From positions 1-45,350 of the forward strand of contig NZ_JAOTIF010000038.1 in the NCBI RefSeq assembly GCF_025628885.1: a DNA stretch of 45,350 nt. Reading direction: 5' to 3'. The stretch is from Paraflavisolibacter caeni (GTDB taxonomy: Bacteria > Bacteroidota > Bacteroidia > Chitinophagales > Chitinophagaceae). Shown here in pieces: positions 1-45,350 of the stretch. Position numbers and translations under genes: made by a program. The notes beneath the pieces are model-generated. The model was not told the origin of the DNA. It saw nothing but the letters and a program-made list of their open reading frames with translations, and ran no database searches. The stretch's first letter is position 1. Each line of letters opens with the position of its first letter.

Positions 1-183
1 CCTTCAACCCAATCGCTTTATTTGACCCGCTAATACAGAAACAGAAATTCTATTTACACAAACAACTAAAGGCTACCAACAGTGGTCTACTTTTTTAAAG
101 TATCCTGATACGCTCATCAGGATTTAGCGCAGGAGATAAGTGCAGCTGATACATTGAAATTAAAGGGATAAAAGTTGTATTGG

Positions 184-219
184 CGAAAGTTTTCTGGGAG
201 GGGAAAACTTTCGTTTTTT
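184..219 (+). terminator. Rho-independent terminator
   Basis: CGAAAGTTTT (184-193) pairs perfectly with AAAACTTTCG (204-213) across a 10-nt loop, and six Ts follow. It would stop + strand transcription from a gene ending left of the window, which isolates the cassette genes that follow from upstream transcription. Confidence 0.8.
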
Positions 220-265
220 GGGTTAAGCGTTTCAGAATGAATGGCGTTTTAAAATTGTTTTGAGA

Positions 266-297
266 TTAGCAGGGGTTAAAACTTTCCCATATTTTTG
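266..297 (+). promoter_or_regulatory. Possible promoter at the entry of the cassette array
   Basis: TATTTTTG at 290-297 matches the Bacteroidota -7 box TAnnTTTG exactly. The -33 position, 20 nt upstream, is TTAG, which matches three of the four bases of TTTG. Transcription would begin near 304, on the edge of the first cassette and about 20 bases before its ATG. This is the place an integron Pc-type promoter would occupy. The -33 match is imperfect, so it remains a candidate. Confidence 0.35.
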
Positions 298-325
298 AGT
301 TAGACGCAACAGTTCGCCATTCTTT

Positions 326-715
326 ATGGAATATTCAATCAAGTATGTCACCCGCATTTTATCTAAGAATGAATATCAAAATGAGTTTGACCTCATAATT
401 AATCTACTGCAACAACATCGCATAGGTCAAGTCGAATTGCTATTTGGGTTTGCTTGGGGAAATGAATATGGAGATTGGACTCCCCTTTTAACTCACCCAG
501 CCGATATTAGAAAAGAAATTCAAAAAGCACAGAGTACTGGAGCTGGCAGTTTCGGAAGCGATGATTTGTTTATGACATTGTCTGACCTGGAGACAGAATT
601 ACTTTTTTGCCATGAAAATGACGTTCATTTAGCATATAATCAAGATAACCCAATTGCAGGAGCAATTCTTGAAGGTTGGAGAAAAAAGGGGTTATTGCAT
701 CCGAGCTGCGTCTAA
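326..715 (+). CDS. Hypothetical protein, 129 aa (cassette gene 1)
   Basis: I do not recognise this protein. It has no signal peptide, membrane segment or obvious catalytic motif. It is acidic and rich in aromatic residues (for example LLFGFAWGNEYGDW around residues 38-51), which suggests a small soluble cytoplasmic domain. The ATG lies 21 bases after the sequence GTTAGACGC (299-307), and the TAA stop sits inside GCGTCTAAC (708-716), its exact reverse complement. The gene is therefore framed by a matched pair of ends, as integron cassette genes are, with the stop codon inside the recombination-site core. Its base composition is more AT-rich than the housekeeping genes further right. The reading frame is credible because of this framing, but the function is unknown. 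Confidence 0.6.
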   Translation: MEYSIKYVTRILSKNEYQNEFDLIINLLQQHRIGQVELLFGFAWGNEYGDWTPLLTHPADIRKEIQKAQSTGAGSFGSDDLFMTLSDLETELLFCHENDVHLAYNQDNPIAGAILEGWRKKGLLHPSCV

Positions 716-846
716 CAGCCAGTTTGCTACAATATTGGCTACTGAACATCTTGTAAACACCCGTAATTCTAATTATCTTCACCTCTAAACTAAACTACCG
801 TAACACAGACTGCCACTCCTGCAATGCAAGCTGTAACTCGTTAGCC
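710..846 (+). repeat. attC-like recombination site between cassette genes 1 and 2
   Basis: The site has the attC layout. An R''-like box GTCTAAC (710-716) is followed by an L''-like box CAGTTTGC (720-727), about 98 bases of poorly conserved centre, an L'-like box GCAAGCTG (826-833; 7 of 8 pairs with L''), and an R'-like core GTTAGCC (840-846). Extended outward, GCGTCTAAC pairs with GTTAGCCGC at 8 of 9 positions. Box spacing (3 and 6 nt) is close to, but not identical with, classical attC. Classical attC sites are about 55-140 bp, so 137 bp is at the long end. The assignment is by pattern only. Confidence 0.55.
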
Positions 847-876
847 GCAACCAATCCATGCCTAAACTATTGCCTT

Positions 877-1395
877 ATGAATAACTCTTTATATAAGTTC
901 AACCTAACAGCTAAGCAACAGTTCTTGGTGCTTATCCCCTTCTTCCTCATCAATATTGCCATAAGCATTGGAGCTTTTTATTTTTTTGAAAGTCCCAATA
1001 CCACAGCAATCCTTATTGGTGCTGCTGTTGTTTTTGTCCTCAATGTACTTCCTGTTTTAATTCTCCATATACAGTACCTGTTCAAAGGGCACAATTCTGT
1101 AGCCATAGACACCCAGAACAGAACCATTGAACTACAGGGCAGTGGTAGTAATAAAAAATACAGCTTGGACGACATAGCCTCATTTGATTATTACGCAACT
1201 CATGGGCACTGCTCTAAAAGGGGCAGCAGTTTGTGGTACACCTTTGACCCCTACAGGTTTTACAAGATTACTTTCAAAGACAATCATGTCGCATACATCA
1301 CTTGCCTTAGCATAAATGACATTGAAAATACACTTGAACCCCTTTTGGGCTTGCAGGCCGAGTGGAGATTTAGAGCCATCCCATTGCTTTATTAA
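877..1395 (+). CDS. Membrane protein of unknown function, 172 aa (cassette gene 2)
   Basis: Two hydrophobic segments (about residues 16-37 and 42-66) form an N-terminal membrane hairpin. A soluble C-terminal half of about 100 residues follows, with alternating beta-type pattern (IELQGSGSNKKYSLDDIASF, then FYKITFKDNHVAYITCLS). This architecture resembles bacterial PH-like domain membrane proteins, but I see no diagnostic motif and leave the function open. The gene is bounded by GTTAGCCGC (840-848) upstream and GCGGTTAAC (1404-1412) downstream, which are complementary at 8 of 9 positions, consistent with a cassette. The ATG is about 30 bases from the cassette edge and there is no clear ribosome-binding site. 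Confidence 0.65.
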   Translation: MNNSLYKFNLTAKQQFLVLIPFFLINIAISIGAFYFFESPNTTAILIGAAVVFVLNVLPVLILHIQYLFKGHNSVAIDTQNRTIELQGSGSNKKYSLDDIASFDYYATHGHCSKRGSSLWYTFDPYRFYKITFKDNHVAYITCLSINDIENTLEPLLGLQAEWRFRAIPLLY

Positions 1396-1405
1396 CCAAC
1401 AAAGC

Positions 1406-1540
1406 GGTTAACAACTATGTTGCCGGCATGCAGACCAAGTACTATCTTTAAGCTGTAAACCACTATTCAACAACAAAACAAAGTTGAAGCTGCTGGAACC
1501 CAGACTGCCTGCCCTGCGGTAACAACTGAGAACGTTATAT
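1406..1540 (+). repeat. attC-like recombination site between cassette genes 2 and 3
   Basis: R''-like GGTTAAC (1406-1412) is followed by L''-like GTTGCCG (1419-1425). Near the other end L'-like CGGTAAC (1517-1523) pairs with L'' at 6 of 7 positions, and the core GTTATAT (1534-1540) closes the site. The flanks extend the stem: GCATGCAG (1426-1433) faces CTGCCCTG (1509-1516). The length, 135 bp, nearly equals that of the preceding site although the central sequence is unrelated, as expected for attC sites, which conserve structure rather than sequence. Confidence 0.5.
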
Positions 1541-1547
1541 GCAAGCT

Positions 1548-2612
1548 ATGAGATCTTTAATAGTAAGTCTAATATTTCTACTGTTTCCTGCTTTCAATTA
1601 TGCTCAAAGTCAGACCTTTGAAGTTTTCGGTACTATTAGCGGAGAGCATAATAGCAGAATCTATCTTTTCTATGATGGTAATTACAAGCAAAGAGATAGT
1701 ATTAGTGCCGAAATAAAAAATGGCAAGTTTTACTTTAAGGCTACTGCTCCTTTACCGATTCAAGCCAGATTTCATTTAGATCACCAATCCTTTATCCAAG
1801 ATGTTTATATAGATAGCAAAAAGACATACTTCACCTGTACCAATAAAATCAATATCTATGGGAAGGACAAGGACACTATGAATATGTTTACAGTAGTTAG
1901 CGTAAAAGGCTCTAAAACTGAAGTGTTAAAAAGAGGTTTTGAAGATTGGCTGACTTCACTTAAGGCTTCAGACAAAACTGATGATGAAAAAAACCAGGAG
2001 TATTACGATAGACTTTTTGACCTGGTAAGCAAGAACCCAAAAAGCAAAATAAGTCCTTATCTTATCGGAAAGGCGACCAGCTTACGCTATTCACAGGTTA
2101 ACACCTTAAGCAGCTTGATTGACACTTCTTTAAAAAGCACCTTTGAAGGGAAAGGTATTCCAAAGCTGCTCAATAACTTAGATAAGTCGAAGAACAAAGC
2201 TATAGGTACAGCATTTTTAGACGTAACACTAAAGGATACTGTCGGTGCAATGCTAAACACTCAGAATCTAAGAGGAAAATTTATTCTTGTAGATTTCTGG
2301 GCATCTTGGTGTAAGCCATGTAGAGAAGCCAACCCTGCTTTAAAAGTGTTGTATAGCAAAGTAAAAGATAAGGGATTTGAAATACTTGGTGTTTCCTTTG
2401 ATAAAGATGAAGACAAATGGAAAACTGCTATTGTGAAGGACGGTCTACCGTGGATGCAAGTGGTTGATGAAAAAGGAGCATTTGGTGCATTAGGTAAGCA
2501 CTATGAAATTGAGGCAATTCCTCAAAGCATACTCCTAGACAGAGAAGGAAAGATAATTGGTGTGGGGCTCACTGCAAAAGAGATAGAGGAAACATTGAAC
2601 AAACTTATGTAG
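1548..2612 (+). CDS. TlpA-like thiol:disulfide oxidoreductase, secreted (cassette gene 3)
   Basis: A signal peptide (MRSLIVSLIFLLFPAFNYAQ) directs export. An N-terminal beta-rich segment of DUF4369 type (about residues 23-110) is common in Bacteroidota thioredoxins. A helical linker leads to a thioredoxin domain (about 215-354) with the active site WCKPC at residues 254-258 in the context FWASWCKPCREANP, and the cis-proline motif AIPQS. Such proteins reduce or reshuffle disulfides outside the cytoplasm. An in-frame ATG at 1539 exists, but it lies inside the GTTATAT core of the attC-like site, so I start at 1548, which gives a cleaner signal peptide. The gene is framed by TTATATGCAAGC (1535-1546) and GCCTGCATATAA (2616-2627), complementary with one mismatch. 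Typical TlpA paralogues in this phylum are chromosomal, so one inside a cassette is unusual. Confidence 0.85.
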   Translation: MRSLIVSLIFLLFPAFNYAQSQTFEVFGTISGEHNSRIYLFYDGNYKQRDSISAEIKNGKFYFKATAPLPIQARFHLDHQSFIQDVYIDSKKTYFTCTNKINIYGKDKDTMNMFTVVSVKGSKTEVLKRGFEDWLTSLKASDKTDDEKNQEYYDRLFDLVSKNPKSKISPYLIGKATSLRYSQVNTLSSLIDTSLKSTFEGKGIPKLLNNLDKSKNKAIGTAFLDVTLKDTVGAMLNTQNLRGKFILVDFWASWCKPCREANPALKVLYSKVKDKGFEILGVSFDKDEDKWKTAIVKDGLPWMQVVDEKGAFGALGKHYEIEAIPQSILLDREGKIIGVGLTAKEIEETLNKLM

Positions 2613-2627
2613 CAAGCCTGCATATAA

Positions 2628-2765
2628 TCGAGTAAGTTATTGGATTTTTTAAACCTGTCATACGTCAGAAGAAATTTAAACAAAGCACAATTACTTACTC
2701 AACCTGCTTTTAAAGTATTGTATAAAGAGCAACGCTGGATTGACATGATCAAACAACTAAATTAA
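2628..2765 (+). pseudogene. Possible C-terminal remnant of a TPR-type protein
   Basis: A + frame with no start codon is open from 2628 to the TAA at 2763-2765. Its last residues (PAFKVLYKEQRWIDMIKQLN) resemble the usual C-terminal end of tetratricopeptide-repeat proteins, where a P-x-F-x-x-L...DPRW-like motif closes the final helix. With only about 45 codons it would be a leftover fragment. The match is by eye and weak. It lies just beyond the third cassette-like gene. Confidence 0.25.
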
Positions 2766-2839
2766 TAAAACGGTATACAATAATTGCATTGCTAAAAGCG
2801 TGGCCCGACATTGTACTCATTACTTTTCCATTTACCGAT

Positions 2840-5800
2840 TTAAGGGGCTGGGTGGAGTACTTTGACGCTGTCGTTGTTCTGTACCAGCACATAGGCTTCC
2901 TTGTTGGCAAGGGTCAGTTTCCGTATGTGGCGTACCTGGCCTTTGAGGATCACGCCATTTAAAGACTGGTATTCGAAATTGCCGTGGCCTTTATTAATCA
3001 ACAGTGTTCCATAGTCGGCGTCATAACGCCCCATCTGGATGGTATTATCGTAAAAATTGCCTCCCATGAAAACATCTGGGAGGTGGTCGTTATTGGCATT
3101 GACTATGACGGCATCTTTATAACAGGTTAATTGTGCCTGCCAGGGCAATTCACGGACGGTGAATTTCCAGTTTCCCTCGTTTATGAGCACTGCATTTGAA
3201 AAATAATCAGCAGTCAAGACCTGGGCATTTTTCAGTTTGTCTTCGGTGAACAGCTCCTTCAAAGAGGCTTTTGCGAAGTCTTCCGCATAGAGGAACTTCT
3301 TTTTCAGGATTGGGATTTGTTTTTCCAGTTCAGCCTTGCTGGCGAATGGAATTTCTTTGCCGCCCAGGTAATAAGTGAGGATCTGCTCTTTTTTCCCATT
3401 GCCATCGAAGTCATTATAATACAACCTCACCGGACTGTTTTCGTCCGCTTTCAGACGATTGTTTTTACCCAGGTTACCTGCAATCAAATCAATATCTCCA
3501 TCACCATCTATATCAATGGATAGCGTAAAGTTCCACCACCCTTTTTTTTCTGTCAGCATTTTTTTTACAAACCTCCCCTTCTCATTGATCAATGCGCAAA
3601 TGCCATCCCACTCCAATGCCAAAACCAGATCGCTGTCACCATCCTTGTCGACATCGCACCAAACAGCACCCTTGACAAAGCCCACATTAGCAAGATCACG
3701 ACACCATTGGGGCGTAACATCTTTGAACCTGCCCTGGCCATCGTTTTGCAACAAATAAGAACGAGGCACCTGGCCGTATTCCCAAGGCACGGCCCTGCCG
3801 CCAATAAACAAATCAACAGCTCCATCACCCGTAAAATCGTAAGGCACAACACAGGAGGCCGTAAGGTAAAGACCGGTAAAGGCATCCTCTTTTCTAACCA
3901 AGCCACCTTTGCCATCGTTGATATAAACACGAGGCATCAAATGCTCGTCTGTACCGTAATACTCATTACCACCACTTGCTATTACAAGATCTAAATGATT
4001 ATCGTTGTTGACATCAGCCCAGACAGCATCCACATCTTCATAAGTACTGTCTTTATCTATTCCGGGCTGACTTGACTTCTTAAACTTACCTGAAGGCTGC
4101 TGCACAAACAGAACACTCTTTGTGCCTTTAGATGAACCAATAAACACATCCTCTCTCCCATCTCCATTTGCATCGCCAACTGTCAAAGCAGGCCCTTCGC
4201 GTGAAACCATATGCGGGATCAGGGGCTCCCGGTCAAATTCTACAAAAGGGTTTTCTTCATGCCGGTGCAGCAGGTTGACTTGCCGGGTAATGTCCTGAAC
4301 CTGAAAAGCAGCATTTGATCTTTTTGAAGTAAGCGTATGATAATTGAATTGTTGTAACCCTGGCTTGTAACCAATCCTGATTTGTGATGACCGAAGCGGG
4401 ACCGGAATTAACTGGTAAGTATTATCGGGCCAGATCAATACCATAGAATCAACCTTTGTTTTGTTCAATCCAATATGAATGGGTATTTCCATACTGGATT
4501 GAAAACCTTTGGCCTCATATTTCTCGTAGGTACGCATCTCTCCTGCCGCAAAAACAATCACTCTCGCCCCTACTGCATTTCTATTACCGCCAGGCCCATT
4601 CAACGTTATTTCTACAAAAGCGCTGCCTTTATCATCATTGCTCCTGTTTTGGTATAACAGAGCAGGCTCATCGATGTCATTCACTACAAGGTCAAGGTCG
4701 CCATCATTATCAAAGTCTGCATAAACAGCACCATTAGAAAATGTAGCGACAGCACCATCAATCCTGTTCTTGCTGTCTTCGAACAAGGCAGCGCCTTTAT
4801 TCCTAAAAAACTGGTTTGGAAGTTTAATTTGAGGGAAGTTGTTGATCATAGTCATTTCCTTTTCACTCACACTATTTGCCTGTATTTTGCCTTGCATGTC
4901 TTTGTTGGAAACAAAGTTGACATAATCAATATCATTCAAACGCCTGGGTATGCCGTTGGAAACAAACAGGTCTTTCAGTCCATCATTGTCAAAGTCCATC
5001 CAAAGAGGCGCCCATGACCAGTCTGTAGCGTACACACCAGCATACATACCCACCTCGCTGAACATGCCATTACCCCGGTTCAACTGCAGGCAGTTGTTAG
5101 GGTATTGAGGAGCGTATCCATAAGCCAGCTTCATGTTGAAAACGTTGTATTCGTCTTCACCCAGCGACCGTTTTAAAATATAGGGATCGTAAGGCATCAT
5201 ATCAAGCGAGATGATCTCCGGAAGCGCATCGTTGTTGATATCAGCAATGTCAACCCCCATGGAAAACTTACTGGTATGCCCAATGCAATTGGTCAGGTCT
5301 TCTTTGAAAGTGCCATTGTGCTGGTTGATGTAGAGGTAATCATTTTCATGGAAGTCATTGCCTATATAAATGTCAGGATAGCCATCGAGGTTGATGTCTG
5401 AAATAGCAATACCGAGACCGTAGCCTATGGAGGAGGAGTTGATGCCGGATGGACGGGTGACATCAGTAAAATGGCTCATACTTTCATTTCGATATAACCG
5501 ATCGCCAGAAAGTGAGTCATATGTACCGAGAAACATCTTGCGTTCTGCAAAGCTGCCGTTCTGGTGTACTGCATGATTCAGAAGATACATATCGAGATCG
5601 CCGTCCAGGTCATAGTCAAAGAATGCGGCTTGTGTACTGAAGCCAGCAAAGTCCAGACCGTACTCTTTGGCTTTATCTACATATACCGGTATGCCGTTCT
5701 TTATACCCTGGCAAATCAGAAATTGATTCCGGCCATGCAGGGTTTCATAATGCCCGACCTTACACACATATATATCCAATAATCCATCGCTATTAATATC

Positions 5801-6157
5801 CACTACAGAAACGCCGGTGGACCAGCCACCATCCTGCGGAATGGCAGCTTCAGCAGTAACGTCTTTGAACTGCAAGCCACCTTTGTTGAGATAAAGCTTG
5901 TTATCGCCCTGGTTAGATGCGAAGAATAGATCGATCAAACCATCGTTATTGAAGTCACCCGCACCAACACCTGCGCCATTATAGAAGTACATATAATTAA
6001 ACATGTTGAACTCCGGGGTTGTCGTCAGTTTATTGGTGAAATGCAGTCCTGTTTGCGTATGATCCAAAACTGTAAAAAGAGGAGGTTCAGCTTGTGGCGT
6101 ATGGCAACTGTACAAGATGAACAGGAAAAGGGTGATATGAATGCATCTATAAACCAC
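2840..6157 (-). CDS. FG-GAP/VCBS-repeat lipoprotein with ASPIC/UnbV domain (1)
   Basis: This 1105-residue surface lipoprotein has the signal sequence MVYRCIHITLFLFILYSC, ending in a lipobox cysteine. The N-terminal half carries many FG-GAP/VCBS blades with calcium-type loops such as DFNNDGLIDLFFAS and DYDLDGDLDMYLL, which build one or more beta-propellers. A central ASPIC/UnbV segment (about residues 515-600, including GARVIVFAAGEMRTYE) is followed by more blades. Proteins of this family often sit beside SusC/SusD pairs in Bacteroidota. The start codon is GTG; no ATG fits the signal peptide. It lies 44 bp downstream of its tandem paralogue and probably shares its transcript. The ligand is unknown. 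It could serve as a surface binding or scaffold protein, but that is inference. Confidence 0.85.
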   Translation of the reverse strand: MVYRCIHITLFLFILYSCHTPQAEPPLFTVLDHTQTGLHFTNKLTTTPEFNMFNYMYFYNGAGVGAGDFNNDGLIDLFFASNQGDNKLYLNKGGLQFKDVTAEAAIPQDGGWSTGVSVVDINSDGLLDIYVCKVGHYETLHGRNQFLICQGIKNGIPVYVDKAKEYGLDFAGFSTQAAFFDYDLDGDLDMYLLNHAVHQNGSFAERKMFLGTYDSLSGDRLYRNESMSHFTDVTRPSGINSSSIGYGLGIAISDINLDGYPDIYIGNDFHENDYLYINQHNGTFKEDLTNCIGHTSKFSMGVDIADINNDALPEIISLDMMPYDPYILKRSLGEDEYNVFNMKLAYGYAPQYPNNCLQLNRGNGMFSEVGMYAGVYATDWSWAPLWMDFDNDGLKDLFVSNGIPRRLNDIDYVNFVSNKDMQGKIQANSVSEKEMTMINNFPQIKLPNQFFRNKGAALFEDSKNRIDGAVATFSNGAVYADFDNDGDLDLVVNDIDEPALLYQNRSNDDKGSAFVEITLNGPGGNRNAVGARVIVFAAGEMRTYEKYEAKGFQSSMEIPIHIGLNKTKVDSMVLIWPDNTYQLIPVPLRSSQIRIGYKPGLQQFNYHTLTSKRSNAAFQVQDITRQVNLLHRHEENPFVEFDREPLIPHMVSREGPALTVGDANGDGREDVFIGSSKGTKSVLFVQQPSGKFKKSSQPGIDKDSTYEDVDAVWADVNNDNHLDLVIASGGNEYYGTDEHLMPRVYINDGKGGLVRKEDAFTGLYLTASCVVPYDFTGDGAVDLFIGGRAVPWEYGQVPRSYLLQNDGQGRFKDVTPQWCRDLANVGFVKGAVWCDVDKDGDSDLVLALEWDGICALINEKGRFVKKMLTEKKGWWNFTLSIDIDGDGDIDLIAGNLGKNNRLKADENSPVRLYYNDFDGNGKKEQILTYYLGGKEIPFASKAELEKQIPILKKKFLYAEDFAKASLKELFTEDKLKNAQVLTADYFSNAVLINEGNWKFTVRELPWQAQLTCYKDAVIVNANNDHLPDVFMGGNFYDNTIQMGRYDADYGTLLINKGHGNFEYQSLNGVILKGQVRHIRKLTLANKEAYVLVQNNDSVKVLHPAP

Positions 6158-6201
6158 GAATGCGCATGATTATAAAAGAATTGAAGATTGATTTTTAACC
6201 A

Positions 6202-9200
6202 CTATAACTGTTTTGATGGCGTATCCTTCTTTCTCACAAACATCTCAGGCTTTTCATTATTCCTTAGCCATAACCAATAATGCTTATCCTTACCTTTTAC
6301 TTCTACAATATCTCTTACTTCGCCAGTTACTTCCACACCTGATTCAATAGTACTGAGGTATTGAAATGTTCTTTTGCCCTTATTCAACAACACATGCCCA
6401 AAGCTGGCATCGAGGCGTGAAAACTGGGGCAGCAAGCCTAACTTGTTTCCACCCATTATTAAATCGGGTTTACCATCGTTGTTGATATCGCTAATATTGA
6501 TTGCATTGACGGATGACAATTGCACCATTAAAGGCAGCTTCTGAATGGAAAAATTTCCCTTCCCCTCATTGAAAGCAACAATGGTAGAAGCATCATTAAA
6601 TTGCTTTACTATACTTTGACTCAGCACATTTTCCTTAAACAATTCCTGAATGGATCTTTTGGCAAAGTCCGCATGCCGGAGATTTTGCTTGCGCAGGGAA
6701 ACAACCTGCTCTGTAACCTCTCTTTTCAGAAATACAGGCATATCTCGTTCATTGATTGTACGTGTAATAATTTTCTCCACTGCGCCATTCGCATCAAAGT
6801 CATTCATCCATAATTTAACAGGATGGGTTGCATCAGGTTTCAGGTAAAAGTTTTCACCAATGTTTCCCATCACCAGGTCCTGATCGCCATCACCATCCAA
6901 ATCAGCTGCAGCAACAGTTTGCCACCAGCCATGCAGGTTCTGCAAGTTGGTGCTCACTTCTTTGAAGCTGTTGTTTTGAAAAGTAAACACATGAGGGGCC
7001 ATCCATTCTCCAACAATGACCAGGTCTTCTCTTTTATCACCAGTAACATCAACCCAAGCAGCACCTGTTACCATGCCTATATAAGCAAGGGATGAACCCA
7101 TTGTTTTGGTAACATCTGTAAAATTGCCATGCCCATTGTTCACATACAAATGGCTTTGAGGAGACATACCATAATTCTGAGGAACACTGCGGCTACCAAC
7201 AAAAAGATCAAGGTCTCCGTCGCCATCAAAATCATTGGCCGCTACCACGGATGTGTTCATACCACTGAAAGGCAAGGCATTTACATCAATTTCGAAGTTT
7301 CCTTTCCCGTCATTGATGTACAACCGATCCTGGTACTCACGGCCCTGAGCAGGCATGTGGTTTCCACCTGAACCCACAAAAAGGTCCAAATCTTTATCAC
7401 CATCCGCATCAAAGAACAGTGCTGTCACATCTTCAAAAAGAGCATGCCGCTCAAAAACGGGTACATGCTTTTTTTCAAAGCCTTTAGCTGTCTGTAAGTA
7501 TAATTGTCCTGCCTGGCCTGCAGCTCCGCAGATATACACATCATCCCAACCATCTCCATTCACATCACCAACTGCGGCCTTGGGGCCTTCACGGGAAAGC
7601 ATTTCCGGAATATTACGTTCATTGTAGAAATCTGCATATTGATCTTCCTGGTGCTTCTCAAAATTATTTTGAACAGAGTCGAACAATACATGAGCACCAC
7701 TTTGCACAAAGCCAGCTGCTGTACCCGATCCAGGTATATGATTGGATACCTGGATCACCCCATCAGCAGTTTGTTTCACCAGATGTACTTTGTTTTTCTG
7801 AGGTGCGGTCATTTTGAACATTGAACGATCTGGCCAGGTGATCACAACCGAATCAATAGCCGTATGTTTACCCAGGCCTATGATCGTTTTATAATCCACA
7901 GAAGACTGGAAGCCACGGTTGGGCATAATTTCACGGGAAAGTATCTCCTTGCCAGCGTAGACCTTTATTGTACTGCCCACAGCAAAAGTATTTGGCGCTG
8001 TTCCTCTTAACAGAAAACCTATGTAATCATTGCCTTGCTGCTCCCGGCTGTTGTTCTTATATACAAAGGCTTTTTGATTGACATTGTTCACTACCAGGTC
8101 AAGGTCCCCGTCATTATCCAGGTCGCCATAAGCAGCACCATTGGAAAATGAAGGCTGGTTCAATCCCCAGGCAGCACTTTGATCAGAGAAGCGAAGACTG
8201 TCCAAATTCCTGAACATCTTATTGGGCAAAGGTTGAGAAGGCATTTTATTAATGATCTCATCTATCTCCTCTTTTTTGCCTGTCATGACCATGCGTTGAA
8301 TGATCTCATCGGCAAAGAAATCGATAAAGTCCTGGTCTGTCATATCATGATATATACCATTAGCAACGAAAATATCTAACAGGCCATCATTATCAGCATC
8401 CAGCATTAACCCACCCCAACTCCAGTCGGAGGCAGCCACACCGCTGAAAAATCCTGTTTCCAAAAACTTACCAGCCCTGTTATTGACCTGCAGCGTATTT
8501 TGCATGTACTGGTTATAAAAGCCTGAACGAATTTTTATCTGGTTGGTTTCATAAGTTTCAAAAGAAGTAGTGGTGCGCAGGCGGTAATCATCATCAGGAA
8601 GCATGTCGGTAGTGAAGATATCCGGATAGCCATCATTATTGATATCGCCGATATCGGCGCCCATGGAAAAATTGCTGATGTGTTGCATACAATTTACCAG
8701 GTCTTCCTTGAATGTACCATTCTTTTGATTGAGATAGAGGTAATCCCGTTCAAAAAAGTCATTGCTGATATAAATATCAGGGTAATTGTCCCCGTTTACA
8801 TCGCCAATTGTAACGCCAAGCCCGAAACCAATCAGGCTGCCATAGATATGAGCCTGCTGGCTGACGTCTGTAAACCTGCCATTGTCATTCCTCAACAGCT
8901 TATCACCGCCACCTTTCAGGAAATCCGCCACTGGCCAATCCTCTGCCCTGACTTCGCGTTTATTTGCATAATTCAGGGTATTCACTGGTATAAAGCTGTT
9001 TTTCAGAATATAACAGTCAAGGTCGCCATCCAAATCATAGTCAAAGAAGGCCGCATGAGTGGTATAGCCAGATTCATTAAGACCATATTCTTTTGCGCTT
9101 TCCGTAAAAGTGAGATCATGGTTATTGATGTATAATTCGTTTTCATTGCTGATACCTTTCTGATAGCCTGAATTGCATACGTAGATATCCAACCAACCGT

Positions 9201-9555
9201 CGCCATTGACGTCAGCAAAGACAACGCCTGTACCCCACTTACCATTATTGGTAAATCCAGCGTTAGCAGTAATGTCCTGGAATTGAAAATTGCCCTTATT
9301 CAAATAGAGCTTGTTACTCCCCATATTGGCCGTAAAAAAAACATCAGCCAGCCCATCGTTATTGATATCACCAATGGCAGCACCGCCACCGTTGTAAAAG
9401 TTGCGATAGACAAAGATGTTAAACTCCTTAGTATTATGGATATTATTGGCAAAATCAATACCTGTATGTTCCATCAACTGGAACAGAGGTTTGGATGGTT
9501 GCTTCTGGCAGGAACATAGGATTAGTATAATAGACAGATAAACGGGAATTTTCAT
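6202..9555 (-). CDS. FG-GAP/VCBS-repeat lipoprotein with ASPIC/UnbV domain (2)
   Basis: Paralogue of the neighbouring gene, with the same layout: lipoprotein signal MKIPVYLSIILILCSC, repeated D-x-D-x-D-G-x-x-D loops (DINNDGLADVFF, DYDLDGDLDCYIL), a central ASPIC/UnbV block (about residues 515-605), and a second propeller region. The longest frame begins at 9588, but that ATG lies inside the left arm of a perfect 15-bp terminator hairpin and would put 11 odd residues before the signal peptide. I therefore choose the ATG at 9555, giving 1117 aa. It follows susD of the second Sus pair, so its expression would come from read-through of that terminator or from an unseen promoter. The ligand is unknown. 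Confidence 0.85.
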   Translation of the reverse strand: MKIPVYLSIILILCSCQKQPSKPLFQLMEHTGIDFANNIHNTKEFNIFVYRNFYNGGGAAIGDINNDGLADVFFTANMGSNKLYLNKGNFQFQDITANAGFTNNGKWGTGVVFADVNGDGWLDIYVCNSGYQKGISNENELYINNHDLTFTESAKEYGLNESGYTTHAAFFDYDLDGDLDCYILKNSFIPVNTLNYANKREVRAEDWPVADFLKGGGDKLLRNDNGRFTDVSQQAHIYGSLIGFGLGVTIGDVNGDNYPDIYISNDFFERDYLYLNQKNGTFKEDLVNCMQHISNFSMGADIGDINNDGYPDIFTTDMLPDDDYRLRTTTSFETYETNQIKIRSGFYNQYMQNTLQVNNRAGKFLETGFFSGVAASDWSWGGLMLDADNDGLLDIFVANGIYHDMTDQDFIDFFADEIIQRMVMTGKKEEIDEIINKMPSQPLPNKMFRNLDSLRFSDQSAAWGLNQPSFSNGAAYGDLDNDGDLDLVVNNVNQKAFVYKNNSREQQGNDYIGFLLRGTAPNTFAVGSTIKVYAGKEILSREIMPNRGFQSSVDYKTIIGLGKHTAIDSVVITWPDRSMFKMTAPQKNKVHLVKQTADGVIQVSNHIPGSGTAAGFVQSGAHVLFDSVQNNFEKHQEDQYADFYNERNIPEMLSREGPKAAVGDVNGDGWDDVYICGAAGQAGQLYLQTAKGFEKKHVPVFERHALFEDVTALFFDADGDKDLDLFVGSGGNHMPAQGREYQDRLYINDGKGNFEIDVNALPFSGMNTSVVAANDFDGDGDLDLFVGSRSVPQNYGMSPQSHLYVNNGHGNFTDVTKTMGSSLAYIGMVTGAAWVDVTGDKREDLVIVGEWMAPHVFTFQNNSFKEVSTNLQNLHGWWQTVAAADLDGDGDQDLVMGNIGENFYLKPDATHPVKLWMNDFDANGAVEKIITRTINERDMPVFLKREVTEQVVSLRKQNLRHADFAKRSIQELFKENVLSQSIVKQFNDASTIVAFNEGKGNFSIQKLPLMVQLSSVNAINISDINNDGKPDLIMGGNKLGLLPQFSRLDASFGHVLLNKGKRTFQYLSTIESGVEVTGEVRDIVEVKGKDKHYWLWLRNNEKPEMFVRKKDTPSKQL

Positions 9556-9573
9556 GGCGGCGCGATAATTAAC

Positions 9574-9609
9574 AAAGAAAAAGGTCATGTTTGAATGACC
9601 TTTTTCTTT
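9574..9609 (-). terminator. Strong hairpin terminator downstream of susD (second locus)
   Basis: A perfect 15-bp inverted repeat (9574-9588 and 9595-9609) closes on a 6-nt loop. Its outer bases are A-rich on one arm and T-rich on the other, so it can terminate in both directions. It starts 17 bases after the susD stop codon and ends 18 bases before the ATG of the next gene. In operons of this kind such a hairpin usually lowers expression of the distal genes relative to susC/susD; that role is inferred. Confidence 0.85.
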
Positions 9610-9626
9610 ATTTGAGAAGTTACGAA

Positions 9627-11183
9627 TTATTGAGTATAACCATCATTTTGCTTTAAATTCGGATTGACGGCTAAAGCCGTATTTGGTATAGGGAACAACA
9701 AACACTTCTTAGGTGACACGTTTGGCTTTAAAGCATTAGGTTGTAAAAATGTACCAAAGCGGATCATATCTTGCCTTCTTGAACTTTCCCAGTAAAGCTC
9801 ACGGCCTCTTTCATCGTATATTGAAGTGAGGTTGAGGGTAGTCAATGAAGATGCGCCACGTTTAGTTCTTATTTGATTAACCAATGGCAAAGCATTGGCA
9901 ACATCATTATTTTTTCTTATCAATGCTTCTGCTTTCATTAATAAAACATCAGCATACCTGTAGAAGACCCAATCGTTATCAGGGTTTGTCTTATCTGTAT
10001 AACCCTTTTCTGGATCATAATCCGGAGCATACTTGAGTACCCGGATTCCGGTTGTTTCCAGGTTTGGTCCTGTCTCTACAAGTTTTACATCTCTTGTAAA
10101 GGCAAGCGGAGCACCACCGCGCTGCTTTATCTGGTTACCACTTGCATCAAATTGCTGCCCAATCAAAAATCCAAGTCTCAAGCCGGTTTTGTCAGTTATA
10201 CCAGGATAAGATACTCCCCTTCTTGTATCACTGGCTTCAAATTTATCATAGAAATCTGCAAGTGTAGTAAACCCATTCCAACCATCTGGTTTTTGGTTGT
10301 AATGCAAAGTGGAACGCCATGCTGTTTTTACTCTATTTCCATTATCTCCTTTACTCCGAGGATTCCCTTCTATGTTTTCTAAGGTAAAGATATTTTCTTT
10401 AGAAATTGCATTATTGTTCGGAGCAAAATTGTCAAAAAAGTTATTCGCCAAAGTATAACCAGTAATTTCATTTGCCAGGCTGATGACTTTATCCATGTCT
10501 TCGACAGCAAAAGTGGGTGCTTCCCTGTTTGCAAAAACACCTTTATTTAAATAGCATTTCATTAACAATACGCGCGCTGCATTTTTATTGGCCTGGTAAG
10601 CAGGAACACTGGCACCTTCTGGAAGGCTAGGCAAAATGGCATTCAGCTCACTAATAATAAAATTAATTGCATCTACCCCATTCAATACTTTTGGCGCATT
10701 TAACAGGTTTTCACCTGGTTCCCTGAATGGTACTTGTCCGAATAAATCCGCTACAGAAAACATGGCAAAAGCTCTCAAAAACCTAGCTTCAGCAGCCTGC
10801 TGAGTTGACGGTTGAAAATTCAAAGTATTTGTTGCACTAAACACGACCTTTAAAAGAGAGTTAAAGGCACCATTGATACGCGGATTTTCTGAATTCCATG
10901 TATGGCTATGCAATGCAATCCAGTTACCGTTATCCCCCCAGTCAGTACCCCTTGTAGGGGGAACAGCTTCGTCCGTGGAATGTTCTGAAAGTCCCCATAC
11001 GTTATCAGCATTTACATATGCTTCACTTAGGCCATCATACGCTGTGATCAGCAGAGCATTCACGTCTGCAATTTGTTGCGCCTGATCATATGTTGCACTT
11101 CCTCTTAACTCTTCATCCAGTTTAGTGCAACTAAAGAAACTGAAGGCGAGTAGCAGAATGAGTGACAATAATTTATATTTCAT
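9627..11183 (-). CDS. SusD/RagB-family nutrient-binding lipoprotein (second locus)
   Basis: A 518-residue SusD-type outer-membrane lipoprotein. The signal peptide ends in a lipobox (SFFSC, Cys 19). The N-terminal SusD-like helical region carries TPR-type helices (AEARFLRAFAMFSVADLFGQ), and the C-terminal RagB/SusD domain has the typical YRYADVLLMKAEALIR and RRQDMIRFGTF segments. SusD proteins cap the extracellular face of the SusC barrel and bind the substrate. The gene starts 18 bp after the preceding SusC gene, so the two are co-transcribed. No degradative enzyme is next to this pair, so the substrate cannot be inferred. Confidence 0.95.
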   Translation of the reverse strand: MKYKLLSLILLLAFSFFSCTKLDEELRGSATYDQAQQIADVNALLITAYDGLSEAYVNADNVWGLSEHSTDEAVPPTRGTDWGDNGNWIALHSHTWNSENPRINGAFNSLLKVVFSATNTLNFQPSTQQAAEARFLRAFAMFSVADLFGQVPFREPGENLLNAPKVLNGVDAINFIISELNAILPSLPEGASVPAYQANKNAARVLLMKCYLNKGVFANREAPTFAVEDMDKVISLANEITGYTLANNFFDNFAPNNNAISKENIFTLENIEGNPRSKGDNGNRVKTAWRSTLHYNQKPDGWNGFTTLADFYDKFEASDTRRGVSYPGITDKTGLRLGFLIGQQFDASGNQIKQRGGAPLAFTRDVKLVETGPNLETTGIRVLKYAPDYDPEKGYTDKTNPDNDWVFYRYADVLLMKAEALIRKNNDVANALPLVNQIRTKRGASSLTTLNLTSIYDERGRELYWESSRRQDMIRFGTFLQPNALKPNVSPKKCLLFPIPNTALAVNPNLKQNDGYTQ

Positions 11184-11201
11184 AATTATATTTTTAAAGC
11201 A

Positions 11202-14162
11202 TCATAATGAAAAGTTTACACCCAGTGTAATCGTTCTTGCAGGTGGATAAGGAATGTATTCAATTCCAAAAGAAGGGACGTCATCTACATTTTTATCAGT
11301 ATTCACTTCTGGATCAAACCCGTTATAGTTTGTGAGTACAAACAGGTTCTGACCAGTAATATAGACGTTTACGTTTCTAAACTCTTTTCCAAGATTACCA
11401 AAATTATAGCTCAGGGTTGCATTTGCTAATTTCATATAATTACCTTTTTCCAGATACCTTGAAGATGTAAATACAGAATTAGACAGACTTTCCTTTGGTT
11501 CTGAATTAGCTAAAGAAGCCGCTATATTACGTCCGCCCTGTAAATTACCTATTGGCAAAACTGTATTCAGTGTGTTATTATAAATATCATGACCAAATGC
11601 ACCATTCATATTAACAGTCACTGTAAACTTCTTATAACTGAAATCTGTACTGATACCAAGGAGCACGTCAGGATTGGGATCACCAATAAAGAACGATGTG
11701 TTACCATTATCTGTGTATGTACTGAACCCAGTAGTTTTGTCTATCCCTAAAAATTCTCTAACATAAAAAGCATTGAGCGGATGGCCATTCTCTAACCTTT
11801 GCACCCTTGAACCAGAAGCTCCTTGCCCGCTAATATCACCTGTCAAAACGGTCGGACCATTGTAATTTTTCAACTCATTATCAAGGAAGGAAGCATTCAC
11901 ACCCAAGTTCCAATTGATATCCTTTTCACTCATAAGGACGCCGTTTAAACTCACTTCGACCCCTGAATTAATGACTTCTCCCGGAAGGTTGATCCAATAC
12001 TTGGTTGCGGGTGCAGGCTGAATGGCATCAAATTGAAACAATAAGTCCGTAGTTTTTTTGCGGAAATAATCAATTGAACCAGACAGACGATCTTTGAAAA
12101 CACCAAAATCTACACCTATGTTCTCTGTCGTCGATTTTTCCCATTTCAGATCGGGATTGGCTACGTTTTCCTGTGAAAATGTACCCGGATCAAATTTATA
12201 CCTTTCCTGGGACGCCCCTGCCGGGAACTCCTGGTTTCCCGTCTGGCCCCATCCCAATCTCAACTTAAGGTTGGAGAAAGCTCCGCCTTGCATAAAACTT
12301 TCATTTTTAATATTCCAGGCTGCAGCAAATGAGGGAAAGTAACCATACCTGTTGTTTTCACCGAATTTACTGGAACCATCGGCCCGGAAAGTTGCTGTTA
12401 ACACATATTTGTCCCGGTAATTACCCACAGCTCTTGCAAAGAAGGATTGCAACTCTGAAATAGGATCAGCAAATGATTTTATAACCCGGCTGGTAGGATC
12501 ACTGTTTTGGATATAATTGGTGTAATCAATCGCATCAGTAAGAAAACCCTTCCCTTCCATTGAAGCACCTTTATTATCAAACTTTTGGTATTCATATCCT
12601 AGCAATGCAGTCAGGTGGAACTCATCAGAGATGGCTCTGACAAAATTTAATGTTTGTGTTAACTGTTGTGTAGTCAGCTCATTATTTCCTTGAAATGCAT
12701 AACCTTTGCCTTGAATATCGGGTATATTTATAAATGAGGCAATTTCACTTCTTCTAACGCCAACCCCATGATTAATGCTGTACAACAATCTATATTCGAG
12801 GTTCTTAGTCAGCTTATAATACGGAGAAATGCTCGCAAGGATGTTTGTGATGTTAGAAATATCGTCATATGCCTCAGACATTGCCAGTGGATTCACCGTA
12901 GTACCCTGTAAAATATTCAAGGAATCATTAGCTTTTCGTAAAGGAAGCGTGGGATTCCAAAACAGGGCCTGGCCGATTAAACTACCCTCAAACCCTGCAT
13001 TATTAGTTACCGGTGCAATCTGTTCCGTATTATGAGAAGAAATAACATTCAGATCAAGACCCAGTTTTTTACTTTCCAGGAATTTAAATTGAGAATTTAA
13101 ATTCACTGTATATTTTTTAAAACTGGATTTTTCAACAATTCCCTGCTGGTTGAGATAACCTGCAGAAATCCGGTACCGACCGTTCTCTGTACCGCCCCCC
13201 ATAGAGATATTATAATTCTGAGTATAGGCCGTTCTCAGGATAGCATCCATGGCATCCACATCACCACCAAAATCGTTAGACGCGGGTGCATTAAAATCCG
13301 CCAAAGCTTTCCTGTATTCAGAAGCGTTTAAAACATCATAGTTATTCATGATATTACTGACACCACCTGAAACACTTACATCTAATTTGGGAGCGCCAGA
13401 CTGCCCTTTCTTGGTTGTAATGATTACTACACCATTGGCACCTCTTGATCCGTAAATGGCAGTTGCAGATGCATCTTTTAAAACATCAATAGAAGCAACA
13501 TCATTCGTATTAATGAAATTCAAAGGGTTAGCATTAGGTGTATTTGAAATTGTAGGCAACTTTAAATCCGGCCTTGCAGTCCTGCCATCCAGAGGTACTC
13601 CATCTACAACATACAGTGGTTGTCCGCCAGCTCTTACAGAAGCAGTCCCCCTGATCCTTACAGTGGTTGCCCCGCCGGGAGCTCCACTATTGTTCACAAC
13701 CTGTACACCAGCCACTTTACCCTGGATCAACTGGTCTGGCGCAGTTTGAACGCCTTTATTAAAATTTTTGGCATTTACTGTTGCCACAGAACCTGTAATA
13801 TCTTTACGCCTGACAGTACCATATCCTACTACAACTATTTCATTCAGATTTGAAGCGGAAGTAGCCAACGAAATATTAAATGTATTACCGGTTATAGGTT
13901 CTTCTTTTGTACCATATCCGACCGCCGTAAATATCAAGGTCTTTGCATTTTCAGGAACTGACAAGGTAAAGTTTCCTTCAGTGCCTGTAGTGGTTCCAAT
14001 ATTAGTACCTTTTACAGAAATAGAAACTCCGGGAATTGCAGAGTTGTCTTTTGTGTCTGTTACCTTACCGGAAACTAATTTGTTTTGCGCAAGTACCATT
14101 TGAGAAGAACATAAAATGGCTATAAAAAGCCATTTGACTTGAAGCAATCGTAGTAGGTTCAT
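11202..14162 (-). CDS. SusC/RagA-family TonB-dependent transporter (second locus)
   Basis: A 986-residue outer-membrane transporter. Order of parts: signal peptide ending at ...VLAQ, a carboxypeptidase-D-like regulatory domain (about residues 30-105, KVTDTKDNSAIPGVSISVKG), the SusC hallmark NEIVVVGYGTVRRKDITGSV, a plug with the SusC motif KDASATAIYGSRGANGVVII, and a 22-strand-type barrel ending in an aromatic-rich strand (TITLGVNFSL, final Leu rather than Phe). It imports its ligand across the outer membrane using TonB energy and is paired with the following SusD. Upstream lie 339 bp with hairpins and palindromes but no consensus promoter that I can identify. Confidence 0.95.
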   Translation of the reverse strand: MNLLRLLQVKWLFIAILCSSQMVLAQNKLVSGKVTDTKDNSAIPGVSISVKGTNIGTTTGTEGNFTLSVPENAKTLIFTAVGYGTKEEPITGNTFNISLATSASNLNEIVVVGYGTVRRKDITGSVATVNAKNFNKGVQTAPDQLIQGKVAGVQVVNNSGAPGGATTVRIRGTASVRAGGQPLYVVDGVPLDGRTARPDLKLPTISNTPNANPLNFINTNDVASIDVLKDASATAIYGSRGANGVVIITTKKGQSGAPKLDVSVSGGVSNIMNNYDVLNASEYRKALADFNAPASNDFGGDVDAMDAILRTAYTQNYNISMGGGTENGRYRISAGYLNQQGIVEKSSFKKYTVNLNSQFKFLESKKLGLDLNVISSHNTEQIAPVTNNAGFEGSLIGQALFWNPTLPLRKANDSLNILQGTTVNPLAMSEAYDDISNITNILASISPYYKLTKNLEYRLLYSINHGVGVRRSEIASFINIPDIQGKGYAFQGNNELTTQQLTQTLNFVRAISDEFHLTALLGYEYQKFDNKGASMEGKGFLTDAIDYTNYIQNSDPTSRVIKSFADPISELQSFFARAVGNYRDKYVLTATFRADGSSKFGENNRYGYFPSFAAAWNIKNESFMQGGAFSNLKLRLGWGQTGNQEFPAGASQERYKFDPGTFSQENVANPDLKWEKSTTENIGVDFGVFKDRLSGSIDYFRKKTTDLLFQFDAIQPAPATKYWINLPGEVINSGVEVSLNGVLMSEKDINWNLGVNASFLDNELKNYNGPTVLTGDISGQGASGSRVQRLENGHPLNAFYVREFLGIDKTTGFSTYTDNGNTSFFIGDPNPDVLLGISTDFSYKKFTVTVNMNGAFGHDIYNNTLNTVLPIGNLQGGRNIAASLANSEPKESLSNSVFTSSRYLEKGNYMKLANATLSYNFGNLGKEFRNVNVYITGQNLFVLTNYNGFDPEVNTDKNVDDVPSFGIEYIPYPPARTITLGVNFSL

Positions 14163-14501
14163 ATTGCAGAGGTTTACTGTTTGCTTTTTTTACCTCTTAT
14201 TCGTGGTGGTGAATGGTGCAGCTCTTATAGGGAGGAATGTCTCTGTTGGGTACGGGTATAGAATACGGGCAATTAATAGACAAGCTTAGGAGTCAAAATG
14301 CTGCAATATATTTATTGCCGTCAAAGGAAATTTTCTTACTCATCTAAAGTTCGTAAAAATTTCAATTATTATTCTCATCCAATTGTAACAAATGGTTCAA
14401 AACAAAACATGTTTTGAACCATTTGAAATAGACCATTCACCAGGCAGAAAGTTAACTGATCACTAATCAAACTTTCCCAGTAACATGATGCGCCAGTTCT
14501 G
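14163..14501. other. Intergenic region upstream of the second SusC gene
   Basis: This 339-bp gap separates the starch-type Sus operon from the second SusC gene. It contains a 15-bp perfect hairpin (14389-14425), a small palindrome GTAT-AGA-ATAC (14256-14266), and an 11-bp inverted pair TGGTGAATGGT (14207-14217) and ACCATTCACCA (14432-14442) that recurs near paaC. The best - strand promoter-like box, TTCCTTTG (14322-14329), lacks a correctly spaced -33 box. I found no gene here. Confidence 0.6.
14389..14425 (-). terminator. 15-bp hairpin after the SusE/F-like gene
   Basis: CAAATGGTTCAAAAC (14389-14403) and GTTTTGAACCATTTG (14411-14425) are exact reverse complements around a 7-nt loop. It lies 76 bp beyond the SusE/F stop codon in the direction of transcription. 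The run after the stem on the - strand is only moderately U-rich, so it could be a terminator for the first Sus operon or an operator for the second. Confidence 0.5.
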
Positions 14502-16331
14502 TTATGGATGAATCGTCACCGTTTGTGTTTGTTCATCCAGCTCAATAGTATAAACGCCTGTGGATGCCGGTGTTTTAAAATTTTTATCGCCATCCCATTT
14601 AAGTTTACGATTCACGTTTGTTCCGGCTGTGCCAGCGTCGCCATTGTCTTCATAATCCAAAGCGCCCCAGGCATCACCAGCCAGGAATTTAATTTCTTTG
14701 TCACCTACCAATGTAGTGGTCAATGTCCATTTGCCATTACCGGCATATGTCATTTGAGGGGAAGCACCGGGATTCCAGGCAGCAACACCCTGTAAACCAT
14801 CTCCAACAACCCGCATTTCGGCTGCCGGTGATATTTGGTATTTGATATCATTTACGTTACGGCCATCCCAGATAATGCGGTATCTCCCACCAGATGTGAT
14901 ATTCGGGAAGTTAGGGCCATTTACCTCCATTGTTGCAGGGGATGCACTAGCTGAGCCATAACTACGGGTTTCTGTAACCGTTTTACTGCCATCATTCCAC
15001 TGGTCATTATCCATCATTTTCCATCCACCAGCAGCCAGGCTTTGAATACCAACAAACACGTTATCGCCTGCAAATCCAAGAGCAGTTGTTGGGAAGACAT
15101 TGGCGGGTGTCCATCCGGCAGCTGTCGCATCGCCAACTAATCCCATACGGCCTTGGCTGATATCATACTTCATGGCGGTTCGATTGACTGATATCCGGTA
15201 TACGCCGGCAGTAGTTATTTTAAAATTATTTGAGCCATTCAGAATCAGATCGCCACCTGAAGAGCTACCATAATTTACATCCCAGGAACGGCCCTGGGTG
15301 ATCTTAAACTCTGCACCAGCAGGCAGGTACATATAGGCATAGTACATATTATTGGTAAGACCGGTGCGCATATCACGAATCATTTCAGGTGCTGTGGCAG
15401 GAGTCCAGTCATTGCCATAACCTGAGGCAGCCTGGTAACTCCCCGGCATGTATAAACGGACTTCACGTAAAATGCTTAATGTATTGATATAGTCTGACTG
15501 CTGGTTCCAGCTTCCACTATTTGCCACCACCGTCCATTTCAGATCGGTAGGCTGGCCAAGGTTGGTAAAACCATATTTCATCAGCGTATCACTGATTTGC
15601 TGATAAGGTATAGCAGCCAGTGTATCGACACCATTATTATTAGAAGTGATCGTAAATAAAGGTTTGCTCCAGTCGACAGGCACTTCATTATTATTAGCAT
15701 CTAACTTTCTTTCTGCAAACAGCACTTTATATTTCACTGCAGGACCGCCAGCAGCCGGGCTGGACTTTGTCCAGTTCAGCTTTAATGATTGGGTAGTGGA
15801 ACCTGGATCAATAGCAATTGGTGTAGTAGCTGAAACAGGACCCAGCAGTAAAAATGGGGTAGCACCGTCTTTGAAGCGGGTAATTGCAATACTGAACACA
15901 TCAGCAGAACGCAACTGAGTTGACCCGTTATCGGCAACCACACTCCAGATCAAGTCAGTCTTAGCCCCATCTGCAATGCCTTTAGCTTTTAAAGCATCGT
16001 CCAACTGTTTGAAGGTAAGTGTCAATTTTGTGCTTTTTCCCGCATTGTCTGATGGTAATTCCAATAAAGGCTTTTCTAAATCACCTCCTTTTAAAGCGGC
16101 TATCAATTTGTAAGTTGGCGCGATATCGATACCAGGCTTTGAAGCTGACCATGCGAGCTCAATTTTTTCAGCCGGCGTGGCAGCATTCAATACATAAGAA
16201 GAACTATTGGCAGGCTGGGCAATCTTAAACGTGCCCAATGCCTCCCCGGTAACAGTGTTGTCAAAATCAGCTTTATTACAGGCAAACAGAACAATTATGA
16301 ATGCCAAAAGTGAAAACAATATTTTTCTCAT
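14502..16331 (-). CDS. SusE/SusF-like starch-binding outer-membrane lipoprotein
   Basis: A 609-residue lipoprotein (lipobox LFAC, Cys 18). Two SusE-type Ig-like domains come first (about residues 30-150 and 155-290, each with an LxWxxS...TDLxWxVVADNGS pattern). Three C-terminal carbohydrate-binding modules of the SusE/SusF type follow, each opening with a similar strand: VRLYMPGSYQ (about 290), GRMGLVGDATAAGW (about 395) and MRVVGDGLQG (about 505). In Bacteroides, SusE and SusF bind starch at the cell surface without hydrolysing it. Here a single protein carries three modules, closer to SusF in size. It is the last gene of the operon, 11 bp after the preceding gene. Specificity for alpha-glucan is inferred from homology and from the linked amylase. 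Confidence 0.85.
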   Translation of the reverse strand: MRKILFSLLAFIIVLFACNKADFDNTVTGEALGTFKIAQPANSSSYVLNAATPAEKIELAWSASKPGIDIAPTYKLIAALKGGDLEKPLLELPSDNAGKSTKLTLTFKQLDDALKAKGIADGAKTDLIWSVVADNGSTQLRSADVFSIAITRFKDGATPFLLLGPVSATTPIAIDPGSTTQSLKLNWTKSSPAAGGPAVKYKVLFAERKLDANNNEVPVDWSKPLFTITSNNNGVDTLAAIPYQQISDTLMKYGFTNLGQPTDLKWTVVANSGSWNQQSDYINTLSILREVRLYMPGSYQAASGYGNDWTPATAPEMIRDMRTGLTNNMYYAYMYLPAGAEFKITQGRSWDVNYGSSSGGDLILNGSNNFKITTAGVYRISVNRTAMKYDISQGRMGLVGDATAAGWTPANVFPTTALGFAGDNVFVGIQSLAAGGWKMMDNDQWNDGSKTVTETRSYGSASASPATMEVNGPNFPNITSGGRYRIIWDGRNVNDIKYQISPAAEMRVVGDGLQGVAAWNPGASPQMTYAGNGKWTLTTTLVGDKEIKFLAGDAWGALDYEDNGDAGTAGTNVNRKLKWDGDKNFKTPASTGVYTIELDEQTQTVTIHP

Positions 16332-16342
16332 GGTAAGTCATT

Positions 16343-17137
16343 TTATTTGAGGTCGCTAAATGGAACTTCTGTTTCGCTTGTAGAAACATTAGACGTTTTA
16401 CCATCAGTATCCAGGATGGTACCGTTGAACTTGTATTTGAATGATTTCAGCTTTGTACCGCCTGGCAATACAATTGTTGCCTGGGTCGGAATGAAAGTAG
16501 CCGACCAGATGCTGCCATTATTCCTAACAGGGACATTATTCAATGTACCAACAGCTACGGCTGGATTACCATCATTGTAAAAAGTAACGGTAACCGAAGC
16601 AGGGGTCATGCGTGAGGTATTTACATCGGTAGCCAGTGATTTATCCAGGTTCACTGTAATTACATCCTCAACACCAACTTTAGCGGGGAAATTGCGAAAT
16701 AATGTAGGGGTAAAAATCAAAGGTTCAAAAGCATACGGCTTATAATCCGGCGATTGCTTGCTCCCTGTTTTACTTTTGAGTAAGAAGCCGAAATCCTTTA
16801 ATTGTGCCGGTGTTTGTCCAAACAATTCTGTGGCAGTAAACGTGAACTTCCACTTGTTTGTCCCTGCCGCAGTCATTTTAGCAGCATCAGAAGAATTACC
16901 CCAGGAACCATTTACATTACCATCTTTGTTGGGATAAGCAGCGTTTCCGCTAACACTGGCATTGCTGAAAATCCAAATATAGGCTTCAGTTTCACCAGCC
17001 ATGGGTGTGCCCGTAACATCAACAGTTATTGTAACCGGATCTATAGCTGTAAAGGTTGGCGGACCAAAACTCACTTGCGCATTTGTTCTTGCAAAAGCAA
17101 ATGCAGTAATCAGCAGGAGCAGAAATATCTTTTTCAT
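16343..17137 (-). CDS. Secreted protein of unknown function in the starch locus
   Basis: 264 residues with a signal peptide (MKKIFLLLLITAFAFARTNA) that lacks a lipobox. The mature part looks all-beta: an N-terminal module (about residues 22-125) with FTAIDPVTITVDVTG and a NKWKFTFTATELFG segment, then a second module (about 135-264). The first resembles the E-set/immunoglobulin-like modules that accompany starch-active proteins in Bacteroidota, but I cannot name a family with certainty. It sits between the DUF5004-like gene and the SusE/F gene with 12- and 11-bp gaps, so it belongs to the Sus operon. A surface or periplasmic glucan-binding role is plausible but unproven. Confidence 0.7.
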   Translation of the reverse strand: MKKIFLLLLITAFAFARTNAQVSFGPPTFTAIDPVTITVDVTGTPMAGETEAYIWIFSNASVSGNAAYPNKDGNVNGSWGNSSDAAKMTAAGTNKWKFTFTATELFGQTPAQLKDFGFLLKSKTGSKQSPDYKPYAFEPLIFTPTLFRNFPAKVGVEDVITVNLDKSLATDVNTSRMTPASVTVTFYNDGNPAVAVGTLNNVPVRNNGSIWSATFIPTQATIVLPGGTKLKSFKYKFNGTILDTDGKTSNVSTSETEVPFSDLK

Positions 17138-17149
17138 GGTAGAATAGTA

Positions 17150-17656
17150 TTATTGTTTTACAAATTCATAATCGTAAGTAAGGGCGACTTTTTTTGTGGC
17201 CAGGTCGACCTTTGTCTGCCTGAGCTTAAACGATGAATTGAATGAACGCGGATAAGAGCCTATCTGCATCTTCGTTGTATCTGTTCCATTGATAAAAGAA
17301 ATTGTCTTTGGATTCTTCACATCATCTACTTCCCATTTGCCTGTATTAGAGCGGATGATCTTTGGAGATGCACCCGGAACAGCTGTATATGTGCCAGAAG
17401 CCCCGGAAGCACCATCAAGTGTTAACTTATATTGTGTATAAGGGAAAATAGATGTCAAATCCGTGGTTACAAATGGAGAATTTTTTATTTCCGCACCTTC
17501 ATCTTTTTGAATAACACTTCTTAATGTCCAGTTACCAATAAGACTAGAAGTCACATTACCTGAATCTGGTAATGCATCATACTCTTCAGGGCTGCAGTTA
17601 ACGAACACTAAAGTGGCCATGACTGCAATGGGAAATATGTTTCTAAATATTTTCAT
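17150..17656 (-). CDS. DUF5004/lipocalin-like lipoprotein
   Basis: 168-residue lipoprotein with signal peptide and lipobox (LVFVNC, Cys 21). The mature domain opens with IGNWTLRSVIQKDEG and continues with short beta strands, the pattern of Bacteroidota lipocalin-like DUF5004 proteins of about 150 aa. These often occur as accessory lipoproteins in Sus-like operons, and no enzymatic role is known. It follows susD by 22 bp and precedes the unknown secreted gene by 12 bp. Family placement is by the GxW motif and size, so moderately sure. Confidence 0.7.
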   Translation of the reverse strand: MKIFRNIFPIAVMATLVFVNCSPEEYDALPDSGNVTSSLIGNWTLRSVIQKDEGAEIKNSPFVTTDLTSIFPYTQYKLTLDGASGASGTYTAVPGASPKIIRSNTGKWEVDDVKNPKTISFINGTDTTKMQIGSYPRSFNSSFKLRQTKVDLATKKVALTYDYEFVKQ

Positions 17657-17678
17657 GATTGTAATTTTGGGTAGTTAA

Positions 17679-19052
17679 TTAATTGCAGCCGCCTTCTATA
17701 TTCATAATAAAATTGGTGTTACCTGAATGCTCACCTTGCGGGAATTGCAGCACCAATCCAGGACAGAAGGCTGAAGCACCGCGTCTGTCTGGTGATGCGT
17801 TTGTGCGAGCAGTTATACGTTTGATTTCCTGCAACCTGTTTCCTTCACCAATCAGTTCCAGCTCCCTCTGAATGCGGGTTACTCTTATTACATCAGCAGC
17901 ACTTGCATTTGCAGGCAGATTCATGCTTGTACCTGCATAAGCACGGGAAAGTATATCATTGATATCTCCAATAGCAATGGCCAGGTTGGCACTACCTAAT
18001 TCCGCTCCGCTTTCTGCCCTGATCAGTTTTATTTCAGTAAGATGAATAATAGATACATTAAACTGGTTGGCATTGTATTTAGTGATAGGATGGTAACCGT
18101 TGATCGTTGTGTACCAGGCGGCCCTTTGGTCTCCCGGCTGTGTTGCCAGGTTAAAGAACTGGTCGGTCACCTTGAAGTCGTTGTTAGGGCTAAAGTTGGT
18201 ACCATCGCTTCGATAGCGGTCGCGTAATTCACTACCGGGCTCTAATACACTTTGGGTGTTTTTAAAGCCATAGATGATTTCCTTTGAATCACTGAGGCTA
18301 AAGCGCTTTGTCTGCATATTGTCCATCGCAAACTTGTTGCTGCTGATGACCTGGTTAGCATAATCAAAAGCCTTTGCAAAATTGTTTTGTTGGAAATAAA
18401 CTTTGGCCAGGACTGCCTTTGCAGACCATTTGCTTGGATAACCCAAAACTGGTGCATCTGGCAACAGTTGTTCAGCTGCTTGCAAATCAGCAACTACAAA
18501 GTCATATACCTGTTTTACAGTAGAACGGTCGATAACATCAATATTTGGTGCTGTACGGACAGGCACACCTAAATGTGAATTGTCAGCAGAAAAGCCCCAA
18601 GGTTGCGCCCACATGCGCACTGCTTCAAAATGCATCAGCCCCCTGATAAACTTTGCCTCGCCTTCAATTTTATTTTTATTGCCTGAAGCAAGACTCAGTT
18701 TTTCCAGCACTTTATTTGCCCTGTATATATTTTGGTAGATGCGGGTGTAGGTATCATTCTTAAAGGCTCCGAAAATAGACGTCCGGCGGTTGTATATTTC
18801 GCCGTTGTCTTCTGTATATAAGACGCCATTTACTTCATCAGACATCAGGTCGTTTATAAACCAAAGGCGGCCATTATAAATCTCAGTTGCCTGTGTATTA
18901 AAGGTACCATTCAGGAAAGCCTGTAAGCTAGCTTCATCCACAAGTGCCTCGTCTTCCTGCAGCTTGCCTTGTGGTGGCTTTTCCAAGAACTTTTTACAGC
19001 CTGTAAAGGATATAGCAGCAACAAGCATCAACAACAATTTTATTGTACGCAT
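17679..19052 (-). CDS. SusD/RagB-family starch-binding lipoprotein (first locus)
   Basis: 457 residues with a lipobox (SFTGC, Cys 19) followed by KKFLEKPPQG, a typical SusD N-terminus. TPR-type helices include KIEGEAKFIRGLMHFEAVRMW, with the C-terminal RagB/SusD fold ending near the region of ERELELIGEGNRLQEIKR. It lies 20 bp after the SusC gene and is followed by accessory lipoproteins and a SusE/F-like binder. With the linked T9SS amylase this points to starch or a related alpha-glucan as ligand. It is shorter than the second SusD (518 aa), so the two pairs are not recent duplicates. Confidence 0.95.
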   Translation of the reverse strand: MRTIKLLLMLVAAISFTGCKKFLEKPPQGKLQEDEALVDEASLQAFLNGTFNTQATEIYNGRLWFINDLMSDEVNGVLYTEDNGEIYNRRTSIFGAFKNDTYTRIYQNIYRANKVLEKLSLASGNKNKIEGEAKFIRGLMHFEAVRMWAQPWGFSADNSHLGVPVRTAPNIDVIDRSTVKQVYDFVVADLQAAEQLLPDAPVLGYPSKWSAKAVLAKVYFQQNNFAKAFDYANQVISSNKFAMDNMQTKRFSLSDSKEIIYGFKNTQSVLEPGSELRDRYRSDGTNFSPNNDFKVTDQFFNLATQPGDQRAAWYTTINGYHPITKYNANQFNVSIIHLTEIKLIRAESGAELGSANLAIAIGDINDILSRAYAGTSMNLPANASAADVIRVTRIQRELELIGEGNRLQEIKRITARTNASPDRRGASAFCPGLVLQFPQGEHSGNTNFIMNIEGGCN

Positions 19053-19072
19053 ACTTAAATGTTTCAGATTAA

Positions 19073-22000
19073 TTAAAAGGTTACGTTTACACCAAAAACA
19101 ACAGACTTTTGTTGGGGTGGCGTTAAGTAAGACACATTAGGACTCATATTCCTGTCCTGTGCATTTTCGAAGTCACGAGCTATTTCCGGATCGCCTCCAG
19201 GGTATTTGGTAAAGGTGAGCAGATTCATTCCTGTTACAAAAACCCTGGCTCCTTTTATTTTCAGCTTGTTGATTGCATCCTTATGCAATGAGTACGATAA
19301 AGTAAGTTCCCGCATGCGAAGGAAAGAAGCATCATACAAAAACAAGGTGCTGTTGTATTGCCATTCTGAACTCAAACCATCATACATGCTGGTAGTCATT
19401 GTTAATCGGGGGTATTTAGCACCATCACCAGGAGCTCTCCAATGATCAAGATTATCGCGGCGAATGTTCCAGTCGGTTACAACACCTGCCTGGCGCTTGG
19501 CAGCACCGTCATAAATATTCCCTCCAATCACATAAGTAAACAAGGTGCTTAATTCCACCCCTTTGTAAGAAACAGAGCTATTCAATCCGCCAAGATAATC
19601 AGGGATGACACTACCCACGGCAACACGATGATCTAAAGAAAAAGTCTTGGTAAGCTTTCCGTCTTTGTCTAACCAGATTGGCAAACCATCATCAGGATCA
19701 ACGCCATAGAAACGAGCGACATAATTGGTACCTACAGGATATCCAACAATAATACGGGTATCATTCGTACCACCGCCAATAGCATCTGCAGAAAGTGCAC
19801 CCAGGCTCTTTACTTCATTGTAGTTCTTTGAGATGTTACCCCCAACGCTCCACTTCCAATCTGGCTTATCAACGATCTTTGCATTTAAGCTTAATTCGAT
19901 ACCATTATTTATGATCTTACCACCATCCAGGTTTCTGTAAGCATCTGCATAACCTGAAGAAGGCATGATACCTGCATTGATCAACTGGTCAACGGTGGTT
20001 TTATTATAATAGGACAATTCACCGGTAAGGCGGCTCTTTGAAAGTGCGAATTCAAGGCCAAAGTCAAAGTTGCGCAGCTCTTCCCATCTTAAATTTGGAT
20101 TGCCTATATTTTCAGGATAAAGTGTAGGATTGCCATTATAAGGAGAACCACCAACATTATAACGGTAGTAATATGAACCAGAAGGAATATTGGCGTTACC
20201 TACAATACCATAACTACCTCTTAGTTTCAGGAAGTTGATAAACTGTAAGTCTTTAATAAAATCTTCTTCACTGAGTATCCATGCGGCAGAACCTGATGGG
20301 AAAAACCCATGTTTATAATTGGGGCCGAATTTTGAAGAACCGTCATAACGTGCCTGAAGTTGGAAAAAGAATTTATTAAACAGGTTGTAATTAATACGTC
20401 CGAAGAAACTATTGAAAGTCCAGTGGTCTCTTTCACGCTCGGCGAAATTCGGTCTTGAAGCCGGGTGTGTTTTAAAATGATCAATGCTATCATGGTATAA
20501 ATTCATCTGTTCCCAGAATGGCTTATCAGTGTTTGCATAGATCTCACCGTTATATTCATTGATAACATTCTCCTGAACTTCAACACCACCAAGGAAATTG
20601 AACTTATGACCCTCGTTCAATGAATAATTATATTGTGCAGTCCCGGTAAACACTTTATTGGTCCCCCAAATAGGGTTGGCTTTTGCAATACCAGGAATAT
20701 CTGTACGGTTCAACCAGTTTTGCGACTCAAACTGCATATCAGTAGAGTTCAGGTAATCAAGAGAACCTGCCGCCCGTAAAATCAGATCTTTAATTGGCAT
20801 GTATTCGAATGTCAAGCCAGCCAGGTAGCGGTTATCTATATTTCTCCACTTCGTTTCATTCAGCCTGCGCACAGGATTAGCGCCTCCTGTCCAATAGGAA
20901 CCATCTTTTTTGTAAACCGGGTAAATAGGCAAAGCATAACTCAATGCATCACCTACACCTCCAGCCCAGGCTGCAGGCACCCGTTTATTATCACCCCTGT
21001 TCCAACCCGCAGTAAGTGAAGCCTTCAGGTTTGGTAGAAACTGATAATCCATGTTTAGCCTGGCACTAAAGCGTGCATAAGCATTGCCTTTGATATAGCT
21101 CTCATTATTTCCATAGTTAAGACCTGCGTAAGTTTTCAGCTTTTTACCACCCATGTTCATGCTTAATGCATGTTCATTAATAAAGCCGGTTTGTGTTACC
21201 AGGTTCCACCAATCTGTATTGGTATTTTGAGCATCAGCCCACGTGATACCAGAAGGCAGAGGAGCATAACCTGTATTTCCGTCATTGATCCAGGCTTCCT
21301 GGCGGGCCTGCAACCATTCTGCTCCACTCAGGAATTTAGGTTTAGATGTATAAGTGGCAAATCCAATTTTATTGTTGTAATTAAAAGATGGTTTGCCACT
21401 CTTACCTCTTTTGGTAGTGATCAATATAACGCCATTGGCACCTCGACTACCATAAATACCTGTTGCACCTGCATCTTTGAGAATTTCTATTGATTCAATA
21501 TCATTCGGGTTGATGGCAGCCAGCGGATTTTGGTTCATGCCACCACTATTGGAACGTAAAAAGTTATCCTGTATAATAGGAATTCCATCTACAACATAAA
21601 GCGGATCTCCACCGGCACTAATTGATGCGATGCCTCTTACACGCACTACGCTCCCGCTGCCGGCAAGACCGCTACCCTGTGTTACCTGAACACCAGCGGC
21701 TTTACCCTGCAATGCTGCTTCAAAAGAAGGTGCAGGTATTGATGTGATCTTCTCAGAGCCCACTTTTGTAATAGCCCCTGTAACATCACGTCTTCTTTGT
21801 GTTCCATAACCAATTACCACCACCTCATTCAAATTTGAGGCGGTAGCCTGTAAGGTCACATTAATTTTTTCCTGGACTCCAACGCTCATTTCCTGCTGTC
21901 CATAGCCAACAGAAGAAATCACAATCGAATTTGCATTTGCAGGAACACTGATCGTATAGCGCCCCTCGGCATCAGTTACTGTAGCCACTTTTGTGCCTTT

Positions 22001-22147
22001 AACAGTAACAGTGGCCCGCGGCAAACCAAGGCCGGCAGCATCGGTTACGCGTCCCGTAATTGTCTTTGTTTGTGCGTAAAGAAGGTGGGAGAAAAGAAAT
22101 AGGAGTGCAATGAGCACACTAAAGTGTTTCAACTTTCTCAAATCCAT
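19073..22147 (-). CDS. SusC/RagA-family TonB-dependent transporter (first, starch-type locus)
   Basis: About 1024 residues. A signal peptide precedes a carboxypeptidase-D-like domain (KTITGRVTDAAGLGLPRATV). The hallmark NEVVVIGYGTQRRRDVTGAI follows, then the plug motif EILKDAGATGIYGSRGANGV, a large beta-barrel, and a terminal strand ending VVFGVNVTF with the usual C-terminal Phe. The open frame extends to a TTG at 22156, but the ATG at 22147 gives a normal signal peptide (MDLRKLKHFSVLIALLFLF) and is preferred. A consensus promoter lies about 68-100 bp upstream. With the adjacent SusD it forms the oligosaccharide import complex of the locus. Confidence 0.95.
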   Translation of the reverse strand: MDLRKLKHFSVLIALLFLFSHLLYAQTKTITGRVTDAAGLGLPRATVTVKGTKVATVTDAEGRYTISVPANANSIVISSVGYGQQEMSVGVQEKINVTLQATASNLNEVVVIGYGTQRRRDVTGAITKVGSEKITSIPAPSFEAALQGKAAGVQVTQGSGLAGSGSVVRVRGIASISAGGDPLYVVDGIPIIQDNFLRSNSGGMNQNPLAAINPNDIESIEILKDAGATGIYGSRGANGVILITTKRGKSGKPSFNYNNKIGFATYTSKPKFLSGAEWLQARQEAWINDGNTGYAPLPSGITWADAQNTNTDWWNLVTQTGFINEHALSMNMGGKKLKTYAGLNYGNNESYIKGNAYARFSARLNMDYQFLPNLKASLTAGWNRGDNKRVPAAWAGGVGDALSYALPIYPVYKKDGSYWTGGANPVRRLNETKWRNIDNRYLAGLTFEYMPIKDLILRAAGSLDYLNSTDMQFESQNWLNRTDIPGIAKANPIWGTNKVFTGTAQYNYSLNEGHKFNFLGGVEVQENVINEYNGEIYANTDKPFWEQMNLYHDSIDHFKTHPASRPNFAERERDHWTFNSFFGRINYNLFNKFFFQLQARYDGSSKFGPNYKHGFFPSGSAAWILSEEDFIKDLQFINFLKLRGSYGIVGNANIPSGSYYYRYNVGGSPYNGNPTLYPENIGNPNLRWEELRNFDFGLEFALSKSRLTGELSYYNKTTVDQLINAGIMPSSGYADAYRNLDGGKIINNGIELSLNAKIVDKPDWKWSVGGNISKNYNEVKSLGALSADAIGGGTNDTRIIVGYPVGTNYVARFYGVDPDDGLPIWLDKDGKLTKTFSLDHRVAVGSVIPDYLGGLNSSVSYKGVELSTLFTYVIGGNIYDGAAKRQAGVVTDWNIRRDNLDHWRAPGDGAKYPRLTMTTSMYDGLSSEWQYNSTLFLYDASFLRMRELTLSYSLHKDAINKLKIKGARVFVTGMNLLTFTKYPGGDPEIARDFENAQDRNMSPNVSYLTPPQQKSVVFGVNVTF

Positions 22148-22214
22148 AGCAAGCAATTTATTTTTTTAAGAAGTGGTACTCGTTTCAACAAGTACCAGAT
22201 GAATGAAAGCTCAA

Positions 22215-22246
22215 CAAAACTATGTGTATTCGATACACAATGCAAG
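22215..22246 (-). promoter_or_regulatory. Bacteroidota-type promoter of the starch Sus operon, with embedded palindrome
   Basis: On the - strand, TAGTTTTG (22222-22215) matches the -7 consensus TAnnTTTG exactly. CTTG, three of four bases of the TTTG -33 box, lies 20 nt upstream (22246-22243). The spacer contains the 17-bp palindrome TGTGTATTCGATACACA (22223-22239), with 7-bp arms and a 3-bp centre. A protein bound there would cover both promoter elements, so it is a good operator candidate. The locus-encoded NUDIX regulator is the obvious but untested ligand. Confidence 0.7.
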
Positions 22247-22311
22247 AAATCGTTAAGATTTTTTTCAAGAAAATCTCTTGCTAATTTTTTATAATCTATA
22301 AATGATTATTT

Positions 22312-22467
22312 GTTAAACGAGCGGCATTTATTTTCACTGAAAATTGCCAAAAACAATTGATCCTATCTCAATCCTGTGGCATGTAGAAAGGGGATGATCA
22401 CAAAAGATTCATGATCAACAATAGGCATAAGGAATTGAGGTTTGGCAATAAATGCCGCTCTTTAAAC
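22312..22467. repeat. Imperfect inverted duplication between regulator and SusC genes
   Basis: GAGCGGCATTTATT (22319-22332) recurs as its exact reverse complement (22447-22460). The similarity extends outward (TGTTAAAC against TGTTTAAA) and inward (ATTGCCAAA in both arms), apart from about a 12-nt indel. The right arm begins 24 bp beyond the regulator stop codon. The 114-nt spacing is long for a terminator, so these may be paired operators about 12 helical turns apart or the remains of a duplicated terminator. A further 6-bp palindrome TGATCA occurs twice between the arms. Confidence 0.5.
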
Positions 22468-22484
22468 AGATCAAACGGGTGAGA

Positions 22485-23201
22485 TTAAGAGATCTCGTGC
22501 AACTCTTTTTTACCGTGCCGTAATAATTCATCTTTCAACTTGTACAGCTTCCCCGGACGGTGCGGAACATCTTCTTCCATTTCATTCAGATCTTCCAGCC
22601 AATTTTTAAGGCTGATCCTCTTTCTGAAATTCCGGCGGTCTAATTCAACGCCCAGTATGGCTTCATTAACATCCTGCAGTTCACGCAGCGAAAACTTACC
22701 GGGCAGCAGGTTAAAGACAACAGGCTGCTCCATCACTTTTTCCTGCAGGCGTTGCAAGCAAGTATCTAAAATCAGTTTATGGTCAAAGGCCATTTTACTC
22801 AACTCAAATACCGGGTGCCAGTGCAATTCGTTATCAGTGAGGCGTAGTTGGTGGTTGGTGATATCAATTAAAGAATAATAAGCGATGGTGATTACCCTAC
22901 CCGACGGGTGGCGGTTGACGCTGCCAAAAGCATGCACCTGCTCCAGGTAAACATCATTAAGGCCAGTCCTTTGCTGCAATACCCGGTAAGAGGCATCATC
23001 AATATCTTCATCCACCCGCACAAAATCGCCTGGTAAAGACCACAATCCCATAAATTCCTGCAAGTCAGATTTTATCACCAAAACCTTTAACTGTTTCTGC
23101 TCATAGCCAAACAAAACACAGTCTACAGAGGTAGCAATATTGAAATACTCGAGGTGACTACTCTTTTCAATTGCTGCTGTTTTCAGAATTTGTTGTGCCA
23201 T
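22485..23201 (-). CDS. NUDIX-domain winged-helix transcriptional regulator (NrtR/AraR-like)
   Basis: 238 residues. The N-terminal part (about 18-140) has a NUDIX fold: VDCVLFGYEQKQLKVLVIKS, then LWSLPGDFVRVDEDIDD. The catalytic Nudix box G-x5-E-x7-REUxEE is degenerate (the helix reads YRVLQQRTGL), so it should bind a ligand rather than hydrolyse it. The C-terminal part (about 165-225) has the winged helix of this regulator class, with FSLRELQDVNEAILG and RRNFRKRI, then RPGKLYKL. Related Bacteroidota regulators sense sugars or nucleotide-linked metabolites and control sugar-utilisation operons. It starts 3 bp after the amylase stop, so the two are co-transcribed, and it precedes the Sus operon, which it probably controls. 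Confidence 0.85.
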   Translation of the reverse strand: MAQQILKTAAIEKSSHLEYFNIATSVDCVLFGYEQKQLKVLVIKSDLQEFMGLWSLPGDFVRVDEDIDDASYRVLQQRTGLNDVYLEQVHAFGSVNRHPSGRVITIAYYSLIDITNHQLRLTDNELHWHPVFELSKMAFDHKLILDTCLQRLQEKVMEQPVVFNLLPGKFSLRELQDVNEAILGVELDRRNFRKRISLKNWLEDLNEMEEDVPHRPGKLYKLKDELLRHGKKELHEIS

Positions 23202-23204
23202 AAC

Positions 23205-25460
23205 TTATGGAATTAAAATGTGAATGGTTTTCGTTATTGTCGGCGAAACTACTTTTATAAAATAAATTCCGCCCATAGTTACTAATTTATTACGTTCAAA
23301 TTCCAAAATGTGTGTTCCTTTTGAAAACACACGCTGATACAATAGTGCCACTTGCTGGCCAATTGCATTGTACATACCGATGGTAACTTTGCCTGCTTCA
23401 GGATTTTCAACCTTTATTTTAAAGCCGTTAGGAGCAGGATTGGGATACACACTCGCTTCAAAAGAAGTAGCATTGTCCAACACCGGAGGAGGAGAAGGAG
23501 GGGGCGGAGCACTGTTTATATTACGGTTCATATACACCCTGAATTCCCCTGGCTGCAGGGGGATGCTTTGTACCAAACCTGTAGCATCCAGGGTTGCTGT
23601 GTCCAGGTAATTATACCAGGAACCTGCTACAGGAAAAGTAATGTAGGCAGTAGCTGCATTGACATCAAAATTGCCGATCACCACCAGCTTCGATGTATCC
23701 GTTATCAATTTCAACGATTTAATGCCACCTGTAAAATTTTGCTCCGTTTGCCCGCCAATAAAAGCCTGTTGAAACAAAGGGTGAAAACGCAGGCTAATGA
23801 GCCTGCTATAAGTATTGTAAACTTGTTCTCTGTCCCCGTCATTCAGGTAGTCCCAGCGGATAGGCTTTGGACTGAGCCGGCATTCATCCCTGACCGCCCC
23901 GTCTTCACAGTGATTGATGGAGTAATTATAACCAAGCTCACCATACTGCCACAGCATCTTAGGGCCGGGTGTTGTAAAGAAGAAAGCGGCGTTCAACTCC
24001 ATGCGTTTCAATGCTGTAGACAGGCTTTTAATATTGTAGCTGCCTGAGGCATTACCATAGTTGATGTTCTTAAAAGTGATCCGTTCTTCATCATGACTCT
24101 CCATATAAGAAACCAGGTGTGGCTGTTGCCAGTTGCGGACCGCATACAACCCACCGGAAAAATCCGAATTACCCAGCCACCCCATGGATGCCTCCTGGTA
24201 ATTATAGGCCATATTGCCCCACAGCATCATACCATAGGCTGCCAGTTCCCTTTCTTCCGAATTATCGGCAAAATGTTCCAGTATCATATAAGCGTCCGGT
24301 GATTTGGATTGCACTGTATCGTAGTATTTTTTCCAAATAGCAATGCGGGAAGCATCATAAGCACTCCAATCTCCTACATTATCACCAGAGTTCTTCTGTG
24401 TAAAACCTTTGGCGAGATCAAAGCGGAACCCATCGATCTTATACTCCTTCAGCCAATGCTCTACGACCCTGCTGGTGAAATAATTCGTTGCAGCGCTTTC
24501 ATGGTTAAAATCATAACCAACACCAAAGGGGTGTTTGCCCTGGTAACCGGCGGCAGTTGTGTTCTGGTCGGGATTAAACCATGGATTGGCAGCTGTTGGC
24601 CAGCCATTCCCATCGGCATATAATTGCACCATAGGCGAAAGCCCAAAGCTGTGATTCAATGCAATATCCATGATCACCGCTATCCCATTGGCATGGCAGG
24701 AGTCTACAAACTGCTTCAGGCTGTTAGCGGTACCATAATATTTATCCGGAGCAAAATAAAAGTCCGGGTTATACCCCCAACTGTTGTTACCCTCAAATTC
24801 ATTGAAAGGGAGCAGTTCTATGGCATTAATACCCAGTCTCTTTAAATAACTTAAAGTATCAGTTAGTGTAGCCCAGTCGTGTTTCGCTACAAAATCCCGA
24901 ACCAGGAGCTCATAAATGACCAGGCTTCGTTTATCCGGCCTGTTGAAATTAGTAATGCTCCAGTTGTAAGCAGGAGCAGCAGTCTGCAGCACGCTTACAA
25001 TACCGGTAGTTTTTCCTGTAGGATAGGCTTTCAGACCGGGGTAAGTTTCGGAGGTAATGTATGGATCGTTCCAGGGATCAAGCACCTTCTGGCTGTAATA
25101 GTCAGCCACCCTCAGCTGATCCACCTTATACTGGTAAGCATATTCGGTGCCTGGCGCCAGCCCTGTAAGGCGCAACCAGAAACGTTGTCCATCCGGGGTT
25201 TTATTCATGATATACCTGGTGTCTTCAGTCCAGTTATTGAAATCACCCAATACAGTAACCGTACTTTTTGCAGGTGCATACAGCACCAGGGTAACCGAAG
25301 TATCGCCGGGCTCATAATTGATGCCATCACGCACGCCTTCAGGCAGTGCCGCAACAGGAGAATGAGTCAGGGCAGGAAAACCAGGACTCCAGGTAAGTAA
25401 ATTGGCATGAAGGGCGGAACACACAAGCAAGGCCAAACAGGCTGGCAGCAATCGAAGCAT
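23205..25460 (-). CDS. Secreted GH13 alpha-amylase with T9SS sorting domain
   Basis: 751 residues. After a signal peptide, an E-set/CBM48-like module (about 45-125, VTVLGDFNNWTE) precedes a GH13 barrel. The conserved regions are visible: DIALNH (265-270), the nucleophile Asp348 in GFRFDLAKG, the acid/base Glu395 in MILEHFAD, and Asp457 in MESHDEER. A C-terminal domain (about 675-751) opens with ASVYPNPAPNGFKI and ends in a strand-rich tail, the type A sorting signal of the type IX secretion system. The enzyme should be released or surface-anchored and cut alpha-1,4-glucans, feeding the SusC/SusD importer downstream. It is the first gene of the amylase-regulator transcript. A pullulanase-like specificity cannot be excluded. 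Confidence 0.92.
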   Translation of the reverse strand: MLRLLPACLALLVCSALHANLLTWSPGFPALTHSPVAALPEGVRDGINYEPGDTSVTLVLYAPAKSTVTVLGDFNNWTEDTRYIMNKTPDGQRFWLRLTGLAPGTEYAYQYKVDQLRVADYYSQKVLDPWNDPYITSETYPGLKAYPTGKTTGIVSVLQTAAPAYNWSITNFNRPDKRSLVIYELLVRDFVAKHDWATLTDTLSYLKRLGINAIELLPFNEFEGNNSWGYNPDFYFAPDKYYGTANSLKQFVDSCHANGIAVIMDIALNHSFGLSPMVQLYADGNGWPTAANPWFNPDQNTTAAGYQGKHPFGVGYDFNHESAATNYFTSRVVEHWLKEYKIDGFRFDLAKGFTQKNSGDNVGDWSAYDASRIAIWKKYYDTVQSKSPDAYMILEHFADNSEERELAAYGMMLWGNMAYNYQEASMGWLGNSDFSGGLYAVRNWQQPHLVSYMESHDEERITFKNINYGNASGSYNIKSLSTALKRMELNAAFFFTTPGPKMLWQYGELGYNYSINHCEDGAVRDECRLSPKPIRWDYLNDGDREQVYNTYSRLISLRFHPLFQQAFIGGQTEQNFTGGIKSLKLITDTSKLVVIGNFDVNAATAYITFPVAGSWYNYLDTATLDATGLVQSIPLQPGEFRVYMNRNINSAPPPPSPPPVLDNATSFEASVYPNPAPNGFKIKVENPEAGKVTIGMYNAIGQQVALLYQRVFSKGTHILEFERNKLVTMGGIYFIKVVSPTITKTIHILIP

Positions 25461-25695
25461 AATCGTAATTTCATGCTAAATATACAATATGTACTAATAA
25501 CACAATAGCTCTAGAATAAAAAGATTGAAAATGAAAGATGAGTAGAGAAATAGATAATTCAATTATTCCCTTAAACCTGTAATTACCTTTCCTATTTTCG
25601 CAGCTCTGCGATCGATCCGGATCCCGAAATGATAAGGCCTGTAGAATTTATCGCATCATCCGGTATGATCACAGTAGCATATTAGCATATTAATT

Positions 25696-27780
25696 ATGAC
25701 CTCCAACTTATCAGCCATTCAGCATCTAACCACCGCTTTGCTCAAAAAAGCCAAGGCAGGGGACATCAGCTCCAGTGAAATTGAAGATCTGCGCAGCGTT
25801 TTGCGTTTCCATGAATATCGTTATTACATACTTAATGATCCATTGATCGTAGATGTAGATTACGATTTACTTTATAAAAGCCTGGAGAAGCTGGAAAAGG
25901 AGAACCCCGATCTTATTGTTCCGGACTCGCCTACCCAGCGTGTGGGCAAAGGACTGACGAAAGAATTTCCTACTGTACAGCACCTGGTGCCCATGCTTTC
26001 GCTTGACAACTCTTATAACAGTGAAGACCTCATAGACTTCGACCGCCGTGTCCGGGAGACCACGAAACTACAGGAAGTGGAATATTGCGTAGAGCCCAAA
26101 TTTGATGGTGCAAGCATTTCCCTCTTATATGAAAATGACAGGTTGGTCAGGGGTGCCACCCGCGGGGATGGCGTACGTGGTGATGACATAACGCCCAACA
26201 TCAAACAGATCCGCACCATCCCACTGTATGCCCGTTTCTCAGAATATGGACTACAGACGGTAGAAATCCGGGGTGAAGTCATGATCAATAAGAATAACTT
26301 CAAAAAGTTTAATGAGCAGTTAGCAGAGCAAGGCATTCCACCCCTTGCCAACCCGCGCAATGCTGCTGCCGGTACACTACGCATCAAAGATCCGCTCGAA
26401 GTAAGCCGGAGAAAGCTGGAGGCCTTTACCTATCACATTTCCTATTGGCTGGCCAGCAAAGACGCCAACGAACCCCAAACACATGCGCAATCTTTGCAAA
26501 TGTTATGGGACCTGGGCTTCAGGAGTCCTAATAAGGAGAAAAAGGTCTTCAAAGGCATCCAGGCCGTAATTGATTATTGTATTCAATTTGAAGCCGGCAG
26601 GGATGATCTGCCTTATGAAATTGATGGCATGGTCATCAAAGTCAATGACTTTGGGCTGCAGGACCGCCTGGGCATGACTTCGCACCACCCACGTTGGGCC
26701 ATTGCATACAAATTCAAGGCTAGACAAGGCACCAGCAAGTTGCAACGCATCGAGTTCCAGGTGGGCCGTACAGGCAACATCACACCAGTTGCTAAAATAG
26801 AACCGGTACATATTGGTGGCGTAATGGTAGGTTCCGTATCGCTTTTTAATGAAGATGTCATTAAAGAAAAAGACTTGCGCATTGGCGATACTGTGTTGGT
26901 AGAAAGAGCAGGTGATGTTATTCCCTACATTGTAAAATCACTGCATGAACTGCGCAATGGCAGCGAGAAGCCTATTAAATTCCCCAAGAACTGTCCTGCC
27001 TGCGGAGATGAGTTGTACAGGGCTGAGGAAGAGGCCGCCTGGCGTTGTACCAATATCAATTGCTCAGCCCAGGTGCTGGAGCGGCTCATGCATTTTGCCT
27101 CTAAAGATGCCATGGACATTCGTGGACTGGGTGATGCCAATATTAAAAAGTTCTACGACCTGGGATGGCTCCGCTCCATTCCTGATATCTACCGGCTGGA
27201 CTATGATAAAATAGGTACACTGGAAGGATTTGGCAAGAAGTCAATCACTAACCTTCAAACAGCGATTGAAGCATCTAAAAAGCAGCCATTACACAGGCTG
27301 ATCTTTGCCCTTGGCATCCGGTTCGTAGGTGAAACTATGGCCAAAACGCTGGCCCATGCAGTGCATCATATACTGGACCTCAAAAATTTTGATGAAGAAA
27401 AGCTACAAAAACTGGAAGATGTGGGTCCCAAAGTCGCCAGTAGTATTGTTCAGTCTTTCAGCAATGATGATAATATTATCATAATAAAAGAATTGGGGAA
27501 CCTAGGCGTCAACCTGCAAAACGACCATAAGGAACACCATACCGGCGGTAACCTGGAAGGATTGAATTTCCTGTTTACCGGCACCATGGCAAAATTGAAA
27601 CGGAGTGAAGCCGAAGAACTTGTAGAAAGTAACGGGGGAAAGATTGTATCCGGCGTGAGCAGCAAACTCAATTACCTGGTAGTTGGGGAAGATGCAGGCA
27701 GTAAACTGGAAAAAGCAAAGAAAATTGCCAGTATAAAGATCATTTCTGAGGATGATTTCTTAAAAATGATCAACCAATAA
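25696..27780 (+). CDS. ligA: NAD-dependent DNA ligase
   Basis: LigA seals nicks in duplex DNA during replication and repair, using NAD+ to adenylate itself. The 694-residue length is normal. Visible parts: the Ia/adenylation N-terminus with RYHEYRYY-like HEYRYYILNDP, the active-site Lys135 in EPKFDGAS, the motif ATRGDGVRGDDIT, the OB-fold, a four-cysteine zinc finger beginning at Cys433 (CPACGDELYR...CTNINC), the helix-hairpin-helix region, and a C-terminal BRCT domain (about 618-694, NFLFTGTMAKLKRSEAEELV). It is divergent from the amylase gene (235-bp gap) and has its own terminator, so it is monocistronic. This is an essential housekeeping gene. Confidence 0.98.
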   Translation: MTSNLSAIQHLTTALLKKAKAGDISSSEIEDLRSVLRFHEYRYYILNDPLIVDVDYDLLYKSLEKLEKENPDLIVPDSPTQRVGKGLTKEFPTVQHLVPMLSLDNSYNSEDLIDFDRRVRETTKLQEVEYCVEPKFDGASISLLYENDRLVRGATRGDGVRGDDITPNIKQIRTIPLYARFSEYGLQTVEIRGEVMINKNNFKKFNEQLAEQGIPPLANPRNAAAGTLRIKDPLEVSRRKLEAFTYHISYWLASKDANEPQTHAQSLQMLWDLGFRSPNKEKKVFKGIQAVIDYCIQFEAGRDDLPYEIDGMVIKVNDFGLQDRLGMTSHHPRWAIAYKFKARQGTSKLQRIEFQVGRTGNITPVAKIEPVHIGGVMVGSVSLFNEDVIKEKDLRIGDTVLVERAGDVIPYIVKSLHELRNGSEKPIKFPKNCPACGDELYRAEEEAAWRCTNINCSAQVLERLMHFASKDAMDIRGLGDANIKKFYDLGWLRSIPDIYRLDYDKIGTLEGFGKKSITNLQTAIEASKKQPLHRLIFALGIRFVGETMAKTLAHAVHHILDLKNFDEEKLQKLEDVGPKVASSIVQSFSNDDNIIIIKELGNLGVNLQNDHKEHHTGGNLEGLNFLFTGTMAKLKRSEAEELVESNGGKIVSGVSSKLNYLVVGEDAGSKLEKAKKIASIKIISEDDFLKMINQ

Positions 27781-27878
27781 CCAATACAGTGCGCACCCGC
27801 CTTCTGAGATAAAACCCAGGCTCAACCGCAAGTCTCCTCATTCAGGATCAGCGGTGTAATCTGAATCTCAGATGAAAT

Positions 27879-27915
27879 AAAAAGCCCTCAACATGCAATA
27901 AATTGAGGTCTTTTT
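27879..27915 (+). terminator. Terminator of ligA
   Basis: AAAAAGCCCTCAA (27879-27891) pairs with TTGAGGTCTTTTT (27903-27915) with one mismatch around an 11-nt loop, giving a stem with a closing U-tract about 100 bp after the ligA stop. The rest of the 27781-28118 gap shows no gene or consensus promoter that I can support. Confidence 0.75.
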
Positions 27916-28118
27916 GTTAACTTATATAGTGAAAGAATTTGTGCGTTGACAGTTCTATGTCAAATAAGCATCAACGATATGCCCTTTTCAAGTAGTGAGT
28001 AAGGGTGAATGTGAGGTGTTGCGCAGATTGTACGCGGTTTTAGGCACGAATTTTTCGGCTGATTATCATAGTTTTATTCAGCTAAAATCCTTTTCTGGCA
28101 CCATAAAATTTGTGCAGT

Positions 28119-28679
28119 ATGATCAAGAAATTAACAAGCGAGGTGTGGAAGACGATGAAGTTTAGCGGCAGTACCGCCTTACGGAACCGCTATGCACTTT
28201 CCACACACGGTCGAATTGCCAGTTATAAAGATGATATCCTTGCAGATGGAAAACTGCTTAATGGCTCCATCACGACAGGCTACCGGACTTTAAATCTTCA
28301 TCGTCCCGGTAACAAGGGCACCTTGTATATTCATCGTGAAATGGCGAAGCTTTTCTTACCAAAATCTTCCCCAAAGCATAAATATGTGATTCACAAGAAT
28401 CATAACAAGCTAGACAATAACATTAAAAACCTGAAATGGGCAACCTTGACCGAAATGATTGAACACCAACAATTCAGTCCGGCTAAGATGGCTTACAAGG
28501 AAAAACAGGCAAATACCCAAGTAGGCTTAAAATTAACGGCCCCACAGGTAAAGAAAATAAAAGAGATATTAAACAAACCGCGCCGGAAGCTGACTATTAA
28601 GCAATTAGCAGAGAAATATGATGTAAGTGAAATGACTATGTACCGGATCAAGAGCGGTGAAAATTGGGGAAGGGTTTAG
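28119..28679 (+). CDS. HNH/NUMOD4-like protein with C-terminal helix-turn-helix
   Basis: 186 residues from the ATG at 28119 (the open frame begins with a TTG nine bases earlier). The N-terminus resembles NUMOD4 (EVWKTMKFSGSTALRNRYAL, then STHGRIASYK). The middle has an HNH-like pattern (LYIHREMAKLFLP, YVIHKNHNKLDNNIKNLKWAT). The C-terminus (about residues 130-180) is a helix-turn-helix, LTIKQLAEKYDVSEMTMYRI, like the DNA-binding tails of phage and intron-associated HNH endonucleases. It would cut or bind specific DNA. It lies free between ligA and the S46 peptidase gene with no phage genes nearby, so it may be a solitary homing-type endonuclease or a domesticated regulator. Whether the nuclease centre is intact is uncertain. 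Confidence 0.75.
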   Translation: MIKKLTSEVWKTMKFSGSTALRNRYALSTHGRIASYKDDILADGKLLNGSITTGYRTLNLHRPGNKGTLYIHREMAKLFLPKSSPKHKYVIHKNHNKLDNNIKNLKWATLTEMIEHQQFSPAKMAYKEKQANTQVGLKLTAPQVKKIKEILNKPRRKLTIKQLAEKYDVSEMTMYRIKSGENWGRV

Positions 28680-28686
28680 TTTGGAG

Positions 28687-28788
28687 TTGTAGTTTGTAGC
28701 TATCTTAACGATCGAAGATCCTATTCTAACTTGATTAGTTTCAAATCAGAAGAGCTTTTTTAATAATTAAGAGCGCTACAAACTACAA
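28687..28788. repeat. Inverted repeat of TTGTAGTTTGTAGC
   Basis: TTGTAGTTTGTAGC (28687-28700) and its exact reverse complement (28775-28788) lie between the converging HNH-like and S46 genes, 74 bp apart. The left arm is followed to the right by unique sequence. A related GTTTGGAGTTGT string occurs here (28679-28690) and again upstream of paaY (near 35755). It could form a long-loop hairpin in either transcript, or be the ends of a small dispersed element. Confidence 0.45.
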
Positions 28789-28800
28789 ATCACAAACTTT

Positions 28801-30963
28801 TTATTTTCTGATTTCTAATTCTTTAATCAGTTGTGGTGCGCCGCCAAGTTTGTCAATGCACCAAAGTACATAGCGGATATCAACACAGATCGTTCTGTTC
28901 AAATCTTTGTCAAAAGCAATCTTGTGGCTTAAAGCTTCATAGTTACCATCAAATGCCAATCCGATCAGCTCACCATTGCCATTGATCACCGGCGAACCAG
29001 AATTACCACCAGTAATATCATTTGTTGTAATGAAGCCGACTACCAGGTCGTTGGTGCGTGCATCCTTATATTGGCCAAAATCTTTCGCGCGTGCCAATTC
29101 CAGGTACTTTGCCGGCAGATCAAATTCATAATCACCGGGTTTGTATTTTTCCAGAACACCTTTAACAGTAGTTACGTAATCGTATTTAACGGCATCACGT
29201 GGCTGGTAATCATCTACTTTACCATAGCTTAAACGCATAGTGAATGTAGCATCGGGATACATTACCTTGCCCGGATTCATTTCCATGACACCTTTCAGAT
29301 ACAACCTGCCCCAGTCATTATTCTTTACAAAGAACTGTTGGTATAAAGGCAGGTATTTGCTTTGATAATTCACCAGGAACGAGCTTGCCAGGTTGTATGC
29401 AAGATCATCCTGCAACACATTAGCATCCGGGTTGTTCACAAATGCATTCCACTTGCTGTCATTCAGGATCATCGTGTTGTCAAATACAGCATCAGCGAAT
29501 TTTTCATAGGTAGAAGCCTGATCCAGGGCGCCATAGCGGTTCCGGATAGACTCATACAGCCCGATTGGATGTTGCTCTTTGGGGATATCAGTATAGAACA
29601 TTTGCAATACAGCCGCCAATATCTTCTTGTCAGAAGGACGGTTTTCATCTTTCAAGAATTCCTGGCGGGCTTTACTGGCGGCATCAACGGCTGTTTTCAG
29701 ATTAGTTTGAGAACTTCCTGTTTTCACCAGCGCATTTTCAATTTGCTGAAGGCTGCCGGCAAATGCCAAAAGCGGTGAACCGAAAATGCCTTCATTGATG
29801 AACATCCTGTGTTTGGCATAAGGGCGCCATGCATTATAAGCAGTTTCAAGATCTTTGAAGATATTCTGGTATTCGGGTTTAGAAGCCGCCCACTTGATAA
29901 AGGCATCTTCGCTTTTCTTCTTCTGTCCATACACATCATACTTCAACAACTGTTTTGTTTCGCCATCAAAGAACTTCCAATAGTTGGCAATAGAAGCATA
30001 GTTAGAAGCCAGTTGCAGTTTCACAGCCGGATCATTCTTCATTTGCTCGAACATGTATTTCAGGCGCATGTCACGCAGCTTTACCAGGGTAGGATTATTC
30101 ACTTCAGTAGATAACTGAACTCCTAAAGAAGACTCGTAGCGATTGGTGCTGCCAGGATAACCATAAGTCATAGCGAAATCGCCCTTCTTAACTCCTTTCA
30201 GAGAAACAGGCAAGTGCCATTTGGGTTTCAAAGGAGCATTGCTGCTGCTGTATCCTGCAGGCTGTCCATCTTTAGTTGCATATACACGGAAAACTGAAAA
30301 GTCGCCAGTATGACGTGGCCATTCCCAGTTGTCTGTGTCCCCACCAAATTTACCAATGCTTTCCGGAGGAGTTCCTACCAAACGAACGTCTTTGAAGCGT
30401 TGGTAAACAAATGCCAGGTACTGATTACCCTTAAACAAAGGGCTGACACGGGTTTCTATACTTTTAGAAGGATCGCTCAGGCGTTTATTGATAGAAGCCA
30501 AAGCAGAAGACTGGCGAGCAGCTCTCTCAGCTCCACTCAGGTTGCTCAAAGAATCCATCACTTCTTTTGTCACATCTTCAATGCGCAACAAGAATTGAAC
30601 AGTCATTCCTTCTGCAGGAATTTCCTCGCCGCGGTTGCGGGCATAAAATCCGTCTTTCAGGTAATTGTGCTCTACAGTGCTGGCTGTAGCAATCGCATCA
30701 TACCCGCAGTGGTGATTGGTAAAGATCAAACCTTCTGAACTTACCAGTTCACCGGTGCAGCCATTTCCGAAAATAATGATGGCATCTTTCACCGAAGCCT
30801 TATTGACACTGTACAATTGTTCTTTTGTCAGTTTAAGGCCTTTTTTCACCATATCGTTATACACCTGCTGTCCCAGCAGCAGCGGCAACCACATACCTTC
30901 GTCGGCAGCAGCGCGGAATATGAGAGAAAAACCTAGAAAAAATAATAACAAACGCTTTCTCAT
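28801..30963 (-). CDS. S46-family dipeptidyl-peptidase (DPP7-type)
   Basis: 720 residues with a signal peptide, so periplasmic. This serine exopeptidase releases dipeptides from peptide N-termini. The chymotrypsin-like triad is visible: His85 in TNHHCGYDA, Asp near 227 in DTDNWEWPRHTGDF, and Ser in GGNSGSPV. Eighteen residues after the Ser is the residue that sets P1 preference. It is Gly here (AFDGNYE), as in DPP7, which prefers aliphatic and aromatic residues, rather than Arg as in DPP11, which prefers Asp/Glu. Length matches the family (about 700-720). It is monocistronic, with a good promoter just upstream. The specificity assignment follows from that one position. Confidence 0.93.
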   Translation of the reverse strand: MRKRLLLFFLGFSLIFRAAADEGMWLPLLLGQQVYNDMVKKGLKLTKEQLYSVNKASVKDAIIIFGNGCTGELVSSEGLIFTNHHCGYDAIATASTVEHNYLKDGFYARNRGEEIPAEGMTVQFLLRIEDVTKEVMDSLSNLSGAERAARQSSALASINKRLSDPSKSIETRVSPLFKGNQYLAFVYQRFKDVRLVGTPPESIGKFGGDTDNWEWPRHTGDFSVFRVYATKDGQPAGYSSSNAPLKPKWHLPVSLKGVKKGDFAMTYGYPGSTNRYESSLGVQLSTEVNNPTLVKLRDMRLKYMFEQMKNDPAVKLQLASNYASIANYWKFFDGETKQLLKYDVYGQKKKSEDAFIKWAASKPEYQNIFKDLETAYNAWRPYAKHRMFINEGIFGSPLLAFAGSLQQIENALVKTGSSQTNLKTAVDAASKARQEFLKDENRPSDKKILAAVLQMFYTDIPKEQHPIGLYESIRNRYGALDQASTYEKFADAVFDNTMILNDSKWNAFVNNPDANVLQDDLAYNLASSFLVNYQSKYLPLYQQFFVKNNDWGRLYLKGVMEMNPGKVMYPDATFTMRLSYGKVDDYQPRDAVKYDYVTTVKGVLEKYKPGDYEFDLPAKYLELARAKDFGQYKDARTNDLVVGFITTNDITGGNSGSPVINGNGELIGLAFDGNYEALSHKIAFDKDLNRTICVDIRYVLWCIDKLGGAPQLIKELEIRK

Positions 30964-30987
30964 GTGTATTGAAATTTTTTAGTCCGG

Positions 30988-31020
30988 CAAACGTACTTAA
31001 AATTAATGTCGCAAAACAAT
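30988..31020 (-). promoter_or_regulatory. Promoter of the S46 peptidase gene
   Basis: On the - strand TACGTTTG (30995-30988) matches TAnnTTTG exactly. ATTG (31020-31017), one base off TTTG, lies 21 nt upstream. The predicted start point leaves a leader of roughly 15-20 bases to the ATG at 30963. Confidence 0.55.
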
Positions 31021-31133
31021 GAAAGCCACTATGAAAAAGGTTTTAATAGATAAAGGAGGGAGATAAATTGCGAAATACCAGTCCCGGATGACGAATCTTT
31101 GAATGTAATGGACCAATAGAATGACACAAACAC

Positions 31134-31163
31134 ATTAAGGCCCGAATGTTATCGGACCTTAAT
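31134..31163 (-). terminator. Hairpin downstream of the 140-aa secreted protein gene
   Basis: ATTAAGGCCCGA (31134-31145) pairs with TCGGACCTTAAT (31152-31163) at 11 of 12 positions, with a 6-nt loop. It lies about 110 bp after the stop of the gene at 31276-31698. The downstream run on the - strand (GTGTTTGTG) is only weakly U-rich. The rest of the 30964-31275 gap holds only the S46 promoter. Confidence 0.45.
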
Positions 31164-31275
31164 GGTCTGTTTAATAATTAAAGCTTTGAAAATTACACTA
31201 CTGCCGGTTTCATCTCATGGAGTAGTGGTTTGTTTTGAGCAATAAAAGGATTAAAGGTGAATACAACTGCTGTTA

Positions 31276-31698
31276 TTAAAGCCTTGTTACAACAACATCA
31301 TCGATAACGCGAGTCACAGGGCTTATTTCAAATGTCTGACTCGTTCTGTTTTTTAAAGAACTGAAGGTGAAGCGCAGTTTTGCATCTTTATCGATATCAG
31401 TGAACAAAAACCTTTTATTAAAGTTTTTCTCGTCGTAAACTTCACTGAACAAAACCGCTCCAGTTTCATCTTTAATCACCAGGCTGAACTTTCCACCATT
31501 TTCATTGGGATACTTAACATTGAACAATGAAGTTGCATCCTTTGATTGCAAATGTGTGATTACAGCTTTTTCTTCATCTGAAGTTTTTGTTGTTGCCGCC
31601 TGGGCATTTGCTGCTATATTAAGTATTAAAATTGCTGATGTAGTAAAGAATAAAGACTTCCCGTACATTTTGATACGTGCTACCAATTGCTTTTTCAT
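31276..31698 (-). CDS. Small secreted protein, paralogue of the next gene (1)
   Basis: 140 residues of unknown function. A signal peptide ends near ...NIAANAQA. The mature domain of about 110 residues is beta-rich and shares with its neighbour at 32091-32516 the pattern VKxPNENGxKFSxxxKDxxGxVxF, a KNFxxxFxF segment and a C-terminal QxFE. The fold suggests a small Ig-like or secretin-associated domain, but no family is recognised. Met11 (MYGKSLFF) is an alternative start and would give a more conventional signal peptide. It has its own promoter about 170 bp upstream and a hairpin downstream, so it is monocistronic. Confidence 0.75.
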   Translation of the reverse strand: MKKQLVARIKMYGKSLFFTTSAILILNIAANAQAATTKTSDEEKAVITHLQSKDATSLFNVKYPNENGGKFSLVIKDETGAVLFSEVYDEKNFNKRFLFTDIDKDAKLRFTFSSLKNRTSQTFEISPVTRVIDDVVVTRL

Positions 31699-31877
31699 AA
31701 CGATGGTTTTAAATGATTAATAAAAAATGGAGCAACCGGGAGGCTAAAAACAATCGGGACAAGCAAGAGGAAAAATTGCGCTTTACAGATCTGTGTTCCT
31801 GCAGGAATGAGTACTCAATGAACAGTATTCTTCTTTGTAATGTTTTGCAACTATACTGTTATGTAATAATTACACAA

Positions 31878-31908
31878 CAAAGATATAAACTTTTTCAAAC
31901 AAAAGAAA
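31878..31908 (-). promoter_or_regulatory. Promoter of the 140-aa secreted protein gene
   Basis: TATCTTTG on the - strand (31885-31878) matches TAnnTTTG exactly. TTTC (31908-31905), three of four bases of TTTG, lies 19 nt upstream. The leader to the ATG at 31698 would be about 170 bases, long enough for post-transcriptional control. The remainder of the 31699-32090 gap holds the terminator of the upstream paralogue. Confidence 0.6.
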
Positions 31909-32002
31909 TCTTTTCGTGCTTTTTACAATTATTTAATACAAAAACATCACATATGCATTCTTGATATATAAAGGATTATTCTGCTTAGGCAACGATAAAA
32001 TA

Positions 32003-32027
32003 CAAAAAGCTAACCAATCGGTTAGCT
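32003..32027 (-). terminator. Terminator of the 141-aa secreted protein gene
   Basis: Read on the - strand, AGCTAACC, a GATT loop and GGTTAGCT (32027-32008) form a perfect 8-bp stem with a 4-nt loop, and the strand continues into a T5 tract. It lies 63 bp after the stop codon of the gene at 32091-32516. Confidence 0.85.
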
Positions 32028-32090
32028 ATTATGAAGACGCACATTGTGCGATATGACGCTGTGCTAATGAAAGTAATCTTTTGCTTCTTG

Positions 32091-32516
32091 TTATTTCGCT
32101 TTCGTGATTTCTACCTGCTCAATAGTAAACACTTTTGAATTGACTTCAAACACTTGTTCTTTATTATCCTTGAAAGAGCGAATGATAAATGTAAGCTTTG
32201 ATGTGTCTACCTGTTTTTGAAACTGAAAACTTCTTTCAAAGTTCTTTACATTGAAGATGTCATTGAAAATCACATTTCCTTCCACATCCTTTACCCTGAT
32301 GCTGAATTTGTCGCCATTTTCATTGGGAACTTTTACAGAGAAATATTCTTTATTACCAATTGAACCCTGGTGTCTAACAACAACTTCACCAAAAGGATTT
32401 TCAGAAGCAGCAGTTTGAGCATTTGCTGCGATGCCAGTCGTCAGGATAGTGGCCAATAAGGCAATAAATAATTTGCTAGAAAAGTAAGTGCTTAAACTCA
32501 TTGTTTGCTTGTTCAT
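32091..32516 (-). CDS. Small secreted protein, paralogue of the previous gene (2)
   Basis: 141 residues with a signal peptide ending near ...GIAANAQT. The mature part shares with the protein at 31276-31698 the segments KVPNENGDKFSIRVKD, GNVIF and VKNFERSFQF, and a C-terminal QVFEV. I estimate about 30 percent identity by eye, which indicates an old tandem duplication. The function is unknown. Export to the periplasm or cell surface is likely, and there is no T9SS tail. It has its own consensus promoter and a strong terminator, so the two copies are regulated separately. Confidence 0.78.
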   Translation of the reverse strand: MNKQTMSLSTYFSSKLFIALLATILTTGIAANAQTAASENPFGEVVVRHQGSIGNKEYFSVKVPNENGDKFSIRVKDVEGNVIFNDIFNVKNFERSFQFQKQVDTSKLTFIIRSFKDNKEQVFEVNSKVFTIEQVEITKAK

Positions 32517-32611
32517 ATACTTAATTGTTATTTACTGTGTTATGAAAAGCAATCGATAGACGCAATTCATAGTGCAAACAATGGAAAGAAAGACGGTTTA
32601 TAAATACAAGG

Positions 32612-32642
32612 CAAAGTTAAACATAAGTGTCATTCAGACAAA
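32612..32642 (-). promoter_or_regulatory. Perfect-consensus promoter of the 141-aa secreted protein gene
   Basis: TTTG (32642-32639), a 19-nt spacer, and TAACTTTG (32619-32612) on the - strand match both Bacteroidota promoter boxes exactly. Transcription should begin near 32605, leaving a leader of about 90 bases. This is the best promoter match in the window and suggests strong expression. Confidence 0.8.
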
Positions 32643-32711
32643 TATTTCAAACTGAATATGATCAGTATAAGCAATGATAAAAGTCAGAAACATCTTATTA
32701 TTAACAAGGCC

Positions 32712-33704
32712 TTAAGCGTTCAGGACCTTCCACAACAAATCTTTCAATTCAGGGATGTTCTTATTCCGAATGGAAGAAATAAAGATGTGGGGCACATCGG
32801 AAGGTAATTCCTTTGCTATTTCATTCTTTAATTCATCATCCAGCATATCACTTTTAGAAATGGCAATGACAAACTGTTTTTGCAATAGCTCCGGGTTATA
32901 CTGTTCCAGTTCATTGACCAGGATGTCAAGCTCTTTTCCATGATCTTTACTATCAGCGGGAATTAAGAAAAGCAGAACTGAGTTGCGTTCGATGTGGCGC
33001 AGAAATCTATGCCCAAGTCCTTTGCCTTCGGCTGCGCCTTCTATGATCCCGGGAAGGTCGGCAATGCAAAAGCTTTTGGCATCACGGTACTCCACTATGC
33101 CCAAATTCGGAGTAATAGTAGTGAAGGCATAATCGGCAATCTTTGGTTTAGCTGCTGTCATCACGGAAAGGAGTGTAGACTTACCTGCATTAGGAAATCC
33201 AACGAGCCCTACGTCGGCCAGCACTTTTAATTCCAATACTTTCCAGCCTTCCAGTCCGGGCATGCCTGGCTGTGCGTATTCCGGAGCCTGGTTAGTTGGT
33301 GATTTAAAGTTTGTATTGCCTAGTCCCCCCTGTCCACCGGGCAACCAGATAACCTCTTCCCCATGGTGCAGCACTTCAGCTTCCTTTATCCCGGTTTCCT
33401 CGTTCATAGCGATGGTACCCAGCGGCACTTCCAGAATAATATCTCTGCCATTGCGGCCAGTGCGGTTATTGTCGCTGCCCTTTTCTCCATTCTCTGCCAG
33501 AACATTTTTATGATAGCGCAGGTGCAGCAACGTCCAGAGGTTGCGGTTGCCCCTTAAAATGATATGGCCACCACGCCCGCCATCACCGCCATCCGGGCCT
33601 CCGAATGCAGTCAGCTTATCTCTTCTGAAATGCTTAATACCGGCACCGCCATGACCACTGCGGCAAAACACACGTATCTGGTCAACAAAGTTGCTTTTTT
33701 CCAT
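32712..33704 (-). CDS. obgE: Obg-family GTPase involved in ribosome assembly
   Basis: 330 residues, the usual length for ObgE/CgtA without a long C-terminal tail. The glycine-rich Obg fold occupies residues 1-158 ([34 protein letters not shown]). The GTPase domain follows with the P-loop [11 protein letters not shown], the switch motif [27 protein letters not shown], and ISKSDML as the NKxD-equivalent. The protein binds the 50S subunit, helps its maturation and is linked to the stringent response. It follows the T9SS protein gene but is separated from it by a strong terminator. Confidence 0.97.
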
Positions 33705-33761
33705 CAGGCTGCAAATATCCGATCTTCTGTCAGTGAAATGAAGGTTAAAAATGATCTCATT

Positions 33762-33791
33762 AAAAAACGCTGGCTTACACCAGCGTTTTTT
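33762..33791 (-). terminator. Terminator of the T9SS beta-propeller gene
   Basis: AAAAAACGCTGG (33762-33773) and CCAGCGTTTTTT (33780-33791) are exact complements around a 6-nt loop, with A/T tracts on both sides. The hairpin begins 18 bp after the stop codon of the gene at 33810-35042 and insulates obgE downstream. Confidence 0.9.
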
Positions 33792-33809
33792 TTAAAAAAG
33801 CAGTTGATT

Positions 33810-35042
33810 TTACTGCACTATTATTTTCTTTTCAAATACACTCTTTTTATCCTGGTTCAAAACTTTAACGAAATACATGCCTTTAGCACGGCCAGACGGA
33901 AGGTTGAAGTTTTGTATTTGTCCCCTAAAGCCCAGGTTTAACTTTTGTTGCATTACCTGGCGACCTGAAATATCCACTAACTGAACGGTATAAACACCTG
34001 CATTCAAATTGGTAAACGCAAGTGTGAAGATATTGGAAGTAACAGGATTGGGATATACCTGAACCAGTTTGGCATCTCTTATTTGCTGTGTTATGATGGG
34101 AACAGATTCCAATTTCTTTCTAAAAGAAAGTATGTTGCTGTTGGCAAGGTCTGAGCTGCGGAACACTGATACAGCTGCTTTGTAAGGCGTTGCCTTCAGA
34201 CTTACAGGGTCTACAACAAACCATCCACTGGAATCGACGGCGCTGCTTACCAGTAATTTTCCTTCTTCATTTACCACCATACCGTTTGCTGTAAACTTTG
34301 CCGGGAGGCCACTGATGGCACCCAGGTATTTTGCCATCTTCGTTTCCGGATCAATTGTAAACACCTGGTTTCGTGCTGTAACCAGGTAAAAACTACCATC
34401 ATCACAGGCAATCATGTCGCCACCGAAGCTGCTGATACCGTTGGAAATAGAAACCCCATTGTTAGAAGGATCATCAATGAGAGAACCGAGTTTAGTGATC
34501 ACTGGCTTTTTACCAGTAGTAAACCTGATAAAAGTTTTTCCATCGTTGGTAATTGCATAACCATTACCATCAGGCGCAATCACCATTCTTGTTATGATCT
34601 TTCCCTGATCGCCCTGCCAGTCGCCCAGGCCGGTAAATGGCCTGTCATTGACATAATACAGCTTCATTGTGCTCAGATCGATATAACGCAGCTGATCTAT
34701 AAACATCGGGGTAAAATAGAGGCGGTTATGCCTTTTGTCAAATGCAACGGCGGCAACACCTGAATAAAACGGCTTTGCAAGCCTTGGATTATTTTTGATA
34801 TCACCCAATAATAGCTTCTTGCTTACAGCATCGTAGACAGTTGTATAATCAGCAATGCCATTAAACAGAATGGGACTGTATTCACCGGTTTGCAGATCAA
34901 GCTTCCGGATCACGTTCCACTGTGCTCCGGTATTATCCATATCTGTTACTGCATAAGCAAACCTGTCTGTTTGTGCCCGTAGGAAAGAAGTAGTGGAAAT
35001 GGCAAAAGATGACAGGATGAAAAGGAGTAATCTTTTGTTCAT
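33810..35042 (-). CDS. T9SS-exported beta-propeller-like protein
   Basis: 410 residues. A signal peptide (MNKRLLLFILSSFAISTTSF) is followed by a region of repeated short strands typical of a propeller (DRFAYAVTDMDNTG, RLYFTPMFIDQLRYIDLSTM, GDMIACDDGSFYLVTARN, VFTIDPETKMAKYLG). A C-terminal type A sorting domain (about 330-410) opens with VQVYPNPVTSNIFTLAF and ends in KKIIVQ. The T9SS carries such proteins across the outer membrane. No catalytic motif is visible, so a binding or structural role is likely. It has its own terminator. Confidence 0.85.
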   Translation of the reverse strand: MNKRLLLFILSSFAISTTSFLRAQTDRFAYAVTDMDNTGAQWNVIRKLDLQTGEYSPILFNGIADYTTVYDAVSKKLLLGDIKNNPRLAKPFYSGVAAVAFDKRHNRLYFTPMFIDQLRYIDLSTMKLYYVNDRPFTGLGDWQGDQGKIITRMVIAPDGNGYAITNDGKTFIRFTTGKKPVITKLGSLIDDPSNNGVSISNGISSFGGDMIACDDGSFYLVTARNQVFTIDPETKMAKYLGAISGLPAKFTANGMVVNEEGKLLVSSAVDSSGWFVVDPVSLKATPYKAAVSVFRSSDLANSNILSFRKKLESVPIITQQIRDAKLVQVYPNPVTSNIFTLAFTNLNAGVYTVQLVDISGRQVMQQKLNLGFRGQIQNFNLPSGRAKGMYFVKVLNQDKKSVFEKKIIVQ

Positions 35043-35139
35043 ACAAATTGATTTTGCATGTAAGGTTTTGCAAGTAAGAATGTCTATGTTAAGTTACAAC
35101 AATGCTTGTCGCTAACATGCGGCTGAGGTTGAAAAAAAA

Positions 35140-35730
35140 TTATAGCTTACTGAAAGGTTTGTAATCACTGTGAAATAAAGGAGCCTGTTCAACGTACTTA
35201 CTCAATGGCTCACAGGGCTTTAGTGTATCAAAGCACAATAGGGGCAGTTGCTGATACAGCCTGGTGCCTTCTGTTTTCCATGCAATCATTTCTTCACTTA
35301 CCTGCCGGATGATCTTTGCAGGGTTACCGACTATCAATGAACGTGGTGGGAACTTCTCCTCTTGTTTGATAAAAGTAAGCGCACCAACAATGCAGTCTTC
35401 ACCCAACTCAGCCTCATCCATGATCACTGCGTTCATTCCTACCAGGCAATTGCGTCCAATGGTAGCGCCATGAATGATTGCCCCATGACCTATATGAGCA
35501 GATTCTTTCAGCAGCACGGTAACACCGGGGAACATGTGCACAGTACAATTTTCCTGGACATTGCAGCCATCTTCAATAATGATCTGTCCCCAGTCGCCGC
35601 GTAGGGCTGCACCCGGCCCTATGTACACATCTTTTCCAATGATCACATTACCGGTTACTGCAGCCTGAGGGTGCACAAATGAGGACGGATGTACAATAGG
35701 TTTGATGCCGTTGAATTCGTAGTAGGCCAT
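35140..35730 (-). CDS. paaY: PaaY-like hexapeptide-repeat thioesterase / gamma-carbonic-anhydrase fold
   Basis: 196 residues, the same length as E. coli PaaY. The left-handed beta-helix repeats are clear (PQAAVTGNVIIGKDVYIGPGAALRGDWG). The metal-binding histidines appear in ENCTVHMF and in HIGHGAIIHG. PaaY is thought to hydrolyse unwanted CoA thioesters formed during phenylacetate catabolism. The position at the end of a paa operon supports this over a general gamma-carbonic anhydrase. It lies 54 bp after paaI, with a GTTTG-rich repeat tract in between. Confidence 0.88.
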   Translation of the reverse strand: MAYYEFNGIKPIVHPSSFVHPQAAVTGNVIIGKDVYIGPGAALRGDWGQIIIEDGCNVQENCTVHMFPGVTVLLKESAHIGHGAIIHGATIGRNCLVGMNAVIMDEAELGEDCIVGALTFIKQEEKFPPRSLIVGNPAKIIRQVSEEMIAWKTEGTRLYQQLPLLCFDTLKPCEPLSKYVEQAPLFHSDYKPFSKL

Positions 35731-35784
35731 AAGGGAAGGGGTTTGAAGTTTGGGGTTTGGAGTTGTCGTAATGGGTTGAATAGG

Positions 35785-36234
35785 TTATATGGTTTTTAGA
35801 TGATTGGGAGGCGGCTGCGGCCATTCTTCGTCCTTACGGAAAACAGTTCCTTTAAAAAGGGCAGCCAAAGTTTCATCATGCTTTGTAATGCGCACTTCAT
35901 AAATAGCCAGCCGGCCGGATATATGTTTTTCTACTGCTGTTGCCATCAGTAAATCTCCAACCATAATGGACTTGATATGAGAAATGGAAGTTTCAATAGA
36001 AACAGCTTTTCTGCCATGTGCATTGGATGCAAATGCCAGGGCACTGTCTGCCAGCGCATAAGCAATACCACCATGCGCTATGCCAAAGCCATTGCACATC
36101 TCCTGCCGCACCAACATTTTAAGCCTACAGTAGCCAGCCTCGGCATCCAGGATATCTATACCCAACCATTGGCTGAACAGATCCTGCTGCATCATCTGGT
36201 TAACAATATCATTCGGCATGGGAAGTTGGTTCAT
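35785..36234 (-). CDS. paaI: PaaI-type hotdog acyl-CoA thioesterase
   Basis: 149 residues. The 4HBT/PaaI hotdog fold is recognised by NGFGIAHGGIAYALADSALAFASNAHG, with the HGG motif and the Asp-Ser segment of the active site, and by KAVSIETSISHIKS. PaaI hydrolyses ring-hydroxylated phenylacetyl-CoA and similar dead-end thioesters to free CoA. Its start overlaps the paaG stop in an ATGA tetranucleotide (36231-36234), which indicates translational coupling. The neighbours leave little doubt about the pathway. Confidence 0.92.
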   Translation of the reverse strand: MNQLPMPNDIVNQMMQQDLFSQWLGIDILDAEAGYCRLKMLVRQEMCNGFGIAHGGIAYALADSALAFASNAHGRKAVSIETSISHIKSIMVGDLLMATAVEKHISGRLAIYEVRITKHDETLAALFKGTVFRKDEEWPQPPPNHLKTI

Positions 36235-37007
36235 TCTCCACGGAAAACAGGCTGGCGTTTTTCTAAGAACGCCTGAAGGCCTTCTTTAAAGTCCCAGGTT
36301 TCCACGGCCCTTTGCTGCAGGTTCTCTTCATCATGCAACTGCTCTTCAAAGGAGGAAATAGAGCTTTGGTTGAAAGCCTTTTTCGTAAATTCCAGGGCCC
36401 TGGTTGGCATCTTGGCCAGGGTTTGCGCAATCGCTATGGACCCTGCAACAAATTCTTCGTCGGGGAGCACCTTGTAGATCATGCCAATGCGCTCAGCCTC
36501 TGTTGCTGTCAGCTTTTCGGACAGCAGACTTATAGCCAGTGCTCTTTGAAAACCGATCAACCGGGGCAGGATATAAGTGCCCCCAGTATCAGGAACCAAA
36601 CCGATTTTGGAAAAAGCCTGGTTGAAAGTTGCAGATTGAGCAGCAATGACCACATCGCAGCAGATAGCAATATTTGCACCGGCTCCGGCAGCAACACCAT
36701 TCACTGCTGAAACAACAGGTTTATCCAATTGCCTTATTTTTCGCACAATAGGGTTGAGGTGTTCAGTAAGAATAATGTGCACCTTAGGAGCATCAGGCTT
36801 GGCAACTTCTTCCAGGTCCTGGCCGGAGCAGAATGATTTTCCAACACCAGTAAAATATACACAGCGCACCTCTTTACTTTTCTTGCAATCATCCAACCTG
36901 GCCTGTATCTCTAACGCCAATTCGCGATTAATAGCATTGTGCTTTTCGGGACGATTCATCCTGATAAAAGCTACATTATCTTTTATTTCAAATAAAACAA
37001 GGCTCAT
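36231..37007 (-). CDS. paaG: PaaG-type ring-1,2-epoxyphenylacetyl-CoA isomerase
   Basis: 258 residues of the enoyl-CoA hydratase/isomerase (crotonase) family. Motifs: the CoA-binding loop FTGVGKSFCSGQDLEEV, the oxyanion-hole segment AVNGVAAGAGANIAICCDVV, and the PaaG-typical FSKIGLVPDTGGTYILPRLIG with the conserved Asp. PaaG rearranges the ring epoxide into the oxepin form before hydrolytic ring opening. It is 2 bp from the DinB-like gene upstream and overlaps paaI by 4 bp. Length matches E. coli PaaG (262). Confidence 0.93.
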   Translation of the reverse strand: MSLVLFEIKDNVAFIRMNRPEKHNAINRELALEIQARLDDCKKSKEVRCVYFTGVGKSFCSGQDLEEVAKPDAPKVHIILTEHLNPIVRKIRQLDKPVVSAVNGVAAGAGANIAICCDVVIAAQSATFNQAFSKIGLVPDTGGTYILPRLIGFQRALAISLLSEKLTATEAERIGMIYKVLPDEEFVAGSIAIAQTLAKMPTRALEFTKKAFNQSSISSFEEQLHDEENLQQRAVETWDFKEGLQAFLEKRQPVFRGE

Positions 37008-37009
37008 AC

Positions 37010-37552
37010 TTACTTTGGAAAGTTTGGGTGATGAAATACTGTCATTGATTGATTTAAATGCCTCACCTGATGTTGGGCTATCAATTTGAGCACATCGTTC
37101 AGGTAGTAAGTTATAAAATTTGATGCCGGGGAAGAAATAACAACAGAATTGATATTCTTCTTGGCCAGGGCGAGGTAATAATTTTTGAGATCGTGCTGGT
37201 GCTGTGCAAAATCGTAGACAATCGAAGCTGGTAATTCGCTTGCACAGGGCTGGCCAACTTTTGGCGTTTTGAACTTTGTTTTCGAACCGGGTCCAAGTAA
37301 TTTAATCATCAGGAGACCAGAAACCTTACTAAAGGGGCTCAATCTTTCCCATGATGTTGATTTGTAATGATTATGTAAGACCCTTTCAAAGGTTGGAAAG
37401 TAGAGTTGATTAAAAACAATCAGATGATCTAAACACTGTGCGATACTCCAATTTGAAGGGGCACTTTTCCAGTTCAACTGCTCCAGGCTTAATACCGAAA
37501 AATGCTTGAGTGCTTCTTGCTTCACTTGGTCCAATTGGTCAATGATTTCCAT
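37010..37552 (-). CDS. DinB/YfiT-like four-helix-bundle protein
   Basis: 180 residues. The pattern LNWKSAPSNWSIAQCLDHLIVFN and the late HQVRHLNQS are typical of DinB-like superfamily proteins, which coordinate a metal through three His residues (here the candidates are His43, a central His, and the final HQVRH). Some members are mycothiol- or bacillithiol-dependent transferases, while many are uncharacterised. It is inserted in the paa operon, 2 bp before paaG and 90 bp after paaD. It is not a standard pathway enzyme, so a role in dealing with reactive epoxide by-products is only a guess. Confidence 0.8.
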   Translation of the reverse strand: MEIIDQLDQVKQEALKHFSVLSLEQLNWKSAPSNWSIAQCLDHLIVFNQLYFPTFERVLHNHYKSTSWERLSPFSKVSGLLMIKLLGPGSKTKFKTPKVGQPCASELPASIVYDFAQHQHDLKNYYLALAKKNINSVVISSPASNFITYYLNDVLKLIAQHQVRHLNQSMTVFHHPNFPK

Positions 37553-37642
37553 AAAGAAATTTTGCCAATATGAAATTACGTAATGATTGGAAGAAAAGGA
37601 GATGGAATAGAGAGAATAGCGAATGGGAAGCGTTGATAAATA

Positions 37643-38197
37643 TTAATGGCATTTGAAGTAATCGAAATTTTCCTTGCAGTTGTCGCAGTGGTAAACGGCT
37701 TTACAAGCAGTAGAACCAAAACGACTTACCTGCTTTGTATGATATGAATTGCAAAACGGACATTGTACCGCTTCTTCCTTGAACATTTCAGATGTACAAA
37801 ACTGCTGTTTGGGATTGGGCGGGGCGATGCCAAATTCTTTCAACTTCCGTTTACCTTCTTCGGTTATCCAGTCAGTGGTCCAGGCTGGCGAAAGGGATTG
37901 CTGCACCGTAATATTTTTATACCCATGTTCCAGGAGCTTTAGACGAATATCCATGCGGATCACATCCATGGCAGGGCATCCTGAGTAAGTAGGCGTAATG
38001 GTGACCTCTCCCCTACCATCTCGTTTAGACACGCCTGGCTCTCCGGAATTTGAGGGAAGGTAGTGAACACTCCGCACGATACCGAGGTCAACGATAGAAA
38101 GCACAGGTATTTCCGGATCCTTGACCTCTTGGAGGATCTGCCAGATCTTTTGTTCTTCCACGGAAGATGATGTCATATTTTCTGTAGCGACTACCAT
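37643..38197 (-). CDS. paaD: PaaD, Fe-S maturation factor for phenylacetyl-CoA epoxidase
   Basis: 184 residues. The MIP18/SufT-type N-terminal domain (ILQEVKDPEIPVLSIVDLGI, then TPTYSGCPAMDVIRMDI) includes the conserved Cys. A C-terminal cysteine-rich zinc-ribbon-like tail (CPFCNSYH, CKAVYHCDNCKENFDYFKCH) is diagnostic of PaaD as opposed to plain MIP18 proteins. It is thought to help assemble metal centres of the multicomponent oxygenase. It overlaps the end of paaC by 7 bp. The loop SNSGEPGVSKRDGRGE (about residues 52-67) is an insertion relative to typical homologues. Confidence 0.93.
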   Translation of the reverse strand: MVVATENMTSSSVEEQKIWQILQEVKDPEIPVLSIVDLGIVRSVHYLPSNSGEPGVSKRDGRGEVTITPTYSGCPAMDVIRMDIRLKLLEHGYKNITVQQSLSPAWTTDWITEEGKRKLKEFGIAPPNPKQQFCTSEMFKEEAVQCPFCNSYHTKQVSRFGSTACKAVYHCDNCKENFDYFKCH

Positions 38198-39030
38198 ACG
38201 CTGTCTGGAAAAGTCCTTTGAAGGTACTGCATATCTGTTAGTATATAGCCGAGGTATTCTGTATGTGAGCCTTCTTTCCCTCCACTTTGTACCCAGGACT
38301 TTCCGGAGGTTTCGTCCTGCTGCGGAACTTTTAATCGAGCCTCTGCGAATACTTCAGATACTTTTTGTAGCCAGGTTTCTTTCAATAAAGCAACATTCAC
38401 TCCAAACCCCTCATCCGCAACTTGCAATTCATACGTGGACGGCAGAAACATTTCGCCAGTAAAAGACCAAAGCTCATCCAGCGCATTCCTGATACGACGG
38501 TTACTTTCATCAGTTCCGTCACCCATGCGAACCACCCACTCACTGCTCCATCGCAAATGATAAGCGACTTCCTTGAGCGATTTTTCTGCAATGGCTGAAA
38601 GTTGTGCATCCTCTCTTTGCTGTAATTGCTGATAAAAGATGATTTGAAACGCACTAAAAAAGAACTGGCGCAATATTGTTAATGCCCAATCACCTTTCGG
38701 TAATTCAACCAGCAGCAGATTAAGATATTGACGCTCATCTCTCAAAAAGGCAAGATCATCTTCAGTAAGTTCACGGCCGAAGATCTTCCAGGGGCGTGGC
38801 ACCAGGAATTCAACAGCACTTTTTTCTTCCTCGCTCAATTTATTGTACAATGCGGCTGCATACTGATACATATTCCTGGCTTGCCCCAGCAAGTCGAGTG
38901 AAATATTGGTAATGGCAATGTCCTGCTCGAGTACAGGCCCATGGCCGCACCATTCACTGTTGCGTTGGGATAGGATCAATACGTTGTCTGCAAGGTGGAG
39001 GCAATACTGGAATAAATTGGGAGCGTTCAT
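38191..39030 (-). CDS. paaC: PaaC, structural subunit of phenylacetyl-CoA epoxidase
   Basis: 279 residues, longer than the usual 248-250. The ferritin-like helical subunit starts YCLHLADNVLILSQRNSEWCGHGPVLEQDIAI, then LDLLGQARNMYQYAA. It stabilises the catalytic PaaA in the PaaAC core, and no diiron ligands are required in it. The C-terminus (about residues 238-265, containing QQDETSGKSWVQSGG) carries an extra hydrophilic stretch that accounts for the extra length, before the conserved end HTEYLGYILTDMQYLQRTFP. The stop overlaps the paaD start by 7 bp. The 44-bp gap to paaB contains a dispersed repeat. Confidence 0.93.
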   Translation of the reverse strand: MNAPNLFQYCLHLADNVLILSQRNSEWCGHGPVLEQDIAITNISLDLLGQARNMYQYAAALYNKLSEEEKSAVEFLVPRPWKIFGRELTEDDLAFLRDERQYLNLLLVELPKGDWALTILRQFFFSAFQIIFYQQLQQREDAQLSAIAEKSLKEVAYHLRWSSEWVVRMGDGTDESNRRIRNALDELWSFTGEMFLPSTYELQVADEGFGVNVALLKETWLQKVSEVFAEARLKVPQQDETSGKSWVQSGGKEGSHTEYLGYILTDMQYLQRTFPDSVW

Positions 39031-39074
39031 GGTGGTGAATGGTCAATAGTGAATGTTGAATGATTGGAATCTGA
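39028..39074. repeat. TGGTGAATGGTC-type intergenic repeat between paaB and paaC
   Basis: The spacer repeats GTGAAT/GTTGAAT units (TGGTGGTGAATGGTC, then AGTGAATGTTGAATG). TGGTGGTGAATGGT also occurs at 14204-14217, and the complement GACCATTCACCA at 14431-14442, both upstream of the second SusC gene. It therefore looks like a dispersed family rather than a local slippage product. Confidence 0.5.
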
Positions 39075-39485
39075 TCACATTTGTTTTACCTCATCCGGCA
39101 GATCATAGAATGTAGGGTGTCGGTATACTTTATCGTTGGCAGGTTCGTAAAAGCTTTCTGCATCATCGGGATTGGAGGCATGTATATACTTGCTTTCTAC
39201 TACCCAAATACTTACACCTTCCTGCCTGCGGGTGTACACATCTCTTGCGTTCTCAATAGCCATTTGCGCATCGGCGGCGTGCAGACTGCCAACGTGTTTA
39301 TGATCGAGGCCCTGTTTGTTTCGAATAAAGACTTCCCAGAGGGGCCATTCCCCCAGCCCCTGAAGGGGAGCATCAACGCGCAAAGGCTCACTTTGAGATG
39401 CATTTCCCTTGGATGCAGGCTGATCTGAACCACTTCCTTTAATAGGGTCGTAATCTCCGTAGTATTTTTTTGTAAAAAATATCAT
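39075..39485 (-). CDS. paaB: PaaB subunit of phenylacetyl-CoA epoxidase, with N-terminal extension
   Basis: 136 residues against about 95 in typical PaaB. The conserved part begins at about residue 46 (EWPLWEVFIRNKQGLDHKHV, then GSLHAADAQMAIENARDVYT) and continues to HPTFYDLPDEV. PaaB is a small accessory subunit that bridges PaaAC dimers. Residues 1-45 have no counterpart that I know of. They end in VDAPLQGLGE, encoded across a GC-rich hairpin (39350-39371) of the type found between genes in Bacteroidota. There is no ATG closer to the conserved part, so the extension is either translated or the gene uses an unusual start. The ATG at 39485 is 68 bp after paaA. Confidence 0.88.
   Translation of the reverse strand: MIFFTKKYYGDYDPIKGSGSDQPASKGNASQSEPLRVDAPLQGLGEWPLWEVFIRNKQGLDHKHVGSLHAADAQMAIENARDVYTRRQEGVSIWVVESKYIHASNPDDAESFYEPANDKVYRHPTFYDLPDEVKQM
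39350..39371. repeat. GC-rich palindromic repeat inside the paaB extension
   Basis: CCCCAGCCCCTGAAGGGGAG contains CCCC-TGAA-GGGG (39357-39368). It resembles the short GC-rich palindromic elements that are commonly intergenic in Bacteroidota genomes. Here it is read through in frame by paaB, giving residues VDAPLQGLGE. Confidence 0.5.
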
Positions 39486-39553
39486 TTGATGCTTTTAAAG
39501 TTCTAAATTTTAATTTACTTATTATTATCTTTTCCTGAAGTGACTTAATGCAG

Positions 39554-40522
39554 TCATGCTGCTTCCAAACTCTCCGCCTTAGGCGGATTGGGGTGTTGTT
39601 TTTTTGCATGCGCTGCAGCGGCTTCCCTTACCCAGGCGCCTTCTTCCCAGGCTTTACGGCGGGCATCGAGCCGCTGTTTGTTGCATGGTCCATTGCCGCT
39701 AATGACATTCCAGAACTCTTCCCAATTGATCTTTCCAAAGTCGTAGTGCATCCGCTCTTCATTCCATTCCAGGTCCGGATCAGGGAGTGTTAGATCGAGG
39801 ACTTTTGCCTGTTCTGCGATCATATCAACGAAACGTTGACGCAGCTCATCATTACTAAACCGCTTTATTTTCCATTGCATGCTCTGCTCACTGTGTAAGC
39901 TTTCACTGTCGTGGGGACCAAACATCATGAGGCTGGGCCACCACCAGCGGTTTATGGCATCCTGGGCCATAGCCTTTTGCTCGGGACTTCCCTGGCAAAG
40001 TGTGTATAATATATCGAAGCCCTGCCGTTGGTGAAAACTCTCCTCCTTACAGATTCGGATCATAGCCCGGCTGTAAGGACCATAGGAAGTGCGGCACAGG
40101 GGCACCTGGTTCATAATAGCGGCTCCATCTACTAACCATCCAATAGCACCCATATCTGCCCATGTTAATGTTGGATAATTAAAAATGGAAGAATACTTTG
40201 CCTTGCCGCTGTGCAGTTGCTCAATCATTTCATCGCGACTGATCCCTAAGGTTTCTGCAGCAGAATAGAGGTATAGGCCGTGGCCGGCTTCGTCCTGCAC
40301 TTTGGCCAGGAGTATCTGCTTACGTTTGAGTGTAGGAGCACGGCTGATCCAATTACCTTCGGGTAGCATGCCTACAATCTCACTGTGGGCGTGTTGACTG
40401 ATTTGACGAATAAGGGTATGGCGGTACTTTTCCGGCATCCAATCTTTCGGTTCTATACGCACTTCAGCATCTATTTTATGTTGAAAGCCTTTTTCCTGTT
40501 CCGGTAGGTTCATAGCAATCAT
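39554..40522 (-). CDS. paaA: PaaA, catalytic subunit of phenylacetyl-CoA 1,2-epoxidase
   Basis: About 322 residues from the ATG at 40522. The open frame begins at a TTG nine bases earlier, and ATG 40513 is equally possible. This ferritin-like diiron oxygenase epoxidises the ring of phenylacetyl-CoA. The diiron ligands are visible in [19 protein letters not shown] and [12 protein letters not shown], the two E-x-x-H motifs. Also typical are [13 protein letters not shown] at the N-terminus and [12 protein letters not shown] near the C-terminus. E. coli PaaA has 309 residues. The last dozen or so residues here ([12 protein letters not shown]) are an extra tail encoded by a palindromic repeat. First gene of the operon. 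Confidence 0.95.
39573..39587. repeat. Palindromic repeat at the 3' end of paaA
   Basis: TCCGCCT-T-AGGCGGA is a perfect 7-bp-arm palindrome read in frame as part of the PaaA tail (NPPKAES). Elements with a CCGCCTNAGGCGG core are a recurring repeat type in Bacteroidota. It lies 17 bp before the stop codon. Confidence 0.5.
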
Positions 40523-40666
40523 TTGATTCAAATTTACTAAAAGCTGTGGGTGTTATCATACAGTCTACACAATGGATGCCAGTTGGAAGTTATAGATTAC
40601 CGGTTGTGTAATTGTACTGGTTGGCAAAAGCTATATTGCTTACATTTAACTGAACAATAAATTTTC

Positions 40667-42703
40667 ATGAATAGACTTATCATATGCGCAGCTCTTGCAG
40701 GATACCTGGCGGGCTGCAACAGCAGTAATGCCGGGCCAGAACTACCAAAGAAAGACGTACTTGCCGCTAATTTGGATACTACAGCAGATCTTTCAAAGGA
40801 CTTCTTCTTGTACGCCAATGGCGGATGGATTAAGACCAATCAAATTCCTTCTGACCAGGGAAGTTGGGGTATCGGCAACCTGGTGATCGAAGAAAACCTG
40901 AAGCGCTTAAGGACCATCAGTGAAAAAGCTGATTCTGCTGGTGCTCCTAAAGGAAGCAATGAGCAAAAGATCGGTGACTTCTGGGCGACAGCCATGGACA
41001 GTGCTAAAATAGAGCAGCAGGGCCTGCAACCGTTAAAGCCTTACCTGGACAAGATCAACAACATTAAGGACGTACAATCGCTGATCGCCACTTCTGCCGA
41101 ATTAAAAAAGATCGGCTCAGGGACTTTGTTCAGTGATTTTGTAACACAGGATGATAAAAACAGTGATGTTATGAGCTACAAGCTATGGCAAGGGGGGCTT
41201 GGACTACCGGAAAGGGAATATTATTTCAAGACAGATACGGCCACTGTTCACATCCGTAAAAAATATACTGAGTACATTACAAAGATGCTGACACTTTCGG
41301 GAGAGGATAGTACGAAAGCAGCAGCGGATGCCAGCAACATCCTGGCGCTTGAAACTAAACTGGCAAAGGCTTCAAGAAAGCTGGAAGACCTTCGTGACCC
41401 ATACAAGAATTACAATAAAATGGCTATTTCCGACCTGCCTAAGCTGTCACCTGCCATTGACTGGGCCAGCCACATGAACATTACAGGTGTTCATAGAATT
41501 GATTCGATTATAGTTGGTCAGCCAGAATTTTTCAAAGCATTGAGTAGCGCGCTTCAAACCACACCTATTGATGTGTGGAAGAGCGTTTTGAAATTCAACC
41601 TCCTTTCAGATTTTGCCACCTCCCTGCCCGAGCAATACGGCGTTACCGCGTTTAATTTCAATAAGCTGTTTTCAGGAGCTAAAGAAAGACGTCCTCGCTG
41701 GAAAAGGGTGATCCAGATGGAGGAAAACCTGATGGGAGAAATGCTTGGACAGTTGTATGTGAAGGAGTTCTTCAGTGAAAAAGCAAAACAGCGCTATACG
41801 GATATGGTGGAAGCGATCAGGGCTGCGTTGAAAGACCGTATTGGGCAATTGGAATGGATGAGCGACAGTACCAAGCAGAAAGCTTACGCCAAGCTTGCTG
41901 CCATGAAAAAGAAGGTGGGATATCCTGATAAATGGAAAGATTTTTCAGCCATGCAGATCGGTAGGGAAAGTTATGTGCAAAACGTGATCAATGCCAATGC
42001 CTGGTGGCACAACTACCAGATGAATAAATTGGGTAAGCCTGTAGACCGGGATGAATGGGACATGACACCTCAAACTTATAACGCCTACTACAATTCATCC
42101 AACAATGAGATTGTACTGCCAGCGGGAATTTTTACCGTTCCTGGCTACAGGGATGAAGAACTGGATGATGCAACGGTTTATGGTTATGCAGCAGCAAGTA
42201 CCATTGGCCATGAGATCACCCATGGCTTTGATGATGAAGGGCGGCAGTTTGACGATAAAGGGAATCTGCAAAGCTGGTGGACGAAAAAGGACGAGAAAGA
42301 ATTTAACAAGCGGGCACAGGTGATGGTGGAACAGTTCAACAATTATGAGCCTTTGAAAGGATATCATATTAATGGGAAGGCAACGCTGGGTGAGAACATT
42401 GCAGATTTGGGCGGTATCCTTTTAGGACTTGAGGCGTTCAAGAAGACAGAGCAGTATAAGAAAGGTGAAAAGATAGCAGGACTAACGCCTTTACAACGTT
42501 ATTTTCTTGGATACGCGTTGGGCTGGCTAGGACAAATCAGGGATGAACAATTACGGAACCAACTACTTACTAATGTGCACTCCCCTGCTCAATACAGGGT
42601 GAACGGACCTTTTGTGAATGTGGATGAATTTTATACGGCTTTCAATATCAAGCCTGGGTCGCCGATGTACAGGGCGGATAGCCTGAGGGTGAGGATTTGG
42701 TAA
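40667..42703 (+). CDS. M13-family zinc metallopeptidase (neprilysin/PepO-like) lipoprotein
   Basis: 678 residues. The lipoprotein signal MNRLIICAALAGYLAGC anchors it to a membrane. Peptidase_M13 N-terminal helical domain (about 40-420), then the catalytic domain: zinc motif HEITH (515-519) followed by GFDDEGRQFD, the third ligand in GENIADLGG (about residue 576), NAYYNSSNNEIVLPAGI upstream, and the family's C-terminal VNGPFVNVDEFYTAFNIKPGSPMYR. These enzymes cleave oligopeptides outside the cytoplasm. It is divergent from paaA and convergent with the TonB receptor, so it stands alone. The family's C-terminal Trp is present (RVRIW). Confidence 0.95.
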   Translation: MNRLIICAALAGYLAGCNSSNAGPELPKKDVLAANLDTTADLSKDFFLYANGGWIKTNQIPSDQGSWGIGNLVIEENLKRLRTISEKADSAGAPKGSNEQKIGDFWATAMDSAKIEQQGLQPLKPYLDKINNIKDVQSLIATSAELKKIGSGTLFSDFVTQDDKNSDVMSYKLWQGGLGLPEREYYFKTDTATVHIRKKYTEYITKMLTLSGEDSTKAAADASNILALETKLAKASRKLEDLRDPYKNYNKMAISDLPKLSPAIDWASHMNITGVHRIDSIIVGQPEFFKALSSALQTTPIDVWKSVLKFNLLSDFATSLPEQYGVTAFNFNKLFSGAKERRPRWKRVIQMEENLMGEMLGQLYVKEFFSEKAKQRYTDMVEAIRAALKDRIGQLEWMSDSTKQKAYAKLAAMKKKVGYPDKWKDFSAMQIGRESYVQNVINANAWWHNYQMNKLGKPVDRDEWDMTPQTYNAYYNSSNNEIVLPAGIFTVPGYRDEELDDATVYGYAAASTIGHEITHGFDDEGRQFDDKGNLQSWWTKKDEKEFNKRAQVMVEQFNNYEPLKGYHINGKATLGENIADLGGILLGLEAFKKTEQYKKGEKIAGLTPLQRYFLGYALGWLGQIRDEQLRNQLLTNVHSPAQYRVNGPFVNVDEFYTAFNIKPGSPMYRADSLRVRIW

Positions 42704-42713
42704 CATCCAACTC

Positions 42714-42753
42714 AAATATACCCCCTCCCCATTGTTGGAGAGGGGGTATATTT
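42714..42753. terminator. Bidirectional terminator between converging genes
   Basis: AAATATACCCCCTC (42714-42727) and GAGGGGGTATATTT (42740-42753) are exact complements around a 12-nt loop. An A/T tract on each outer side lets it stop both the M13 peptidase transcript (+) and the receptor transcript (-). It abuts the receptor stop codon directly (42754-42756) and begins 11 bases after the peptidase stop. Confidence 0.9.
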
Positions 42754-45132
42754 TTAGAATTTGTAACTAACAGTAATGCGGCTGTTGATCTTGGGTTCGG
42801 CTTGCCAATAGAACCGGTCAACTTCTGTAAAAGGCTCTTCTGAAATGTATGGAGCTCCCGAGTAGAGATATTTACTTAGGATATTATTCACATTGAAATT
42901 GAAGCCCAGTTTGCCAGATGTGTAGGAGATTCCGCCGTCCAACCGGAAATATTCGGGCAATGGACTTTCAGATTTGTCAAAAATAAACCAAGCTGAACGT
43001 CCTGCAAGGTATTGATAGCCCAATGTAAACCTCAACCCACCCAATTTTCCTTCATTTAGTTTATAGCTTACCCAGGAATTATGGATATGCTTTGAAGTAC
43101 CTGGCACCTGGTTGCCAACAACATCAGGATCACTGTCTTTGGTATATTTTGCATCAGAATAAGCATAGTTGATCACGACGTCCAGGTTCCTTGTCACCTG
43201 TCCTTTAATATCCACTTCTACTCCTTTCACCTGTTGCTGACCGGTTTGCTTATTAAAACCCCTATGCGTCAAATCCGCAGTCAGCAAATTGTTCTTTGTG
43301 ATCTGGTAAACAGATAAAGATGAATTCCACTTTCCTTCCATCCAGTCTCTTTTGACACCAAACTCTATATTGTTGCCGGTTACAGGATCGAAGGACTCTC
43401 CTTTCCAGTCAGCGCCAAAACTGGGCAGGAATACCTCGTCGAAAACAGCATAGGCAGAAGTGTTCTTGGTAATGGAATAACTCAGGCCAAAACGAGGAGT
43501 GAATTTATTATGGTCGGCATCACTTGACTTGTAAGGTTGAACGTCCTTACTGGTAGTATAACGGCCTGCCAATGTTAATCTTAACTTGTTTTCAAAGAAA
43601 GACAGTTCATCCTGAAGGTATAAAGCGCTGTAACTGTTGTTATACATCACACCTCTTTCCCGGATGTCCTTGCTCCTGTCCCAAACAGGCATATCTGCCG
43701 GCGCAACAGTCCCATATACAGGCTTGTATAAATTGAATGAAGTATCTCCCAGTGGCGCATATTGATTCCAGTCGGCATAATAATCTTTATGACCCATATC
43801 AAGGCCTGCTAATAGTTTATGGTTTATTTTACCGGTCTTTACTTCACCATTCACAAACATCTGCCCTGTTTTGTTGATACCCAATGCATCCCACACATTT
43901 AGCCCCCTGTGCATCAAGCTATCGTTTGCCAATGCTGTACCCCATGACCAGAGTTGCTGACCTTCCAGATCATAGTTGAAGTAGGCAGCCTGGGCAGTAA
44001 ACTTCCAACGATCATTGATGTTGTGTTCAAAAATGGCCAACACACTCCTGTCGTAGATATTTGTTGGATCCATGTTGGGTTCTGCAGCTGTAAAGTTTAC
44101 AGGTAGGTCGGCATATTTACGCTCAGAAAAAGCGTTGCTGCTGCCCAGAACATTCATCTGGGAAAACTGGTGTGAATACTCCAGTGTCACAGAAGTTTTA
44201 TCATCCAGCAGGTATTTGATCACTGGTACAATTGAATACCGGTTGTTGTATTCATAATCCCTATGCGATCCTCTCAATTGCCCCATCAGGTTGAGACGAT
44301 ATAACAATCTGCCATCCCTGGAAAGTTTACCATCTAAATCGGCAGTAGCCCTGTACAAATCGAAACTGCCTAAAGAAACACTTACTTCACCTTTATTGTA
44401 TCCTGTCGGTTTTTTTGTAACCACGTTATAAAAGCCACCAGGCTCGCCATTAGCCATCATAAAACCTGCCGGCCCCTTTACAAACTCGATACGTTCTACC
44501 ATGCTCATATCTTCTGCCAGGGGTCCAAACTGCATTTGCACATTCATCCCGTTTCTGAAAGCCGTTAACTGACTACCTCTCATATAGATCTTCGCATAAC
44601 TTTCCAGGTGCTCCCATCTTTGGGCACCACTTACGTTTCGCTGCACGCCTTCCATCATATCAAATATCTGCTGGTCGGCGATCAGGTCTTTTGTGACTAC
44701 CTGGATATTCTGAGGAAGTTCCAAAATAGGAGTAGTCAGGCGTAAAGAAGGAGATACATTTTTTTCCGGGTATTTCCTGCTTCCCTTAACCACCACTGCA
44801 TTTAATTCCTTATCAGATATTTTCAATTGAAAGGAAACTTCTGAGACCTGTTCATCTGATACATGAACAGATTGTTCTATACTTTCAAAATCCATTAAAT
44901 ACACCCGGATTGCATAATTGCCAGGCGATAATTTGCGAAACTCGAACTTTCCATTTTCATCCGTGATGGTACCCTTTGTTGTGCCTTTTATCTGTACGGT
45001 CACTGCAACAGCGGCTTTGCCATCGGAAGTAGTTACGGTTCCTTTTATGATACCCAAACCTTGAACATGACCGGTAGCAAAGGAACTCATCATCAATAAA
45101 TCTAATAAAAGAATAAAAAACAATTTTCTCAT
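42754..45132 (-). CDS. TonB-dependent siderophore-type receptor
   Basis: 792 residues from the ATG at 45132. The frame extends to a GTG at 45174, but Met15 of that frame starts the true signal peptide (MRKLFFILLLDLLMMSS). A carboxypeptidase-D-like N-terminal domain (IKGTVTTSDGKAAVAVTVQI) leads to a plug with LRLTTPILELPQNIQVVTKD. This is the siderophore-receptor signature xPQxxxVxTxxxxxDQ, and ERIEFVKGPAGFMMANGEPGGFYNVVTKKP follows in the plug. The barrel ends in SRITVSYKF with a C-terminal Phe. The family (FhuA/FpvA-like) imports ferric hydroxamate-type siderophores and sometimes other ligands. No siderophore genes are nearby, and no Fur box was identified upstream. Confidence 0.93.
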   Translation of the reverse strand: MRKLFFILLLDLLMMSSFATGHVQGLGIIKGTVTTSDGKAAVAVTVQIKGTTKGTITDENGKFEFRKLSPGNYAIRVYLMDFESIEQSVHVSDEQVSEVSFQLKISDKELNAVVVKGSRKYPEKNVSPSLRLTTPILELPQNIQVVTKDLIADQQIFDMMEGVQRNVSGAQRWEHLESYAKIYMRGSQLTAFRNGMNVQMQFGPLAEDMSMVERIEFVKGPAGFMMANGEPGGFYNVVTKKPTGYNKGEVSVSLGSFDLYRATADLDGKLSRDGRLLYRLNLMGQLRGSHRDYEYNNRYSIVPVIKYLLDDKTSVTLEYSHQFSQMNVLGSSNAFSERKYADLPVNFTAAEPNMDPTNIYDRSVLAIFEHNINDRWKFTAQAAYFNYDLEGQQLWSWGTALANDSLMHRGLNVWDALGINKTGQMFVNGEVKTGKINHKLLAGLDMGHKDYYADWNQYAPLGDTSFNLYKPVYGTVAPADMPVWDRSKDIRERGVMYNNSYSALYLQDELSFFENKLRLTLAGRYTTSKDVQPYKSSDADHNKFTPRFGLSYSITKNTSAYAVFDEVFLPSFGADWKGESFDPVTGNNIEFGVKRDWMEGKWNSSLSVYQITKNNLLTADLTHRGFNKQTGQQQVKGVEVDIKGQVTRNLDVVINYAYSDAKYTKDSDPDVVGNQVPGTSKHIHNSWVSYKLNEGKLGGLRFTLGYQYLAGRSAWFIFDKSESPLPEYFRLDGGISYTSGKLGFNFNVNNILSKYLYSGAPYISEEPFTEVDRFYWQAEPKINSRITVSYKF

Positions 45133-45350
45133 GGTGGAATGCTGGTTTGTTGAATTTTTATGCAAAGAAAACACTACAATATTGGAATGCGCGCTTTAAT
45201 TCACAAGAAGGCATAAAATGAGGTTTTCAAGGGCTTCAAGTACTAAAATTCATTCCCAAATTGGGGATAAAAATGTGGAAAAAACGGGTTGGATATGATG
45301 AAAATAAAAAGCTGAAATGCAGGCCTGGAGCGGGTTTTCCCCTTTTCACC
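45133..45350. other. Right edge, no gene identified
   Basis: The 218 bases upstream of the receptor gene contain no open frame that I can support and no consensus TTTG/TAnnTTTG promoter. The receptor's promoter must lie here or beyond the window edge. Confidence 0.5.

Follow-up and report, generated by a model that had tools for sequence, protein, structure and literature searches.

A probable integron platform with a decayed integrase end in Paraflavisolibacter caeni, linked to a family of patchless tyrosine recombinases

The window analysed here is the stretch of 45,350 nucleotides from position 1 of contig NZ_JAOTIF010000038.1 of Paraflavisolibacter caeni, and positions 299–2628 of it consist of three cassettes that adjoin an attI-like stretch, ahead of which lies the relic end of an integrase gene (Table 1). 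The open reading frame of cassette 1 has no family match in Pfam or NCBIfam and that of cassette 2 matches no Pfam family above the cut-off. Cassette 3 ends in an end-box relic, GCATATAAT at 2620–2628, without an attC, and no third attC was found in window 1–3200 even with filters off. Rfam gave three matches on window 1–3000, all below the gathering score and taken as chance, among them one at 1079–1134 (−) to a family of human origin. The other strand beside the array encodes, at 2840–11183, two FG-GAP/ASPIC-UnbV proteins and one of the SusD family (Pfam), a content that is ordinary for the phylum; positions 5210–5377 and 8614–8781 are 75% alike.

Table 1 Features of the array in the window (position 1 is its first nucleotide)
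Feature	Position	Strand	Description
Relic 3' end of integrase gene	109..171	+	Frame 1 open stretch ending YAHQDLAQEISAADTLKLKG, stop at 169–171; alignment with the C89 integrase fragment
attI-like stretch, head of array	154..298	+	Similarity continues to 305
Cassette 1	299..839	+	GTT core to base before next core; ORF 326–715
attC-type site 1	708..848	+	R1 92.6 bits (training site); R3 E 2.8e-8
Cassette 2	840..1533	+	ORF 877–1395; membrane protein predicted by the earlier reader
attC-type site 2	1404..1542	+	R1 109.3 bits (training site); R3 E 1.3e-9
Cassette 3	1534..2628	+	ORF 1539–2612, DUF4369 + thioredoxin-like protein (Pfam)

Searches of the genome with the spacers of the window matched other contigs, and 21 sites from six stretches align as one family of 139–142 nt with the common motif ACNCAGACT. 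The earlier note, made from the letters of the window, had stated that the two spacers share no sequence outside their boxes; this was wrong: ACMCAGACTGCC is common to both, and the spacers align with the 19 other sites of the genome. The inner helices covary, with changes on both sides in 10 of the 13 predicted pairs, and the covariation score of the 21 sites is 0.395 compared to 0.180 for shuffled alignments (reached in 0 of 500) and 0.05–0.11 for slid structures. For 98 sites from the class, in an alignment that was fitted to the model, the score is 0.429 compared to 0.134 and the inner helices are 97.6–97.7% paired. We used three covariance models, of which R1 was built from sites of this genome only; R1 and R2 both contain sites of this genome, and their scores for the window sites are therefore by construction. 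R3 was built from genomes of other families only, with sequences picked by R2 among genomes of the class, and finds both window sites (Table 1). On the 7.0-Mb genome, R1 gave at least 75 matches at E ≤ 1 and at least 65 at E ≤ 1e-3, including the 21 training sites, these counts being lower bounds because 150 candidates were scored; matches of palindromic sites on the opposite strand, which occurred at times, were not counted. The length of the sites is narrowly distributed: of 361 sites in alignments A3, A6, and A7, 324 have 130–149 nt and 23 have 190–209 nt, with few between. Of the checks that the earlier note had proposed, scoring with a covariance model places the attC-type sites far above background and the search for more sites in the genome was productive. 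Among seven sites folded as single-stranded DNA, six of them as the strand opposite the genes, two folded better than shuffles, and the window sites did not.

We name the boxes and write the cut as G^TT as is general for integrons, in which the start box of a cassette should pair with its end box because both derive from the single site of a circular cassette. The complementary ends that had been noticed around the three genes are indeed there: GTTAGACGC at 299–307 pairs with GCGTCTAAC at 708–716 at 9/9 positions, GTTAGCCGC at 840–848 with GCGGTTAAC at 1404–1412 at 8/9, and TTATATGCAAGC from 1535 with GCCTGCATATAA, ending near 2627, at 11/12; the stop codon of gene 1 (713–715) lies inside its own end box, as had also been said. 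We compared the two ends of 79 cassettes from this genome and its family, left from 91 neighbouring site pairs after removal of 12 in which the core had changed. Within a cassette, start box and end box pair at 5.13 of six variable positions, compared to a mean of 2.88 after shuffling (highest of 2000 shuffles, 3.27) and 3.60 after shuffling within loci (highest, 4.30), and 61 of the 79 pair at five or more. The two boxes of one site, by comparison, pair at only 3.08 of six (n = 113). A first, hand-made scan for sites had required pairing between precisely these two boxes and for this reason missed nearly all sites. The same pattern was observed in further families of the class, at 20 loci that are absent from R1 and R2: 5.48 of six positions pair (n = 48, 37 of them perfect; one of 49 pairs was dropped for a changed core), while the controls gave 2.94 for shuffled boxes (highest, 3.56) and 2.74 for the boxes of one site (n = 88). 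Pairing within a cassette is thus beyond chance, and the cassette reading of the earlier note holds. The cassettes begin and end with the paired halves of their own site, the arrays consist of small genes with one site each that has R and L boxes and paired helices, and the longest ORF lies on the strand of the site in 147 of 149 cassettes.

The last 16 codons of the open stretch at 109–171 match the end of an integrase fragment on C89 of the same genome, both in translation and in the alignment, and the 152 nt at 154–305 are 90.1% identical to the stretch directly behind that fragment. Because of this relic, the C89-like stretch, and the start of cassette 1 at 299, we read the window array as what appears to be an integron platform with a relic integrase; the rest of the gene lies beyond the start of the contig or has decayed. 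The earlier note had seen no integrase in the window and considered either an orphan array or a recombination system that is related but undescribed. The remnant at 109–171 speaks against the absence of an integrase; the relic together with the attI-like stretch, and an intact recombinase at the head of another array in this genome, speak against an orphan array, so that the second alternative is the better fit.

This other array, on C47, shows the device complete, with an intact tyrosine recombinase (386 aa from ATG, analysed as the 390-residue open frame P0001) followed by co-directional small genes that are separated by attC-type sites. Further copies of the recombinase are broken on C13 and C52 and a fragment on C89, each with sites downstream on the same strand. 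Behind the recombinase lies an attI-like stretch; the ten such stretches compared in the genome fall into two sequence types, eight have a common motif, and sites follow further downstream. Four attI-like stretches are preceded not by a recombinase but by a related ORF of ~200 aa without a Pfam match, located at L095:4808–5416 (+) and, on C12 (20 kb), C56, and C6, ahead of the respective stretch. The broken integrase of C52 is separated from the array there by an IS91-type transposase and a second Xer-like recombinase (L061:1759–3804, −).

To this we add 40 loci of homologues, taken from the top of the homologue list minus the copies of this genome, a truncated second hit in G159, and G119 (= L094), which also has an array; G187 contributed two loci. 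Using R2, sites follow the recombinase downstream and on its strand in 17 of the 40, and the array is divergent in three, such that the integrase stands beside an array in 20/40, the window having a relic only. With R1, i.e. with sites of this genome only, the numbers are 13 and 2; some training sites of R2 lie in the 40 loci, and none of them in the five loci that R2 added to the fifteen of R1. The other 20 loci are cut off by a contig end less than 1.8 kb away on the side of the array, 17 times downstream and three times upstream, and the three with an upstream end carry a recombinase of the divergent clade; we regard these contig ends as weak evidence. The two layouts recur among the 20 loci from class genomes, of which three contain the recombinase (two in the first layout, on the same strand, and one in the second, divergent layout), and in ten further same-contig pairs, with four in the first layout, five in the second, and one, on contig 16 of G277, with recombinase and site 141 kb apart (G234 is in both counts). 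R1 gave one weak match, in L076, on 11 named loci of distant homologues; the linkage to arrays was therefore not seen outside the genomes of this class, except perhaps in L076. Homologues with the N-terminal domain also occur in Paenibacillus (L071–L073) and on a few Bacteroidota plasmids, e.g. NZ_CP041688; close to the Paenibacillus genes, no site was detected with R1 and a single weak match with R2.

The recombinase scores 187.8 bits against the IntI model TIGR02249 (cut-off 265) and 196.3 bits against the XerA model NF040815 (cut-off 220), and lies far below the cut-offs for XerC and XerD; in the search for IntI-type recombinases that had been proposed, nothing in this genome passed the IntI cut-off. 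In an alignment with IntI4, 21 residues of the recombinase stand against 64 of IntI4, and the KDR and HxxRH boxes are 61–65 residues apart in 43/43 homologues compared to 103 in 12/12 canonical IntI; the recombinase thus lacks the IntI patch. In the rows shown, which cover part of the 43 homologues, the catalytic residues of tyrosine recombinases are present, and so is an SPxDxL end, with which both homologues and IntI close and which may hint at common descent of the two. Among solved structures, those of archaeal Xer proteins are the closest. The homologues have an N-terminal extension before the core-binding domain, with a median of 116 residues (from 12, in a truncated copy, to 157), and the N-terminal domain contains a conserved GxxWSxTHKCWYxP. 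Pfam matches to 28 N-terminal domains were weak, i.e. DUF5710 in ten (best 6e-5) and HARP in two (best 2.5e-3), and the best match of an N-terminal-domain profile among PDB sequences had an E of 0.88. A structure predicted for a Paenibacillus homologue with three relatives (mean pLDDT 67.7, pTM 0.33) retrieved tyrosine recombinases at low TM in a fold search and no match for the N-terminal domain. A quick tree, in which the outgroup branches are long, unites the IntI rows in one clade and places the homologues in a group that includes the second C52 recombinase on a long branch; recombinases with the divergent layout form a subclade of six rows with a support of 99.

Sites were found in at least 73/195 genomes of the family (R1, E ≤ 1e-3) and at least 173/395 genomes of the class, which we take to be Bacteroidia (R2, E ≤ 1e-4); both are lower bounds, with 16 candidates scored per genome in the family and eight in the class. 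The recombinase was detected at E ≤ 1e-45 in 83/149 class genomes. Of 124 class genomes, 53 have both recombinase and sites, 18 only the recombinase, 15 only sites, and 38 neither (p 2.9e-7 with kinship ignored), a count that takes G613–G736 to be all in both samples, the no-match genomes (46 for the recombinase and 202 for the sites) being unlisted. Canonical IntI, in turn, was found at E ≤ 1e-60 in 107/395 genomes of the phylum (105 over the cut-off), and 106 of these 107 belong to other classes, the share of this class in the 395 being uncounted; no canonical IntI over the cut-off was found in the family members examined.

Sequence comparison also indicates that cassettes move as whole units. 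Within this genome, C47 and C78 have a common unit of 665 bp that is 95.6% identical and extends from the GTT to the base before the next core. Between families, four pairs of genomes (G866/G495, G119/G887, G638/G119, and G810/G234) have units of ~1.0–1.5 kb that are 99.7–100% identical and stand beside different neighbours. In two of these pairs the left flanks, which were read, differ up to the core, and in the other two the similar block starts at the core or at most five bases from it; on the right, all four differ after the core. The edges are less exact in two weaker pairs, G786/G810 and G126/G707, where the similar part begins only 50 and 140 bases into the unit. The earlier note had named as the contrary outcome genes and spacers conserved in order across distant relatives with no cassette-sized indels; instead, cassette-sized units recur beside different neighbours. 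On the right side, 7 nt separate the L' box from the GTT core; they are the same in two of the four near-identical pairs and have two and four differences in the other two, where the adjoining 40 nt are identical, which is not as predicted by a cut at G^TT only. We treat this behaviour, seen in a small number of pairs, as a lead: strand exchange may differ from the classical one, and a staggered two-strand exchange would allow the 7 nt to stay behind.

We conclude that the locus is very likely, with a probability of roughly 80%, an integron platform composed of a decayed integrase end, an attI-like site, and three cassettes, and belonging to a patchless-recombinase family that is common in the class. 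According to this explanation, the patchless tyrosine recombinase, with its extra N-terminal domain, would insert circular cassettes by recombination between their attC-type site and either the attI-like site or a further attC. Exchange at the GTT core would leave the two boxes of one site at opposite ends of the inserted cassette, the gene of which would read away from the landing site. The window copy would need an integrase in trans, e.g. the intact C47 recombinase. The sequences themselves show the sites with their covarying helices, the box pairing within cassettes, the two fixed layouts of recombinase and array, and the exchange of whole cassettes between families. We infer that the recombinase is the catalyst; the site would act as a folded strand, and the N-terminal domain would take the place of the patch. 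Against this explanation we count the class genomes that have just sites (15 of 124) or just the recombinase (18 of 124), the distance of 141 kb on G277, the folds of the window sites, the 7 nt that were not carried along in two of the four near-identical pairs, and the late start of similarity in the two weaker pairs. Going further, we lean toward the view that a second integron lineage is widespread in Bacteroidia, in which an Xer-like, patchless recombinase with a DUF5710/HARP-like N-terminal domain runs cassette capture, and which would have gone unseen so far because integrases are recognised by the patch.

We also considered that the sites could form a CALIN-type attC cluster that is made or served by a canonical, patch-bearing IntI, in trans or since lost, with the linked recombinase as a passenger. 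This appears improbable. Such an IntI does occur elsewhere in the phylum, in classes other than this one, and the 15/124 class genomes with sites but no recombinase at E ≤ 1e-45 would fit, yet none was found over the cut-off in this genome or the family members examined, the recombinase and the arrays keep fixed relative layouts, and R2 finds no site in 12 canonical-IntI loci, these being only 2.5–3.9 kb long. Alternatively, the cassettes could be real but owe their movement to the XerC/XerD of the host or to an element of the IS91 type, the adjoining recombinase having another role; we consider this more improbable still. Against the Xer-like character of the recombinase and the IS91-type transposase and second Xer-like gene between integrase and array on C52 stand the fact that the IS91-type gene was seen in the C52 array alone, the absence of sites from two stretches of 20 kb in which Xer genes of this genome lie, and the fixed layout among the 40 loci (20 with an array and 20 cut by a contig end), which favours the linked recombinase.

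Least probable is a reading of the sites as an intergenic RNA or a terminator, with intervening genes that are not mobile units. Covarying stem-loops between genes are what such an element would look like; however, the outer boxes pair across the gene and not within the stem-loop, the common units begin at a GTT beside unrelated sequence, and no Rfam family reaches its gathering score in window 1–3000. The box pairing and the common units already contradict it.

If the preferred reading of cassette capture by a patchless recombinase is true, a large gene-exchange network would exist in a class for which the passages available report very little: those from PMC9024848 give In0 elements and one complete integron, in Salinibacter, for Bacteroidetes, and those from PMC8618304 list Bacteroidota among the phyla with integrons. 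Arrays headed by a patchless recombinase would also make the claimed need for the IntI extra domain directly testable and be a natural comparison for the origin of integrons from Xer. In the parts seen, PMC9024848 has the extra domain mark IntI and ties it to the use of folded single-stranded sites, PMC9668308 calls the domain around it necessary for integron recombination, and both PMC9668308 and PMC8352920 describe or select IntI by it. A search based on the patch would miss recombinases of the present kind and would call the window array a CALIN, although a CALIN has no integrase beside its sites and the window has a relic integrase end at 109–171. In openly licensed PMC papers, we found no description of such patchless-recombinase arrays. 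The passages on an 'integron-like' subgroup in Smyshlyaev et al. (PMC8138268) draw no connection to cassette arrays; they state that the IntI insertion is not fully conserved in this subgroup, so that such proteins may have been classified before.

Compared with known systems, the system-level features of integrons that could be tested are present, while the integrase fails both IntI-specific tests. As in IntI integrons (sedentary chromosomal integrons and CALINs), promoter-poor small genes stand in tandem with one site each, there are a GTT core, R and L boxes, and complementary boxes at cassette start and end, an attI-like stretch lies beside the integrase gene, and whole cassettes are exchanged. 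Unlike in IntI integrons, the integrase here is without the patch, carries an additional domain at its N-terminus, and scores under the IntI cut-off, and the range of site lengths is narrow, with 324/361 at 130–149 nt. Inverted integrons, as far as described in the passages of PMC8352920, likewise have integrase and cassettes on one strand, as is the case here for 17 of the 20 array-bearing loci; they have an IntI with the patch, whereas the recombinase here is patchless and has a divergent subclade, too. With XerA, XerC, and XerD, the recombinase shares the lack of a patch, and archaeal Xer proteins are its closest solved relatives; it differs from them in scoring below the model cut-offs, in an SPxDxL end like that of IntI (rows shown), and in its linkage to arrays.
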